Origin: Porphyridium purpureum
Lineage: Eukaryota; Rhodophyta; Bangiophyceae; Porphyridiales; Porphyridiaceae
Assembly: GCA_008690995.1 (NCBI GenBank)
Contig: VRMN01000006.1
Span: forward strand, 134,501 to 198,500
Direction of reading: 5' to 3'
DNA length: 64,000 nucleotides
Shown: positions 1 through 64,000 of the stretch, one piece after another
How positions within the stretch are numbered: position 1 is the stretch's first letter
How the letters are laid out: each line of letters starts with the position of its first letter
Position numbers and translations under genes: made by a program
Notes under the pieces: model-generated
Databases searched by the model: none
Told to the model about the DNA's origin: nothing
The model's input: the letters and a program-made list of their open reading frames with translations, nothing else

Positions 1-174
1 AACCCGCGCTGGTCACACCAATCTGCGCCAGCCAGTGACGCAGCGTACGATGACGTACATGCCCCTTCTCCAGTGGAGAAGGAGGACGAGTTTCTGATTC
101 TTTATCTTGAGTGTGACTCGTGGCACGGCGCCCGTCTCAACTCCCTTCCATTGCACGATTCCATGCTTCCTTGA
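1..174 (+). CDS. 3' end of a gene entering from the left (partial)
   Basis: Frame 1 is open from the first base and ends at a TGA at 172-174. It encodes 57 residues ending in SLPLHDSMLP. The composition looks like protein (acidic EKEDEF, then hydrophobic LILYLECDSW) rather than the arginine/alanine/proline strings typical of shadow frames here. No start lies inside the window, so the gene must begin to the left. I do not recognise the family. It could still be a chance open frame, because it is short. Confidence 0.35.
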   Translation, partial: NPRWSHQSAPASDAAYDDVHAPSPVEKEDEFLILYLECDSWHGARLNSLPLHDSMLP

Positions 175-514
175 ACGAGTCGGTAGAATGCTTGGTGCGC
201 TTTGCGCTCGTTATGGCTGTGGGCCGGCTTTACATCAGCGGTCCTTCCAGCCACACGGCCACGATGGAGCGTCCAGAGTGCTGCAATCAGCAGTTGTCTG
301 GCCAGTCGGCCGCATGCCCAATGCTCCGGCGTACGAAATATCCAGATCATCCGTAGAAGACTTGGCCTCGCCAAGCACGAACGTCGCGCACATCGGCGCA
401 AGAAACCTAGCGCTTTAGCAAATTATCTATCAGAATAACACATTCTTACCATTGAATAACGATTCGGTAACCCTACTAGGGATGGGTCGCACCGCAAGGG
501 AATAGAGGGTCACG
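175..514. other. Intergenic, promoter side of Nup54
   Basis: About 340 bases between the putative upstream gene tail and Nup54. Short overlapping open frames are present on both strands but none looks like a protein. The last 100 bases are AT-richer than the surroundings, as expected of a promoter or 5' leader. No recognisable element is seen. Confidence 0.4.
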
Positions 515-2107
515 ATGAGTTTTTCGTTCGGCGGCGGCATGACGCCGGGGCAGAGCGGGGGCTCGCTGTTCGGGGCCCCGATGCAGAGCTCTGGGAGCTT
601 ATTTGGCGGTGGTGCTGCGGCCGGAACGCCTCAGGGGGCTGGCGGGGGCTTTTCGTTCGGCGCGAGTCCGAGTGGCGCGCGAGGTGGTGTCGGCCCAAGC
701 CTGTTCGGGGTCAGTACTCCAGGTCAAGGTCAGAATCAGAATCAGAATCAGAATCAGAATCAGAATCAGAATCAGAATCAGAATCAGCCGCAGCAGCAGC
801 AGCAGCAGCCTGCGGTGTCACCGTTCGGTGGAGCATCCGGGGGATCGCTGTTTGGCGGAGGGTTAGGACTGCAGTCACAACAGCAACCTCAACCGCTCGG
901 TGGATCGCTCTTTGGCGGAGGCACTGCTCCGACACCCTCGACGTCCTTGTTCGGAGCGCCCTCTCAAGCACCCGCAGCGGGCCAGACGCCAGGCGGCTTT
1001 TTGTTCGGCAGCGCGCCTGGGACGTCGCTCTTTGGCGGATCACCCGCCGGTGGCGGGCCTCAGGGTTCGCCACAGCAGACGCTGCAGTCACCTAGTCTTT
1101 TCGGAACACCCGGTCAACAGCCAGCCGGTTCGCCGTTTGGCGCTCCTGGGTCGACGTCAGCCCTGGGCACTCGATTCGGGCAATCACCCGCGCAGCAGCA
1201 GCAGAACCCAGGGCCCCTTTTCAACCTGGGAGGAGCACCAGGAGCCACTCAACCTTCGTTTGGTACAGGAGCTTTTGGCGGTACTGGAGGTGACTTTGGC
1301 GGGCTCCAGGCGTTTCAGCCTTTGCAACCACAACAACAGCAGCAGCAACAGCTTTATATGCCGCAAAGTATTCAGACCATTTACGATTCGTTCAACCCCC
1401 AAAGCTCATACTTCAGATTTCGACACATGCTGTACAATGTTGTGGAGAAGAGCACTGCGCAATTTTACACCAGGCCGGCAGACTGTGATGAGAAGCTGTG
1501 GCAACAGGCGGTGCAAAGCAATCCGGATGCAAGTCGTATGGTGCCTGTGCAAGTGTGCGGCTTTGACCAGTTGCAAATGAGGGTTGAGCAACAGGACAAT
1601 CGTATCAAACAGCACATGGCCGCTCTCGGGAAAATCAGCGATAATCTAGGCGCGGTGAAGGAGCACGTCAAGCAGGATGCTTCGATCCGAGTGGCCGAGC
1701 TCAGAAGGCGACAGCGTGTACAGTACAGTCGGCTGCTGGCCGCCTGCTGTCGCATTGAACGGCTCGTTGCGAAAAACGCGCCGCTGAGCTCTGACGAAAT
1801 TGCGTTACGTAATCGGCTTCAGTCGATTAAGCGGCAGATGGACACTCCAGTAAGGCTTGTGGATCACTTGGCGGAACTAGAGCTGATCGCCAACGCCGGT
1901 GGATGGAACAGTGCCGAAAACTTGCAAGGCGGTGCAGCGGCCCGCGGGGCGCGCAGCAACGTAAAAGCGCTGGACAAGCGCGCCTTGCATGGTCTGAAGT
2001 CTTACCTTGCAGACGAACTTCGCGGTATTGAAAGCTTGTACGACGAAATGGAATCGAACGCACGGGATCTGAACGTGCTAAGCGCTGCTTTGCTAGAAAT
2101 CAAGTAA
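515..2107 (+). CDS. NUP54: Nucleoporin Nup54 (FG-repeat, central channel)
   Basis: 530 residues. Residues 1 to about 285 are an FG-repeat region with SLFG, SPFG and FLFG units in a Gly/Ser/Gln/Pro background. Within it lies a nine-copy QN dipeptide run followed by poly-Q. The C-terminal half begins near YDSFNPQSSYFRFRHMLYN and carries the family signature: an NPxxxFxxxxYN motif, a PxDxxLWxxA motif and VPVQVCGFDQLQMR, followed by coiled coil to the end. In the family this half binds Nup62 and Nup58, and the FG part forms the permeability barrier of the nuclear pore. The ATG at 515 gives a natural MSFSFGGG start. The gene is convergent with the RBR gene, 141 bases apart. Confidence 0.93.
   Translation: MSFSFGGGMTPGQSGGSLFGAPMQSSGSLFGGGAAAGTPQGAGGGFSFGASPSGARGGVGPSLFGVSTPGQGQNQNQNQNQNQNQNQNQNQPQQQQQQPAVSPFGGASGGSLFGGGLGLQSQQQPQPLGGSLFGGGTAPTPSTSLFGAPSQAPAAGQTPGGFLFGSAPGTSLFGGSPAGGGPQGSPQQTLQSPSLFGTPGQQPAGSPFGAPGSTSALGTRFGQSPAQQQQNPGPLFNLGGAPGATQPSFGTGAFGGTGGDFGGLQAFQPLQPQQQQQQQLYMPQSIQTIYDSFNPQSSYFRFRHMLYNVVEKSTAQFYTRPADCDEKLWQQAVQSNPDASRMVPVQVCGFDQLQMRVEQQDNRIKQHMAALGKISDNLGAVKEHVKQDASIRVAELRRRQRVQYSRLLAACCRIERLVAKNAPLSSDEIALRNRLQSIKRQMDTPVRLVDHLAELELIANAGGWNSAENLQGGAAARGARSNVKALDKRALHGLKSYLADELRGIESLYDEMESNARDLNVLSAALLEIK
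731..784 (+). repeat. Hexanucleotide (CAGAAT)9 inside Nup54
   Basis: Nine uninterrupted copies of CAGAAT encode (Gln-Asn)9 and run straight into CAG repeats encoding poly-Gln. The array sits in the disordered FG region, so length changes by multiples of six keep the frame. It is likely to be polymorphic between strains. Confidence 0.95.
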
Positions 2108-2248
2108 TTTTTTTTTCCCCTGTGTAAGAGCGAAGTCTAAGGAGGAAACGCAAAGCTGAAAATGGCCAAGCCTATCAGGGACCAACGCCAGTGCTGCCTT
2201 GACTTGATGTCCGGCTTTCCATCAGTCAGAACGGCTCTGGATTGGGCG

Positions 2249-3241
2249 CTACGCGCACTGACATGACCGCCAGGGTTTCCTGCAAGTGAAGCAGAACTCA
2301 TTCCCGCACTTAGAGACCGTATGATTGCAGCCAAACGAGCGTTCGATGAATCGCCTGCATTTCTCGCACTGCGTCCACTTGAACTTCGACAACAGGCGTT
2401 TGAGCTCAGATTCGGCACCAAGATCTGCGACACACGCTCCACCTGTATTGTGTTGTTCCTGCGCACAGCATGCGCACGTGATTGTCTGACAGGCTCTGCA
2501 GGATATCGCGATGCGGCTGAATGTTTCGTGGCGTTTGTTAAGGAATTTTGAGCAGGATTTGTTCCGACAATAGAGGCGCTCCAGCGTCATCGTCTTGAAC
2601 TCGCGAAGACGCTCCCGAAAATCCGCGAGCTCGCTCAGGTTCAAGAACAGCTTTGCCAGCTCTTCCAAATTCAGGAATGGGACCTGACAGCAGCGCGGAG
2701 GCATCAGCGCCTCGTCGCGTATTGCGCACGCAAAGCGTTCTTTCGAACACGCCCGACAAAGGCGGTGTCCGCAAATTACACCTTCCAGCGCAGCATAGCA
2801 CTCTATGAAACAAATACTGTACTGTAAACGTTTAGGAGCTTCAAGCGTCGCAGTAGAGTCTAAGTTTTTCGGCATCACCATGGCCAGACCGTAGTCACGC
2901 GCTATGGTGTGGTCGCGCGCTGTCATCTGCGCACGCTGCGCCAGTTGCATCACCAGGCGGCGGTCCTGCGCTGCGATCTCTTCCAGTCAGAGGGCCTCAC
3001 GAAGCTCATCCGAATTGCAATCTGTCGAACAGATTCCGTCCGACTGTATCAACTCCTTCTGCAACTCCAGCGCCGCGTCAAAATCGCGCATCTGCTCCGC
3101 GAGCCTGTCATCTGCACATAGTCCGGACAGGCCATCTGTCTTGCGTGCGGTCTGCGAATGCCCACAAACTCCAGCATCCGAGAACACACCGCGCCCGACG
3201 TCACGCGAAGAGGAGCCTCCGTGCTCCTGAAGCCATGACAT
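2249..3241 (-). CDS. RBR-type E3 ubiquitin ligase with an internal in-frame TGA
   Basis: The ORF from ATG 2950 encodes a RING1 (CxHxxCxxC pattern in CGHRLCRAC), an IBR-like middle (CRNKSCSKF ... CRACQTITC) and a RING2 ending CEKC ... CGNEFCFTCRKPWRSC, the RING-IBR-RING order of HECT/RING-hybrid ubiquitin ligases. RING2 contains the expected catalytic cysteine region near CGNEFC. Upstream, in the same frame, ATG 3241 opens another 84 codons with the DxxxAxxLQxEL pattern seen before RING1 in algal and fungal RBR proteins; a TGA at 2987-2989 separates the two. Text on both sides (DELREAL before, LEEIAAQDRRL after) looks like one protein. Explanations are a mini-intron, stop read-through, a sequence error, or initiation at 2950. 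Family assignment is firm; the 5' structure is not. Confidence 0.75.
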
Positions 3242-3500
3242 CTTGCGTATTGCACGCACGCAACCTCAATTTGCTCCCCTGCGAGTCCTTTTTCCCCTGT
3301 CTCACCGTGCTGCGATGCTGCGCGGCAAACGGTACCACCATGCCACGTCCTCGTGGTCGCAGCAGCATGCGGCGGGCGCGCAGCATCTGCACGACGCGAT
3401 TTCCAGGCACACGCTCACGAACCCCCCGCCACTCTATCGACCGCGTGTGACCTGCCACGCTCACGCACCAGTCCCACCGCCTCTGCTGGCGCCACGTGCG

Positions 3501-3546
3501 CTGTACACCCACGCTGTACAGTCATAAAGTACACTCGCGCTGTACC
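3501..3546. promoter_or_regulatory. Cluster of four TGTAC elements upstream of acyl-CoA oxidase
   Basis: CTGTACA (3501), GCTGTACAGT (3513, containing the exact GTACAGT), AGTACAC (3528) and CTGTACC (3540) within 46 bases. Part of a motif family recurring in intergenic DNA of this window. Confidence 0.45.
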
Positions 3547-3713
3547 GCCCGCTCGAGTGGCGCGAGTCCGTCAACTGAACACCGAGCCACTGAGCCGCCG
3601 CCATGACAGCCGCCTTCCAGCCCACTGCCGCGCATAAGCACAACCCGCGCGCATACAATGCGCGAGATTTTTGCGATTTCTGATGCGGTGGATGAACCGC
3701 GTGCGCCAGTGGA

Positions 3714-3786
3714 GAGAGAGATAGAGAGAGGGAGAGAGAGAGAGAGAGACAAGGAGAGAAGGGAGAGAGAAGGGAGAGAGAAGGGA
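3714..3786 (+). repeat. (GA)n purine tract upstream of acyl-CoA oxidase
   Basis: An imperfect GA/GGGA tract of about 70 bases ends some 25 bases before the first oxidase ATG. A similar tract, in the same orientation relative to the gene, precedes SAM50. It may lie in the 5' UTR or core promoter. Confidence 0.85.
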
Positions 3787-3811
3787 GAGGGAGGCACCGA
3801 GAGGTAGGTTG

Positions 3812-5758
3812 ATGTGGGAGGATGGACGCGCAATATGTGACGCTGGTGAAAGACCCCGCGGCGACAGGCGCACAGGTGGGGATGCGCGCATTGGCCATGC
3901 CTCGCGCGGTGCTGGACGGCGGCAAGCCGCCCGCGGCATCGCCGCGCCGCAACGCGGCGTGCCGGGCTGGCAGCTGCGCCTGGATGGAAATGAGATGAAG
4001 GAGGTCGTGCTGGGCCATTTCGGGCCGGAGGAGCGCGAGCTCCAGCGGCGCATGTTTGCGTTCATGCAGGACGATTTGTTCAAGCCGCGGTACGGCCTGG
4101 ACGTGTGGTCGTACAGGGAGCTGACGCTTCAGCGTTTGCAGAAGGTCTGCGCACAGGGCTTCATTCATGCCGCTGATGTCACGGCACACCCAAAGCGTTT
4201 CATGGCGGGCATGCAGTGTCTGCATTTTGCGGACTATACCTTGTCTATCAAGGCCGGCGTCCACTTTACGCTGGCGGGTGGCACCATTGCAAAGCTGGGT
4301 ACAAAGTACCACCACGAAACGTTCCTCCCCAAGATCGACTCGCTCGAACTCCCGAGCTGCTACGGCATGACCGAGCTGGGCCACGGCTCCAACGTGATGG
4401 CGATTGAAACCGTCGCCACGTACGACCCAAGCTCTCAGACCTTTGATTTGTTCACGCCAAACAACCTGGCGAGCAAGTTTTGGATTGGCGGCTCGGCGCA
4501 GCACGGAAAGTTGTGCGCCGTGTTCGCACAGTTGCGCATGGGCGACCAGTGGCAAGGCCCGCACGTCTTTTTGGTTCGCATCCGTGATGACGACGGCAAC
4601 CTCATGCCCAACGTGCGCATCAAGGACTGCGGCTCGAAAATGGGTCTGCAGGGTGTGGATAATGGACAGATATGGTTTGATCACGTGAAGGTGCCGCGCG
4701 AGAACATGCTGAACCGCTTGGCCAACGTCTCCCCACAGGGCGAGTACACCAGTCCGCTGAAGAGCGTTGCGCAACGCTTTGGGGCCACAGTGGGAGGCCT
4801 GACCATGGGTCGTTTTTTGATTGCCGCTGCTGCTGTTGACGCGAGCAAGATTGGTCTTATTGTGGCAGTTCGATACAGCTGCATGCGCACCCAATTCAAA
4901 GACAAGAAGATCATGGAGTACGTCACGCACCAGCGCCGGCTCGTGCCGGCCCTGGCAACCACATATGGGCTCGAATTTGCCATGCAGGAGCTCAGTCGCA
5001 TGATGCGAAAATCTCAGACGTCGAAAGAAGTGCACTTTCTGAGCTCAGGCCTCAAGGCGTATGCCACATGGCACCGCGTCAAGACACTGCAGGATTGCCG
5101 TGAGGCCTGCGGTGGGATGGGCTTCTTATCGGAGAACCAGATTGGGCCGATCATGACAGACATGAATGTTGACGTCACATTTGAAGGCGACAACACAGTG
5201 CTCATGCAGCAAGTGGTCAAAGGCATGCTTGCAAGCACCCCAGAGGGCGCCGCGGGCGCTGGCAATGTCACCGGTCCAACGGTGCAGGCGATTGATCAGC
5301 TCGAGCCTTCTCTTTTGGCCCTCCTTCGATGGAGAGAGGCCGTCCTTTTCAAGGAGTTTTTGGCTCTCGGCGGGCGTGAGGCCAAGGCGTTTGACGAGAA
5401 TCTTGATTTGGTACTGAGCATTGGCCGCGCTCACACAGAGCGCCGCATCTTTGAGATTTTCCAGGTTGCTGCCATCGATGTGGCAAACAAACCGGAGATC
5501 AAGGACGCTCTGCTTGCGCTTTGCCATTTGTTTGGCGTGTGGTGCGTGGAGCAGGATCTCTCAACCTTTGTGTCCCGAGGTGGCGTCTCGCGGCAGGCCG
5601 CGCTTGGTGTGCGGGACGTCGTGAACGCGATGTGTGCGTCCGTGTGTGCCGAAGATAACCATGGATTGCTAGCACTGTGCACTGGATTTGGGATTCCCGA
5701 GCAATTTATCACGGCTCCCATCGCCCACAACTGGACTAAGATCAACGCCAAGATGTGA
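3812..5758 (+). CDS. ACOX: Acyl-CoA oxidase, peroxisomal beta-oxidation
   Basis: FAD-dependent first step of peroxisomal fatty-acid beta-oxidation (acyl-CoA plus O2 to trans-2-enoyl-CoA plus H2O2). The conserved block CYGMTELGHGSNV is the flavin/substrate signature, followed by the DPSSQTFDLFTPN and ASKFWIGG motifs and, later, EACGGMGFLSENQIG and DVTFEGDN. The protein ends in AKM, which fits the PTS1 pattern [SAC][KRH][LM]. Length (648) is normal for the family. The first 58 residues from ATG 3812 are Arg/Gly-rich and unlike other oxidases. An alternative is exon 3822-3875 (MDAQYVTLVKDPAATGAQ) spliced over a 98-base intron (3876-3973) to LRLDGNEMK, which keeps the frame. A polyadenylation signal AATAAA lies at 5884. 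The N-terminus is therefore uncertain; the enzyme call is secure. Confidence 0.93.
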   Translation: MWEDGRAICDAGERPRGDRRTGGDARIGHASRGAGRRQAARGIAAPQRGVPGWQLRLDGNEMKEVVLGHFGPEERELQRRMFAFMQDDLFKPRYGLDVWSYRELTLQRLQKVCAQGFIHAADVTAHPKRFMAGMQCLHFADYTLSIKAGVHFTLAGGTIAKLGTKYHHETFLPKIDSLELPSCYGMTELGHGSNVMAIETVATYDPSSQTFDLFTPNNLASKFWIGGSAQHGKLCAVFAQLRMGDQWQGPHVFLVRIRDDDGNLMPNVRIKDCGSKMGLQGVDNGQIWFDHVKVPRENMLNRLANVSPQGEYTSPLKSVAQRFGATVGGLTMGRFLIAAAAVDASKIGLIVAVRYSCMRTQFKDKKIMEYVTHQRRLVPALATTYGLEFAMQELSRMMRKSQTSKEVHFLSSGLKAYATWHRVKTLQDCREACGGMGFLSENQIGPIMTDMNVDVTFEGDNTVLMQQVVKGMLASTPEGAAGAGNVTGPTVQAIDQLEPSLLALLRWREAVLFKEFLALGGREAKAFDENLDLVLSIGRAHTERRIFEIFQVAAIDVANKPEIKDALLALCHLFGVWCVEQDLSTFVSRGGVSRQAALGVRDVVNAMCASVCAEDNHGLLALCTGFGIPEQFITAPIAHNWTKINAKM

Positions 5759-5883
5759 CGAATCGTCCTTCTTCCTTCTTGAATATTCATCTTGCTGCTT
5801 GTCTAGTTTGTGTGACGCATGCACTCTGGACATGCTTCCGGGGCGATGATTAGTCGGGAGTTTGCTTTCCTCCCTTTTTTGGA

Positions 5884-5889
5884 AATAAA
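5884..5889 (+). terminator. Polyadenylation signal of acyl-CoA oxidase
   Basis: AATAAA 126 bases after the oxidase stop, followed by T/G-rich sequence. Consistent with a eukaryotic 3' end. Confidence 0.45.
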
Positions 5890-6040
5890 TACATCGTCTT
5901 GTGTTCTACATCCCACCTCTGCATTGATCTATATTTCTCACAGAGCCTCAAAGGTGTCGTCTGGAGATTTCAAAGCGCGTAAGGAATGCACATAGTTCTG
6001 AATTCGATGCCGGCAAAAGAGCACATTCTCGAGCATCACA

Positions 6041-6438
6041 ATGACCTCAAGCAATGGCGGAGTGCTCGCGCGATACAGCTACGAAGCTCATGTCCCCAAA
6101 GCAAAGGGATATGCGTGGACACACAACATTCCGGACCCCGAGCGGAACGCACCCGGCACACGGATGTTCTGCCAGACTCTTTCCTTGTCTGACATGCCCT
6201 CGTTCAGTATTGTCCGAGCAGTGTACATCATCTCTGCTTGCGCAGGTTAAATGGCAACTTTGTACGTCGCCGCGATGTTGTCTTCATTGTCATTTGCCGC
6301 CAGGCTCGTCCACACCACACGCAGGCAACGTGCACTTTGCATCCTTGCGTGCCCAGCGGCAAAGTGGACGACGCGGCTCACTGGCTCGCAAGCTTCCAGA
6401 CGGGACGCAAATACAGCGTGCAGATCTTCCGGTTCTAG
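6041..6438 (+). CDS. Small unidentified gene, probably two exons
   Basis: Exon-like frame 1 starts at ATG 6041 (MTSSNGGVLARYSYEAHVPK) and runs into a TAA at 6248 after VRAVYIISACAG. A second frame, open through the same point, reads LNGNFVRRRDVVFIVICRQ and ends at a TAG (6436-6438) after YSVQIFRF. Both stretches look like real protein and both sit in the gap between acyl-CoA oxidase and the convergent DPH4 gene, stopping 18 bases before the DPH4 stop. An intron ending at the AG at 6245 can join them; 5' sites at 6187 (59 bases) or 6223 (23 bases) keep the frame. I do not recognise the product. The combined protein would be about 105-125 residues. Confidence 0.4.
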
Positions 6439-6456
6439 AAAAGCCTCCGCAACGTT

Positions 6457-7008
6457 TCAAAACATGATCTGGATTAAGCGCGAGCACGTGTCGCACGGCA
6501 GCACGACACCCACCGCATTTCGTTGTGTTCCTGACACGTCGGTGTATACTTCATGAGCCGGCAAGCAGTACATGCCCCCGCAATGACATTCAGTCGACCA
6601 CATCGTGGCAGCCTCCGACTGTTCCATTTCGTGCACACTGCGCACCTCTGCAACGACACCCGAGCTTGCACGGCGCAGCACGTGGTCATACTCCAGTCGC
6701 AACACTGGGTCGCTCAACACGCGATGCGCCGCCAGTACCCGTTCAAAGCGCGCAGCGGCATCGCCGCAATATTGTGCTTCTTCCACGTTCTCAACGTCCT
6801 CCTGTTTCCCGCCGAGAACCACGAGTTCGCTGGCCAGTCCATCCGCGGTCTGACGTTGGTTTCCACCATGCCTCATTGCCGCGCACAACCTCTGCCGCTG
6901 CTTATCCGGATGCAGCCTGAGCGCGAGCTCCAGAAACCGCTTCCGAATCTGCTCATCTGAGGCATCCGCGCTCACCCCCAGCACGTCATAATAACTCTCG
7001 TCGCACAT
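6457..7008 (-). CDS. DPH4: Diphthamide biosynthesis protein 4 (J-domain plus CSL zinc finger)
   Basis: 183 residues from ATG 7008 (MCDESYYDVLGV). The N-terminal half is a J-domain with the HPD tripeptide in LRLHPDKQ and the closing RVLSDPVLRLEYD. The C-terminal part is a DPH-type zinc finger with CHCGG and LPCDTC cysteine pairs. That pairing defines DPH4 (DNAJC24/JJJ3), which delivers electrons/iron to the Dph1-Dph2 radical enzyme that starts diphthamide formation on elongation factor 2. The loop between J-domain helices II and III is expanded by about 50 residues (RHGGNQRQTADG onward). The longer open frame upstream starts with TTG and adds no conserved sequence. Confidence 0.88.
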   Translation of the reverse strand: MCDESYYDVLGVSADASDEQIRKRFLELALRLHPDKQRQRLCAAMRHGGNQRQTADGLASELVVLGGKQEDVENVEEAQYCGDAAARFERVLAAHRVLSDPVLRLEYDHVLRRASSGVVAEVRSVHEMEQSEAATMWSTECHCGGMYCLPAHEVYTDVSGTQRNAVGVVLPCDTCSRLIQIMF

Positions 7009-7384
7009 TCTCCCCACCCATCCCCCTCTCGCCCTCTCCTCCCGCCCTGACAATCCACACCATGTCACACAAAACCCGCGCTGTGCCAAACCCTCGATCT
7101 AACCCAACGCGCCAATTACATCCGGGGTCCAACTGCGATGCGTCATTCCTTGTGTACAGTTCTTGCACCGCACCATCTCTCCGAGCGCACGCGGCCGGGA
7201 AAAGCTGGGGGGCGACCCACATAAACAGCGAACAAGGTACAGCTCGGAACCTCCCCACCCTTTCTATTATCACCATGGTCCCCTTTTTTAGACGAGAGGG
7301 GTATTAAAAAAGTCGATTATTAGTATTCTTGCCCTCTACCCCCTCCTTGACTCCGTGCGCGTTGGGTCGGTCGCCGGGCGTGGC

Positions 7385-7424
7385 GGGTTTTGGGGTTTGG
7401 GGGTTTGGGGGTTTGGGGTTTTGG
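7385..7424 (+). repeat. Telomere-like (T3-4 G4-5) array, G-quadruplex candidate
   Basis: Five G-tracts of four or five Gs, separated by TTT or TTTT, follow one another without interruption. Spacing is ideal for a G-quadruplex. The unit TTTGGGGG resembles G-rich telomere repeats of some algae, but with only about four units it may be just a simple-sequence run. Confidence 0.7.
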
Positions 7425-7690
7425 TATGAGACGCCCGCCCCGGCCCCGGCCTTTTAATGAGGAGCTTCGTGGTGGAGTGCAAGTGCAGGAGCGGGGACGC
7501 GGGAGCAAGTGCGGTGTGTGTGTGGGTGCGTGTGTGTGTTTGTGTGGAGAGTCTCGGGTTGGAAAGGGGGTGGGAGGGGAGGGAGGGCACGCGTGCTGCG
7601 GGTGGCGGAGTGCAACGGAGGCTGCGCGGCTGGTGGCTCTGTACTCGGCGCGTGGAGCGGACGTGCTCGGTCGGGCGCTGCGTGCGTTGG

Positions 7691-7720
7691 TGTGCTGTGC
7701 TGTGCTGTGCTGTGCTGTGC
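7691..7720 (+). repeat. (TGTGC)6 pentanucleotide repeat
   Basis: Six consecutive copies of TGTGC in the DPH4/LARP intergenic region. Simple tandem repeat; no role evident. Confidence 0.9.
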
Positions 7721-8315
7721 TCACACGCGGCGAGTGCTCTGGAACGGGGAAGATCGACGAGCGCGTCGCGGCCAGGGGGAAAGGGGACGGCGTGGCGACG
7801 GCGATAGGAAGGAGGTCGGGTGCTGTCCTGCTTGGGAGCGTGCTGTGCGCGTGAACGACGCGGCGTGGAAGCGGTTAGCACGCACGTACGTACATACGTG
7901 GGTAGAGCGGCTGCACACAGACACCGCGAGCGAGCTGGGGTTCTCGGGCTAGCCGTCGGTGCTGGTAGCGGAATTGTGGTGATCAAGCGCGTGAACTGGA
8001 AGAGCCTGAGTGAAGCCGGACGAGCTGCGCGGCGTGACCAGTGCAGGACCCATCTTTGCCAGATTTTATTTTTTGAAGCACACGCCTGTGTTAAGGTTAA
8101 GAGTTAGACAGACAGAGCTGGCTCACTCCCAAGTATATTGTCAGTGAAAGAGGGATAGAGCCTTTCTTCCGTAATCGTCACGCTTTGCACTCGTTTCGCA
8201 AAGTGCGTATATTGCGTCCCGACCGGAGGACCTGTTTCTGAAAGAGAGCACTTGTATTCTACTGGGAACTGGGAGCCTGTGCTCTGAGTGAGCCCGGTTG
8301 AGATTTCCTTGCGTC

Positions 8316-11300
8316 ATGGCCTCTATGACGTATGGGGCTGAGCAGCCACCCGCGCCGCAGGCTTCATCCTCATTACGGTCCCAGGACGGGGCCGCGATGC
8401 TTGAAGTGGAACAACAGGGTGAAAATGGCATGCAGGACGCACTTGTCAGGCAGGTAGAGTGGTACCTTGGCCGCGAGAATCTGAGTAGAGACTACTTTTT
8501 GATGCAGCAGATGCGAGAAGACTTTTTCGTGAAATTGGAAATCCTGGCAAATTTTCCCAAGATGAAGCGCATGTACGCCGAGGTAAATGCGGCTTACTTG
8601 GCACAGGCAATCAGACACCGCTCGTCGAACCTGGAACTGGACGAAACGGAAACGCTGGTGCGACCGACGTTCGTCTTGTCAGAGAAGCGGCGATCGAGCA
8701 TTATTCTGCGTGATGTGCCCGCCGGAACGAGTGCGGCTGACATTGAGGCACTATTTGCCACAAACCAGTCGCTCCCGGTCCCTGAATCGATCCGCCCAGA
8801 CGTGGGTGACACATGGTTTGTCACATACGATTCGTACGAGAAGGCCAGGAACGGGTTGGACAGCATCAAGAACTTGTCCATCCATGGCGCGCCCGTGAAG
8901 GCGCGGTTGAAGACCGAAACGATTGTGCGATCGCTGGCGCAGGCGTCGGGACCGGGAATGCCTCAGCAACAGCTGCAACCACCTCTTGTCGCCGGTGGAA
9001 TGATGGGGATGATGCCGGGAATGCCTGGCAGCCATACAATGGGCGCTCACCAGGGCGTGCCGATGCCGCAGCAGCAAATGCCGATGTCTTTTATGGGGCC
9101 TCCACCAATGGGTGCAGGACCACCGCCGATGGGCTTTCCAATTGGGTACGGCTTCCCGCCACCACCTGCCGGGTTCCGCGGCCCTCCCGGCGCGAACCCA
9201 GGTGCTTATCGAGGCGCCCCCTCTCCGAATTATTATGGGATGAATCCGCCCCCGTTTGGAGCGCATCCGAATCAGCCTGGTGGCTTTGACCCTGCGGCGA
9301 TGTCCGGTATGATGGCCGCCGCGCCAGGAATGACGGGGATACCTCCCCACAACCCGCACCAGGTGGTGATGACGCACGGCGGTGGCCCCGGAGGTGGATA
9401 TGTTCAACATCATAGTAACTCGCCTGGTGTCGGGAGCGGAGCCGCAACAACGGCGCACCGTGGCGGTGGGCGAGGTGGTGGTGGCAACAGTGGCGGTGGC
9501 AAGGGCGGCCGCGGGGGTATCACAAGTGTGAATCAGCGCCAGTTTGCGACTGGTGCTGGCGGACCTCTCATGGCTGGTGGTGCTCAACAGGGCGCTCACA
9601 ATCCTCCTGGTGTGGTACCACAGCAAGGACCAAACGCTCTGGCAGGCGTTTTACCAGGCGCACAACAGCAGCTGGCGACGCCTCAGCAGCAGCAAGGCCA
9701 ATATAGGCAGCCGGGGCAGTCCTCCGTAGGCCAAGACCAGCTTGGAGCATCTGGCGCGCAGGCAACCTCGTCTGCAGAGGCTGTATCCAACAAGGATATC
9801 AGTGGAGCAGGTGCATCGCAGTCCTCGTCCATAGCGCCAACGTCATCGGCGGGGATCGTTGTAGGCGCAGGTAGTGTGTCTGTTACGTCTTCTGCGATGG
9901 GCTCTGCACCTGCATCAAGCACGCCTACTGCTGGGCCTCGCAACGGGCAACCCAACCCGTACACGGGAGCGAATGGCTTTCAGTTGAGCAATCTTGGTGC
10001 CCAAGCAAACCGTGGCGGAGGTGATGGCGGGTATACTAAGAACGAGTATGGCGCGTGGACCTCACACGGTAACGCAAGAGGGGGCCGGTACGACAAGAGT
10101 GGCGGAAACAACAGCCATAATGCGAATAACAACGGAAACGCGTCAGGGGGCGGCTCTGCGGGAGGCTCCAACTCTGGCGGCAACACGCACTCGAAGAAGG
10201 GTAAGAAGGGTGGTGCGAAAAAGGATGCGAGCGGAGAGTACAGCAGCGAGCGAGGCGGAAACAGTGATGGGTATGGTCACGGCCATGGTCATCGCAGAAA
10301 AGGGGAAACGGGTGGAAAAGGCGGTATCGGCAACGCCCCACAGGTAGTGCCCCCGCAAAAGCAGGAGGTGAACATTTTGAACCAAAACTTCCCGCCTTTG
10401 GCTGGGAAGGACGGGGTTTCGACGGTTTCCGCAGAAGCGGTCACTCAGCAGTTGGCAGACGAAAAGGCGTCGAAGGACAAAGCCTCATGGGCTGAAAAGT
10501 CAGCTGCGATCCCTCCGACTTCACCTGTACCTGTTTCGTTCATCTCTGCGTCAGACGAACCACCGAAGCGCCAACAGAGTTTGGAAAAGAAGATGAGCAG
10601 TGCGAAATCAGGCAGTGGCGAGCCGGCATCAGATAAGTCGAAGGTCTTGCCTGCAGCAGCCTCCACCTCTGTGACCGCCGCGAGTGCTGAGGAGTCGTCC
10701 GTCAAAGTTGCGCCGCGATCAGCGCCTCTAGCAAACGACCAGACGGGGCAGCAGCCGCAGCCAAAACTACAGACTCCCTCAGTCGGGGCCGGTGGTACGG
10801 AGAGCCCGCAGCCAGCAGGGGCTGGTTCTGCGAGCGTGGGTGCCTCTCCTTCAACACCAGGGCGAAAAGGCGACGCACTGTCTTCTGCTGCCAGTGTCGA
10901 TGATGGTCAGGCAGTTGCGCAAGCGGCGGGCAATTCTGGACGGTCCTATGCCGCTATTTTGCGAGCCGCCAAGAAACCAGTCGTGGAACTTTCAAACGGC
11001 CCGCTACCAGGTGCAGCCGCGAGCACGGCGTTGTCTCCGGCTTCGACAGGGCCACCGTCTCTCTCCGTCAAGAATTTGGGCAATAGCAGTAATAACTTGT
11101 CAGTGTCCATTGCCGAAAGTGCTGGGACGAAAGAAGGCAAAGCTGCGAGTGGAGACGCTCCCAAAGCTGCGGCGGCTAGCTCTTCCGTGAACACTGTAGC
11201 AGAGGCAGGCAGCAACTCACCTGCCGCAAATTCTGGAGAAGCTGCACCGCGCGCCGGGGGGGCTGGCGTGGGATCTCCTGGCGAAGGCAGCGGTGGTAGC

Positions 11301-11543
11301 GTCAGCAAAAATGGTGAAAGCGTTGCGGCAGCTGCTGGCGGGGAAGCGACTCACAGTGGACGCAACGGTGAGCAGGCGAAAGGCGCCACAGCGCTGGCAG
11401 GCTCAGCGGCGACATCGTCGAATCCGGGAAGCAACAACGGTGCCGGATCTGGGTCGCGTCCCGTGAGTGTGTGGGCGAATAAGCCAAAAAGTGTGTTGGA
11501 GAAGCCGAAGCCGGCACAGACAGGAATCTCAGGTTCAACGTGA
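8316..11543 (+). CDS. La-related RNA-binding protein (LARP4-like)
   Basis: 1075 residues from ATG 8316, which has a good Kozak context. Residues about 40-110 form a La motif (RQVEWYLGRENLSRDYFLM), followed by an RRM-like fold at about 125-205 beginning RRSSIILRDVPAG and containing DTWFVTYDS. The La motif plus adjacent RRM of this type is closest to LARP4/5, cytoplasmic factors that bind mRNA poly(A) and poly(A)-binding protein and stabilise mRNA. The remaining 850 residues are low complexity: Pro/Met/Gly-rich, Gln-rich, Asn/Gly-rich and Ser/Ala-rich blocks, with a conserved-looking NQNFPPLAG island. I see no canonical PAM2 motif. LARP1 or LARP6 membership cannot be excluded without an alignment. 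Confidence 0.85.
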   Translation: MASMTYGAEQPPAPQASSSLRSQDGAAMLEVEQQGENGMQDALVRQVEWYLGRENLSRDYFLMQQMREDFFVKLEILANFPKMKRMYAEVNAAYLAQAIRHRSSNLELDETETLVRPTFVLSEKRRSSIILRDVPAGTSAADIEALFATNQSLPVPESIRPDVGDTWFVTYDSYEKARNGLDSIKNLSIHGAPVKARLKTETIVRSLAQASGPGMPQQQLQPPLVAGGMMGMMPGMPGSHTMGAHQGVPMPQQQMPMSFMGPPPMGAGPPPMGFPIGYGFPPPPAGFRGPPGANPGAYRGAPSPNYYGMNPPPFGAHPNQPGGFDPAAMSGMMAAAPGMTGIPPHNPHQVVMTHGGGPGGGYVQHHSNSPGVGSGAATTAHRGGGRGGGGNSGGGKGGRGGITSVNQRQFATGAGGPLMAGGAQQGAHNPPGVVPQQGPNALAGVLPGAQQQLATPQQQQGQYRQPGQSSVGQDQLGASGAQATSSAEAVSNKDISGAGASQSSSIAPTSSAGIVVGAGSVSVTSSAMGSAPASSTPTAGPRNGQPNPYTGANGFQLSNLGAQANRGGGDGGYTKNEYGAWTSHGNARGGRYDKSGGNNSHNANNNGNASGGGSAGGSNSGGNTHSKKGKKGGAKKDASGEYSSERGGNSDGYGHGHGHRRKGETGGKGGIGNAPQVVPPQKQEVNILNQNFPPLAGKDGVSTVSAEAVTQQLADEKASKDKASWAEKSAAIPPTSPVPVSFISASDEPPKRQQSLEKKMSSAKSGSGEPASDKSKVLPAAASTSVTAASAEESSVKVAPRSAPLANDQTGQQPQPKLQTPSVGAGGTESPQPAGAGSASVGASPSTPGRKGDALSSAASVDDGQAVAQAAGNSGRSYAAILRAAKKPVVELSNGPLPGAAASTALSPASTGPPSLSVKNLGNSSNNLSVSIAESAGTKEGKAASGDAPKAAAASSSVNTVAEAGSNSPAANSGEAAPRAGGAGVGSPGEGSGGSVSKNGESVAAAAGGEATHSGRNGEQAKGATALAGSAATSSNPGSNNGAGSGSRPVSVWANKPKSVLEKPKPAQTGISGST

Positions 11544-12187
11544 GATCATGGAATGAGCCCGTAAAGAAATCACAAGAAATGTGTGATTCGCAATGTCATA
11601 CAAGACGACTGCGCATGATGAATACGCAGCGAGATACTGCTTCTCCCTCTGCGCGGAAACATAGTTCGGGGCGCGGAGACGTAGTATAGTGATGTCTCCC
11701 TTTTTGGATCAGCGCAGGATTCGCATTGCTCGCACAGTCGCGACAGCATGATGGAAAAGGTTCTTGCGCTCAAGGAAAAAAAAGAAAAAAAGAGGAAAGA
11801 TATAGAGCGAGAAAGAGAGACAGACAGACAGATTGGCAGATACAGAGACACATACACTCACACACGCACCGAGGGAGCAGACTGGGAGGACGTTGGACAG
11901 GTTGCTGAAAACTCACGACATGTAGAAAAAGGATGCGGTCTCCTGAGAGGCACGCTCTAGCGAATCATTCGGAAAGTTCCCGCTCGACGCTCACCAATTT
12001 ATTCTACTTTCGATTCTTTGGGTGCGTCAGTGTTTAGGAGCTAGAACTCGACGGTGGAGCAGGGACATCGTACCCGCCAAGCCCTGTATCCGCACGCTGA
12101 ATATCAGTGTGTGCCGCGGCGCGGTCGTGTCCTACAAAAATAAATCGAACTGGGCTAGGTTCCTGAATATCGATCGAACACGAATGT
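11544..12187. other. Convergent intergenic region, LARP / CNOT10
   Basis: About 640 bases of 3' flanking DNA. It has an A/GA-rich stretch near 11775-11850 with GACAGACAGACAG and CACACAC runs. No gene is apparent. Confidence 0.5.
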
Positions 12188-14668
12188 TTAATTGCCAGCT
12201 TCCACTGCTCGAGCGTGCAGCAAGTTACGAGCCTCATCGACACGACCCAAACGAAGCTGCAAGTACGCCTGCAAGGCAACGAGTTCAAGAGGGGCCTTGT
12301 GAGCCAAACCGATTCCGGCAGCGGCGACACCTGCGGCGCTCAAGTCCACCCCGGAGCCAACCGAACTGCCCGGACTGCCATCAGCCTTCAGCAAGAAAAC
12401 CTCCGCCTGGCCAAGTAATTGCCATGCCGCATTCAGCTGATCTTGTTGCACGAGGCAAATGCTCGCGTTGATGAGCACAGCGACGCGCACATCGACGTCC
12501 AGTGTACCTAGACCCAGGCTTCGCGTTGCATCTTTGTGGTGGGAAATGTACATGTCCTCGAGCGGTAAATATTTGAGAGCTTGCTCAGGCTCCTGCAATC
12601 CGCAGTGCGCTTCCGCTGCATACATGTTGAGCAAGAGCAGTTGTTCGCGGGTGCAAACTAATCCGTCGTCCAGGTTCATGGTCAGGCATCGCTTCAACGC
12701 ATTGAGCGACGAGGCAAATTGGCTGCGGCACAGGTCTACGTAGCCCACGAGCAAGTTTGCTGCGAACTGCAGCTTCTCCAACTGTTCCTTTTCGGCCACA
12801 GGAGCAAAGCTCGACTTGAAGAGCGCATCCGACGACTCCTCAGCGTTGGTCGAGTTGGTCGTGTTACTGATTAGTACAGGGAGCTCAATAGTGTGTCTCT
12901 CGAGCAGGGACATGCACGCGTGCAAAGCGGTTAGAGCCAAATCCAGAAGGTGGCTTTGGCTAGCTCGCTGCTCTGTTGTTTGACAAGCGTCCTGCGACTC
13001 AACAGACATCCCGACCATCATCCGCCTGTAAGGACCAAAACCAACGAGCTTCACGGATAATGAGTCATAATGAGCATGACCTGAAGAACGCGAAGCGTGC
13101 ATGTGGACGGCACATTCCGCGAGACGATACCAGAACCACGGCGACCTTGTGCCTAGAAAGTTGGACGCGACCGAAAAGGCGTCCAACGCAGGCTCAAACT
13201 TTTTCTCGCGCATCCACTGGAGAGCCAAATTATTGGACGCATATGCAATATTTTCGCGAACCGGAAGCACCACTGACTGTCCGCTGCGCATACTTTTGCG
13301 CGCATTGAGCAAGCTTTTCAAGCACATGGTGAAGTAAGATGACGCAAGCGCATATTTTTGGAGCCGAACATGCACAATGCCAATGTTGTTCAGCAGAATT
13401 GCCTTGAAGTTTTGAACATGCGCCACGTCCGTGCCGACAATCTGGTAGTCTTGTCGACATGACTCGGCCGCAGACACAAGCATTTTCAGCGCCTTGGGTC
13501 CGTTGCGCTCGGCGCTCGCCTTGAGCATCAAAGCCGCTGAGAGAGAGAACTGGCGCAATGGCGGCTCGAGATCTTCTGCGGCAATACTCATCGCCAGTTT
13601 GACCTCTTTCCGGAAACGCTTCATCAGACTGGTGTCTGTTGAGCTCTTGATAGACTTTGTGAACGCATTAGTGAACTCCAGCTGCGCTAAGCGCGCGCGA
13701 AAAATGTGCAACCAGAAGCGGATTTGCGCCATGTTTGTGCAGGGAAAAGAGCGCGTCCTTTGCATCAAGAAGGTAGGTATCACCTCAGGCAAAGAGTTTA
13801 GCACCTCGCTGTCTTTATCAGCCGACTCTGCAGCCCCTGCACCTGCACTTTTTTTGAGCTCGTCCAGCACTTCCTCCATATGCCGGATCGCGCGCAAGAC
13901 CAGGCCGATTTCGATGCACGACCCCATGCGCGAGCTTCTGAGAAACATTGACGCGCTCGAGATGGCAACTCGTACCGAGAGCCATGTTGGATACGCTCCT
14001 AAATGTGCCAAAAGGTACGACAAGAACCCCCAGCTTAAGTCAACAAGCGGCTGGTCGTTTTTCTCCTGCAATTCACACACAGCGTTGTACATACCACAGC
14101 TCCGCAGCGCCACGAAAAGTATTGATAAGGTGTCTTCCGAAATGACTATGCCCGACGGCTCTTCGTTGTCAACCGTCTGCTGCGACCCCTCCTCTCCATC
14201 GGAGCCACGCCAATGCTGTGAGGAATAACTCAAATTGCTGACGATGCTATACATTCTGTCGTAGAGTGGCACCGCACCGGCGCGCCGAATGTAACACTCA
14301 CAGGCGCCGATATTTGACAGGATTATGGGATACAGTCCGAGCGCTGCAAACGACACGGTCGCTTCGTCGGGGCCCGCGGTGCCTGTTCGCGCCACACCGC
14401 CCCCGTTGTTCCGTGAGCTGCGTGCTACCGCCTCGAGCTTGGCCAAGTCTCTCTCGAGCTGCTCACCCATCAAGTCGAACGTGATCTTCTCCGTCACGCC
14501 TCGCGCCCGAAGCTGGTGCTTTGTAAGCTCGTTGCTCGCATCCTGCAGCAAGTCGACCGACTGCTCAAAGTCACCAGCGACGAACGCGTCCTGTGCGCGC
14601 GCGAGCATACCTCGCACACCGCCAAGCGAGTCAGATGCATCCCCTGCCTCGCTCACACCGCCGTCCAT
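12188..14668 (-). CDS. CNOT10: CCR4-NOT complex subunit 10 (CNOT10), TPR protein
   Basis: 826 residues from ATG 14668. It is predicted to be all helical with TPR-like repeats. Diagnostic stretches are LLNNIGIVHVRLQKYALASSYF (family: NNxGxxHxxLxKYxxAxxYF), then NNLALQWMREKKFEPALDAF, and SPWFWYRLAECAVHMH, which matches the RLWLRLAECC block of CNOT10. The C-terminal TPRs include LLLNMYAAEAHCGLQEPEQA. In other eukaryotes CNOT10 docks with CNOT11 on the N-terminus of CNOT1 in the mRNA deadenylase complex. The start was moved from an upstream GTG to the first ATG (MDGGVSEAGDASDSLGG). Confidence is good for the family and moderate for the exact N-terminus. Confidence 0.85.
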   Translation of the reverse strand: MDGGVSEAGDASDSLGGVRGMLARAQDAFVAGDFEQSVDLLQDASNELTKHQLRARGVTEKITFDLMGEQLERDLAKLEAVARSSRNNGGGVARTGTAGPDEATVSFAALGLYPIILSNIGACECYIRRAGAVPLYDRMYSIVSNLSYSSQHWRGSDGEEGSQQTVDNEEPSGIVISEDTLSILFVALRSCGMYNAVCELQEKNDQPLVDLSWGFLSYLLAHLGAYPTWLSVRVAISSASMFLRSSRMGSCIEIGLVLRAIRHMEEVLDELKKSAGAGAAESADKDSEVLNSLPEVIPTFLMQRTRSFPCTNMAQIRFWLHIFRARLAQLEFTNAFTKSIKSSTDTSLMKRFRKEVKLAMSIAAEDLEPPLRQFSLSAALMLKASAERNGPKALKMLVSAAESCRQDYQIVGTDVAHVQNFKAILLNNIGIVHVRLQKYALASSYFTMCLKSLLNARKSMRSGQSVVLPVRENIAYASNNLALQWMREKKFEPALDAFSVASNFLGTRSPWFWYRLAECAVHMHASRSSGHAHYDSLSVKLVGFGPYRRMMVGMSVESQDACQTTEQRASQSHLLDLALTALHACMSLLERHTIELPVLISNTTNSTNAEESSDALFKSSFAPVAEKEQLEKLQFAANLLVGYVDLCRSQFASSLNALKRCLTMNLDDGLVCTREQLLLLNMYAAEAHCGLQEPEQALKYLPLEDMYISHHKDATRSLGLGTLDVDVRVAVLINASICLVQQDQLNAAWQLLGQAEVFLLKADGSPGSSVGSGVDLSAAGVAAAGIGLAHKAPLELVALQAYLQLRLGRVDEARNLLHARAVEAGN

Positions 14669-14851
14669 CGCCACCTGCGTGGCTTTGCCGGTCCACAAAC
14701 CGCTCTCCAACGCAGCTCTTGGCTGGTTCACAGCCTACTCCGGGCCAACGTTGGCGTTCCCGGCACGACACGCACGCTGCAACCCCTTCAAAAAACGAAA
14801 GAGAAATTGTTGACGGCGACGCCTGAGGAACGCCAAGTAGTGGTGTTCTAG

Positions 14852-15268
14852 GATCATGTGGCTCTTTGGAGCCAAGCTGGCGAGCACGAAGGCAAGTGTC
14901 CTAGAAGACAAGAAACGTGTCGCCACTGCAAGCGTGCGCACAGACATGAAGTGTTCAGGACCACCCGGGCGCCCCGGGAGAATGAGGGGAAAATGAGGAG
15001 TGTTCTCGTCATCAAATCGCTAGACGCCGTCGAGACAGGAAACGTCATAAAGTCTGTGGTTGCCGAAAGGAACAGGCTCGCCAGCTTTGGTCTCGAGCTG
15101 GTAAAGCGAACAGGTGCCAAGTACAAGAAGGTACTCGCCGTGGCTTCGACCGACCTCGATTTGGAGTTCTGGGCACACGAGCAGCTGGCCAGGCACCTGC
15201 TCGCCTACCTTGATTTAATGCGGCTTGTCTCATTCGAGACCTCTCAAGTAGTCAAGAGGATAGACTAG
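14852..15268 (+). CDS. Hypothetical small ORF(s), possible 5' exon of a spliced gene
   Basis: Two overlapping frames look protein-like. One starts at ATG 14855 (MWLFGAKLASTKASVLEDKK) and closes after about 46 codons. The other is open to 15268 and reads MRSVLVIKSLDAVETGNVIK, then a helical stretch (LEFWAHEQLARHLLAYLDLM) ending VVKRID. A frame switch between them, together with a zinc-ribbon frame downstream that lacks a start, suggests an intron-containing gene whose exons I could not resolve. The family is not recognised. Confidence 0.35.
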   Translation, partial: DHVALWSQAGEHEGKCPRRQETCRHCKRAHRHEVFRTTRAPRENEGKMRSVLVIKSLDAVETGNVIKSVVAERNRLASFGLELVKRTGAKYKKVLAVASTDLDLEFWAHEQLARHLLAYLDLMRLVSFETSQVVKRID

Positions 15269-15347
15269 AAATCGTGTTCCATACTCACCGGGCCGATGCT
15301 GACGCAACGCCTGATCTCCAAGGCACGTCGGACTGGTTCGACAGTAA

Positions 15348-15680
15348 CCCATATCCACGGGAGCTGCAGCCACCACGCCGTGCAGCTACTGCGGCAATCT
15401 TACGCAGAGCCCCGCCCGAGCCAAAGTCTACAAGTGCATGGTGTGCGGGACAATCAGGGATGGCAACACCACCGGGGCGCAGATCATTTGTCCGTGCTTA
15501 TCCGAAGCGCGGCGCGTGTTGGTGTGTCGCTGTGGGGACCGCCACCCCCTCTGCAGCTTGAACGCGAAGATGAAGGCGGCGACAGCAGGAATATTCGCGG
15601 CGGGTCTACAGAGAGGGAAGAGGAGAGCTGTTACACGGAAGACCACAACGTATGGTTACCCACCATCTCGTTCAGCTTGA
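15348..15680 (+). CDS. Zinc-ribbon-like ORF, probable 3' exon of an unresolved gene
   Basis: The frame opens after a TAA at 15345 and ends at a stop near 15680. It encodes PCSYCGNLTQSPARAKVYKC, then MVCGT, CPC, LVCRCGDRH and PLC, a series of CxxC/CxC pairs spaced like treble-clef or ribbon zinc sites. The first ATG (15438) would cut off the first CxxC pair, so the natural protein probably begins in an upstream exon. Candidate 3' splice AGs lie at 15363 and 15369. No family is recognised. Confidence 0.4.
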   Translation, partial: PISTGAAATTPCSYCGNLTQSPARAKVYKCMVCGTIRDGNTTGAQIICPCLSEARRVLVCRCGDRHPLCSLNAKMKAATAGIFAAGLQRGKRRAVTRKTTTYGYPPSRSA

Positions 15681-15841
15681 TGACTCCATTTGAGTGTCTC
15701 GAGCTGTTCTTTTCGGTACCCAAATCGAAAGCTCAAAGTATGCGCCATTTACGGTGGTCATTTTAGAACTTTGTGGTGACGGCTTGGCGGCCTGTGGTTT
15801 GGGGGCGGAAGAAGAAGGGGGTGAAAGGGAGGAAGGGGAGC

Positions 15842-18463
15842 ATGAAGCGATCTGGAGCGCCGTCGGTGCTGGGAGCGCGCGGGAAGGAGAATGCATTGCC
15901 CATGCATACTCATGCCGCAGTGCGGCCGCTGGAACGGGTAGGAGAGGGTGCGGCCGCGACGATTCGGCGGGCGCAGACTGGGGCTTTGTTGCATCCGAGA
16001 AGCGTGGATGGAGCAGGTGTCAAGGCGAAAGATGAGCCTCGTGGCGTCGAGGTGCGCCGCGGAGCGCACGGAGAAAGAGTCGTGTGGGCGGTGCTGTATA
16101 CAAAGCGGAGCGCAAAGAAAAGCAAGGTGTATGCGGACGGCGTGCTGGTGCTGGAGGATGATCGCAAATTGTGCTTGATGAGCGACGATGGAAAGCTCGT
16201 GTCGACGCTCAAGCTGAATGTACCGCTGGGCGGCCTCGTTCCGGGTAACGCGGTGGAAATGGCGTCCCATCTTGTCGAGACACAGCACATCATTCCTTTG
16301 GATGAGTACGACTCTGGCCGTGTCTTCCTCGGAAGCACAGGCGCAGCAGCGTGTTCTTCCAGTCCATTTGCCGCCTCGGATGCGGTCAGCCTGTCCAGGG
16401 TAAATACATTCAAGAGGCCCCGACTGTCGGACAAGGTGTCCCCCAAGAGCACCAGCAGCGCAAAGCCACCAACTCCGATCTGTAATCCCCAGCACCCGGA
16501 CGCCGTATTGCTCGTTGCGGCGCCAATCCCCGGTCAGACCGTCGACGTGCTGGTGGAGCCGTTCTTGGGTAAAATCTTGCGCCCGCATCAGAAAGAAGGC
16601 GTCAAGTTTTTGTACGAGACGGTAGCGGGCTTGCGAACAAAGGGCGCTTACGGATCGATGCTGTGCGATGAGATGGGGCTTGGGAAAACGCTGCAGGTAC
16701 TCGCGACCATTCACACATGTCTTCGGCAGAGCTCGCAGCCAGGCGTGCCTCTTATCCAGCGCGCGGTGGTCGTGTGTCCTTCCAGCCTTGTGGGCAACTG
16801 GGAAGCCGAAGTCAGCAAATGGATCGGAAACGAGCGCCTGCGTTGCATCGTTGTCCAGAGCGTTTCGCCAAAGGAAGCTGAACGCATGTTTATCGAGTTT
16901 GGTGTTCAGAGAACCTCTCGCGTCCTCATCACTTCGTACGATGTTTTGAGGCGGCACGTGGACAAGATCAAGCCGGAGGCTATGAAACAGAGTTTGGTGG
17001 TTTTTGACGAAGGCCACCGTTTGAAATCGGGTTCAAATGTAACATTTGATGCGCTCATGAAGCTTCCGTGCAAGCGGCGCATTTTGCTGACGGGCACGCC
17101 CGTGCAAAACAATCTGGAGGAATTCTGGGCGCTCAGCGACTTTGTCGTGCCTGGCGTGCTTGGCAGCATTGCCACCTTTCGGCAGGTGTACTTGAATCCA
17201 ATCGTTCGCGCCTCGGAGCATGGCGCGTCCGAGCAAGAGAAAGAGCTGGCAGAGACTCGCCGAGCCGAGCTCAGACGCATCACCGACAGCTTCGTTTTAC
17301 GTCGCACAAGCGCCGTGCTGTCGAAACACCTCCCACCGAAGACTGAGCTTTACGTCTTCTGTGCACTTTCAGAAACACAGCGAAACGCCTACAATGAGCT
17401 CGCCGCCATGATGCGCAAAAAGTGCGGGAGCAAAGGCAACTCAAGTCGGAAGAACGGAACGATTGGCGATGCATTCCGTACCATTTCGCAGCTTCGCAAG
17501 ATCTGTTGTCATCCAGATTTGATGACAGAGGATGGCGACACCTCCACCGCGAATAAGGAAGATCTCTGTCCTGGGCAACCGGAGCTGCTAGATTGGACAC
17601 GATCCGGAAAGCTGACATTTTTGAAGCGCTTCTTGGAGCAGTGGGATGCACACTGCCATTCAGACAGCAAGCATCACGAGAAGATGGTGATTGTGTCGAA
17701 TTGGGTGACGGTTTTGCACGTCATCGAGCGTAAACTGGAAGAAATGGGAATCTCGTGCGACCGACTGGACGGTGCCACGCCCGCAGACGCCCGGATGCCG
17801 ATGGTCAAAGCCTTCAATCAGCCGAATGGTGTACGTGTGCTGCTCATATCAAGTAAGGCTGGCGGTGTTGGGCTTAATTTAATTGGCGCGTCACGCATCA
17901 TCCTGTTTGATCCCGACTGGAACCCGGCAACAGATCTGCAGGCTATGAGCCGCGTGTGGCGGGATGGACAGACGAAGCACGTGCGTATCTACCGCCTTTT
18001 TGCATCCTGCACAATTGAGGAGAAGATTCTGCAGCGGCAGCTTTTCAAGCTGCAGTTCAACGTTGTGTCGGAGGAGACCCCGAATCAGAGCGCGCAGTCC
18101 GACCAAGCAGGAGCCAAAATGTCTGTGGCAGAGATGAAGAAGATTTTTCAGAACATCCCGACAGACGAAAATGGCCCGGTATCCGAAACGGCCGAACTTG
18201 TACTCGGGCAGGACGAGAGTGAGTCCAAGCTTCTGCGGGCTGTCCAAATGGAGTACGGTCGCATTGAAGCAGCCCAGAAGCTGAACAAGGCTAACACCAG
18301 CGGGAGTGACCATCGGGAACCGAGTGACAATGATGCAGGTGATCGCGATGCGATCGCTGAAAGAAGTGATCCTGTGCTCGAGGCAGTCTTCAAGCTACGT
18401 GCCGTGGAAGGCTGTCTGGACATGCAGAGTGTTCCCTTTGTCTTCGAGCTGGCGTATCCCTAA
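15842..18463 (+). CDS. RAD54B: RAD54B/Rdh54-type SNF2 DNA translocase
   Basis: 873 residues from ATG 15842. An N-terminal domain with RVVWAVLYTKRSAKKSK, then DGVLVLED, matches the RAD54B/Rdh54 N-terminal region. The SNF2 helicase core follows: ILRPHQKEGVKFLYE, Walker A DEMGLGKTLQ (about residue 276), Walker B as DEGH (about residue 388) in VVFDEGHRLKSG, LLTGTPVQNNLEEFWAL (motif III), and C-terminal motifs SSKAGGVGLNLIGA and QAMSRVWRDGQ. The family remodels Rad51 filaments on DNA during homologous recombination. The long open frame starts at GTG 15773, but the ATG in GAGCATGAAG is preferred. RAD54 itself is the alternative; the N-terminal domain favours RAD54B. Confidence 0.9.
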   Translation: MKRSGAPSVLGARGKENALPMHTHAAVRPLERVGEGAAATIRRAQTGALLHPRSVDGAGVKAKDEPRGVEVRRGAHGERVVWAVLYTKRSAKKSKVYADGVLVLEDDRKLCLMSDDGKLVSTLKLNVPLGGLVPGNAVEMASHLVETQHIIPLDEYDSGRVFLGSTGAAACSSSPFAASDAVSLSRVNTFKRPRLSDKVSPKSTSSAKPPTPICNPQHPDAVLLVAAPIPGQTVDVLVEPFLGKILRPHQKEGVKFLYETVAGLRTKGAYGSMLCDEMGLGKTLQVLATIHTCLRQSSQPGVPLIQRAVVVCPSSLVGNWEAEVSKWIGNERLRCIVVQSVSPKEAERMFIEFGVQRTSRVLITSYDVLRRHVDKIKPEAMKQSLVVFDEGHRLKSGSNVTFDALMKLPCKRRILLTGTPVQNNLEEFWALSDFVVPGVLGSIATFRQVYLNPIVRASEHGASEQEKELAETRRAELRRITDSFVLRRTSAVLSKHLPPKTELYVFCALSETQRNAYNELAAMMRKKCGSKGNSSRKNGTIGDAFRTISQLRKICCHPDLMTEDGDTSTANKEDLCPGQPELLDWTRSGKLTFLKRFLEQWDAHCHSDSKHHEKMVIVSNWVTVLHVIERKLEEMGISCDRLDGATPADARMPMVKAFNQPNGVRVLLISSKAGGVGLNLIGASRIILFDPDWNPATDLQAMSRVWRDGQTKHVRIYRLFASCTIEEKILQRQLFKLQFNVVSEETPNQSAQSDQAGAKMSVAEMKKIFQNIPTDENGPVSETAELVLGQDESESKLLRAVQMEYGRIEAAQKLNKANTSGSDHREPSDNDAGDRDAIAERSDPVLEAVFKLRAVEGCLDMQSVPFVFELAYP

Positions 18464-18927
18464 CGTCAGCTCGCGTTGACCACCCCAGAGAGTAGTAATA
18501 GGATCAAGACAGGAAGCCGAACAGCAACCAACCGTGCGACGAACCGTGTCCGTGATGGTCAGAAAGTGTCAAATTGAATGCAAGGATCTGCGGCTGGAGA
18601 TCCTATTCGCATCTGGTGCGTGCCGCGCTGTTGACCGCGATGCATGGCTTGAAATATCTTTCGCACTCGGGGTGTGTACTGGAACAAGTAGGAGCGTATG
18701 CTCGTGATGGTGTCTAAACTGCTTACAGGCGCTTTGCTGATTATGTACCAGGTAAAATCCTCCTTCTGGTGTAAAGACGCCGCCGGCACGATGCGGTGCG
18801 TGTCACAAGCGCGCCGCATCACATGCATCCTGCGCTTACCCATGTCGAGAAGGACCTAAACGCGCCGGTTCCGCCTGCCTCCTCGCGAAAGGAATCTCTT
18901 ACCGGGCAATCAGGACCGCCTTTCCGC
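18464..18927. other. Convergent intergenic region, RAD54B / SAM50
   Basis: About 460 bases of 3' flanking DNA. Short open frames on both strands have no recognisable content. Confidence 0.5.
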
Positions 18928-20403
18928 TTAGATAGACTGCGACAGCCCGACTTGGATGCCGGACTTGATGCGGTCAGCTTCCGCGCGGCGAAACACATGG
19001 CATACGTTGAGCTCGAAGCGCCCAAAGGGAAGTGCAGCGACCAGCCCGACACCAGCAGATATTCGAGTCGAAGAAAAGGGGCTTGTGCGGCCTCGCAGGC
19101 GGTCGCCGCCCTGTTCGTACGTGATTATGTCGCCCATGGTTACGAACAGGTGCAGCTTACTATCGATCCACCGCCGCAAAACGTTCTCTTGCGGTACCGG
19201 GATGGAAAGCATGGCCATCAACGTGTAGTACATGTCTCCGCCCAGCGCGTCCTTCCCGTCATGTGGACCTACGCCCTTTGTCCGAAAGCCACGAAATGAT
19301 TGCGGTCCGCCGAGGAAGAACCGGTCGTGGACCTTGGTCTTACCCAAAGGCGAGAGTGGAACAACAACTCCCGCTTTACCGACGCCACTAAGCGTGGTGT
19401 CCGGAATCGGCCCAACTGAGACGTGGTACTGTGCGCCCACGTCAGTGCGCAGATGCGACACATCTCCCATTCCCAAGCCGGCTAGTTCAAGTTCTGCCGC
19501 GAGCAAATGCCCCTCAGTGGGAAAAACAGGATCGTCTCTGGCGTCCTTTGTCCATGCGTGCCGGATGCTGCTCTTGATGCTGATTCCAGCATCTTCCCGG
19601 ATGGAGAGCGACGCGCCTTCACTCAATGCATGCATATCGCGCACCTCGGCACCGAGCGTGGTGGTTCCAAAGCGGCTCGCGAGCTCGAGCTCCATCCCGC
19701 GAACCTTCATCGAGTAGCTTGACCGATCTTCCAGGTTGAGCATTCGCGAGAACGCGCGAAACGTGGCGGTGTTTTCTACATGATATATACAAGGCTTGGT
19801 CAGAACCACGTCAAACGAGGTGGTGGCTTTCTTTTTCACGTTCTTCGTGCCAAAGCCCATTTTGACGGAGAGCGATTCTGCATTTCCAAATAAGTTACGT
19901 GCGGAGGCCGACGCCGACATCATGGCCTCGTCGAGCTTTGTTGACGACTCAACTTGACTTTGCACCTGGAACAAGCTGTCGCGCTCCGAGATGGTAATGG
20001 TAGCGTCCACTATCTCGTGATCTGCAGAAAAGGCTGCCGCAGACGACCGATCGAGGAAGATATCGACGCCCTTGAACGCCTGCGTCGCTTCCAGGACCTC
20101 GAGCGCCTCACTCAGCCCGAGCAGCGTACTCTCGAGCGTCCCTCTTTCAAAACTCTTCCCATCTCCAAAACCCGCATCATCTGCCAAGATCGCTCCGCCC
20201 TTGCTTGCATCGCGAGCAGTCGCGGCGGCCGCCACTTGCTGATGCGCCGCGCAGAGACACTGCTCCAGCACGCGCCGCACAAACGCCGGCCGCGTGCGCG
20301 CGCATCCGCGCACCTCGATCCCTCCCAGCAGCAACTTTGACTCCAGCAGATCACGCTCCGAGATCGCGCTGTCCATACCGGGTTTCTTCTCGTCGTCATC
20401 CAT
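18928..20403 (-). CDS. SAM50: SAM50/Omp85 mitochondrial outer-membrane beta-barrel assembly protein
   Basis: 491 residues from ATG 20403 (MDDDEKKPGMDSAISERDLL). It has one N-terminal POTRA-like segment (GGIEVRGCARTRPAFVRRVL) and then a C-terminal Omp85 barrel. The barrel contains the diagnostic loop motif FFLGGPQSFRGFRTKGVGP (family: FxLGGxxSLRGF) and an HLFVTMGDI strand. It ends in a beta-signal-like strand, GIQVGLSQSI. SAM50 inserts beta-barrels such as Tom40 and porin into the mitochondrial outer membrane. Plastid OEP80/TOC75 would have more POTRA domains and a transit peptide. A CT/GA tract just upstream encodes only a low-complexity extension if the longer GTG/TTG frame were used, so it is placed in the 5' UTR. 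Confidence 0.9.
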   Translation of the reverse strand: MDDDEKKPGMDSAISERDLLESKLLLGGIEVRGCARTRPAFVRRVLEQCLCAAHQQVAAAATARDASKGGAILADDAGFGDGKSFERGTLESTLLGLSEALEVLEATQAFKGVDIFLDRSSAAAFSADHEIVDATITISERDSLFQVQSQVESSTKLDEAMMSASASARNLFGNAESLSVKMGFGTKNVKKKATTSFDVVLTKPCIYHVENTATFRAFSRMLNLEDRSSYSMKVRGMELELASRFGTTTLGAEVRDMHALSEGASLSIREDAGISIKSSIRHAWTKDARDDPVFPTEGHLLAAELELAGLGMGDVSHLRTDVGAQYHVSVGPIPDTTLSGVGKAGVVVPLSPLGKTKVHDRFFLGGPQSFRGFRTKGVGPHDGKDALGGDMYYTLMAMLSIPVPQENVLRRWIDSKLHLFVTMGDIITYEQGGDRLRGRTSPFSSTRISAGVGLVAALPFGRFELNVCHVFRRAEADRIKSGIQVGLSQSI

Positions 20404-20422
20404 CTTGTCTCCCCTTCTCTCC

Positions 20423-20462
<40 letters not shown>

Positions 20463-20761
20463 TTCTCTCCCACACCTGTCAATCCCCTCCCCCGCTAACC
20501 TACGCGGCTCCGAAAAGGACACAAAATCACAGCATCGCATGCTTTTCATACAAAACGCACCAGCCGCGCCCCGCGCATTGCATTTCAATGCCTCATCACA
20601 TCGCCCCATACCGCTCACAACTGTACCTTAGCCTCGCGTAACTGTACATGCGCAATGCATTACATTGCAATGCATTGCACGCGGAATCGGAATCGGATTT
20701 TCGCGGAATGTGATGCGCACGGCTGCCGCAGCTGGAGTGGGCGCGTCTGAGAAGCTCGTGG
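20404..20761. promoter_or_regulatory. Divergent promoter region, SAM50 / phosphate acetyltransferase
   Basis: About 360 bases between two divergent starts. It contains two exact ACTGTAC elements 21 bases apart at 20620 and 20641. Nearby is a run of TGCAATGCATTGCA-like inverted repeats at about 20652-20678. Confidence 0.5.
20421..20465 (-). repeat. (GA)n tract in the 5' region of SAM50
   Basis: On the plus strand this is a CT dinucleotide run; read on the gene's strand it is GAGAGA, ending about 18 bases before the SAM50 ATG. It mirrors the GA tract before acyl-CoA oxidase. Confidence 0.9.
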
Positions 20762-23515
20762 ATGGTGCGTGTGCGCAGCCAGCGCAACATGTCGCTGCCG
20801 CTGCGGCGTGTGATGGACGCCGCGCGCCGGTGTCGACGCAGCGCGGGTGCGCGCGCGACGCGCACATTGGCGCTGTGCGCGAGCTTGAGGTGCACGCGCG
20901 TCGGGCTGATCGACGCGTGCGGTGCTGACGCTCGTCCGTCATGGCAGGCTGTCGCAGCGTGGAAGGGTCTTCGGGACAGCTCGAAGCAGGCGTTGGAGTC
21001 AAGGAAAATGATCTGGAGCGCCGCCGCAGTGCAGTCGCCCGCCGTGGAGCCTGCCACCAAGGTTGCCATCCCGGATGCCGCCGATGAACGCTGCGAGTCG
21101 CCGCTTTGCTCCTCCCAAGCACTCTTGATCATGCCGTGCACGTACCGGTCCGAGCTGCACCAGGTGAGTCTAGGACTTCTCGATCTGCTGGCCAGCACCG
21201 GCAGCTCGCGTGTGGGTTACTTTCGCGTTGTGGCCCCAACCGAATACGCCCTGAGTGGCATTAAGGATCTGGCCAAAGTACCCGTCGGGTACGGCGTCAA
21301 GCAAGAGCAGGCGCTGGACATTCTTGGTTCTGGACGTAGCGTGGACCTGCAGGAGGAAGTGCTGGCGGCGTACGAGCGGTTCAAGAAGGAGAACGAGCTG
21401 GACTTTGTCGTCGTAGACGCTGACCATGTGCCGGGCCACTCCTCAGACGCTACGTGTGTTATGTGGGCGGCACTGGCCAGGGTGATCGATGCAAATATTC
21501 TTGGCGTCGTTGATGCGGAAGCACTAGCGTTGGAGACCGGTCGGCTGTCCGTTCAGCCGGGCGCTCAGGTGCCCGTGTCAGACATCGTCTCAGTGATCAA
21601 CGACCATCGCAGATTGCTCACAGAGTCCAAGGCGCCCCTTCTGGGCACGCTCGTGATTCGCTCGCGCAACGCCGCGGCGCTAAATGAGGCGCTCCGCGTG
21701 CATCTGGGCGACTTCTCGCTGGGCGTGATTCCAATGGACAGCCAGCTGGAGTCTGCGACGCTGGTCGACATTGCGGATTGCCTGCGTGCCACCGTACACA
21801 TAGGCGAGGAGTGCCTGCAAAACTCGGTGCGCCGGGAGGCAATTTTAATCGGGACCATGGGGCTCAAAGATCTGCTGAGCTACTTGAAGCGAAAGAACCC
21901 TATGAAGTACTTTGATAAGCGCTCAGTGATGAAGGCGCTCGAGGAAGCTTTTGAAAACTCCGAGCTGCAAGGCGACGCATCGAAGCAGGTGGCTTCCTCG
22001 TGGTCTGAGCAGGCGTTTGCCGATTTCGCTCGCATTCACGTTCCTCAAGCTCTGCCGTTTGAGCTGCATGAGATCTTTGAGTTCTTGGACGAAGATCACG
22101 ACGGCAAGCTGTCGTTCGAGGACATTCAGCGTGGTTCGTCCGCGTACGTGGTAATCTGCGACTGCAGTCGAATTGACCTGATTCTTGGCCTGATGGCGAT
22201 CGACAGCTCCAAAGAATGGATGGGGCGTGTGCAGGGCATTGTGGTCACGGTGGATGACAAGGCAAGGCTGCAAGACGGCGCATACCTGGACGATCTTATG
22301 GACATGCTGCGCTCGTTCCAAGGCGAAGGCTCGTGCATTCCCGTCTTGCTGGCATCGCATCACACGTCACTCAGCGCGGCGAAAAGGATCGGCAAGTTGA
22401 GGCCCAGAATTACGGGGGTCTCGAGTCGCAAGCACGCGCGCTGCGTCACGCTGTTTGACAAGTACGTTGCAACGGATCGTCTCATGGCGTTGTTGGGTGC
22501 GAAGCGCGCTCCTCGCGTTATTTCGGCGCGTGCGTTCGAGCACATGATGTTTTCAAAGGCGCGTGCAACCCTGCGGCATATTGTGCTGGCCGAGGGCGAA
22601 GAGCCGGATATTCAACGCGCGGCGCAGGAAGTTGTATCCCGCAACTACGCCAAAGTCACGCTTTTGGGTGATCCCGAGGTGATCTTGGACAAGGCGCGCA
22701 AGGCGCGGGTCGATTTGTCAGACGCGCAGATCGTCAATCCACTAGACTCACCACAGCGCGCAAAGTACCTGCAAATGCTGATGGACCGGGAGGAGCAGAG
22801 CATGGAAGTGCACTCGGTCGCGATGAACGACGCGAACGTGTACGGCACGCTCATGGTGGAAGCCGGCGACGCGGACGCCATGGTGAGTGGGTATCTTTCG
22901 ACCACCTTTGCCACCATCCGCGCCGCGGTGAGGTACATTGGTACGCAGCCGGGCGTGTCGGTGGTTTCGTCTGTGTTTTTCATGATGCTCGACAGCGAGG
23001 TGCTGACGTACGCCGATGCTGCACTGAACCCGGACCCGTCGCCAGAAGAGCTGGCCTCGATTGCGATTGCGAGTGCCAAGACGGCGAGCAAGTTTGGCAT
23101 CAAGCCGCGCGTTGCGCTGCTTTCGTACGCGACGGGCACGTCCAACACGGGTCCGCTGATTGACAAGGTTCGCGACGCGTATGCGATTGTGCGAGAGCGG
23201 GAGCCGTCGCTGGCTGTGTACGGGCCGATCCAGTACGACGCCGCGGTGGACCCGAAAGTGGCGCGAACCAAGGTGAAGAGCGGCGACGAGTTCCACGTGG
23301 CGGGGCGGGCGAACGTGCTGATCTTCCCGAACCTGAGCACGGGGAACAACGCGTACAAGGCCGTGCAGCGGAGCACGGGCGCGGTGGCGATTGGGCCGGT
23401 GATCCAGGGCCTGCGCAAGCCCGTGAACGACCTGAGCCGCGGCGCGACGGTGAAGGAAATCTACGAAACCATCGTGCTCACCGCGTGCCTTGTGGAAGAC
23501 GCGCCACCCGCCTAA
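20762..23515 (+). CDS. PTA: Phosphate acetyltransferase with an EF-hand inserted in its DRTGG domain
   Basis: 917 residues. Pta converts acetyl-CoA and phosphate to acetyl phosphate. Residues 1-100 look like an organelle presequence. Residues 115-360 match the N-terminal P-loop-like region (LIMPCTYRSELHQVSLGLLD). The DRTGG regulatory region starts at TMGLKDLLSYLKRKN (about 365) but is interrupted by some 85 residues. That insertion carries a canonical EF-hand loop, DEDHDGKLSFED (443-454), before resuming at YVVICDCSRIDLILGL (about 462). The catalytic PTA domain runs from about 594 to the end, with MVSGYLSTT, LSYATGTSNTG, GPIQYDAAVDP and FPNLSTGNNAYKAVQR. Position 12 of the loop is Asp rather than Glu, which is tolerated but weakens calcium over magnesium selectivity. 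The enzyme family is certain; calcium control is inference. Confidence 0.92.
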   Translation: MVRVRSQRNMSLPLRRVMDAARRCRRSAGARATRTLALCASLRCTRVGLIDACGADARPSWQAVAAWKGLRDSSKQALESRKMIWSAAAVQSPAVEPATKVAIPDAADERCESPLCSSQALLIMPCTYRSELHQVSLGLLDLLASTGSSRVGYFRVVAPTEYALSGIKDLAKVPVGYGVKQEQALDILGSGRSVDLQEEVLAAYERFKKENELDFVVVDADHVPGHSSDATCVMWAALARVIDANILGVVDAEALALETGRLSVQPGAQVPVSDIVSVINDHRRLLTESKAPLLGTLVIRSRNAAALNEALRVHLGDFSLGVIPMDSQLESATLVDIADCLRATVHIGEECLQNSVRREAILIGTMGLKDLLSYLKRKNPMKYFDKRSVMKALEEAFENSELQGDASKQVASSWSEQAFADFARIHVPQALPFELHEIFEFLDEDHDGKLSFEDIQRGSSAYVVICDCSRIDLILGLMAIDSSKEWMGRVQGIVVTVDDKARLQDGAYLDDLMDMLRSFQGEGSCIPVLLASHHTSLSAAKRIGKLRPRITGVSSRKHARCVTLFDKYVATDRLMALLGAKRAPRVISARAFEHMMFSKARATLRHIVLAEGEEPDIQRAAQEVVSRNYAKVTLLGDPEVILDKARKARVDLSDAQIVNPLDSPQRAKYLQMLMDREEQSMEVHSVAMNDANVYGTLMVEAGDADAMVSGYLSTTFATIRAAVRYIGTQPGVSVVSSVFFMMLDSEVLTYADAALNPDPSPEELASIAIASAKTASKFGIKPRVALLSYATGTSNTGPLIDKVRDAYAIVREREPSLAVYGPIQYDAAVDPKVARTKVKSGDEFHVAGRANVLIFPNLSTGNNAYKAVQRSTGAVAIGPVIQGLRKPVNDLSRGATVKEIYETIVLTACLVEDAPPA

Positions 23516-23948
23516 TTTCCTGCCCCCCACCCCATCCAACGCGCACTGTAAGCGCCCGGAATCCGGAATCTCCCGCGGGAAAAATCACGTGGCGCCGCCT
23601 CAATGCGTGTAAGCCCGCTCCAATCGGGTGATTCCCGGGCGGTGCCGGTGCTGCGCGTTGCGCATTCCCTCCATGCCCGCCCCCGCCCTCGGCGCAACGG
23701 CTCGTCGGTCGCTGGCTGGCTGGCTTAATTGGGTCGGTTAATTGGTTGCGCCATGCGGGTCGCGTATCTTCCGGGCACGGCGCCGAATGGAAAGGCAAAA
23801 CACCTTCCCTTAACGTGGCACGACCATTCCCACGCACACGCACGCGCATCTCATACACGCGCGTGCGTGCGCCCGGCCGCGCGTGGAATATAGGGCGGGC
23901 GCGGGGGTGCACGCACCAACTGGGCGAGGTGGGCAGGCGGGAATGGAC

Positions 23949-23979
<31 letters not shown>

Positions 23980-24009
23980 GCATGCGTCGCAGGGAGCTGG
24001 ACAGAGGGG
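23516..24009. other. Intergenic with (GT)14 microsatellite
   Basis: About 490 bases downstream of Pta. It holds inverted GC-rich sequences and a perfect GT run at 23951-23979. No gene is recognised before 24010. Confidence 0.5.
23951..23979 (+). repeat. (GT)14 dinucleotide repeat
   Basis: Uninterrupted GT repeat of 29 bases, about 30 bases before a small candidate ORF. Confidence 0.95.
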
Positions 24010-24372
24010 ATGGCAAGAATGAGTGCGCTGGGAACGCCGCACGGGCGCGCGCCGCGGGTGCACACCATGTGCGCGCAGAACGCAGGCCGCCACAGCTGCG
24101 CCGCAGTCAATGAGATTCGCTTCAAGTGTCTGGACCACAGCGCGCCCCCGCCGTGCACGCGCGCGCCGCGGCTGCGCTCCTCGCTCGAGTCCATACAAGA
24201 GGCAGACGAGGACGCCGCGTCCGAGCACGCAGCCGCGGGCCGCATGGAAGACGCCGACGAGCAAGCGTTCGGGCAGTTGCTCCGCTCATGCTCCGCACGG
24301 CTCGAAGCGTCGGAAATCCTCATGCACGACGTGCTTGGGGAGCAAGGAGCCTCAAGTGAGACGCTCTTATGA
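24010..24372 (+). CDS. Hypothetical 120-residue acidic protein
   Basis: ATG 24010 opens a frame (MARMSALGTPHG) that ends at TGA 24372. The middle has a cysteine-containing stretch (NEIRFKCLDHSAPPPC). The rest is acidic and helical (SLESIQEADEDAASEHAAAG, FGQLLRSCSARLEASEIL). Third codon positions are strongly GC, as in neighbouring genes, which supports coding. No family is recognised and a chance frame remains possible. Confidence 0.35.
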   Translation: MARMSALGTPHGRAPRVHTMCAQNAGRHSCAAVNEIRFKCLDHSAPPPCTRAPRLRSSLESIQEADEDAASEHAAAGRMEDADEQAFGQLLRSCSARLEASEILMHDVLGEQGASSETLL

Positions 24373-25258
24373 AGCGCCCGCGCAGCGTTGCCGGACCAGT
24401 GCCAAGGGAGAAGCCCCAGGGACTGTATATACTAGGCTTGACGTCCGTGCGAGAATTGTAAAACGATTCTTCAGACTTTCTTTCCGTAGCCTGCCTGATC
24501 CGATCCAGTGGATTCCGGGCGTCGCGCCTTCAGTGGGCCTGCGTCTTCAGTGCTTTTTGTGTAACACATCTTACCCATACGAACCGACCCCAAGGTACCA
24601 TGACCAAAGTGACGAACGAACGCGGCACGAAAACAACGTTCCGCCCGGAAGAAAACTGAAATCAACGCAGCAGACAAAATGACCGGGCTGTCAAACTTCC
24701 AAACGCTCGCGCTCAACGTGGGCAGAGCACATCAATCACTTGAAGCGCCTGGCCCTCGCTTCCGCAATAGTATTTGTCCGAATCCCACGCTTTCAACCTG
24801 CTCACTTCATCACGATTCAAGTCGTCGACACGTGAATCGGACGTTTCTGAATCTCCAGCACGACGACTCGGCAGTCGTTGTGCCACGAAACACGCACGAG
24901 CCGGATCTTATCCACTGTGCCGCACGCCTGTCCCATCGTGCTGTCCAAACGCCGACGCCCCAATGCATCAAACGCTGGCTTCGCAGCGCTCTGATGCAGA
25001 GCTGTCCGCACGAAGTCACGCAGGAGTCATGCGGTGCGGTGGGACTGAACATATTTTATAAGTAAACACATGTGTTTTAGTATAAAGGGGCTTGAACTTG
25101 CCTCGCAGGCGCCGATAGCACGACGGTTCACATCACAGGCGGGCAGAAGATAAAAGAGCGAAGACGCGACTGCAAAGCGGAACAGCGCAGGGCACAGCGG
25201 GCGGTGCGTGTGTGCATGTCTGCGCGGGCGCCACTGCGCTCGAGTTGGTCAGGGGGAG
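24373..25258. other. Intergenic upstream of the DUF815 gene
   Basis: About 890 bases with no recognisable gene. A TATAAAGG sequence at 25081 lies some 180 bases before the DUF815 ATG and could be a TATA box. A TATATA sequence lies near 24425. Confidence 0.45.
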
Positions 25259-27352
25259 ATGGCGCGGCGTGGTCGGAAGGCTGAAGAGACTGCGGCTTCG
25301 TCGTGCTCTCGCGAAGCGCCGGGTGCACAGGTCTCTCGGAGTCGGACGGCGTTTGTCTCGGGCGGTCAGTGCGAGTTCGCGTCGGGGCGCGGCGCGGAGA
25401 AGGCGGCCTTGTGGCGTCCCGTTCGGCGGCACCCGGCCGATGTATTTGAAATATCTCCATTGCGTTCGACTCGGCATGGTGTGGCGCGAACGCTGAACCT
25501 GTCAAGCAATGGCGCCGCGCCGTCGCCCAAGCCAGCTGGCGGGGACTCGCCTGGCAAAGCGCGGTCTATGGTGGGACGTGTCGCACCTTCCTCCGCGGCA
25601 GCTTCGTCAAAGGTACCAGCGCCTAGCACAGGTGCCACGGGCAGCCGGGCGGCTGGAAAGACACCCACCGGACCGAGCGCGAACGACCCACAAAGCCACA
25701 CACACCCACAGGTTTTACAAAAGCAAGACGGCTCGCCGAATATTCGACCATACGGAAGGGGCTCTGTGTCGAAGCGCAGGAACGTATTGATTGCCCAGAT
25801 TCGAGCGATGCTCAGCGGATTGGACTCGATGTTCTTTTTCCACAGCACGTTGGACGATGACGTGGTGTCTGTGCTAACGGAGCTTCTGCGCGTGATCTCA
25901 GAATGGAGGCCACGGGCGCTCGCGTCTGACCCGTCTCCATCACATGATCATGGGGCTACGTGGCTGGATGTGACTGCCCAGCGGATGCAGGAAAGGCTGC
26001 ACTCGTCGCTGACGGAGCTGATCAGCACCTACATTCATATCTACTTTGAAAAAGTGGCGAGCCGGTCTTGGCGCTCGTACGTCCTCGAGTGCGTGCTCAC
26101 GAATGAAAATGCGTTTTCTCGGGATTGCCGCGCACAGCTTTCGCCTGGAGCACTGCAGAGCATCCGGGAAGGCGATGGATCGCTAAGTGATTACTTGGAA
26201 GTGGAAATGCTCGGAGCGGCGCGATATGACTTGGAGCGCCTCGGACCACTGTTGGACTGCAATGCCGCAACAGTCTGTGCTTGGGTGGAGGATCTGACTG
26301 GATGGACAATTCCGTGGGACAAGGAAGCCCTTTTGATTTGTGAAGGCGACCAGACAAAACCGCACCAAGCGCGCAATGTATCGCTGAGCCCCTTGCGCGC
26401 TCGCGCAGATCAACTTGTCGATGATGTCTTTCCTAAGGGTGCGTGCCTCGCTGGGAGCCTGACTCGCCTCGCAGGCTTTCACTCGATGCACGGAGCGGTC
26501 GCCACGCATTTTCGATTTCTTTACGATGAACGCTCGCTTGTGCCAGAAGGTGCAGGGTTCGGGCCTGCTGTAGATACGGATTTACTCATTGGGATGGAGA
26601 AACAGGTCCACACTCTCCGGCAGAATCTGACGTTTCTGATGCACGATCTGCCCACTCAGAACGTGCTCATGCGGGGGCCAAGGAGCTCCGCAAAAAGGGC
26701 GCTTTTGCACGCCGTGGTGAACGACGTGAACAATCGCGATGGTGGCTCGCGGCTAAAGGTGATTGACCTCGCGGGTCTTTGTGAGTTGAGCGCACTCGAA
26801 GCAGATGTGCTGCGGTCGCACCGAAACTGCGCGCGATCGGCAATCAAATACGTCGTGTTTGTGGAAGAGCTTGACCTTGAGGACGCTCCCGCGCAGGTTG
26901 CGAACTGCAGGGCTATTCTGGATTCGTGTGCAAGCGTTCGAAACCCCAACTGGATCTTTATCGCGACGAGCACGGACCAGGTGGACGCGAAGACATTGGC
27001 CTTGGCTGGTGTGGATGAGGCGCCAGACACAGACATGTTCGAAATGTTCGGGTTGCATCTCGTATTTGAGGAACCTTCACGGGAGCGGTTTCTTGAATGG
27101 ACCGTGCGGCTGTGCGAGAAAAAGCGCGTGGATATCGCGAAGGATATTATTATCCTTCGCGCGGCGCAGTATGCGCGAGAATGCCGGTCGTACTCATTCC
27201 GCACGGCGAACAACTTTGCGACGTATCTCGAAAGCGAGCAAAAGTTCTTGAGTATGAGTGCAGGCGACTTGTGGCCCCAGGAGAAGAAGAAAGCCCCACA
27301 GGTGCTTGATTGGAAGCGTCTCGTGCAGGGCGACGAAAATAGTAAAGAATAA
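25259..27352 (+). CDS. DUF815 P-loop (AAA-like) protein with degenerate Walker A
   Basis: 697 residues from ATG 25259. The first 170 are low complexity (Arg/Ala/Ser/Pro-rich). A helical middle follows. From about residue 445 the protein matches the DUF815 ATPase-like family known best from bacteria: DLLIGMEKQVHTLRQNLTFL, LPTQNVLMRGPRSSAKRALL at the Walker A position, RSAIKYVVFVEELDLED at Walker B, NWIFIATSTD at sensor 1, and DMFEMFGLHLVFEEPSRERF. Bacterial members read GxRGTGKSSL at Walker A; here it is GPRSSAKRAL, keeping Lys but losing the preceding Gly. ATP binding is therefore doubtful. ORC4 was considered but the motif order fits DUF815 better. Function is unknown. Confidence 0.7.
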   Translation: MARRGRKAEETAASSCSREAPGAQVSRSRTAFVSGGQCEFASGRGAEKAALWRPVRRHPADVFEISPLRSTRHGVARTLNLSSNGAAPSPKPAGGDSPGKARSMVGRVAPSSAAASSKVPAPSTGATGSRAAGKTPTGPSANDPQSHTHPQVLQKQDGSPNIRPYGRGSVSKRRNVLIAQIRAMLSGLDSMFFFHSTLDDDVVSVLTELLRVISEWRPRALASDPSPSHDHGATWLDVTAQRMQERLHSSLTELISTYIHIYFEKVASRSWRSYVLECVLTNENAFSRDCRAQLSPGALQSIREGDGSLSDYLEVEMLGAARYDLERLGPLLDCNAATVCAWVEDLTGWTIPWDKEALLICEGDQTKPHQARNVSLSPLRARADQLVDDVFPKGACLAGSLTRLAGFHSMHGAVATHFRFLYDERSLVPEGAGFGPAVDTDLLIGMEKQVHTLRQNLTFLMHDLPTQNVLMRGPRSSAKRALLHAVVNDVNNRDGGSRLKVIDLAGLCELSALEADVLRSHRNCARSAIKYVVFVEELDLEDAPAQVANCRAILDSCASVRNPNWIFIATSTDQVDAKTLALAGVDEAPDTDMFEMFGLHLVFEEPSRERFLEWTVRLCEKKRVDIAKDIIILRAAQYARECRSYSFRTANNFATYLESEQKFLSMSAGDLWPQEKKKAPQVLDWKRLVQGDENSKE

Positions 27353-27405
27353 TTTGTAATGTATCTCACCTCGTTTACACGTGCGCGCGCTCTACGCGAC
27401 CAAGC

Positions 27406-27801
27406 TCAATCGATGAGTTCGATCTTGACCGGCTTTATGTCTGCAGGAGCCTCCCAGGGCTTTTGTTCAATCAATGTGGGGATGAGATCGATTTCATTTT
27501 GTGCCTGAACCACGACGCCCTCGATGTGGCCAAAGCCCAACTTGTTCTCGAGCTCCATGACGTCCTCTGTTTCCTGTACGAGTTTAAGACGGTAGTTGAT
27601 TGTTTTCTCAGCGTTGATGCGGTACGCCGCCGATGCCGGAATATCCTCGAGCATCTTGAGCGTCTGCCTGTACAACTCTGTGAGCGTTTGGCGGATCTGC
27701 GGATCCGGCTCGTAGCCCACAGGCGGCGCAAAGCGCGTCCCGGACGAGGACACCCAGGACGGCGCGCGCGCCGCACGCTGCACGAGCGAACGCAGAAACA
27801 T
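27406..27801 (-). CDS. NDUFA5: Mitochondrial complex I subunit NDUFA5 (B13)
   Basis: 131 residues from ATG 27801. A short mitochondrial presequence (MFLRSLVQRAARAPSW) precedes the conserved accessory-subunit domain: LTELYRQTLKMLEDIPASAA, YRINAEKTINYRLKLV, then LENKLGFGHIEGVVVQAQNE and the C-terminal KPWEAP. NDUFA5 is an accessory subunit in the hydrophilic arm of NADH:ubiquinone oxidoreductase. Length is typical. The longer frame upstream begins at a non-ATG codon. Confidence 0.93.
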   Translation of the reverse strand: MFLRSLVQRAARAPSWVSSSGTRFAPPVGYEPDPQIRQTLTELYRQTLKMLEDIPASAAYRINAEKTINYRLKLVQETEDVMELENKLGFGHIEGVVVQAQNEIDLIPTLIEQKPWEAPADIKPVKIELID

Positions 27802-28481
27802 GCCCACCTGAGTCGCGCGACGCGTGCAGGTCCCACCACAGTCTGCCACGCTCCTCCCTCCCGACAAACTGCGGCCGCCCGACCACCTTCAACCTCGTTC
27901 CCCCTCCTTCCCGCACACGCGCAATATTCTTAGCTGCAACAACATGCGAGTCGTCCGTTTTCTGGTATCCTGTGCTTCCTATGAAAACGAGGGTTCTTGA
28001 AGGAGCGCTCCAGCACAGCTGTACCCCTGGTGATTGGTTGCTATAAGGCGAGGGCATTTACATAGGAAGACTTGTGTCAATTGCGGACAATGTACAGTGA
28101 ATGCAGCACCTTGGCCAATTCGGAGGATGCGATGCTGCGCAAACGTGTGAGCGCCATGCGCAAGCGCATCTCTGACTGGTGACGCCAATACGGCTCTGAA
28201 CAGTCTGGATGTATACTCAGACAAGAGGCCTTGCATGGCTGTGCGCCAAAGGTCTCTTCACATGTACGCACCAAACTCAACTCGCGCGTGCCGCAGCGGC
28301 TTCGAAAAGCAGCGCACAGCGGGAAAAAAAAATGCAATCGTGCGAAGCAGGGTATGCGTGGCTCACACAACATAGGAGGGAGGAGCGTAGGGTCCCTATC
28401 TGTTCTGGTCACAGAGTCCGTCGCTATACTCTCCGCCACAGAAGTGGCAACCAGGACCGTGTTTTCAGTACTAGTCGAAAG
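27802..28481. other. Intergenic, NDUFA5 promoter and 3' flank of the dehydrogenase gene
   Basis: About 680 bases between two minus-strand genes. A GTACAGT element lies at 28092, some 290 bases from the NDUFA5 start. No gene is recognised. Confidence 0.45.
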
Positions 28482-29750
28482 TTAAAGCCATATTGGCGAG
28501 GTCAGAATCCACAGACACAGAGTCAGATTGAGGAAGAACAGCAGAAAGGTGAAGCTTGCGCGCAGGGCGAATTGGAACCTCGCGTTCCTTGCTTCTGCCT
28601 GTACGTACGCCGCGCGGGGTCGCGTTTTTTCAAACGCGCAGCATCGCAAGACGCCATCAGCCTGCACCACGCGCGGCTTGTAGCCAAACACGACCGCGCG
28701 CTTAGAGCTGAAGGTATGCTCGATTCGCAGCTTGGCCACTTCCATCCGCGAAAGAATCGGGTAGGTCCCGGTGAGGCGTGCGTAGAATTCGGCTCCGAGC
28801 GCGAGCGCGTGCGCGAATGGCCACGGAATTGCGAGCAGGACGCGTCCAATCCGGATCCCACCTGCGAAAAACATGGGATGGAAGAAGGTCTGCAGGCACG
28901 GCGCTGGATTGTTTTCCGAAATGAAGAAGGCACGTCCAGCCGTATAGTTCTTTCGGCTTTTCGGGTCGGTCTTGTGCAAAACCTGCGCCGCCAGAATGTG
29001 TGCGTCCACGACGTTAGACACATACACCCAATCCATACTCTTCTGCAGAATGGGGAGGATACGAGTACTGTGCAATCCAACAAGCGCAAGTGCACGTTGC
29101 CGTTCAAAGTGAAAGTTCTCGCCAGGCCCGTAGATTCCACACGGCCGTAGCGCACACGTCCTCATGTCCAGAATACCATCTGCACCCAGCACACGTCTTT
29201 CTCCTTCGGCCTTGGTCGCGGAGTAGGCGTCCATGTGCCGTTTGGGAATTGGCGCCGTCATCTCGTCCGCCATGCGAAAGCTGCGCTTGCCGTCAAACAC
29301 AACGTTGTGGGTCGATGTATAGATGAAGCTGCGTACTCCACACATGCGTGCGAGTTGGAGCGCTTCCTCAACACCCAGAACGTTAACAGCGTACGCCGTG
29401 TTGCCGTTGAGATCGCGCGGACTACTCGACGCGACGTAAAACACCGAACCTCCGTTCGCGCGCTCAAAAATTTCCCTGCTGCTCTGCTCAAGAACGCCAG
29501 CGCCCAGCACCGCTTCGCAGTAGCTCACCTGCTTGAGCCGCAGCAGTGGGGCAGGAGGCGGCTTAACATCCATCACAATGACCTCATTTACCAACCCGGG
29601 TGCGACCATCTGCGCCAAAGTCCATGCCAGGCACGAGCCGACATAGCCGCTCCCGCCCAACACCACACACGTACCCAGAGCGGTGCCGTGGAAGAACTGC
29701 GAGTCAAACGGCTCCAGCATCCCAGCCGTGTCGAACACGCTCTTATCCAT
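28482..29750 (-). CDS. 3-beta-HSD-type NAD(P) sterol dehydrogenase/decarboxylase
   Basis: 422 residues from ATG 29750. An extended short-chain dehydrogenase: Rossmann motif GGSGYVG (32-38), catalytic Ser in FIYTSTHNVVFDG (about 146), and catalytic YSATK (Tyr176, Lys180). ALRPCGIYGPGE is the family's substrate-side motif. The C-terminus has a hydrophobic span (FTFLLFFLNLTLCLWIL) that would anchor it in the ER membrane. The closest known role is sterol-4-alpha-carboxylate 3-dehydrogenase (ERG26/NSDHL) in C4-demethylation of sterols, but other membrane 3-beta-HSD-like enzymes share these motifs. It is divergent from the lipase-like gene, with 130 bases between starts. Confidence 0.82.
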   Translation of the reverse strand: MDKSVFDTAGMLEPFDSQFFHGTALGTCVVLGGSGYVGSCLAWTLAQMVAPGLVNEVIVMDVKPPPAPLLRLKQVSYCEAVLGAGVLEQSSREIFERANGGSVFYVASSSPRDLNGNTAYAVNVLGVEEALQLARMCGVRSFIYTSTHNVVFDGKRSFRMADEMTAPIPKRHMDAYSATKAEGERRVLGADGILDMRTCALRPCGIYGPGENFHFERQRALALVGLHSTRILPILQKSMDWVYVSNVVDAHILAAQVLHKTDPKSRKNYTAGRAFFISENNPAPCLQTFFHPMFFAGGIRIGRVLLAIPWPFAHALALGAEFYARLTGTYPILSRMEVAKLRIEHTFSSKRAVVFGYKPRVVQADGVLRCCAFEKTRPRAAYVQAEARNARFQFALRASFTFLLFFLNLTLCLWILTSPIWL

Positions 29751-29880
29751 CTTGCCCAATCATCCCCATAAACACAAACCCCAAGCTCGCAGCGCCCTCC
29801 GCTGACGTACGCAACAACACGTCCAACTTGCTTCCGAGGTCGCCCATCTCTCGAACTTGACGACTTGTGGTTGAGGGGCG

Positions 29881-30903
29881 ATGCTTGCGTACGTACCGAT
29901 CGGAGGGCTGAGGCCGCGTCGCTCGGCACGCGACGCGGCTCGTGTTACTGCGCGACGTGAAGGGCGACAGTGCGGCTTTTGTGAGCGTGCGAGAGTGAGC
30001 TGGGTCCGTCCAGTTCGTGCGGCCAACGAGTCGACTCGAACGCAAGATGCGGCAAGAAGCAAACTCGGACCATGTGTGATTGTGCCCGGTCTTGGAAATT
30101 GTACAGCAGATTACGTTGCCCTGAAGCAGATATTGGAAGATCAGTACAGCATTCCGACCGAGGTCGTGCGCGTGTCGCGACTCGATTGGGTGAGAAACGC
30201 AAAAGGCTTCCTGTTGCCTTCGTACTGGAAGGGCGAGCTCGAGCCTGCTGAGGTGCTCGGCTGGTTCTTCGAGAGGCTGGACGCGCAAGTGCTTGCGCTG
30301 GAAGCACAGCACGGACCGGATGTCAAGCTGACGCTGATCGGGCATTCTGCGGGCGGGTGGCTGAGCCGTGTGTATTTGGGCGAAGTCTACGCAAGGCCGT
30401 CGGATCTGAGAGTACATGACAGATTTCAAGGACTTGTCACGCTCGGTACGCCGCATCTCCCGCCTCCTAGTGGCTTTTTGGATCAAACGCGAGGTCTGCT
30501 TTCGTATGCAACGCTCAAATTCCCTGGCGCACACCACCAGACGGACGGGATCAAATACCTGTGCGTGGGCTCAAGTGCAGTTCAGGGTGACACCAGTTTC
30601 AAATGGGACCTGTCTGCATTTATCGAGACGTTCATCGCCTACTGGTCCTATCTCCCGCTTTGTGGGAATGGTGCCGCCAGTGGCGACGGCATCGTGCCAG
30701 TGGATATTTCGTTTCTGGACGGCGCTAAGAATATCGACTTGGAAAGTGTCCGCCATAGTCCATTGACTGATAAGTCCAATTGGTATGGGACTCAGCAAGC
30801 TGTTGAGTACTGGATGAAGGAATTCATGGCGCTTCTTCAGAGCGAAGATCTGGTTGAAACCCCTCCTGTCCTAAGCCGGGCAGACGAGCAATCTCTGCTT
30901 TGA
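29881..30903 (+). CDS. Alpha/beta-hydrolase, lipase-like, probably plastid
   Basis: 340 residues. The N-terminal 60 residues are Arg/Ser/Ala-rich and transit-peptide-like. The hydrolase fold starts at CVIVPGLGNCTADYVALKQI. The nucleophile elbow is GHSAGG. Catalytic Asp is likely in ASGDGIVPVD and His in SVRHSPLTD, giving a complete triad. Similar proteins occur in plants and cyanobacteria as uncharacterised PGAP1/lipase-like hydrolases; the substrate is unknown. It is convergent with CYP38, 84 bases apart. Confidence 0.82.
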   Translation: MLAYVPIGGLRPRRSARDAARVTARREGRQCGFCERARVSWVRPVRAANESTRTQDAARSKLGPCVIVPGLGNCTADYVALKQILEDQYSIPTEVVRVSRLDWVRNAKGFLLPSYWKGELEPAEVLGWFFERLDAQVLALEAQHGPDVKLTLIGHSAGGWLSRVYLGEVYARPSDLRVHDRFQGLVTLGTPHLPPPSGFLDQTRGLLSYATLKFPGAHHQTDGIKYLCVGSSAVQGDTSFKWDLSAFIETFIAYWSYLPLCGNGAASGDGIVPVDISFLDGAKNIDLESVRHSPLTDKSNWYGTQQAVEYWMKEFMALLQSEDLVETPPVLSRADEQSLL

Positions 30904-30987
30904 CTGGATAAAGAAACAGTTTGTTGTTTATGCTACGATCAATGGAAATCATCTACTTTGAAATTCTGTGCGCGCCTATCCTTTGCA

Positions 30988-32331
30988 TCACGCTTTCGGA
31001 GCCTGCAAGTTCTCCAAACCGTCCACTACTTTGGCGCTCTCAATGTAGTCGCCCTCCTTCAGATCTCGCAGGAAGTCATTGCCCTCCACCGTGTAGCCAA
31101 AAACAGCGTACGTCCCGTCCAGCAGGTTGCGCCCCGCGGGAGTCAGATCGGGCTCAAAGAGGAACCAAAAGAACTGACTGCTCCCGCTGTCATTGCTGAA
31201 CTCCTCGCGTGCCTGTGCAAGAGTGCCGTAGCTCGTAAAAGGCAGCACGGTGGCCTGTGCGCCACGCCCAAGCTCCTCCAACGTGTCGCCATAAATCGGC
31301 ATTCTTTCCTTCTTCGGAAAGATTTCGAGTGGAATGGTGCGGAGTTCCTTGGTGGCTGGGTCGACAAATCCTTCGTCGCTCCCCTCTGGTTTCCCAGTCT
31401 GAATCACGAACCCGTCGGATCGGATGATTTTCTTGCCATTGTAGAATCCTCGCTGCACAAGGTCCACAAAGTTCCCGCCCGTGATTGGCGCCGAGAAGCC
31501 ATCAATGACCATGGTCATTTTGCCTTCGTCAAACAATTCACCCCCAATATCGAACTGCCTCTTCTCGGGCCTCCTCACCGTCACCTCGACAGTTGCACGG
31601 CCCTTCAGCACAGGCAAGTTCTTGTACTCGCTGGGAATCTCGTACGGAAACTTGTCGACGAGCATGAGCTCCAGATCGCCGATCTTGCGCAGCAAAGAAC
31701 GCTGAATCGTCACAACGGCGTCTGTGTTCTTCTGGGCAAGCGGCTCACGCACACTGGGGAGCGTGCTTAGGATATCCTTGATAATTGCTGCCGCTTGGGC
31801 CTGCTTTGCTTCACTGCTGTACTTCGCCACGATTTCCTTCTGCTTGCGCTCCAAAATGCCCTCGAACTTGCGGAGACTATCATCGGCCTTGCCAAACTGC
31901 AACCGCCGCATCTCGTACGCCACCTCCTCCAGCGCCTTCTGAGCCTCCCGTAGCGGCTTGTTCTCAATCGGCAGCGCCCATCGCAACAACGATTCGGCAT
32001 CCTTGTTCACAAACGAGCTCGCATTTGCAAACGTGGCGCCACCACCAGCGCCGCTGCCTCCCGCCGCGTGCGCGGGCAGCACCGGGGCGCCCAAAGTCAC
32101 ATCCTCCCCGGGCTGACAAATCAGCGCTCCCGCCAACAGTGCACCTGCCAACTGTGCCATCAACTTGGCTGATCGAGACTGGGAGCCTGGTCGCACAGTC
32201 TCCCGCTCTGACGTTTCCGCGCCCATCCGCACCATGGCGAACACGCACGATGTCCGGTTGCAAACCACCTGCCGATCGCGCGTGCGCAGCCGCCGCGCAC
32301 TGGGTGGTGCGGGCACGTATAAAAGCGTCAT
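30988..32331 (-). CDS. CYP38: Thylakoid-lumen cyclophilin CYP38/TLP40
   Basis: 447 residues. A bipartite targeting sequence is visible: a basic Ser/Arg-rich first part, then a hydrophobic lumen signal (LMAQLAGALLAGALIC) and an AHA-A cleavage site. The mature protein starts with a helical bundle (LLRWALPIENKPLREAQKAL), typical of CYP38, which can inhibit the C-terminal PPIase-like domain. That domain contains MVIDGFSAPITGGNFVDLV, RGFYNGKKIIRSDGFVIQTG, SSQFFWFL and LLDGTYAVFGYT. The plant protein is needed for assembly and repair of photosystem II. The catalytic Arg of active cyclophilins is not obvious, as in other CYP38 proteins. Confidence 0.95.
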   Translation of the reverse strand: MTLLYVPAPPSARRLRTRDRQVVCNRTSCVFAMVRMGAETSERETVRPGSQSRSAKLMAQLAGALLAGALICQPGEDVTLGAPVLPAHAAGGSGAGGGATFANASSFVNKDAESLLRWALPIENKPLREAQKALEEVAYEMRRLQFGKADDSLRKFEGILERKQKEIVAKYSSEAKQAQAAAIIKDILSTLPSVREPLAQKNTDAVVTIQRSLLRKIGDLELMLVDKFPYEIPSEYKNLPVLKGRATVEVTVRRPEKRQFDIGGELFDEGKMTMVIDGFSAPITGGNFVDLVQRGFYNGKKIIRSDGFVIQTGKPEGSDEGFVDPATKELRTIPLEIFPKKERMPIYGDTLEELGRGAQATVLPFTSYGTLAQAREEFSNDSGSSQFFWFLFEPDLTPAGRNLLDGTYAVFGYTVEGNDFLRDLKEGDYIESAKVVDGLENLQAPKA

Positions 32332-32545
32332 TGCGTCCCGTCAACGTCTCTCCGACTCTGCTTCTCGCGGCAGCCTTGTCGTTGCTGCCTCCAGCGCTGT
32401 GCGATGCGTATCGCACGCACTTCTTATTCAAACATGTCAATTTAGTAGTGTGGTTCAAATCTCCGCGCGAGATTTTGGGAATCGGCTTGCATGAGACACA
32501 ACTCGGGCTGGCCATGTGGTTGCCGGTTCTGAGAGAGTGGTAGCT

Positions 32546-33865
32546 TCACGTCTTCTTGAGGTCGATCATGACTTGAGTGACGCCATGTTTCTCCTCAGAG
32601 CAGCTTGCGGTCACGCTTAGATCGAGCTCTGACCCTTTCGAGTCTGGAGCAGGGTACCACATAAGCCTAAACTCGTCCAACCGCTTTTGTAGAATATCAA
32701 ACAAGCTGAACTGCGCGTATCCTACCGTGCTGCACGTTTGGCTCACAAAGCTGTCACGCCGCGAGATCTCGATGCGTAAGTTGGTGCGCAGGCTGCCAAG
32801 CGTCAGCTCGGCTTTGCTTATTGATGATGAGATCGCCGCACCACCGTCTTTCGGGAAGTACGCCGAGCGATACACCGGAATGTACGCCTCACGCGCCTCG
32901 CGAGTTATGGTGTAGAACATCCACGTAGTCCAAGATATGTCCTTCGGAGGACGTACGCTAAACACCAGGTGTCCGGGCCAGTCGCTCTCACGAGGGATCC
33001 CAGTCGCATGTACGATCACTTGTCCCCTCTTGGTCCCAAGCCGTTTCTGCTTGAAGCTGTCTTCAGCAGCAGAGCCGATGAGCTGCATTTTCTGGATATG
33101 TCCGGACGATAACAAAAGAGAGCACAAGGAGAATTGCGCCGTCCCGATGAAATCATGCTGGTCGAGATCCTCGGACTTGGAATCGCGGTCATAAACTTCA
33201 AGTAAGTAATCTGTCTCCTTGATTGTGGTTCGGTTCACGTTCCGAAGTAGCAGTTTGGATACAAATCTCGCATGTACTTGCTCATCGTACACTGTTTCTG
33301 TTCGGAATACTTCTTCCCACGCGGATTCACCTTTCGACGCCGTGCCGACTTTCACCACAATGAAGGGATCAGATTTGCTGACCAGATCCATTTTGGGCAG
33401 GTTTGCAGTCTCGAATGCGAGCTCAAGCGTCCATCGGAGCCGATCGATACGATCAAGGAGCAAGTTTCCGTCGCGAAACGTTGGAGCCTGCAGGAACTTC
33501 TGCCGCTGACCGTCTTGCGCCTTTGAATCCGCCGCGGTCGGCGACGATCGCGAGGACGTTGTGGAAGCTTCACGACTGTGCTGCGACGGTGAGTGTGTTG
33601 ACTCTGGTAGCGCGACACCCAATTGCGGGTCTGACACGGTGCGTAGCTCACTTGAAATCTCATTCAACAAAGACTCCACTCTCAACCTGCCTGATGCCTC
33701 GCCGATGTGCGAGCTTGAATTCCGCAGCGAGCCAAGCTTGGGAGCCGAAGCACCAGTTTGCGACTTGGGCGACGCGAGCGTCTGCGGCAGACTTCCGGAG
33801 AACGAGCTTCGGTGCCATTCGGGCTCCGCCGGTTCCCCCGGCTTTGGAACCTTGGAGCGCCGCAT
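32546..33865 (-). CDS. Copine-like tandem C2-domain protein without vWA domain
   Basis: 439 residues. About 130 N-terminal residues are Ser/Pro-rich and probably disordered. A first C2 domain starts at LRWTLELAFETANLPKMDLV and has the calcium-loop pattern VSKSDPFIVV, followed by VYDRDSKSEDLDQHDFIGTA; the Asp residues needed for calcium are present. A second, diverged C2-like region follows (LTLGSLRTNLRIEISRRDSF to FSLFDILQKRL). C2-C2 order and motifs resemble copines, but the copine von Willebrand A domain is absent and the protein simply ends. Expected role: calcium-dependent phospholipid binding. Next gene downstream on the same strand is CYP38, 214 bases away, with no functional link evident. 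Confidence 0.75.
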   Translation of the reverse strand: MRRSKVPKPGEPAEPEWHRSSFSGSLPQTLASPKSQTGASAPKLGSLRNSSSHIGEASGRLRVESLLNEISSELRTVSDPQLGVALPESTHSPSQHSREASTTSSRSSPTAADSKAQDGQRQKFLQAPTFRDGNLLLDRIDRLRWTLELAFETANLPKMDLVSKSDPFIVVKVGTASKGESAWEEVFRTETVYDEQVHARFVSKLLLRNVNRTTIKETDYLLEVYDRDSKSEDLDQHDFIGTAQFSLCSLLLSSGHIQKMQLIGSAAEDSFKQKRLGTKRGQVIVHATGIPRESDWPGHLVFSVRPPKDISWTTWMFYTITREAREAYIPVYRSAYFPKDGGAAISSSISKAELTLGSLRTNLRIEISRRDSFVSQTCSTVGYAQFSLFDILQKRLDEFRLMWYPAPDSKGSELDLSVTASCSEEKHGVTQVMIDLKKT

Positions 33866-34001
33866 GCCGCACTCGCCACGCGTTGCCCACTTACGTTGTC
33901 ACACTTTAAGTTGAACCCAAGCTCGCTTCGAAACTCTAACGGAATGCGGAGCCGATAAACCGTTTCGAATTTATTGGAGTCGTTCCACGGAGCAGTTTCC
34001 A

Positions 34002-35441
34002 TCAAATGTCATTGCTCTCGAGCCTCTCGTCGATCCACTCTGCAATAATGCGCACCGTTTCCTCGACCTCGCTGAGCACGCACTGCCGTGCAGGCTCGCG
34101 CACACCCAAGAGCGCCTCGGGAAGTGCGTTCTCCAGGAATGGAATTCGATTTTTCAGGAATGGGTCTTGCAAAGCCGGCGACGCGTGTCCACCCTTCAGC
34201 ACCCGCAAGAGCACTTGGCGCGTGCTTCCAGTTATGGATGAAGCAGCCGAGTCTGTAGGGTCACTGAGAAACGAAACGAGCTTGTCTGTGGCGTCAATTG
34301 GGTCGGACCCGTATTTCACGGCGAGGACGTGCTCTGCGCTGAAGCGTGCGCGAATCGCGAGCTCAACGTCAGACGGCGAGGGATAAAAGTCTTGATTGCC
34401 ACCCGCTAGATCATCAAAAATCGGCTCGATCTGCTCGAAAATCCGCCGGGCGTCGCGCAGCGTCGGTAAGAACTGAGATTTGAAGAAAGTCGGCAAAACA
34501 TCCGACTCGACGACACGCTGTGCGAACTGCTCTGCCTGTGCAGGTACGCGCAAAAGGCTCTGTATTGACTGTCGTAGCTGTGGGATCGCATCTTGCGATG
34601 CGTAAGCCTGACTTATCAACGGACCAAGCGCCTCTTTGAACAAGGGGATCGCGTCCGACAATTGGTTATTGTTGAAAGAAATGAGCACGACTGCTGAACG
34701 CTGACACGAAGGGAAAAGCGACAGTCCGAGCGCGTGGAAAAGTGCCCCCGCGCTATGGCCAACACTAACCACAGGCAGCGCACCATAATCAAGCGCGAGG
34801 CCCGTCGCCACGGCATCGAATTTCGTCAGAATATCATCAGTGATCAGCATGTGATTCAAGCCGATATCGTACGCGGTCGCGACAATCAGAAATCCCTCTG
34901 CTGCGAGTGATTCGAGAAAGTACTGGTACGTAAGATGCGGAATACGCCCGACAAACGCACCACCTACGAAATGAATCACGGCTTTCGGGCGCGTGCCGCT
35001 TGGCGGAAGCAGGATGTAATTCCCACTGTCAAAAACCCAGTTTCCGCGCAAGTTGATCGAGTCGATTGCATCAAAAATCTCACGCACGGTCGCATTCAGT
35101 CTTCTGGAAGCATCTCCCTGCTCCGTCTGCTCGCTAGAGGCCTGTGCTTGAGTACCAGCGGCAGAATCAGATGGATCTGCCTCCGAAGCCGCGGTCGTAG
35201 TCATGCGCATAAATCTAGAACTCAAACTTTGACGCCGCGGCACGATCGAAGTGTGCACGCCACCGGTTCCCGGGACACACGCCAGCACTTGCTGCTTCCA
35301 CCATTCACAGCGCCATTGCGCCACACCTTGTCGCGAATCATTGTGCCGAAATCGCCTTGCGTGCACGCCAGAACCCCAGGTGCTTTGACGAACTCCACAC
35401 GGCGCGCAAGATACGTACGCCATTCGCATGGTTCCCTTCAT
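34002..35441 (-). CDS. DUF1350 alpha/beta-hydrolase-like plastid protein
   Basis: 479 residues from ATG 35441. About 130 N-terminal residues are a transit peptide plus linker. The DUF1350 domain has PKAVIHFVGGAFVGRIPHLT, YFLESLAAEGFLIVATAYD and the nucleophile-elbow-like SVGHSAGALFHAL. The family is confined to cyanobacteria and plastid-bearing eukaryotes and has no settled function, although it has the hydrolase fold. A region near the C-terminus, VLLRVLKGGHASPAL, contains the expected histidine. It is divergent from the sugar transporter. Confidence 0.85.
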   Translation of the reverse strand: MKGTMRMAYVSCAPCGVRQSTWGSGVHARRFRHNDSRQGVAQWRCEWWKQQVLACVPGTGGVHTSIVPRRQSLSSRFMRMTTTAASEADPSDSAAGTQAQASSEQTEQGDASRRLNATVREIFDAIDSINLRGNWVFDSGNYILLPPSGTRPKAVIHFVGGAFVGRIPHLTYQYFLESLAAEGFLIVATAYDIGLNHMLITDDILTKFDAVATGLALDYGALPVVSVGHSAGALFHALGLSLFPSCQRSAVVLISFNNNQLSDAIPLFKEALGPLISQAYASQDAIPQLRQSIQSLLRVPAQAEQFAQRVVESDVLPTFFKSQFLPTLRDARRIFEQIEPIFDDLAGGNQDFYPSPSDVELAIRARFSAEHVLAVKYGSDPIDATDKLVSFLSDPTDSAASSITGSTRQVLLRVLKGGHASPALQDPFLKNRIPFLENALPEALLGVREPARQCVLSEVEETVRIIAEWIDERLESNDI

Positions 35442-35781
35442 CGGCGGCAACAGTTTGTGGCGGCCACTTCAAGTGCAGCTCCTCAATGTGCACGCCAACT
35501 CGCGTGCGACACGAACGAAACAAACTTGGCGCTCTGCCTGAGCGGCGTAGACCAGCAGCGCTCAACGATCGCGCTGTGCAGAGACTACACGAATTCGGAT
35601 GTCTACGATGAATGCAATGAATGCGATGCAGGCGATGGATGCCGCCTGTGCCTTCCCCTTCCTATGTCCTGCTTTGTTGGTCGCACAAGCTCAACCTTGT
35701 CGCTGGAACGACGAGCTGTACCTTTGAGAAATGGGTGTACACTGTTTTCCACGCCAATAAATTTAGTAGGGTACAGCTGGC
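35442..35781. promoter_or_regulatory. Divergent promoter region, DUF1350 / sugar-nucleotide transporter
   Basis: 340 bases with TGTAC-type elements at 35716 and 35735 and a GGTACAGC at 35769. An exact GTACAGT at 35806 falls just inside the transporter's longest frame. If these are promoter elements, the transporter may begin at a later ATG (for example 35896 or 36007). Confidence 0.45.
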
Positions 35782-37332
35782 ATGACGGTTCAAGTTGTGG
35801 GTAGTGTACAGTGGACTGGACTTTGGGGGGGTGAAGGGGCGACTGAGCATTGGAGAAAGCGGGACACGGGCACGAGGGGAAAGAGAAACGAGCGGATGAG
35901 CGAGTCAAGGTGTTTGGGTGGATTGGACGGGTGTCGGCGTGTGATGGAATCGAAGGGCGTGGGCGATGGCGCGGCTTCACGGAGAGGGAACGAGGTGCGG
36001 ATCGACATGTCGCCTTCGGTCACGCAGCGGCGGCCGAATACCGGCGGTCCGGGCGGCGCGATCGAGACCACGTCGCTGGACTCGCTGTCGCTCGCGCCGT
36101 CCTTGAGCAAGAAGGCGGAGATGCCGGCTGATGTTGAGCTTGGGGAGAAGCAGCAAGCGCCGAAGAATCTGTCGCACACGCAGCAGCAACAACAACAACA
36201 GCAGCAGCAGCAGCAGCAACAACAGCAAATACAACAACAGTCGCAGAAAGAAGGCACAAAGAGTTTGGGCGACGCGCAGCTCCCGCAGGCACCGAGCGCA
36301 AAGAAAATGACGATTGCCATGGTGATTCTCTTCTTCTCCTTCAGCTCGCTGTTCAGCATTTTTGTGAACAAGGCTGTGCTGACTGCGTTCAATTTCGGCT
36401 ATCCGAGCAGCGTCATGTTTATTCAAATGCTCGTCGCCAACTTGTTCCTTGAAATTTTGAAGCGCACGCGCAGATTAAGCGTGCCCAAGCTGGAACGAAA
36501 GCATTATGTGAACGTCGCTGCGGCATCGTGCTTTTGGATCTCAAACGTCGTAGTGGGGCTTTACGCGCTCAAGCTGGTCAACATCCCCATGTTCTCGACG
36601 CTGCGCCGGCTGTCGGTTCTCTTTGTGATGGGTGTCGAAATGTACGGCGGCAAACGCTACTCGTCGCGCATTGTTCTCTCAGTGTTTGTCACGGTGATAG
36701 GCTCCGTCCTGTCGGCTGCTTCCGATTTAACTTTCGATCCGCTGGGATATGTGCTGGTGTTTGTCAACAATGCAATCACGGCCTTTTACTTTGATTCGCT
36801 CAAGGTCACCATCGGCTCTCTGCAGCTCAACTCCCTGCAGCTTTACTATTACATGTCGCTGGTCGGCCTGCCAATCATGTTCGTCATTGCGTCGGTCTCC
36901 GACATGGCCCCGGCGATCGCGGCAGTCACGTCCAGACCCGACCTTCAAACGCCAGCATTTCTCTTTGCGCTCTCACTCTCTGCGGTGGCAAGCTTCTTGG
37001 TGAACTACAGCACAAACCTCAACGTCGAATACACGAGCCCGCTCAGTACGGCCGTGTCGAGCGTGCTTAAGAACAGCTTACAGACCGTAATCGGTATGTT
37101 TAGCTGGGGGTACGTCATCAACGCGAAGAATGTTGCCGGCCTCGTTGTTGCCCTCTTTGGATCTTCCTTGTTCACCTACTTCAAAACGCGGGAAAAGATG
37201 GAGCAGTCCTCGTCTTCCAGTGTTGCGCCACCGCGAGCCGCGGCGAGCAGTGTTCCGGGCGCGAAGTCCAGCACAGGATCCGAAAAAGATAAGGCAACGA
37301 CCGAGGACATGAACGAAGACCACACACAATAA
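35782..37332 (+). CDS. Nucleotide-sugar transporter of the TPT/SLC35 family (drug/metabolite superfamily)
   Basis: 516 residues from the first ATG. About 170 residues of Ser/Gly- and Gln-rich cytosolic tail include a poly-Gln tract. Then come about ten membrane segments, starting TIAMVILFFSFSSLFSIFVN with the family NKAVLTAFNFGYPS motif. Later features are FSTLRRLSVLFVMGVEMY, VFVNNAITAFYFDSLKV and TSPLSTAVSSVLKNSLQTVI. This resembles SLC35D-type and plant Golgi UDP-sugar/GDP-sugar exchangers rather than plastid phosphate translocators. There is no transit peptide and the Lys/Arg substrate pair typical of triose-phosphate carriers is not seen. It likely feeds Golgi polysaccharide synthesis; the exact sugar is unknown. 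Confidence 0.82.
   Translation: MTVQVVGSVQWTGLWGGEGATEHWRKRDTGTRGKRNERMSESRCLGGLDGCRRVMESKGVGDGAASRRGNEVRIDMSPSVTQRRPNTGGPGGAIETTSLDSLSLAPSLSKKAEMPADVELGEKQQAPKNLSHTQQQQQQQQQQQQQQQQIQQQSQKEGTKSLGDAQLPQAPSAKKMTIAMVILFFSFSSLFSIFVNKAVLTAFNFGYPSSVMFIQMLVANLFLEILKRTRRLSVPKLERKHYVNVAAASCFWISNVVVGLYALKLVNIPMFSTLRRLSVLFVMGVEMYGGKRYSSRIVLSVFVTVIGSVLSAASDLTFDPLGYVLVFVNNAITAFYFDSLKVTIGSLQLNSLQLYYYMSLVGLPIMFVIASVSDMAPAIAAVTSRPDLQTPAFLFALSLSAVASFLVNYSTNLNVEYTSPLSTAVSSVLKNSLQTVIGMFSWGYVINAKNVAGLVVALFGSSLFTYFKTREKMEQSSSSSVAPPRAAASSVPGAKSSTGSEKDKATTEDMNEDHTQ
36180..36243 (+). repeat. CAG/CAA poly-glutamine tract
   Basis: Mixed CAG and CAA codons encode about 18 consecutive Gln residues, then IQQQSQ, in the N-terminal tail of the transporter. 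The interrupted codon pattern suggests selection for the Gln run rather than simple slippage. Confidence 0.9.
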
Positions 37333-37597
37333 GATATCGCGTCTGTGCAGGCACCTACGCACGCGCTCATGCGCGATCATTGTACAGGCCACGTTCGACT
37401 CTTTTGCCATACAACTAACTGATTTGCACTAAATAGGATCTCCCAGCAGCGCGACGACCATTGAAATGGCGACGGGCATGACGAAAGACCCATTCCATGA
37501 AAGCAAAAGCAGGTCCAAACCCCCAAAAGCTCTTTATGGTGACAGACGACGATCCTCTTTTTTCCCTCCATCAGCTTACTCCGACAAATCCGGAAGA

Positions 37598-38809
37598 TCA
37601 GCGCAAACGATAGCGCATGCAGGAGCTCACCTGCATGTGCTCGCCTTCCATCGAGTAGTCGATTGCGATGTCGAGGTCGCGCGGGTTCTTCTTGTTCGGC
37701 CGACATGCAAGAGACCCGCGTAACTTATCACCTTGCGCCATGGCAAGCGACTCATCGAGGTAGAAGACGGTCTGCTTCCAGTGCGTGCCTCTCGCGAAGG
37801 GCCCTGTTTCAAAGCCAACCGGTCGAAGGCAATGGGTAAACTGAACATCAAAGTACGCCACAATGGCGTGCACGTAATCGTTACGAAAGACTTCCAGCTC
37901 AAATGGTACGGAAAATGCTGCTTGGTGCTTTTGCATCTCATACAGATTCACAGAAAGAACTGCTTGCGGGTTGCTGCACACCTGTGCCGATGGCACAAAG
38001 TCCACGAGAGGTTCCAACAAGGCCACGTCCTTGATGCAACCCATGCGAAAACCGTAGACGTTATCCCAAAAATCGATCTTTTCCGAGCGGTACTGAGCAT
38101 CCTCGATTGCGCAAAGATACAAGTTGCAAACGTCTGGGAAGATGAGCCCACCGGGCGCCAGCCACTGGTCCCGCGCAAACAGAAGCGAATCCATCATCGA
38201 CTCGTAAAAGAGAAAATACCCCATCCACTCGGAAATGATGATGTCCACTTTCGAGGGAAGCTGGACTTCCTCCATCTTGCCTTGAAACAACGTGATGCTG
38301 CTGTCCATATTGTTCTCTTTGAAGATTTTGCGCGCATAGTCTGCGATACTTGACATTTCCACCGCGTAGACTTCCTTTGCGCCCGCGCGCACCGCAAACA
38401 TGCTCAAGATTCCTGTGCCACAGCCCACATCCAGCACGACCTTATTCTTGAACAAGTGCGCGTTGGACACAATGGCCTCCATGTACGTGCGCGTGCGCAC
38501 CTCATCCTTGAGCATTTCCTCGTGAATGCCAAAGTGCGCGTAGGACTCAAAGTAGTAATCAGAGCTGGTCATCTCCTCATGCTTCGCGGCCGCCTGCGCC
38601 GGCGGCCTACTCGCGTCCTGAACATGCCCGTTCGACTTGGTGTCTGCCGCGCCTTCCTCTGCGCCGCGCTCAGTCCCGGCGTCCGCGACGGGAAGCAGCT
38701 CGTCTACCGACTTACATGGCGCATCCACCAGTGCTCGCACCATCGGATGCCCTTCTACAAAGGCCTCAAGCTCATCCACAATGCAGCTCTCACCTTTCCT
38801 TCTCTCCAT
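37598..38809 (-). CDS. PRMT1: Type I protein arginine methyltransferase (PRMT1)
   Basis: 403 residues from ATG 38809. The core begins DYYFESYAHFGIHEEMLKDE. SAM-binding motif I is VLDVGCGTGILSMFA. The double-E loop is SEWMGYFLFYESMMDSLL with both glutamates present, and the THW loop appears as RGTHWKQTVFYL. These mark an active type I enzyme that makes asymmetric dimethylarginine on RGG-rich RNA-binding proteins and histone H4. The RG-rich LARP protein in this window is a possible kind of substrate, though that is only inference. The N-terminal 80 residues are acidic and variable. An exact GTACAGT lies 70 bases upstream of the start. Confidence 0.94.
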   Translation of the reverse strand: MERRKGESCIVDELEAFVEGHPMVRALVDAPCKSVDELLPVADAGTERGAEEGAADTKSNGHVQDASRPPAQAAAKHEEMTSSDYYFESYAHFGIHEEMLKDEVRTRTYMEAIVSNAHLFKNKVVLDVGCGTGILSMFAVRAGAKEVYAVEMSSIADYARKIFKENNMDSSITLFQGKMEEVQLPSKVDIIISEWMGYFLFYESMMDSLLFARDQWLAPGGLIFPDVCNLYLCAIEDAQYRSEKIDFWDNVYGFRMGCIKDVALLEPLVDFVPSAQVCSNPQAVLSVNLYEMQKHQAAFSVPFELEVFRNDYVHAIVAYFDVQFTHCLRPVGFETGPFARGTHWKQTVFYLDESLAMAQGDKLRGSLACRPNKKNPRDLDIAIDYSMEGEHMQVSSCMRYRLR

Positions 38810-39020
38810 CGCCTCCGACACACTCCGCACGGCGCCGTGTCCGTCTGGTGGCCCGCGACGGCACTGCGTCCGCGGGAGGTACAGTCAGAACGCCTTTTTT
38901 AATCTTTCGTTAAAAACATGCAAGACTAACACAAAATATGAGAAACGCGAGCGCTTCTGAAGGGGCAGACCCTATTTGGTGCGCGCTGGTGCGGCTGCAG
39001 TCGCGACTGGACGGCGTTAC

Positions 39021-39410
39021 TTAGAGGTTGTTGACGGCCCACACGGCAAAGACCAGCACGCCAACGAGCCCGACCAAGGACAGAATCACAATGGGCGCGT
39101 TGCTGGTCGTCCCGGCTTCCTGCACCTTGTCGCCGGCCTTCTTGGCGAAGCGCCGCTTGGGCGCGCGGCACTGCGGGCACCGCCAGTCGTCGGGCAGGCT
39201 TTCGAATGCCACGTTCTGGCCGCGCTTGTACTCGTATCCGCAGTCCACGCACAGCCACTCGCCCTTCCAGATCTCCTCCTTGCCCGCCGCCATGCGCACA
39301 GTCGTCCTGCCCGCCGCCACCGCGCGGCGCGCCCCGGCAGATCGGTCCACCGCGGGCGCACATTGGCCGCCCACGCGCACTGCTGCGCTTGCGCCGCTCA
39401 CAAACGCCAT
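39021..39410 (-). CDS. RBD1: Plastid rubredoxin with C-terminal membrane anchor (RBD1/RubA-like)
   Basis: 129 residues from ATG 39410. A 40-residue Ala/Arg/Ser/Gly transit peptide precedes a rubredoxin domain with CVDCGYEY and WRCPQCRAPK, the two CxxC pairs that bind a single iron. A single membrane span at the C-terminus follows (IVILSLVGLVGVLVFAVWAV). The rubredoxin-then-anchor layout is that of cyanobacterial RubA and plant/algal RBD1, thylakoid proteins needed for photosystem II assembly. The spacing between the CxxC pairs is shorter than in classical bacterial rubredoxin. It sits beside a second rubredoxin gene on the same strand. Confidence 0.85.
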   Translation of the reverse strand: MAFVSGASAAVRVGGQCAPAVDRSAGARRAVAAGRTTVRMAAGKEEIWKGEWLCVDCGYEYKRGQNVAFESLPDDWRCPQCRAPKRRFAKKAGDKVQEAGTTSNAPIVILSLVGLVGVLVFAVWAVNNL

Positions 39411-39686
39411 CCCCGCTATGGATTTCGCTTCTCTCCTACTCCGTCCACGCCGCTCCTTCCTTTCGTGAACCCACACAATCGCTCCTGCCTTCCGCCAGAT
39501 CACGCTTCCACGCACTCGCAGATATCAGACTGCGCCTATGGAAATGACGTCATTTTACTAGAAGGATGGAAATTGCCCCGCCCGCTATCCCAGCCGCCCA
39601 CCCGCGCTGCGCACTGGCACGGACGCCAGCTCCGCACGGGCGGTCAAATCCAGTCAGCGAAGCGCACCTTCGAGATAATATCCGGG

Positions 39687-40481
39687 TCAGGTAGCAGGTC
39701 CCCGCGCCGGTGGGTCGGGCTTGTCCTTTGGCTCGTCCGGTTTCTTGTCCTGCACATCATTTGCGCTGTTGGATGCCGACGTCGACGACCCTCCGTCAGC
39801 CTGCTTCGTGCCGGATTCGGAAGTGCTAGAGTCGTCTTCCGCACCCTCGTTCTCCTCTTCTTCCTGGTTACGAGGATCTGTCGGGTCGTTGAGGTCCCAA
39901 AACTGAGTCTTGTCAGCGTCACACACCGGGCACTTGTAGTTGTCCCCGAAAAACTTGAACTCTCGTCCTCTGGCCACCCACAACTCGTACCCGCAGCCGC
40001 CGCACTTGTACACGTGCAGCTCCTTTTCCTCGTCCTCGGTCAGGGCCACCGCCTTGGGTCGCTCGCTCTCCGTCTCCTTCTCCTTGGTACCTCCGCCGAT
40101 TGACTTGAACAGCTTGACCGCGAAAAGTGCAACAATCACGGCAAACATGTAGGGAATGATGCCCATGCGTTCCAAATCAATGTTAATCGACACTTTCCCC
40201 TTCTCTTCGCTCGATGCCGCACTCGCCATGGCGACGAGCTCCGTGCGATGTCGATGCTGCTCCGCGACACGTGCGTGCTGCCGCGACTTGGCGGGCAATC
40301 TCACAACCACTTTCCTGACCTCCTGCGTGCCCGAGCCTGCGGCGGCGTCATGCTGATCCGCCTGCATCTCCACGCGCGGCGCCGATCGCCGCGCGGCACA
40401 CGCCATCCGCCGATCGAGCCCCACGCGCTGGCCGCGAATGGTGCCGGCGCTGCCTACCAGCACAAAGCAGCACACCGCCAT
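39687..40481 (-). CDS. Second membrane rubredoxin-like protein, N-side anchor
   Basis: 264 residues from ATG 40481. There is a presequence-like first 105 residues, a membrane span (IIPYMFAVIVALFAVKLF), then a rubredoxin domain with YKCGGCGYELWVARGREF and YKCPVCDADK. A long acidic Ser/Asp/Lys-rich tail closes the protein. The order (anchor before rubredoxin) is the reverse of its neighbour at 39021. All four iron-binding cysteines are present. It is likely a plastid membrane electron carrier; partner unknown. The two genes are 276 bases apart, head to tail, but their sequences outside the CxxC pairs differ, so an ancient duplication or independent origin are both possible. An ACTGTAC element lies at 40622, 140 bases upstream. 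Confidence 0.78.
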   Translation of the reverse strand: MAVCCFVLVGSAGTIRGQRVGLDRRMACAARRSAPRVEMQADQHDAAAGSGTQEVRKVVVRLPAKSRQHARVAEQHRHRTELVAMASAASSEEKGKVSINIDLERMGIIPYMFAVIVALFAVKLFKSIGGGTKEKETESERPKAVALTEDEEKELHVYKCGGCGYELWVARGREFKFFGDNYKCPVCDADKTQFWDLNDPTDPRNQEEEENEGAEDDSSTSESGTKQADGGSSTSASNSANDVQDKKPDEPKDKPDPPARGPAT

Positions 40482-40704
40482 CGCACGTACGCCGCAGCCG
40501 CGCGCGCTTCTACCTGCTCTCCACCAATCTTCCGCAACACGTCCCACCCACGCTCAACGCCTCGTGCGAACGCCTCCCTGCAGCCGCGCTTGATGCTTCT
40601 CGTCCCTCGCACGCTCGCCACACTGTACACTACGCCGGGGAAAAAGAAAGGAACCGCCCACAAGCGCCAGTTCTCGCCCTGCCGAGTTTTTTTTTCTCCT
40701 TCCT

Positions 40705-42624
40705 CTACGTGATGACATCAGGGGATGTTCGACACAGACGCGCGTGGATGCTGGTCCACTGGGCGACGAATTGCACCAGCGGGTCGAGAGCGACGGTGAC
40801 GTCGCGCGCCAGACGCGAGTCTGCGGCAGATGCAGACTCGTTCGGCGCGCGCGGCGGCTCGTAGCGTTCCAAGTAGACTCGCACCGTCGCCCCGCTCGAT
40901 CCCGTCCCGCTCAGTCGGAACACCACGCGCGCCCCGTCCGTGAAAAGCAGTCGCACGCCTTGCTGCGAGGCACTGCTGCCGTCTACTGGGTCTACGTATG
41001 AAAACTCGTCCACTGTGAAATTGCATGCTCCTTCCTGCGACGCCGCAGACACCTCCGAGCCCACAAAGGACCGCAGCCACGCCATGAGCTGGTCTGCGGC
41101 GTCGGACTGGACTTTTTCGTAGTCGTGACGTCCATAATAATGACGGCCATATTTGTGCCAGTGCTCTTGCATAATTTGCGACATACTGACAGGCGCAGAC
41201 CCCGAGGGTGCGGAGCGGCTACGATACTCCAGAATACTCAGCCATGCGAGCACGGCCCATAGTCCATCCTTCTCCCGCACATGCGTGGAGCCTGTTCCAA
41301 AGCTCTCCTCGCCACAAATGGCAATCCTGCCCGCGTCCATCAAATTGCCAAAGTACTTCCAACCTGTCGGAGTTTCGTAGCAGCTCCAACCACGCCTTGC
41401 AGCAACTTGGTCAAGCGCCCTGCTTGTAGGCATGCTGCGCGCCACACCTGTGATACTGTTGACTTGAAAGTACGGAATGACTGCTTCTGCGTACTCTGCA
41501 ATGACCGCGACCGAGTCAGACGGAGAAACAAATAAATTAGCCCCGAGTATCATGTTGCGGTCGCCATCTCCATCGCTTGCGGCTCCAAAGTCGGGGCGTT
41601 TCTCAGAGCATCGATCTTCAGAACCCGAGGGCAAAGCACCCAGGATTCGCGCTAGGTCCGCGGCATACGTCAAGTTTGGGTCCGGGTGAATACCGCCAAA
41701 GTCTTCCAAACATTTGCAATTGCGCAGTGAATCTGCCGGGGCGCCCAACCGTCCCACAAACACACGATACGCGTACTCGCCACTCACGGCATTCATGCCG
41801 TCGTACACGAAAGAAAAATCTGGACGTTGAACAAAAGCAGCGAGTCTGTTCATGTCAAATACGGTCTCCAGTAGCTTTGCGTACTCGTGCACGGGGTCTA
41901 CGACTTCAACGCAGAATCCGTCGTCGCAATGCTTCGTTCCCACGCATGATAGATCGGTCGGCTCCATTCGATCGTTCAAATAAAATTCCGTGATCGACAG
42001 CGTTTCTGCGAAGATCTTATCCGTTAGAGCCTCAGTTGCTGGCCCTCCCGATTGAATATTGTATTTGATTCCCCAGTCTCCATGCTCAGGACCGCCCGGG
42101 TTGTGCGAGGCAGTCAGGATGATCCCGCCCGCAGCCTTTCTTGCGCGGATCAGAGCTGACATTGCCGGGGTGGACATGATGCCGTCGCGTCCGACGATGA
42201 TCTTGTTCACTCCGTTGGCGGCTGCCATGCGGATAATCACATCGCACGCCTCCCGATTAAAGTATCGGCCGTCGCCTCCCAAGCACAGCACACACGCCGC
42301 AGCAGATGCGGCATCGCGGGATTCCGACAGGACGTTGAAAAGCGCCTGGATCCAGTTCTCGACAAAGTTGGGCGTGCGCTGCACTTCTTGCACAGTTTTC
42401 CGCAACCCAGATGTGCCGGTCTTCTGGCCAGCAATTGGTGCCGTCGCCTTTCTGTACTGATGTTGAGTATCAGTGGAAGTTTGGCCCGCTGCCGCCGCCC
42501 GCCATTGCGTTAAGCGTCTTGCGGAAGCGCCGACCTCTGTGACAGCGCGCGGCACCGCCGACACCCTGGGTGACGGATGCGCCACGCGACGCCCGCCACT
42601 CGCAGATCCTACAAATGCCGCCAT
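40705..42624 (-). CDS. PGM: Phosphoglucomutase with N-terminal extension
   Basis: 639 residues from ATG 42624. It interconverts glucose-1-phosphate and glucose-6-phosphate. All active-site blocks are present: the phosphoserine loop LTASHNPGG, the metal loop DGDGDRNM, the sugar loop CGEESFGTG and the phosphate loop RLSGTGSSGATVRVYLERY. The first 70 residues are Ala/Arg/Ser-rich and look like a plastid transit peptide. In red algae starch is made in the cytosol, so a plastid form would serve another glucose-phosphate need; the prediction needs localisation data. The start codon is only 32 bases from the stop of the MIT-RING gene on the same strand, so its promoter overlaps that gene's 3' end. 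Confidence 0.93.
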   Translation of the reverse strand: MAAFVGSASGGRRVAHPSPRVSAVPRAVTEVGASARRLTQWRAAAAGQTSTDTQHQYRKATAPIAGQKTGTSGLRKTVQEVQRTPNFVENWIQALFNVLSESRDAASAAACVLCLGGDGRYFNREACDVIIRMAAANGVNKIIVGRDGIMSTPAMSALIRARKAAGGIILTASHNPGGPEHGDWGIKYNIQSGGPATEALTDKIFAETLSITEFYLNDRMEPTDLSCVGTKHCDDGFCVEVVDPVHEYAKLLETVFDMNRLAAFVQRPDFSFVYDGMNAVSGEYAYRVFVGRLGAPADSLRNCKCLEDFGGIHPDPNLTYAADLARILGALPSGSEDRCSEKRPDFGAASDGDGDRNMILGANLFVSPSDSVAVIAEYAEAVIPYFQVNSITGVARSMPTSRALDQVAARRGWSCYETPTGWKYFGNLMDAGRIAICGEESFGTGSTHVREKDGLWAVLAWLSILEYRSRSAPSGSAPVSMSQIMQEHWHKYGRHYYGRHDYEKVQSDAADQLMAWLRSFVGSEVSAASQEGACNFTVDEFSYVDPVDGSSASQQGVRLLFTDGARVVFRLSGTGSSGATVRVYLERYEPPRAPNESASAADSRLARDVTVALDPLVQFVAQWTSIHARLCRTSPDVIT

Positions 42625-42656
42625 CGCAGACGCAACTGTTCCTTTAGTGATTATGC

Positions 42657-44285
42657 TCAAGTGAAACGCTTCAGGCGCTCAACACTAAATGGAGTGTGGC
42701 ATTCAGGACATCTGCTACCTAGAACATTTGCTGCACGTCCCGTGCAAGACTCACAGAGGCCGTGACCACACGGCAAGCCGGACCGTGCGGGTTTCACCAC
42801 GCACAGATCGCACATGCTACTAGAGAGCGTAGCTGTCGGTGGCATCACGCCAGACATGGACGGAGTAAGCGTCCACGGGTGCACACCACTTGGATTCGGT
42901 CCTGCCTGGAAATCGGCACTGGAGCCACTGTGCTGTACTCCAGGAGACGGGTAATACCCTGTCGGTTCAACAGGAACGAACATACTCCCTGAGTGGATCC
43001 CCACCAGTTTGGCAGCGGCTTCGAGCTCTAGCTGTTGCTCCTTTTGCTTTTCGATAATTTTCTTCACCGACTCCATACGATCAAGAGTCATGCCCACAAA
43101 TTTTCTCAGCTTCTTGACCTCCTCCAAGGCGTTCGGCGATCCCACTGCATTGTAGCTTTTGATGGCGTCCATCAATGTACTGACTCCGGTTATGTAGTGG
43201 TCCATGGCAGCGGTGTAATCCTTATCTTTGTCCAGATCCAGCGCCTTGTTCAGTTGCTTCTTCCCCAACTGTGCCTGCTCGGCCGCCTGTTGTTCTTGCG
43301 TAGGACGATGGTGTGTCTGCGGGACGGGCTCGGCCGGTGCGGGAAACACAGCGGGTGCCATTGGCGCCGAAAAGGGAGGCTGTGCGCGCATATGTGATGC
43401 TCCGAGCGATCCCGGTTGGACCATCCATCCTTCGACGCCATGACTGCTTTCCAAATAGATGCGCTCGCGCTCAAACGCAAAATTTAAGTCGTTGATGCCG
43501 TTTTGGACATCAGCAAAGGATTGCTCCGCCGAGGGGTCAGAAATGGTCGTGGTTTGCTCGCACGTCGTTTCAGATGCCGTGTAATATGCGCCCGGGTTTG
43601 CACTTCCATATGCTGCTTTCGCCAGGTCATCTGCAGTCAAGTCTGGGATCACGCTATATTCGTCGTACTGGGGGTTTCCATTTTCCGTTCCGGTCGAATC
43701 AGCGGGCACAGGCGCGGCTTCCTGCTGCACTGCTTCCGCACCTTCACCTTCTGCGTTCGCATGTGCATCCGTATCGCAGCCCACTTTGTCCGTGTCTCTG
43801 TATCCTTCTTTCCTCAGCTGTGCCTCCTCAAATGCGAGAACCTTCTCTGCATCAGTCATCTCCGGCTCTTGCGGAGGCGCGGGCGCTACCTCCTCGGCAT
43901 AATGCTCCTGGGTGGCGGCTTCTCCGCCTTCGTCGGGCAAAGAAGGGGCTGCAGCGGGCTTCTTCTTGCCTCCTTTCATGGCCGCTTGCAGTTTCTGACC
44001 CCACTTATTCGCTTTCACCTGTGGCACTTCTTCAGCCAACTGGGCACTTGCAGCTGCCTCGACACCTCCGCTATCGTGCGAAGCCGCGCTGTCCTGGGCC
44101 TGGGCGTCCATGCCGTCCTGCTCGACGACGCTGCCCACCGGCGCATCGTACCCTTGCTGAGGCGCGGCGCCGTCTGCAGCGCCAGGCACGGCGCCATAGA
44201 CACCAACTTCCTGTTGCGAGGCCTGACCTCCAGCCCCGTCTGGCTCCGCCACCACAACACCCTGCTTTCGGAAAAACTTCTTCAT
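42657..44285 (-). CDS. MIT-domain plus RING-finger protein
   Basis: 542 residues from ATG 44285 (MKKFFRKQGVVVAEPDG). The first 340 residues are acidic, Gln/Ala/Pro-rich and likely disordered, with a short helical island (MTDAEKVLAFEEAQLRKEG). Residues about 341-425 resemble an MIT three-helix bundle: LGKKQLNKALDLDKDKDYTA, AMDHYITGVSTLMDAIKSY, then KLRKFVGMTLDRMESVKKII. A C3HC4 RING closes the protein: CDLCVV, PCGHGLCESC, CPECHTPF (about 493-531). MIT domains bind ESCRT-III tails; RING domains recruit E2 ubiquitin enzymes. The combination suggests a ubiquitin ligase acting in endosomal sorting. MIT assignment is by pattern and is less certain than the RING. Confidence 0.7.
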   Translation of the reverse strand: MKKFFRKQGVVVAEPDGAGGQASQQEVGVYGAVPGAADGAAPQQGYDAPVGSVVEQDGMDAQAQDSAASHDSGGVEAAASAQLAEEVPQVKANKWGQKLQAAMKGGKKKPAAAPSLPDEGGEAATQEHYAEEVAPAPPQEPEMTDAEKVLAFEEAQLRKEGYRDTDKVGCDTDAHANAEGEGAEAVQQEAAPVPADSTGTENGNPQYDEYSVIPDLTADDLAKAAYGSANPGAYYTASETTCEQTTTISDPSAEQSFADVQNGINDLNFAFERERIYLESSHGVEGWMVQPGSLGASHMRAQPPFSAPMAPAVFPAPAEPVPQTHHRPTQEQQAAEQAQLGKKQLNKALDLDKDKDYTAAMDHYITGVSTLMDAIKSYNAVGSPNALEEVKKLRKFVGMTLDRMESVKKIIEKQKEQQLELEAAAKLVGIHSGSMFVPVEPTGYYPSPGVQHSGSSADFQAGPNPSGVHPWTLTPSMSGVMPPTATLSSSMCDLCVVKPARSGLPCGHGLCESCTGRAANVLGSRCPECHTPFSVERLKRFT

Positions 44286-44690
44286 TGCGCCGCGATGCCC
44301 TCGTGTGCCTGGCAAGACTCCCGCCCAACCCAACCGACGCACAGCGCAGCTACCTCGCACGCGCACCCAGCCCGCGGAAACTCAATTAAGCGAGCCAGCC
44401 CGCGACGAACCAAGGATGTATCAGCGACACTCACGTTCCAGCACGCGGCGAGCCAGGCAATCAGATAACCAGAGAACCAGAAAAGCAGCTCGCGAGGTAT
44501 ACAAGTAGCACGTCACGCCCTCATACCACTCTCAACCTCCCCGTTGCCTCTTCCCGGACTCCCTCCCTCAGTGTCTGTCCCTACGAAAGAAGCGACTCCC
44601 CCACGTCCTTCACGCGCGCTTGACCCAGCGCGCCCGGTTCACCGGATTCGGCGCAAACGGCGCGCAGCACCTAACCGTTAATGCAATGGA

Positions 44691-44718
44691 CCGATGAACC
44701 GATGAACCGATGAACCGA
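44691..44718 (+). repeat. (CCGATGAA)3.5 octamer repeat
   Basis: Direct repeat of an 8-base unit just upstream of the TGTAC cluster before ATAD3. No role known. Confidence 0.85.
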
Positions 44719-44732
44719 AACACGCTGCACGA

Positions 44733-44784
44733 ACTGTACTCAGTGTACTTAGTGTACGCTTTGGTGTGTGGGGTAAGGTACAGT
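44733..44784. promoter_or_regulatory. Cluster of four GTAC elements upstream of ATAD3
   Basis: ACTGTAC (44733), GTGTAC (44742 and 44751) and GTACAGT (44778) within 52 bases, 115-165 bases before the ATAD3 ATG. It matches the motif seen before several other genes in the window. Confidence 0.45.
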
Positions 44785-44897
44785 TTCTGAAGCGGTTGAT
44801 TGGCAGACGCCGTCGGCGCGTGTGTGTGGAGAGAAGAAGGGGAGAGGCGCGCGGTGGAGCGGGCGTGGTGGGTGTTTGAGAGGGTAGGTTGGATGCG

Positions 44898-46745
44898 ATG
44901 TTTAAAGGTGTGTTTGGAGGCGGGGGCGCGTCGACGTCGACGCCGTCCGAAGCGGCGATTCGGCAGGAGGCGCAAGGCATGAAAACCGCCGCCGCGGCGA
45001 CAGCGGTGAATGCGGATGGAGACAAGACGGACGGCGCGAGCCGGCGCGGCGCGGATCGCGCAAGTGCGGCGGCTGGGGGTGGGCGAGCGGGCTCGGTCAC
45101 GGGGTTTGATCCGGTGGGTCTGGAGCGAGCGGCCGCCGCCGCGCGCGAGCTCGACCGATCGCCGAACGCAAACGCCGCGCTGAATTTGATCCAGGAGCAG
45201 GAGCGCACCAAGCAGGCGGAGTACTCGGCACGCGGGAAGGAAATGGAGGCCGCGTCGAAGCAGATGGAGCTCGAGCGTGTGGCCAAGGCCGCCGAGGAGC
45301 AGCGCAGAAATATGCAGGCGCAGACAGAGCACCAGCAGCAGCTCGAATTGTACAAGGATCGGCTAGAGCGCAAGCGCCAAACCGACTTGCTGGAAAACCA
45401 GCTCTCTGCGCAAAGAGGTCTGCAGGAGGAGCAGAGGCAAAAGGACGAGGAAAGTGTGGCCCGGCAAGAGGCCATCCGCAAACGCACGCTCGAGTACGAG
45501 GCGCAGCTGCGCGCCAAGACAGAAGCGGCGCGCGCGCACGCCGAGGCGGAAGGGCGGATCAAGGAGGCGCGCGAAAATCGCGACATCAATCGCGAGAATG
45601 TGCTGCTGCAGGCAAAGGAGTACCGAGAAACGGTGTTAGAGTCCATCAAGCTCACCACATCCTCGGTCGGCTCGGCGTTGCAGACCTTTCTGGGTGACCG
45701 GCAGCGCATGACAGCCGCCGTCGCCGTTCTGTCGGCCACCGCGCTGGGTGTGTACTCGGCGCGCTCCTCTGCGTCGGTGATGGGTCGTTTTGTGGAGGCT
45801 CGCATCGGTAAGCCGCCACTTATCCGCGAAACATCGCGCCCGTCGCTCTCGCAGCTGCTCAGACATCCTGTGAAAAGCGCTGGGGCAATACAGGCGGTCC
45901 GCAACGCAGACGCATCGCATGTCATGAAGGGCATTGTGCTTCCTGCGCCACTGGAGCAGCGCCTGCAGCAAATTGCCGTGGCCACCCAGCACGCGCGGGA
46001 GAACGGGGCGCCGTACCGCAACCTGCTGCTGCATGGCCCGCCGGGTACCGGCAAGACGCTGTTCGCCAAAAGCCTTGCCCACAACGTTGGGATGCACTAC
46101 GCAATTTTGACTGGAGGTGACGTGGCCCCGCTAGGGAGGGACGCCGTCACGGAGCTACACAAGGTATTTGATTGGGCTGAGCATTCGCGGCGTGGGTTGC
46201 TCTTGTTTGTCGACGAGGCGGACGCATTTCTGCGCTCGCGAACGTCCGACCACATGACCGAGGAGACGCGCTCGGCACTCAATGCGTTTCTGTATCGAAC
46301 GGGCGAGAACTCACGGCGGTTCATGGTCGTGTATGCGTCCAATCAGCCCGAGCTGTTCGACTGGGCGGCAACAGACCGCGTCGATGAGGTTATTGAGGTC
46401 GACCTTCCTGGACTGGAAGAGCGCAAGCGGCTGGTGAAGCTTTACTTTGACAAGTATATCCGCAATGGCTCCACTGCCAAAATGCGCATCCAGTACGGAG
46501 GCATTGACGAGGGTGATCTTGATCTGGTCGCCACTCGCTTAGAACACGCGTCTGGCCGTGACATCTCCAAGTTCTTCATCGGGCTGCAAAGTGCCGCGTT
46601 TGGGAGCAAGAACGCTGTCCTTACAAAGGAGATGCTCACGTCGCTTCTCGACGCAGCCATCCGCCAGAAGCAGCAGAAGGAAGCCTGGATGGACGCATCA
46701 TCCCGTGTGTTCGAGGAATCACATTTTAGCGCCCGGAAACTGTAG
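44898..46745 (+). CDS. ATAD3: ATAD3-type mitochondrial inner-membrane AAA ATPase
   Basis: 615 residues from ATG 44898. A long coiled-coil N-terminal domain (from FDPVGLERAAAAARELDRSP, through repeated Glu/Gln/Lys-rich heptads) is typical of ATAD3. One membrane segment follows (MTAAVAVLSATALGVYS). The AAA domain has Walker A LLLHGPPGTGKTLFAKSL, Walker B LLLFVDEADAFL and the FLYRTGENSRRFMVVYASNQ sensor-1 strand. ATAD3 links the outer and inner mitochondrial membranes and supports nucleoid organisation. Length matches the family. It is convergent with AsnRS across 408 bases. Confidence 0.94.
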   Translation: MFKGVFGGGGASTSTPSEAAIRQEAQGMKTAAAATAVNADGDKTDGASRRGADRASAAAGGGRAGSVTGFDPVGLERAAAAARELDRSPNANAALNLIQEQERTKQAEYSARGKEMEAASKQMELERVAKAAEEQRRNMQAQTEHQQQLELYKDRLERKRQTDLLENQLSAQRGLQEEQRQKDEESVARQEAIRKRTLEYEAQLRAKTEAARAHAEAEGRIKEARENRDINRENVLLQAKEYRETVLESIKLTTSSVGSALQTFLGDRQRMTAAVAVLSATALGVYSARSSASVMGRFVEARIGKPPLIRETSRPSLSQLLRHPVKSAGAIQAVRNADASHVMKGIVLPAPLEQRLQQIAVATQHARENGAPYRNLLLHGPPGTGKTLFAKSLAHNVGMHYAILTGGDVAPLGRDAVTELHKVFDWAEHSRRGLLLFVDEADAFLRSRTSDHMTEETRSALNAFLYRTGENSRRFMVVYASNQPELFDWAATDRVDEVIEVDLPGLEERKRLVKLYFDKYIRNGSTAKMRIQYGGIDEGDLDLVATRLEHASGRDISKFFIGLQSAAFGSKNAVLTKEMLTSLLDAAIRQKQQKEAWMDASSRVFEESHFSARKL

Positions 46746-47153
46746 AAGAAGGCTTAATGGGCATTCAGAGAAGAGCAGTAGAATGTGCGATCGCTCGGAA
46801 GGATCAGGGTGAGGGTCTCTCGCGAGACGACTGGGGAGAGAGAGGGGGAGGAAGTAAGGTAGCCGGTGTCAGTGCATCAATTTCTTTTCATTGTCCTCTC
46901 GGGGTACATCTGTAGCATTAGAACCTAAAGGAAAAAAAAGAGAGAAAGAAAGGGAAAGCGTGAAGCAAACGAGAGCCTTGCATGCCGATCGTATCAACAA
47001 GATCAGTATGCTAATTTCCATCTGCGACGCAGACACAAGGAAACAAAAGAGTCACCGTTTCTAGCTTCAGCATTCCAATCAGATGATCTCCATCTTCATG
47101 GTGCGAGCGACCATGCTTTGCTACAGAGCACATTCTGAGTCCACCAAGCTGAG
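46746..47153. other. Convergent intergenic region, ATAD3 / AsnRS
   Basis: About 400 bases of 3' flank with purine-rich GAGAGAGGGGGAGG and AAAAAAAAGAGAGAAAG runs. No gene is seen. Confidence 0.5.
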
Positions 47154-48728
47154 CTAGGGCTCAATTCTGCCACGATATCGGGGGTAAAGGCAAACGTCGC
47201 GAATGTGGTGCTGCGCAAGCGCGTAGCAAATGAAGCGCTCGAGACCCAAGCCGTAACCACCGTGCGGGCAAGTGCCGTACTTGCGCTGATCAGAGAACCA
47301 GTAGTAGGGGGCAGGGTCAATGTTCTCGCGTTCGTACGCCTCCATGAGCTCGTCATAATCATGCATGCGCATAGAACCGCCGACGACTTCGCCGACACCA
47401 GGAATGAGGACATCTACGCTCTCTGTGAGTGCCCGGTCTTCCGGACAGCGTTTCATGTAGAACGATTTGAGCGTCATCGGAAACTTGATCATGAGGATCG
47501 GCTCGCCAATCATGTCCGTCATTTTGCGCTCTGGCCCTTCCGGAATGTCGTCACCAAACTCGAAGTGAGTTTGCGTTGCCTCATCCTTATAAATGTTGTG
47601 TTGGCGGCAGAACTTGACGGCGTCAGTGTACGTCAGCCGCTTAAACGGCCGTTTGAGAGGTTTGAGCCCCGGGTTGAGAACCTGCAGCAGGTCACCGCCC
47701 TTCTCTATGACGCGATCGACCACATCTGCAATCAAGTACTCGATGCGCTGCAGTAGATCTTCAAAGTCAATGAAGGCAAACTCGGCCTCAATGTGGTGAA
47801 ACTCGGCAAGGTGCCGACGGGTGGACGATTTTTCGGCTCGATAGCTAGGCAGGATACAAAAGCAGTCGCCAACGGCAGGGATACCAGTCTCCAGATACAG
47901 CTGTGAGCTTTGCGTGAGGTAGGCCGGCTCGCCAAAATAGTCAAAATGGAAGAGCGTTGAACCGCCCTCACACTGTGTCTGAACAAGTGTGGGCGGCGCA
48001 AGCTCCACATAATCGTTCGCGAAGAAGTGCTCGCGGAAGCACTGCGTGATAATGGAGCGCATACGCAAAACGGCAGAGGCCTTGGTGCCACGGATCACGA
48101 GGTGCCGCTGGTTCAGCAGAATGTCCGGGTTCGACTCGTGGGTGAGAATCATCTCGATCTCCGCAGGTGACGAGCCGACAAGCTCCCAGTAATCAACATG
48201 CAGTTCCATCCCGCCCTTCGCACGCTCATCTGAGCAAACTGTTCCATAGAGTGAAACCGAGGCCTCCCGGTTGAGCATCAGCGCGTCCTTTGTCATGCAC
48301 AGATTGCCAGACATCACCGCCTGAATATACCCGGTCCCATCGCGCAGCTCGAGGAACAGCAGCTTCTTGCTTTCCCACCGCAGCCGGTGCGTCCAACCCT
48401 GCAGCATCACTCTCGTGCCAATATGGCCACCATCCTCCGCTGGCGCGCACTTTAGCTTGCCGATCTTACACTTGACCGCCTGCGGAAGCGAAGGATCCAT
48501 GGTGATGACGACCTTCTCCGCTTCCTCCATCCGCCTCCGCGTCTCGGCCTCCTGCGCTCCGGCCTGCTCCTTGGCCTTTTCCTCCTTCTTCTTCGCATTT
48601 GCCTCCAGTCGCAGCATCTTTTTCAATCGGCTCTTCGGCAGATTGGCACGGGCCGCCTCATCCATTGCCATGAACGCGTCCAAGCCCAGCGCCTCCATCT
48701 CACCGGCTGCCTCCTCTGCGCCGTCCAT
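47154..48728 (-). CDS. NARS1: Cytosolic asparaginyl-tRNA synthetase (class IIb)
   Basis: 524 residues from ATG 48728. The N-terminus has a Lys/Glu-rich helix (RLKKMLRLEANAKKKEEKAK), common in eukaryotic class IIb synthetases. An OB-fold anticodon domain follows (RVMLQGWTHRLRWESKKLLF). The catalytic core contains LAEFHHIEAEFAFIDF (motif 2 region) and GYGLGLERFICY (motif 3). VGEVVGGSMRMHDYDEL and the C-terminal YPRYRGRIEP fit AsnRS rather than AspRS. No transit peptide is seen, so it is the cytosolic form. It is divergent from the PfkB kinase gene with 162 bases between starts. Confidence 0.93.
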   Translation of the reverse strand: MDGAEEAAGEMEALGLDAFMAMDEAARANLPKSRLKKMLRLEANAKKKEEKAKEQAGAQEAETRRRMEEAEKVVITMDPSLPQAVKCKIGKLKCAPAEDGGHIGTRVMLQGWTHRLRWESKKLLFLELRDGTGYIQAVMSGNLCMTKDALMLNREASVSLYGTVCSDERAKGGMELHVDYWELVGSSPAEIEMILTHESNPDILLNQRHLVIRGTKASAVLRMRSIITQCFREHFFANDYVELAPPTLVQTQCEGGSTLFHFDYFGEPAYLTQSSQLYLETGIPAVGDCFCILPSYRAEKSSTRRHLAEFHHIEAEFAFIDFEDLLQRIEYLIADVVDRVIEKGGDLLQVLNPGLKPLKRPFKRLTYTDAVKFCRQHNIYKDEATQTHFEFGDDIPEGPERKMTDMIGEPILMIKFPMTLKSFYMKRCPEDRALTESVDVLIPGVGEVVGGSMRMHDYDELMEAYERENIDPAPYYWFSDQRKYGTCPHGGYGLGLERFICYALAQHHIRDVCLYPRYRGRIEP

Positions 48729-48890
48729 GGTGTCTTCCTTCCGCAAAACCTTACTCCCTCTTCCCCGATCCCAGCCTTCTCAGCCTTCTCTCCCTTCTTT
48801 GATCTCAGGTGTCGTCGCCCCTGTCCACGTGACGCCACCTGGATCTGGGCTTGGACATGCATGTCTTGATGGGTTGTTGGGGCACACGTC

Positions 48891-50144
48891 ATGTTTATCC
48901 AGGTTGGCACCGCGGACAAGGGCGCTCAGAGAGCGCCCGCTACACTTGCTGCCGCCAATGGGTGCCGGTGGCTGTGTAGGCGCGACTTGGCCGAGTGCGC
49001 AACGAGAAGAGGGAGCGCGCGTGCTCGCATTCAGCGAACTCGTGCCAAGCGCGTACGCCTGGCCGCCGGCGCCGCCACGTCTATCACCGCACAGGGCAAC
49101 AGGGACGTCGTCACGGAAAATCCACTTGGTGCGCCGAAAGTGATTCTGGCGGGCGAGGCGCTGATGGACGTCTTTCTGGATGAGCAGTCGGGCGCGCGCA
49201 CGGCGAAGCCAGGTGGCGCTGTGGCCAACTGCAGTACTGCGTTGACCAAGCTGGAGACCGCGGCTGCCTTTGTGGGCTGTTTGGGCCAAGACGCGGCAGG
49301 GGATGAGTTGATGGATGTTCTAGAGCATGCGGCTGTGAACACAGCCAGTGTGCGTCGCATTGACAAATACCCAACAAGACGCGTGCTCGTCAGCACCCAG
49401 CCCGACGGAAACAGACAATTTGTCGGTTTCGCATCATCGGACAGTACCGAAGATGTCCTGAGTGACACGGCACTGTTTGCAGATTCCTGCTGCATGGATC
49501 CGGAATATGTGGACGGGGTGTTGTTCTACGCTGCACAAGCGCTGGTCACAGGGACTCTACTTCTCCCGACACCGTCGGGCGTGGCCATCCGAGAGATGGC
49601 CAAGATTGCTGATATGTGCAAGCTCAAAGTCTTCGTGGACGTCAACTGGCGTCCGGTATTCTGGAAAATGCGTACAAACCAGCAAGCACGGGACGAGATT
49701 CTTGCGTATCTCCGCGACTGTGCCAATTACATCAAACTTAGTGATGAAGATCTGGCCTTTCTAAACCTCGGCATCGATCCCGCGGAAGCGCTAAGAAATC
49801 CGGACCGTGTTCGTCAGGAGTTTAGAAGGGCGGAAGGCGTTCTCGTCACTTTCGGTGCTAAGGGCACGAGTTTCAGCATTCATTCCAATCAAGGCTTTGT
49901 CCCATCGTTTGACAACATCGACCAGGTTGATTCTACCGGGGCCGGTGATGCATTTTTTGCCGGCTTTCTGAGCGAAACGATTCGGCGCGGTGGAACCGGT
50001 GCCCTGATCGATAGCACTACATGCCACGAAGTGGTGAGGTTCGCCTCTGCTTGTGGCGCGTTGACTGTCACTCGGCAGGGCGCTATGGAAGCACAACCAT
50101 CTCGAGCACAAGTGGAAGCCTTTCTCTCGGACCAAACGGTATAA
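48891..50144 (+). CDS. PfkB-family sugar kinase (fructokinase-like), probably plastid
   Basis: 417 residues. About 80 N-terminal residues form a transit-peptide-like extension. The ribokinase fold starts with VILAGEALMDVFLD, then the glycine pair GGAVANCSTALTKL (PfkB signature 1 region). The anion-hole/catalytic motif DSTGAGDAFFAGF near the C-terminus contains the base Asp. ADDITIONAL family features are DVNWRPVFW and LSDEDLAFL. Fructokinase is the best guess; other hexose or nucleoside kinases of the family share these motifs. The stop is only 10 bases from the stop of the convergent gene, so their 3' UTRs must overlap. Confidence 0.86.
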   Translation: MFIQVGTADKGAQRAPATLAAANGCRWLCRRDLAECATRRGSARARIQRTRAKRVRLAAGAATSITAQGNRDVVTENPLGAPKVILAGEALMDVFLDEQSGARTAKPGGAVANCSTALTKLETAAAFVGCLGQDAAGDELMDVLEHAAVNTASVRRIDKYPTRRVLVSTQPDGNRQFVGFASSDSTEDVLSDTALFADSCCMDPEYVDGVLFYAAQALVTGTLLLPTPSGVAIREMAKIADMCKLKVFVDVNWRPVFWKMRTNQQARDEILAYLRDCANYIKLSDEDLAFLNLGIDPAEALRNPDRVRQEFRRAEGVLVTFGAKGTSFSIHSNQGFVPSFDNIDQVDSTGAGDAFFAGFLSETIRRGGTGALIDSTTCHEVVRFASACGALTVTRQGAMEAQPSRAQVEAFLSDQTV

Positions 50145-50154
50145 TTCGTAGTGG

Positions 50155-52170
50155 CTAGTGAAACTTTCCGTACGGAACTACTTCGTTCGAAAACAAATCA
50201 ATTACTGAGTGAAAATCGGAGCGAAAATGAACCTCAATATCACGAACCACGGCTTCGTTCTGTAGACGCCACGCGGCCCAGAACGCGCCGTAGTAGAAGC
50301 GTACATAATCAGCGTCCACACCCTGTAGATCTAACACGTTCAAACCGGAATGCATTAGGCACCGGAAGTACTCCGTCAGCAGGGCGCGCTTCGGTTCATC
50401 ACCCTCCTCGTCGAGTTGCGCCACAAAGATGCGGGTGAGATGATAGGCACAGTGCTGAATCTGCACTTCTGTGGCAGAAAATTCCGAAACGAGGAGCAAG
50501 AGGCGATAAGCGCGAAAGAAGAATCTGCAAAGAAACTGTTTGCAGGGAGTCGACGCCGCAGAAATGCCTGCCGATAATCGAAGAATGACCTCTCCGAGGG
50601 CATCGAACTCTTGACCTGTTTCCAACGAGAGCATGGTCCTGCACACAACACACAACCAGAGCCGCACCAGGCTCTCTTCATTTGTTAATATCGCCTTGCT
50701 GTACAAGTGAATGTTTTCGGACGAGTGCACGAGTTTAGCCCGCGGCAGAAATTCCCATTCATCTCGAGTAAAAGTCAGAAACGCTATGGCTCCTTCCCAA
50801 TCATACAAGATACCATTTGAGAAACCAAAGACCAGAAGACGGAGCATGCATGAGAGCGCGCCATCAAGGGCTTTGTACTGAGCCGCATACTCCTTTTCTT
50901 GAGCATTTCCTGAAGGCTCCCGCCGAAACGGTGCCGGTGACCCTACTACTCCGCAAATCTCTGACTCGGGCAGTATCAGCCCCGCTTGTGCCAAGCATGC
51001 CAGACAAAAGGCCGGGAATGCTTGCAGCGTTTCAGTCTGGACAACCTGTTTGAATCGAGGTCCTGGCGTCCAATATTGATTGAGCCCACGGTGCTGAAGA
51101 AACGACGCCAAAGCAATCTGCGCTTCTCTGAGCGCAGGAGCTTGATGATGAGAAAACCTTGGCGAGGCAGTAGCGAGGCACTCTTCCGATGCAAAGTAAA
51201 GCAAAAATATTTCTACGCAGGCACCAATGACATCATCATTCATGTGCTCCCATCTGCTTGCGTACCCGAGCAGAAAGTTGAGAAACTGAAAGCAGAGTGC
51301 AAAAGCACACTGCGTACATTGGTGGTCGCGCTTGGCACCAAACGTCAGACATCCAGCCAAAAATGTGAAGCATGATTCGATTTGAAGGGCCTCCACTACC
51401 AGAGCGTGATGGCAGAGGCGATTTAGAACGTGCACAAATTCACGGACAGTCTCAGCGAAAGGGATTTCATTTCGCCATGGCTCGGCAAGTATCTGAATGA
51501 AATTTTGAATTTTCTCACCGCGCACTTCGAGCTCGCGTGGGCGGCAAACCTTGTCCCGCGCGTCAGCAAACAAGCCATAGATCTCTTCGCGGACAAAAAG
51601 TGATAGTAAGGGCCACCCAGACGATGACACACAGAACGGAAGATTCCCGAGACCTAAGAGAAGGCCCAATAACTCGGTCATCCTAGGCAGTGTTCGATCT
51701 GATGACGCCATTCTCTTATCATGGACGTCTCCGCTCCTGGTTCCCGAGAAGAGGGCGTGGAAAAACCACCGCAACGCTCGAATCGGGTACAAGCAGACAA
51801 AGCACGATAACAACATTCGGCCTTCAGCTGTCGGATTCTCGGGTGCTCTGCAAGCATAGTTGCACAGCCTGGTCAGTGTCAAGCGGAATTCCTTCTCTTC
51901 GTGGACATTAAGTATTTCCCTGTCCTCGGCACCGCCGCTAACTTTCCACAAGCTTTCTGCATACAGATTGACCTCGTCGCGACTTGTCAACACTTTCATC
52001 ATGTACTCCACGACACGCGCGTCTTCGCCGGGCTTGTCGTGCGCGCCTGCTGCCAGCCTTTGCCATGCCTGCTCGTTCGCCGCTTTGTCCTCACTGCGTC
52101 CCCATTTATGCAGCAAGGCGCGTTGAATCTCGCGGTGCGCTCCGCTGAGTCCAAGAAGCTCGTCCTGCAT
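50155..52170 (-). CDS. Unidentified 671-residue helical-repeat protein
   Basis: One uninterrupted frame from ATG 52170 (MQDELLGLSGAHREIQRALL). It is rich in Leu, Phe, Cys and Ala with regularly spaced amphipathic helices, for example ALCFQFLNFLLGYASRWEHM and CRFFFRAYRLLLLVSEFSA, suggesting a HEAT/ARM-like solenoid. No catalytic motif, signal peptide or membrane span stands out. Dymeclin and HID1-type solenoids were considered but I could not align a signature. The long frame with coding-like composition supports a real gene. It is tail-to-tail with the PfkB kinase at 10 bases. Confidence 0.7.
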   Translation of the reverse strand: MQDELLGLSGAHREIQRALLHKWGRSEDKAANEQAWQRLAAGAHDKPGEDARVVEYMMKVLTSRDEVNLYAESLWKVSGGAEDREILNVHEEKEFRLTLTRLCNYACRAPENPTAEGRMLLSCFVCLYPIRALRWFFHALFSGTRSGDVHDKRMASSDRTLPRMTELLGLLLGLGNLPFCVSSSGWPLLSLFVREEIYGLFADARDKVCRPRELEVRGEKIQNFIQILAEPWRNEIPFAETVREFVHVLNRLCHHALVVEALQIESCFTFLAGCLTFGAKRDHQCTQCAFALCFQFLNFLLGYASRWEHMNDDVIGACVEIFLLYFASEECLATASPRFSHHQAPALREAQIALASFLQHRGLNQYWTPGPRFKQVVQTETLQAFPAFCLACLAQAGLILPESEICGVVGSPAPFRREPSGNAQEKEYAAQYKALDGALSCMLRLLVFGFSNGILYDWEGAIAFLTFTRDEWEFLPRAKLVHSSENIHLYSKAILTNEESLVRLWLCVVCRTMLSLETGQEFDALGEVILRLSAGISAASTPCKQFLCRFFFRAYRLLLLVSEFSATEVQIQHCAYHLTRIFVAQLDEEGDEPKRALLTEYFRCLMHSGLNVLDLQGVDADYVRFYYGAFWAAWRLQNEAVVRDIEVHFRSDFHSVIDLFSNEVVPYGKFH

Positions 52171-52836
52171 CCCGAGCCCACGGAGCCGTGGCCTAGCAAA
52201 GCAGGATCGGCGAAGCCAAGCATGCGTCTGAAGTCGTGCCAGATAATCTTATCCACGTGTGCCCCAGTCAGTCCATCGGAGCACGTGGTGGTGAGTCCTG
52301 GAGCTTCTCGTTTGTCACGCGTCGCGCAATGTGATCGTCCGTCTGCAGCACTTGTTCTCTTGCGCCACAAATCTGGCGCATCGAGCGCCCGAGCGGCTGA
52401 ACAGCGGCGCTGTCAAGGAGGGGACAGAGGCCGATGCCCCATACCGTGCGTGCACGCATTCAGTGGCGGCTGAGCGCGCAGTACTGGAGTTCGGCTCGGA
52501 AACCGGCGTGATGGGAATGGGCGGGAGTGATGATGCGGACGTACACGACGTCTCCGGCTGGGTGCCAGCTAGTGCATTCGGTGCTCAGTGTGCCGCAGTG
52601 AAGCTTAACTTGGCTTCTGGCATTACACATGCATGTGCAAGAGTGTGACATACTGTTGGCCATCGAGACTATGTGGCTTCAGGAGTTGTTTAACCCGCCT
52701 GCCTACATGATACACACAGCGCTTCAAATAATGCGCGCTGATTCCAGGAGGGGGTTTCCGGGACATCGCCACTCGGCTGAAACTTTCTGCATAACCTTGC
52801 TATGTACATACAAACCCGCGATCAGTGGTTTTGCTC
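52171..52836. other. Intergenic between the solenoid gene and the SiR-like gene
   Basis: About 670 bases separating two minus-strand genes. It serves as the promoter side of the solenoid gene. Several short frames on both strands have no recognisable content. Confidence 0.4.
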
Positions 52837-54900
52837 CTACTCCGGCTCTTGTCCATTCGTCTCCGTTGCTTCGTTGGCCTCTATTTCTTCGCGCAACATC
52901 GCAGTCAGGATTTCATCCGCCAGCTCTACTATGGACATGTTTCTGGCGTTCGCTGCCATACGCATTCTTTGGATTGTGCGTACTTGAAGCGCAAGGCGAG
53001 GATCGGAGCCTGTGTCCGCATTCCCGTTTCCTTCACGAGGTGCGTTCTTTTCTTTCCTTGTCCGGAGACTATTGTTGGAGCGTGACCCACCGAAATCCAT
53101 TGTTGAACAGAAATCACCAAACGATAGGTCAGGCGAGGATGCGGTCGCGTGTAGCCAGTTCTTAAGAATTGGCTCCAGGCTCGCCAAAAGATCGTCTTCA
53201 GCCAAGGATTCATGCCAAAGTAACCCGGCTCGGTCGCCGGCGGAAGATCCACCCAAGTAGACATCGAACGTTGGCCCATTTTCGCTTGCGAGTTGTCGTT
53301 GCAATAAACCGATCTCCCCGAGCGCACACACCCCTCGCGCAGACCTTCTCAAGTCAGAATATTCGAGCTTGACCGTCACTGGCCGAAGCTGAATGGAAGG
53401 CGTCTGCCTCGCCTGGTCAGCCGCCCAAGCATTCAAGCGTTTCATCACCGAGTTCAGTGAGATATGCGCAGCCTGCACGGCCGCTGGAGCGGCCGCTTTC
53501 ATGCCGTTCAGTGTACAAACAAAGGGCATGGACTCCCGATCCTCTTCCATCGATGGCGCTGGCGTGAACGGAAATGTGCCGTGAAATTTGATGTTGTACT
53601 CACCGAGCAACGCATCAATGTTCCGCAGTTCTGCTTCCTTGAAATTCCGGAAAATGAAATCCAGCGAGCATTTGGACGGCAAAACCTGAATCTCAAGATC
53701 ATAGACGTCAAGAAGCCGGCGAATGGCGCTCAAAATGCGCTGCTCGCCTGCATCCGAAATACCATCAGAGCCATCGAGCATCATGCGAAAACAATGGACT
53801 TCACGACTATACGGGGTACCGGGGATCCAACCACACGTGAAGCTAGCAGAATCCGAAACCGCAGAAGGTTCCGCGATATGACCCGACTCGACAGCTCCGC
53901 GCCACGACTCCAATTTTACACCACGCGCTATCAGTACTCTCCGTAACTTCTCAGGGGTAAATTTTTCCACGATGGAGAGCAGATCACATTCGGGGGATAG
54001 ATCACCGAGGGCGGCAATGAGAGTCAATACATCCGACTCGGTCTCCACAAAGCCCAAATGAGCGACATTCAAGCGGCCATCATGGGGCTTCCAAGCTGGA
54101 TTTTCGGTCAGAAGAGCGGCACCAAGTACCACATTGTATCCAAGCAGAGAGCCCTGGGCAGCTGGATCTGCGTCGAGAAGCGCAAGAAGGCCTAGATCAC
54201 AGGCGTAAATGTCTACACTGGTATCCATGTCTGGTGCACCAAACCGCACCGTCAGTATGGCGTGAGTGCCTGCCGACCGCAGAACGGTCCGCCGCTCATC
54301 CGCGCTTGATTCTGATCGCATGAGCAACTCAGTCCCACGCCATACCTCAAGATGGACACCTGTTGGTTGAAGCCGATGAGATAAGGACTGAAATGAGTCA
54401 AGGCACGATGGAGGTGACGTACGCAGAGAATACCAGCTCAGACATTCAGGCACGTGGCTCACACTCCGATTCGCGTCCCCTCCCTGCTGCGACGTGGTCG
54501 CCTCGCACAGCATGTCTACGTCGTTATCGAGCAAGGCGTTCATCTCATCGCCCGTAAGCCCATTCAAGAGAAGGCTTCCGTCTGGTGAAGTGGACAGCGT
54601 GACTTTGTTTCCCAGGCTTTCCGAAAGCGAGCAAAGGCGCTTAAAGAGAGCCGCGGGATAGACACTATCTCGCGTGATCACGCGCAGAGCATAGCCTTCT
54701 TTAGAAGATGGTAGTCTCTTCCGAACGCTACCCTCTGAATCCAGCTCTGATGCTTGCACAGCCAGAAGGTTGCTTCTGCTCGTGTCGCTGTGACGTTTGG
54801 ATCGCCATTGAGACTGCAGCGCAAGTACAGTAGCATGAAGTAAAGGGGAGGAATAAGAATATCCGCAAAGACGCATGAGGTCAGTTACCGTACGACACAT
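52837..54900 (-). CDS. Sulfite/nitrite reductase-like protein lacking cluster and siroheme ligands
   Basis: 687 residues. The whole ferredoxin-dependent sulfite reductase (SiR) fold can be traced. It has a first ferredoxin-like half (68-125, YALRVITRDSVYPAALFKRL), GGDANRSV (140-147) for the SiR ACGDxNRNV block, and VHLEVWRGTELL for the YDVWVDGEKFM strand. Then come GYNVVLGAALL (254-264) for GFNLYVGGGM, HLGFVETESDVL, and a second half (368-436, LEIQVLPSKCSLDFIFRNF). The end has VYLGGSSAG (547-555) and SFGDF (593-597). The residues that make SiR an enzyme are missing. TTRQ is STSP. The CxxxxxC block near 458-470 keeps at most one Cys. TGCPNGCARP is replaced near 511-522 by EYSDLRRSAR. This predicts no 4Fe-4S/siroheme. 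An N-terminal plastid presequence and a charged C-terminal tail are present. Fold call is firm by motif order; function is unknown. Confidence 0.8.
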   Translation of the reverse strand: MCRTVTDLMRLCGYSYSSPLLHATVLALQSQWRSKRHSDTSRSNLLAVQASELDSEGSVRKRLPSSKEGYALRVITRDSVYPAALFKRLCSLSESLGNKVTLSTSPDGSLLLNGLTGDEMNALLDNDVDMLCEATTSQQGGDANRSVSHVPECLSWYSLRTSPPSCLDSFQSLSHRLQPTGVHLEVWRGTELLMRSESSADERRTVLRSAGTHAILTVRFGAPDMDTSVDIYACDLGLLALLDADPAAQGSLLGYNVVLGAALLTENPAWKPHDGRLNVAHLGFVETESDVLTLIAALGDLSPECDLLSIVEKFTPEKLRRVLIARGVKLESWRGAVESGHIAEPSAVSDSASFTCGWIPGTPYSREVHCFRMMLDGSDGISDAGEQRILSAIRRLLDVYDLEIQVLPSKCSLDFIFRNFKEAELRNIDALLGEYNIKFHGTFPFTPAPSMEEDRESMPFVCTLNGMKAAAPAAVQAAHISLNSVMKRLNAWAADQARQTPSIQLRPVTVKLEYSDLRRSARGVCALGEIGLLQRQLASENGPTFDVYLGGSSAGDRAGLLWHESLAEDDLLASLEPILKNWLHATASSPDLSFGDFCSTMDFGGSRSNNSLRTRKEKNAPREGNGNADTGSDPRLALQVRTIQRMRMAANARNMSIVELADEILTAMLREEIEANEATETNGQEPE

Positions 54901-56585
54901 CTACGTGTTACGTGCTCATCAAGGAAGAGCCCAACGATGAGAACTTGAGTCCTGTATGGTTTGCCTCGAACAATCATTGCCGGCAGGCTATGCCAAGATA
55001 TGGGATATACAGGTCGGCCAAGTAAAACCCCACAAGGGGTATGGCCGTTGCTCTAAGGCGTAAGAGTTGCGAACTATACACCACATGATACTGAAGCATA
55101 CATCGCATGCCAGCAGGTGCTTCGTCACTCAAGTGGGAGTAGCCCTTCCGTTCGACGGGAAAGGATTACCCCGCCTATACACGACCGTCAAGCTCGCGAT
55201 CAGTCTTGACTGCAGGTGTCCGCGTCCACCAACCCATCCCATCCACGATCGAACTCTAGCTTACCTGTGTGCCTCGCACTCGTGCACCGGGTGACGACGG
55301 CCGTGCCGTCGCGGCCCATATCGCGCGGCGCCGCAGCTGCGGCTCACGCACCGGCTTACCGCGCTGGATCTGGCGCTCCAGCACCACACTAGATGGTGCG
55401 ACAAACGCCATACCTAAACATACAGCGCCCACATCCACTCCTACATTCTCTTCACCACGCCCCCATCGCCACCGCCACTCTCACGTACGCGTCGTCCGCT
55501 CGCCGTCGCACCGGCCGCACGCGCGCGCGGAACAGGCCACAAGAGGTACAGCGACACTGTACTTCTGCGACTCGGTTCGCGCCGAATACAGGTTCGGCGC
55601 CGCGTGCCGCGGCTGCGCGACTGTGCAGCGGCGCGCCTGCTGCCTGATATCCGCGGGCGCGGACCATGGCGCCATGTGACTGTTGTGCCTCTGCCGCGAA
55701 ACGCCGCGAGTAGCAGCGGTCCGTCTGGAAAGAGAGCCGCTGCGCTCGAGTTCGGCGAATGAGGTGCTGAATACCTGCCGACAGCAACAGTGCCTGCGCG
55801 CTGGCTGCCATGTTGGCTGCACTGGACGCTGTGCTTTGGGCTGGGCACGACGAGAATTGGAGCTTGAGCTCGCGCTGAGCGATGTTGCGTCCAGAGACAG
55901 AAAAGGCACGACTGGTCTTTGGCAGGTGCAAGGAGGAAAAATGCCTCGGTTTCAGTCCTGCGGCTGTAGAAGTCTTTTTGGCACGTCCGAAACGCGCGGG
56001 CGCGCGGCATTTCACCCGGGGCCGCTTGCTGGGCGTCGAGCCGGCCTGGTCAGACCCAACCGCTCCGGCGCCAAGAGGACAAACAGCGGAATCACGGCAA
56101 AGTCCTCACGGCGTAATGTCGCGACTGGGCACCGCGCTGGACTGCGACCGCACCCGCAAAACGCCCGGGAACGGTCCAAGCGGACCACGCACGACGCATG
56201 CCATCCGACCGTCAGTAGCACGCATGCGTCTCGGGCGCCTTGCACACGCTAAAGTATATCGTCTGTCAAGTCGAAGACAAAGCGGCGTATCCGTGTCTGC
56301 TGATGAAGCTGGCTCTTGCTTGGATCGGTCCGGGAATCAGGTACAAGAGTAAGGTGGCGATTTTCGACATCGGGAGACAGCGAGTTCCGGCGGGAAGGAG
56401 AACGACAAGGGGTTTGACACGTGAGGGACAAGGCGTGATTTCTGGACAGTGATTGTTATGCCGAAGCGTCGAGGTAAAGATTGATTTCCGTGAGACGTGT
56501 GGACGCGCAAAGTGTTGGGTCAAAATCACCAGCGCCCGCGAGGGGGTCGATACGCTGGAGGTTTTGATTTGGGACGGTGAATTGG
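54901..56585. other. Long divergent intergenic region, SiR-like gene / methyltransferase 1
   Basis: About 1.7 kb. It contains a GGTACAGC (55545) and ACTGTAC (55556) pair. Several frames stay open for 100-190 codons on both strands but are Arg/Ala/Ser-rich without motifs, so I treat them as compositional. An unrecognised small gene cannot be excluded. Confidence 0.4.
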
Positions 56586-58364
56586 ATGGAGTACGATGGC
56601 GACAAAGGTCCTTGGAGCAAGGCGGCATGGAGAGAGTTTGGCGATGAGAGCAGCAGTGGGCAGCTGATCGGAATGCTAAACTCTTGCCCGGGGGAATATG
56701 ATGCGGAGAGGGGCAACAATGTCGATGCGGAAAAAAGGCAAAGTCGCGACCTAACGTCGCGTCCACGAGGCGGCCTTAGAATGAGACTGTTTGCGAGTCT
56801 CTTGTTTGTTTTTCTTCTTTCAATTGCATCAGGAACTACTTTGATGTGGATTCAGCAAAGTGCTAGTCTCGTTGTGAGTGTTCACGCTGTGCATGAACAG
56901 ACTATGGCAGGTATGTTAGAGAACACCGTGGCGCAAGGTGATGAACATCTGTCCGCGACAACACATTTGCTAGTTATCAAGAAACCAGGGGACACGGCCA
57001 GCAGCCGTCTACAACGGACATTGCGGAGTGACCGCGAGTCACCGCGCAATAACTCCGTACCTGGTGCACAAGAAGGTATGAGCGGTGCAGATGCGACGCG
57101 CCGCCAAGCAAAGGAAGACGTTCGGCAGGGGCAAGAAGACCCGGAATCGCAGCACCTCGTGACTGTGAAGGTCATAGCAGGTCCGGATAGTGTGAATTTG
57201 GACAAACTTGAGGAAAGCAAGATAGCGGCAAGCCCACGCTACGTGACTGCCGATCTCAATGAACTCCATGCTGTGCGAGCTGCTCTGAGCGAAGGGAGCG
57301 TGGTAAATAATGAGCCTGATGGCGTCGGGGAAAAGTCCAGCAGCGTGACAGGGGCTTCACTTGAGACCCGGGTCCGCCATGTGTTGAATGAGGTTCGGGA
57401 ACCTCCAAGCAAATCAGTCTTGCTTCGCCCTCAACCCACGGCAGGCATTGGAGTCGGCCTGGCAAAATCGTTTAGACGTAGTCTTGGGTCTGAGAATGTA
57501 GTGGCAGATCCTGTGAAGGCAGAGACACGCGCCGCGAAAAGTCAGGGCTTTGCGGGATTGTCCAGTCCCACTGGAGCAATGCGCAAACGAGCAGCGTGTG
57601 CGCACAGGGCCTTGAAATTTACGAAAAGGTCGTGTGGGTACAAGTCCGGACTGCGGATGTTGGGCGACAAGGTGTATGGTGGGTGGAAAATGTGTGTGGA
57701 GGGTATTCACGAAATGGCGAAAGAGCAGCGCGAAGCGCTCGTTGTCTACGGTTTCGGGGTTGGCTTTGACACGTCGTGGGACGAAGCGCTCATGTCCCAG
57801 TACGGCTTGAACGTCCATGCGTTTGATCCCACGCCGAGGTCGCTCGAGTATGTTCGTGGGCGGAAAGAACTTCAGACGCCGTTGTTTCATCACAGCGCCG
57901 TGGGTTTGGGCACGACGAACCGAAATGAAACGTGGTATGAGCCGCGGAAGGGACGGTGGGAGGCGTCCAACAGCAAATACAACCACCTGAAGGACGGCAT
58001 TGCGCACGAAGTGGAAGTCAAGACGCTGAAGACACTGATGCAGGAGCGCGGTCACACGCACATTGACGTGCTGAAAATTGACATTGAGGGAGCGGAGTAC
58101 GAGGTGCTGGTTGACCTTCTGAAGGATGGCGGATGCCTGCCGACGAACCAGCTTCTGATGGAGACGCACTCGTACCAAATGAAGCAGCTGTGGAAAGCTC
58201 ACGGAGAAACCGTGGCGCTCCTTGAGCAGGCTGGGTTCAGGCTTGTGTTCGCAGGCCCAGGCAATCACGAGCACACGTGGATTCGTTTTCTTGACAGATC
58301 GAGGATGAGGGATCATCCAGGAAAAAGTCATGGGGACATGAATCAAAGCAAGGTGATATCGTGA
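56586..58364 (+). CDS. Type II membrane methyltransferase, copy 1 (METTL24/FkbM-like)
   Basis: 592 residues from ATG 56586. A cytosolic tail, a signal anchor at about 66-90 (MRLFASLLFVFLLSIASGTT) and a long variable stem (90-350) precede a C-terminal methyltransferase domain (about 356-565). The domain has GGWKMCVEGIHEM, the SAM-site block VVYGFGVGFDTSWDEALMSQ, VHAFDPTP and the FkbM-like IDVLKIDIEGAEYEVL. The pattern YSFGxxxDxSWDEAL ... HAFDP is that of the Methyltransf_22/METTL24 group. Type II topology puts the domain in the Golgi lumen. Methylation of polysaccharide sugars is a reasonable guess because Porphyridium walls contain O-methyl sugars. The catalytic segment is almost identical at DNA level to copy 2; the stem is not. 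Confidence 0.8.
   Translation: MEYDGDKGPWSKAAWREFGDESSSGQLIGMLNSCPGEYDAERGNNVDAEKRQSRDLTSRPRGGLRMRLFASLLFVFLLSIASGTTLMWIQQSASLVVSVHAVHEQTMAGMLENTVAQGDEHLSATTHLLVIKKPGDTASSRLQRTLRSDRESPRNNSVPGAQEGMSGADATRRQAKEDVRQGQEDPESQHLVTVKVIAGPDSVNLDKLEESKIAASPRYVTADLNELHAVRAALSEGSVVNNEPDGVGEKSSSVTGASLETRVRHVLNEVREPPSKSVLLRPQPTAGIGVGLAKSFRRSLGSENVVADPVKAETRAAKSQGFAGLSSPTGAMRKRAACAHRALKFTKRSCGYKSGLRMLGDKVYGGWKMCVEGIHEMAKEQREALVVYGFGVGFDTSWDEALMSQYGLNVHAFDPTPRSLEYVRGRKELQTPLFHHSAVGLGTTNRNETWYEPRKGRWEASNSKYNHLKDGIAHEVEVKTLKTLMQERGHTHIDVLKIDIEGAEYEVLVDLLKDGGCLPTNQLLMETHSYQMKQLWKAHGETVALLEQAGFRLVFAGPGNHEHTWIRFLDRSRMRDHPGKSHGDMNQSKVIS
57648..58258 (+). repeat. Near-identical 611-bp catalytic segment, copy A
   Basis: Compared by eye with 60285-60895: 4 mismatches in 611 bases, about 99.3% identical, with no gaps. 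Similarity collapses abruptly on the 5' side and decays within about 40 bases on the 3' side. Confidence 0.95.
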
Positions 58365-59537
58365 GTCAAAAATCAAACTACAAGCACACAAATGAAGAGA
58401 CCGATACGGCCCTTCCTTACTTTGGCAAAAGGGCTAAACACGCGCAATAATTTGCTCGGTGATGTCGTTTTGCAGAAATGGTCGTGTTGACGTACAACGT
58501 GAAGAGAGCTTTCGGCAAGCCATACATTCTATCGCGCCGCTTCGTTGAGCCTGTTAATGACGCCATGGGGAGTCCTACTTCAATTTGCAAATGGATTGTA
58601 GTTTTGCAGTCGTGGAATCTGCCGGCAATTGAGAGAGAGATCGCGAGCACGTTTCCAGAATGCTTCCTGGGCCCCTGCAAGGCGAGCGCGAGTGATCGAG
58701 AGTGCTTACCCCCACGTGTAAGCTGCAGTGCAAGTACGCCATTACTCTGATTCCCTGGTTGAATGCTTCGCTGCACTCACTCACGGTACTTCAATGCCAC
58801 ACTGTTGTACGGAGAGACGTGCTGGGTTCCTATCGACGCACGTATTCAAGTTTTCCATGAACCCCAAAACATTAACTCAAGTTCCAAGTCATGAGCGAAC
58901 TGGTGGTAAACCGGCAAGCGGACGCACGAGAAGCAGCGGGACTCCAAGCTCGTTGAGGTGCTACGAAGCACAGCCCGTCCTTATCTGTGTGCGCGCCACC
59001 GCCGCGTCTCGCGTTGTGCCTGGCTTCACGAGCACGTGCGGTCGACTGCGGCTCTCCGTTGCGACGCCTTCTCACACAGTCGTCCAAAGCCAGCGCGCTC
59101 ATTACCTACTCGCGTGAATAACTTTTCTGTCATGCCACATGAGCTCACAAGCAAGTGCGCCGCAAGGCGCCAAGCCGTTCAAGGCCCCAAGCGGAATCAC
59201 TACTGAATTGAACGGCGCTTCACAGACGGTTTAACGGCGCGCCGCATAAATTTAGACGGAGTGTACAGTGCTGAACCTCGAGTTTAAATTCAGAATCGCG
59301 GTGTGTGTTTGTGTGGCTTACAGCGCGTGTGGTCACGCGGCTATTTGTTTATCAGTAAAGCGACGCGGTTTGATATGCGATGTTTGAACTGTACCTGCTT
59401 CGAGCTCGCTCATCGTTGAAGGTTGGCGTGCATGCTTCGACGACGTGAGACAAGAGTTTGGACTGCGTTGCGTTTCGCCCTTGGCGTGCGGCTCCTCGCA
59501 CTGTCGACTCAAATGGTCGGCACGCCCAAGCGCGCGC
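58365..59537. other. Intergenic between methyltransferase copies 1 and 2
   Basis: About 1.2 kb. Two exact elements, GTACAGT (59263) and ACTGTAC (59388), lie 150-275 bases before copy 2. A short frame from 58478 (MVVLTYNVKRAFGKPYILSR) has a protein-like start but degenerates. I see no supported gene. Confidence 0.4.
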
Positions 59538-60971
59538 ATGGGAGAAATAAAGAGCTTTCTTCCGGCCGCCGGCGGCTGGAGCCGGCTGGCGTCCGGCTGG
59601 GCGCACCCAGCTGCGGAGTCAACCGACCCGCCCGCCCGCGTGCGGAGGTTTGCGTCCGCGAGGCCGGTCAAGATTGCCACGGCAATGTTGCTTGTCGTGG
59701 CCCTGGGTGCGCTTGTGTTCAAGCTGCACAGCATATCTTTGTCGCATGACGCCTTTCTCGCGACGTTCGGGAATCATCATCGGTTTCTCGCGGACATCGG
59801 AGCCGTGGCGGCTGTGGGCGGCGAGGGGCTGAGCTCCGACGGCGCGCCCCAGGATAATGAAGCCCCGGACAAAAAGCACGTGGAAGTGGATAAAGCACAG
59901 ACGGTGAAAAACACAGAACCCCTCGGAATAGACAGCAGTCGCACGTCTGGAGGGTTGATCCATGTCTCATCGAAACGCGCTGATATTCAAAGCAATCGGG
60001 GAGCTGTAGAACATACTCAGGCGCAGAAAGACGGAGCACTTGATCAGCCTGCAGTTCCAAGCAACATCTCATCCGTCAAGACTAACAGAGACCATATTGA
60101 CGATATAGAAGTGCGACAAGGCGAAAGCAGAGTCGCGGCTCCAGTTTTGAACGAGTCAAAGTTGTCACGCGCAGATTCGCCGAGCGAGTTGGCCGGATCC
60201 GATGCAAGCAGAATGCAACCTTTGCGCCAAACATGCGCCGAGGAAGCATTGTCCTTCAGAAAGTGGCCGTGTGAGCAAAAGGGAGGACTGCGGATGTTGG
60301 GCGACAAGGTGTATGGTGGGTGGAAAATGTGTGTGGAGGGTATTCACGAAATGGCGAAAGAGCAGCGCGAAGCGCTCGTTGTCTACGGTTTTGGGATTGG
60401 CTTTGACACGTCGTGGGACGAAGCGCTCATGTCCCAGTACGGCTTGAACGTCCATGCGTTTGATCCCACGCCGAGGTCGCTCGAGTATGTTCGTGGGCGG
60501 AAAGAACTTCAGACGCCGTTGTTTCATCACAGCGCCGTGGGTTTGGGCACGACGAACCGAAATGAAACGTGGTATGAGCCGCGGAAGGGACGGTGGGAGG
60601 CGTCCAACAGCAAATACAACCACCTGAAGGACGGTATTGCGCACGAAGTGGAAGTCAAGACGCTGAAGACACTGATGCAGGAGCGAGGTCACACGCACAT
60701 TGACGTGCTGAAAATTGACATTGAGGGAGCGGAGTACGAGGTGCTGGTTGACCTTCTGAAGGATGGCGGATGCCTGCCGACGAACCAGCTTCTGATGGAG
60801 ACGCACTCGTACCAAATGAAGCAGCTGTGGAAAGCTCACGGAGAAACCGTGGCGCTCCTTGAGCAGGCTGGGTTCAGGCTTGTGTTCGCAGGCCCGGGAG
60901 ATCATGAGCACACGTGGATTCGCTTCGAAGAGGAGAAAGGAGAAAAGACGAATCAGAAGGATTCTGTTTGA
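59538..60971 (+). CDS. Type II membrane methyltransferase, copy 2 (METTL24/FkbM-like)
   Basis: 477 residues from ATG 59538 (MGEIKSFLPAAGGWSRLASG); the longer frame begins at GTG. Signal anchor about 44-66 (VKIATAMLLVVALGALVFKL), stem 67-250 unlike that of copy 1, catalytic domain about 251-460 almost identical to copy 1 (FGIGFDTSWDEAL instead of FGVGFDTSWDEAL). The shared domain with unrelated stem and anchor points to recent gene conversion or domain shuffling rather than a whole-gene duplication. Expected location: Golgi lumen. Substrate unknown. Confidence 0.8.
   Translation: MGEIKSFLPAAGGWSRLASGWAHPAAESTDPPARVRRFASARPVKIATAMLLVVALGALVFKLHSISLSHDAFLATFGNHHRFLADIGAVAAVGGEGLSSDGAPQDNEAPDKKHVEVDKAQTVKNTEPLGIDSSRTSGGLIHVSSKRADIQSNRGAVEHTQAQKDGALDQPAVPSNISSVKTNRDHIDDIEVRQGESRVAAPVLNESKLSRADSPSELAGSDASRMQPLRQTCAEEALSFRKWPCEQKGGLRMLGDKVYGGWKMCVEGIHEMAKEQREALVVYGFGIGFDTSWDEALMSQYGLNVHAFDPTPRSLEYVRGRKELQTPLFHHSAVGLGTTNRNETWYEPRKGRWEASNSKYNHLKDGIAHEVEVKTLKTLMQERGHTHIDVLKIDIEGAEYEVLVDLLKDGGCLPTNQLLMETHSYQMKQLWKAHGETVALLEQAGFRLVFAGPGDHEHTWIRFEEEKGEKTNQKDSV
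60285..60895 (+). repeat. Near-identical 611-bp catalytic segment, copy B
   Basis: Partner of 57648-58258. Three of the four mismatches are silent (TTC/TTT, GGC/GGT, CGC/CGA); one changes Val to Ile. Confidence 0.95.
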
Positions 60972-61326
60972 CCAGAGCGCTCCTGTTGCCGCCAAGTCTT
61001 TTATCCCACACTTGCACCCGTGTACATGCCTTACGTGGCGACGTGTATCGGTCCACTTTCCGTCCTTTAGCGGAACCCGCTTAAATCATCAAGGATAGAC
61101 GCATATCTCGACCAATGAACATTATGGTGTAGGACGTTTTTGCTTCTTCCGGTGCGATCGATGCCGCTAGCTTGAGGTCCGTCTGCGAGCGCCTCTCCCA
61201 TCTTTGCAAGACAGACACACACGCGGACACGCCTTTACCACTCATTCGTGATGACGTTCCCAAAAATTAGAGGTTGGACGTGAGGAGAAGGCATCATTGG
61301 CGTGAGGGGCGCGTACCACCGAGCGA
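60972..61326. other. Intergenic between methyltransferase copies 2 and 3
   Basis: About 355 bases. A GTGTACATG is present at about 61020. No exact ACTGTAC/GTACAGT was found. No gene is seen. Confidence 0.45.
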
Positions 61327-62421
61327 ATGGCGCCCGCGCTGCAGCCTTCAAGGCTTTTGGCAGGTGTGTGCGTGTTCCTGTTCGGTTTGGCTCTGGGTAG
61401 CGTTCTATCATCTGCTCTGCGCGCTCATGAGGTGAGGCATGCGATCGAGATCAGGACTGGCCCCGGACTGGCTCACGGCTTTGCGCCCGCGCCAGACAAC
61501 GTCAAGCTCATGCGCCCGGCTGACATGATAACATTCAAGTCCTCGGAAACACATCCACGGCAAAGCCAATCGTCAAGACAAGATGGTCGAGTGGACGTCA
61601 AGGAATTGGTTAAACGTGGCGCAGTCAAAGTGTCAAGTATGAACGCATCAAGTGCGTCACGCGCCTCGGGCGCGACGAGCCGTAGTGACGGCGCTTCACA
61701 AGCGAGTAAAGATTCTCCCAAGTGCGCGCAAGGTGCGTTGCAGTTTAGCAAGCGAGACTGCTCGGATGAGAAGAATCTCGTCTGGGTCGGGAATCCTACA
61801 TATGGCGGTTGGAAAGTGTGCATGACGAGCATTCGAAACATGCCGCGAAAAAAGCGTAAAGGGCTTGTCGTGTACGGATTTGGTGTCGGAACAAACACGT
61901 CTTGGGATGAAGCATTAATTAATGACTATGGTGTTCCCGTGCACGCCTTTGACCCGACACCGAAATCAATCGCGTACGTGCAGAATCGCGAGGAGCTTCA
62001 GACACCCATGTTCAAGTTTAGCGCTGTAGGCATCGGTGACGCAGACCGTGAGGAGACTTGGAATATTCCGCGAAGAAGTGTGTCGCAGAGTAAGTACAAC
62101 CACCAGGATAGCGGCATGAGCACGGAGGTTGAAGTGAGAAGTCTGACATCGATCATGAAGGAACGAGGCCACACATACCTCGATATCTGTAAGATTGACG
62201 TGGAAGGGGCAGAATACGAGGTGCTAATCAGCCTGCTGGAGGACGGCGGGTGTCTACCGACCAACCAGCTGCTCATGGAAACACACTCCTACCAGGTCGC
62301 CGGACTGCAGAGCGCTCACGTCAAGACAAAGGCTCTTTTGGGGAAGGCGGGTTTCAAGCTTGTCAGCGCTGGCATTGGAGGCCACGAGCACACATGGATC
62401 CGCTTTCAATCGCGGCCTTGA
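61327..62421 (+). CDS. Type II membrane methyltransferase, copy 3 (diverged)
   Basis: 364 residues, with a very short cytosolic tail, signal anchor about 10-31 (LAGVCVFLFGLALGSVLSSA) and a stem of roughly 110 residues rich in Ser and Ala. Catalytic domain about 150-360: GGWKVCMTSIRNM, VVYGFGVGTNTSWDEAL, VHAFDPTP, DICKIDVEGAEYEVL, LPTNQLLMETHSYQV and HEHTWIRF. It keeps all motifs of copies 1 and 2 but is clearly more distant (roughly half to two thirds identical by eye), so it did not take part in the recent conversion. Same expected Golgi-lumen role. Confidence 0.8.
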   Translation: MAPALQPSRLLAGVCVFLFGLALGSVLSSALRAHEVRHAIEIRTGPGLAHGFAPAPDNVKLMRPADMITFKSSETHPRQSQSSRQDGRVDVKELVKRGAVKVSSMNASSASRASGATSRSDGASQASKDSPKCAQGALQFSKRDCSDEKNLVWVGNPTYGGWKVCMTSIRNMPRKKRKGLVVYGFGVGTNTSWDEALINDYGVPVHAFDPTPKSIAYVQNREELQTPMFKFSAVGIGDADREETWNIPRRSVSQSKYNHQDSGMSTEVEVRSLTSIMKERGHTYLDICKIDVEGAEYEVLISLLEDGGCLPTNQLLMETHSYQVAGLQSAHVKTKALLGKAGFKLVSAGIGGHEHTWIRFQSRP

Positions 62422-62471
62422 GCCCCAGCGCCGTCACCCCATATCGGCCGCAACCAGTTTCCACACCACTG

Positions 62472-62478
62472 ACTGTAC
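62472..62478 (+). promoter_or_regulatory. ACTGTAC element 50 bases before the plastid membrane protein gene
   Basis: Exact ACTGTAC at 62472 followed by a related GGTACTGT. Its position favours the start at ATG 62528 over the longer TTG-initiated frame, which would place the element inside coding sequence. Confidence 0.4.
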
Positions 62479-62527
62479 TCACGGTACTGTTCGGCTACCT
62501 CGCAGATTACTCGAGGCGCACAGGCGG

Positions 62528-63169
62528 ATGAACGCTCGTGACGGTGCGTTGTCGGTGCTCTGGTTGAAAGTTTCCTCGTCCGTGCGCACCATGGCTCTGT
62601 TTATTGGATGCGGTGCCGGGCTAGGCCGCGCGGCATTATCGCAAGGAACCCTCCTGCGCCGCGATTTGTGTTCAAATGGTCGTATCCGAACGCGAACCCG
62701 AACGGCGCGCGATCTGCAAATGAACACGCGCACGGAGAGCGTCAAGGCAGCGTTGGTGTCAGCGATTGGCGGGTCGTTTATGCTGGCACCGGCTTCAGTC
62801 GCTGCCGCATATGTGCAGGGCACCGGTCTTTCGCCACAGTGGGAGCTCGGTGTGGATATGGGTGCGCTGAGTCTCGCTCTGTTCGGGATTACGTACCGGT
62901 ATTGTGTGAGTGAGAGCAACGCGAAGAACTCAATGCTGCAGCAAGGCGTGGTGGGTGCTTTTGCAATAACGCGCACTGCTAGCGCGCTGCGCGCTTCACC
63001 GACCTGCGTTCCGATTCCGTTGCAATGCGGGCCGCCGCTTGGCTACTTTGACTATGCCATGTTGTTCGACGGAACGGTCATGCTGACGGAATCGCTGCTT
63101 GCGTTTGGGTTTGCCGCTATATGCTTGGAATTCGCTTTCAGGAAAGGCTGGCTGCTGCGCATGGAGTAG
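62528..63169 (+). CDS. Conserved plastid/cyanobacterial membrane protein of unknown function
   Basis: 213 residues from ATG 62528 (MNARDGALSVLW). An N-terminal transit-like part (to about residue 65) precedes three or four hydrophobic segments: ALVSAIGGSFMLAPASVAAA, LSLALFGITYRYCV, QGVVGAFAITRTASAL and TESLLAFGFAAICLEFAF. The blocks GITYRYCV, LQQGVVGAFAITR and CGPPLGYFDYAM recall an uncharacterised family found in cyanobacteria and in plant and algal plastids. The role is unknown. ATG 62591 (MALFIGCGAG) is an alternative start. Confidence 0.75.
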   Translation: MNARDGALSVLWLKVSSSVRTMALFIGCGAGLGRAALSQGTLLRRDLCSNGRIRTRTRTARDLQMNTRTESVKAALVSAIGGSFMLAPASVAAAYVQGTGLSPQWELGVDMGALSLALFGITYRYCVSESNAKNSMLQQGVVGAFAITRTASALRASPTCVPIPLQCGPPLGYFDYAMLFDGTVMLTESLLAFGFAAICLEFAFRKGWLLRME

Positions 63170-63245
63170 GCGGTGTCTTCTGCGGAATTCTGCGAGAGCT
63201 TCGAGAGAATGTCGATTGGTGCCGTGGTCGAGGAACATTGTTTAT

Positions 63246-64000
63246 TTACTCATCTGATTCAGATGCACCTTCCATGTCAAAGGTCTCGATGACCATTACG
63301 TCATCGCCATCATTACGGATATCTTGTGCTTCGCCCGTCGCCTTATTGCCTACAATACACTGGCTCTCCCTTGCATTTTCAGTCTGGGATGTGTTAACGT
63401 CTGTTTCCATTTCCCACCAATTTTGCGTGTTCGGGAGCGCGGCGGAATGTCTGCGCCTAAAGCGCTCGACCAATTTCGTGGCTGCTTCACACCCAAACTC
63501 CTCCACGACCAGTTCCGATATTTTATCACATACAGAAGCGCGGAGCTTCTCCCACGATACGGGATCAAAGAACCCGCGCTCGTTTTTAGATTCAAACGCT
63601 TGTGAGTATGTCGCAGCGAAAACTTGCTCTTGCAAACAAGACACCTGATTCAGCACAAAGCTCAAACAGCTGGCATCCTTTGGCAATCTCTCAAGTCGGG
63701 GTCCTCGCACTGCACGATCTTCGAGCGCAGCGGTCACAAAGTCGGTCAAGGATCCGTTCCCAACTGTGTGTGAGCGGTCGCGACAGTCTGGATTGAGCTC
63801 AGTGTACATGGCTTCAGCACATTCAGGACGAATTGTGAGCGCGGCTCGTGCGAGCTCATCCAAATTTTCCACGCGGATCTTCAGGAGCTGATAAACACGA
63901 TACACTTGAGCATCCTTTCTGGGATCGACACCTAGGGGAATGAGCAGCGGCGGCGCGAATGCGCAGCGAGGCTCAAATGTATAAACGCAGAAGCGCAGCA
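63246..64000 (-). CDS. Unidentified protein, 5' end beyond the window (partial)
   Basis: The frame is open from the window's right edge (…FCVYTFEPRCAFAPPLLIPL) to the stop at 63246, giving about 251 C-terminal residues. The sequence is helical with alternating hydrophobic and acidic stretches (VYRVYQLLKIRVENLDELAR, CDKISELVVEEFGCEAATKL). It closes with an acidic tail ending EGASESDE. A C-terminal region of an NELF-C/D-like or other helical nuclear protein was considered, but I cannot support a name. Confidence 0.6.
   Translation of the reverse strand, partial: LRFCVYTFEPRCAFAPPLLIPLGVDPRKDAQVYRVYQLLKIRVENLDELARAALTIRPECAEAMYTELNPDCRDRSHTVGNGSLTDFVTAALEDRAVRGPRLERLPKDASCLSFVLNQVSCLQEQVFAATYSQAFESKNERGFFDPVSWEKLRASVCDKISELVVEEFGCEAATKLVERFRRRHSAALPNTQNWWEMETDVNTSQTENARESQCIVGNKATGEAQDIRNDGDDVMVIETFDMEGASESDE

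Follow-up and report, generated by a model that had tools for sequence, protein, structure and literature searches.

According to an excerpt of PMC4154389, which cites work from 1999 on, the plant sulfite reductase (SiR, also DCP68) is a bifunctional plastid nucleoid protein that compacts DNA, and the same excerpt states that SiR was not detected in a maize nucleoid proteome. An excerpt of PMC2275785 describes plastid SiRs as related to cyanobacterial SiRs. In the portion of PMC2923531 that bears on nucleoids, the condensing protein is given as HU for red algae and as SiR for certain angiosperms. A possible precedent for a SiR pseudoenzyme, PMC11528492, was rejected, since the pseudoenzyme in the excerpt concerned is a plastid TrpC-TrpF protein and SiR is reported there to be absent. 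Within the open PMC literature we found no SiR pseudoenzyme, no paper among the matches listed that joins SiR with ribbon-helix-helix, CopG or a C-terminal extension, and no title combining sulfite reductase and Porphyridium that deals with a SiR relative of the kind described here. To our knowledge, the origin of the DNA-binding ability of plant SiR is unexplained. A SiR variant of the red alga Cyanidioschyzon merolae is said, in a title, to prefer nitrite; likened by that title alone, it would also be a red-algal paralogue with altered function, but an active enzyme.

The protein considered here is a SiR-like protein without a canonical active site, encoded in the window, by which we mean the whole 64,000-nucleotide stretch of Porphyridium purpureum DNA that was analysed. 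Its open reading frame occupies positions 52837..54900 on the minus strand, as do all of its parts given below, and runs for 687 codons (687 aa) from ATG to TAG with 0 internal stops and with in-frame stops immediately 5' of the ATG, which confirms the coordinates and the intact frame claimed in the original prediction. Genes around it within the window include those for Nup54, SNF2, ATAD3, AsnRS and a CYP38-type cyclophilin; the window looks like nuclear DNA from a plastid-bearing eukaryote. The G+C content of 0.55–0.61 and the long, uninterrupted ORFs make a red alga plausible as the host. Two other stretches of the window are of separate interest. The adjacent plus-strand ORFs at 56586-58364 and 59538-60971, the latter with a match to the FkbM methyltransferase family, have near-identical C-terminal domains and differing N-terminal parts, a pattern as if from recent duplication or conversion. 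At 20762-23515, also on the plus strand, one long ORF carries a phosphate acetyl/butyryltransferase domain after a weak EF-hand-like match that is below the cut-off. The SiR-like protein itself begins with a segment (aa 1-50, 54751..54900) that has 2 acidic, 6 K/R and 12 S/T residues and low model confidence; this is a possible organelle transit peptide, of a composition compatible with plastid import.

The body of the protein (aa 58-605, 53086..54729) is delimited by profile and fold matches to SiR. NCBIfam model NF010029 matches the protein at E 5.9e-16 (57.9 bits, against a curated cut-off of 457) and TIGR02042, the cyanobacterial ferredoxin SiR model, at E 3.8e-9 over aa 79-604 (35.2 bits, against a curated cut-off of 731.5), while Pfam gave no significant family for the whole protein (best E 0.14). 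A profile built from 70 SiRs scored 55.5 bits at aa 58-605, with shuffled sequences reaching at most 4.4 bits (1000 made, 279 scored), and matched none of the other six-frame segments of the window at E <= 10. The 70 sequences are those of 86 loci that carry a TGCPNGC-like motif, and the two-pattern SiR peptide search, from which the best 80 of 584 matches were taken, favours intact SiRs. A model of the protein was predicted with AlphaFold from an alignment that included 47 of these 70 true SiRs (pTM 0.65, mean pLDDT 65.5), and in a Foldseek search of the PDB it matched 31 chains at E <= 0.001, all of them assimilatory SiR or NiR/NirA. The closest solved fold is that of maize ferredoxin SiR (E 3.4e-20, TMt 0.65), in keeping with a scaffold shared with the plant plastid enzyme, and TMt values for E. 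coli SiR reach 0.75. Because true SiRs informed the model and bias it towards the SiR fold, we regard this match as support and not as independent proof. Searches outside cellular genomes gave no relative among viral contigs and no match in PHROGs, and a tblastn search of plasmids returned 12 records, none with an E below 4e-3, most of which have SiR/NiR features or no annotation. As judged from the agreement of NF010029, TIGR02042, the 70-SiR profile and the Foldseek match to maize SiR, the protein is a real, extremely divergent SiR relative. The SiR scaffold proposed originally is supported, and the blocks GGDANRSV, VYLGG and SFGDF are present as described.

We aligned the protein with 141 reference SiRs (E. 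coli SiR, 62 cyanobacterial and 78 other bacterial sequences), every one of which has all four cluster cysteines, whereas the SiR-like protein contains no CX3C, no CX5C and indeed no CX2-7C anywhere, with no two cysteines less than 10 residues apart. Where SiR has its first cysteine pair, a CX5C (aa 442-474, 53479..53577), the protein has the single cysteine C462 and a pLDDT below 50; where SiR has the second pair, a CX3C (aa 509-526, 53323..53376), it has the single cysteine C525, a pLDDT below 50 at aa 509-524, and gaps at the conserved R485-P-Y columns. The loops where the cluster would sit thus coincide with stretches in which model confidence is low (aa 441-474 and 509-524). MAFFT aligns C462 with C440 and C525 with C483, and does so only by opening gaps. 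In place of the earlier count of at most one cluster cysteine, made by eye, an upper limit of two in four is the more cautious figure; the loss of the paired cysteine motifs stands. Opposite the siroheme-contact TTRQ block (TNRQ at 115-118 in E. coli) the protein has STSPDGS (aa 103-109, 54574..54594), in which the equivalents of R117 and Q121 are changed. The block is indeed lost, as had been proposed, but the aligned site is S105-P-D-G108, two residues away from the STSP (aa 103-106) that had been named as its replacement. The E. coli RKFK (214-217) is aligned opposite A-I-L-T (aa 214-217, 54250..54261), with loss of K215 and K217. The equivalents lost altogether are C434, C479, R117, Q121, P213, R214, K215, K217, Y309, N481 and R485, and those of R83 and R153 are retained, the latter as R145 in the kept GDxNR block GDANRSVSH (aa 141-149, 54454..54480). 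We used a list of 16 active-site columns of E. coli SiR, including R83, R117, Q121, R153 and RKFK, all conserved in at least 90% of the 141 SiRs. Of these 16, 12 are changed and 4 are kept, the two gap-placed cysteines among the latter.

These absences and changes bear out the view that the scaffold lacks the ligands of the canonical cluster and siroheme. With the paired cysteine motifs, RKFK and TTRQ gone and most active-site columns changed, the protein should not assemble the canonical siroheme/4Fe-4S centre. A reductase that remains active through a rearrangement of its cluster site could still draw on C462 and C525, which can be placed in two cluster columns, but the equivalents of C434, C479, R485, N481, K215 and K217 are gone and no two cysteines lie closer than 10 residues, and we regard such an enzyme as barely credible. 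It is somewhat easier to imagine a sensor or carrier whose body, lacking a cluster, still binds a tetrapyrrole or an anion, given the retained equivalents of R83 and R153 and the GDxNR block. Against this, RKFK, R117, Q121 and Y309 are lost, and the 4/16 site columns kept correspond to the same rate as the 23/92 kept among the other columns conserved in at least 90% of SiRs, and a sensor or carrier of this type seems to us improbable.

The same comparison indicates that the loss is general and not limited to the active site. Over the 108 conserved columns together the SiR-like protein keeps 27, and the reference SiRs, on which the columns were chosen, keep 86 at the lowest and 106 at the median. 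Such poor retention throughout might be expected of a gene that is losing its function, and codon use points the same way: the codon score of the ORF, -0.033, is the lowest of the 11 ORFs compared (6 of which also formed the codon reference) and is exceeded by those of its +1 frame and antisense (0.009 each), and as a result codon usage lends no support to coding or to high expression. However, an unselected frame of 687 codons would stay open with a probability of about (61/64)^687 = 4.7e-15 if equal codon use is assumed, and this frame is open at saturated divergence, with its SiR-like secondary structure and the register of its tail retained. A pseudogene thus seems very unlikely to us, and the earlier statement that this is not a decaying one can be kept in the form that it is not an obvious pseudogene.

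The body does not decide whether the protein is of cyanobacterial origin. In a quick body tree (every second sequence) it groups with cyanobacteria with an SH-aLRT of 86, and in a more careful tree (every third sequence) it lies on the stem, with support of 89/76 with cyanobacteria and 72/62 with the others. In these body-only trees its branch is at the length limit of 10, meaning that divergence is saturated, and on account of the stem position and this branch length we rejected the trees as proof of ancestry. The body profile scores are likewise close, at 58.9 bits for cyanobacterial and 56.3 bits for other SiRs. The cyanobacterial SiR profile gives 57.2 bits for the body alone and 69.1 bits for the whole protein.

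Beyond the SiR body, the ferredoxin SiRs of cyanobacteria carry an additional C-terminal tail, which by its sequence is a CopG-like ribbon-helix-helix (RHH) domain. We found this tail on 52 of the 60 cyanobacterial SiRs that were fetched and on none of the 78 from other bacteria, a group in which a Melainabacteria locus (L021) was placed, and 50 of the 52 tails are mutually distinct. The count comprises 51 tails found by an automatic rule and one added by hand (L129, with a tail match of 1.7e-11 whose start lies just outside the rule), and its ORFs were chosen by profile and not by the TGCPNGC-like motif. The 60 fetched places (L090-L149) stem from a search of 146 genomes, 67 of which had a match and 57 a match above the cut-off. 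The tail is absent from L106 and L143-L149, and also from L042 and L043, two loci labelled cyanobacterial whose inclusion makes the count 52/62. Eight low-scoring cyanobacterial matches (L150-L157), among many more listed, are tail-less and were set aside. Three of these, L150, L152 and L153, are SiR-family matches that extend about 200 residues further. By eye this extension looks like a CobG-CobH (precorrin-8X methylmutase) fusion.

The SiR-like protein shares with the cyanobacterial enzyme the order of body, linker and RHH tail. Its body is followed by a basic linker of 27 residues (aa 606-632, 53005..53085), with a net charge of +3 and low model confidence, and then by an RHH-like tail (aa 634-670, 52891..53001) whose alignment with the cyanobacterial tails is gapless and spans 37 columns. 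The gapless tail-profile score is 27.7 at aa 634, and the runner-up position in the protein scores -1.8. This score was reached by none of 20000 shuffles. In a separate run with a profile from 19 of 20 loci (L106, having no tail, was left out), the score of the tail was likewise reached by none of 5000, of which 3931 were scored. The tail ranks first among 1489 ORF ends with 9.5–10.1 bits, followed at 4.2–5.8 bits by the best of 1488 controls, which are the ends of six-frame ORFs of at least 120 codons, many of them not genes. In an open tail-profile search of the six-frame window segments the ORF came third of 939, at E 1.0. Since the position-specific tests are strong, we set aside a chance match, though the open search is weak. 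On this gapless register the tail at aa 634-670, which the original prediction had overlooked, is a homologue of the RHH domain found in cyanobacterial ferredoxin SiRs. This strengthens the earlier guess of a DNA-binding role and points to descent from a cyanobacterial/plastid-type SiR.

The assignment of the tail to the RHH fold comes from comparisons of the family. A profile of 13 cyanobacterial tails and the window tail matched 5 solved structures at E <= 0.1. The best two are a CopG-family RHH protein (7.4e-4) and ParG (1.3e-3), and the others are 56B, ORF E73 and AvtR; maize SiR, unlike these CopG-type proteins, is not among the matches at that threshold. When four cyanobacterial tails were compared with Pfam RHH_5, two scored 24.3 and 24.7 bits (E ~2e-5) against a cut-off of 26, and the other two gave E 0.02-0.14. 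The tail of the SiR-like protein alone matched no RHH family in Pfam and, with phmmer, no solved structure. CopG-type RHH domains have a strand, whereas the tail is predicted by AlphaFold, as a single chain, to be a confident two-helix hairpin without it, and Foldseek with this single-chain prediction gave no RHH match. RHH domains dimerise, and a lone RHH chain is without its strand partner.

It is possible that the tail serves only for dimerisation and that the protein is a partner or regulator of true SiR/NiR, the dead body tuning the active enzyme in mixed complexes. RHH domains are generally known as dimers, the tail has its homologues on cyanobacterial SiRs whose active sites are intact, and the acidic body (pI 5.0, net -23) and neutral RHH segment suit protein contacts more than DNA contacts. 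Plant SiR, however, is monomeric according to an excerpt of PMC2275785, and we think this explanation a good deal less likely than a role at DNA, though it deserves to be taken seriously. The charge also separates the protein from the catalytic plant enzyme, for which a table excerpted from PMC4154389 gives a pI of 9.1. With an acidic body, a neutral tail segment, no RHH strand in the predicted tail and weak codon bias, bulk compaction of DNA by the SiR-like protein is unlikely. Condensation by HU in red algae, together with the codon bias, counts against an abundant compacting role; both bear on abundance, which our preferred explanation already takes as low.

The explanation that we prefer, and to which we give about an even chance, is that the protein is a pseudoenzyme from a cyanobacterial/plastid-type ferredoxin SiR that works as a low-abundance, non-catalytic, DNA-associated regulator in the plastid, dimerised by its tail and not acting as a bulk compactor. 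An ancestral SiR of that type would have kept its DNA-binding or dimerisation tail and dropped catalysis. Its descendant would be imported into the plastid and would dimerise through the tail, and the tail dimer may then associate with DNA, or with a true SiR that carries a tail, so that the protein would act as a regulator present in small amounts. We further suggest, as a tentative and rather doubtful idea, that most cyanobacterial SiRs are fusions of an enzyme with a DNA-binding part by way of the RHH domain, that this fusion was the source of DNA binding by plastid SiR, and that in the organism studied here one copy shed the enzyme to become a dedicated DNA-associated regulator of the plastid. 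If this is true, cyanobacterial SiRs with a tail, set beside a dead SiR in which the tail survives, would separate DNA binding from catalysis in a manner that is directly testable.
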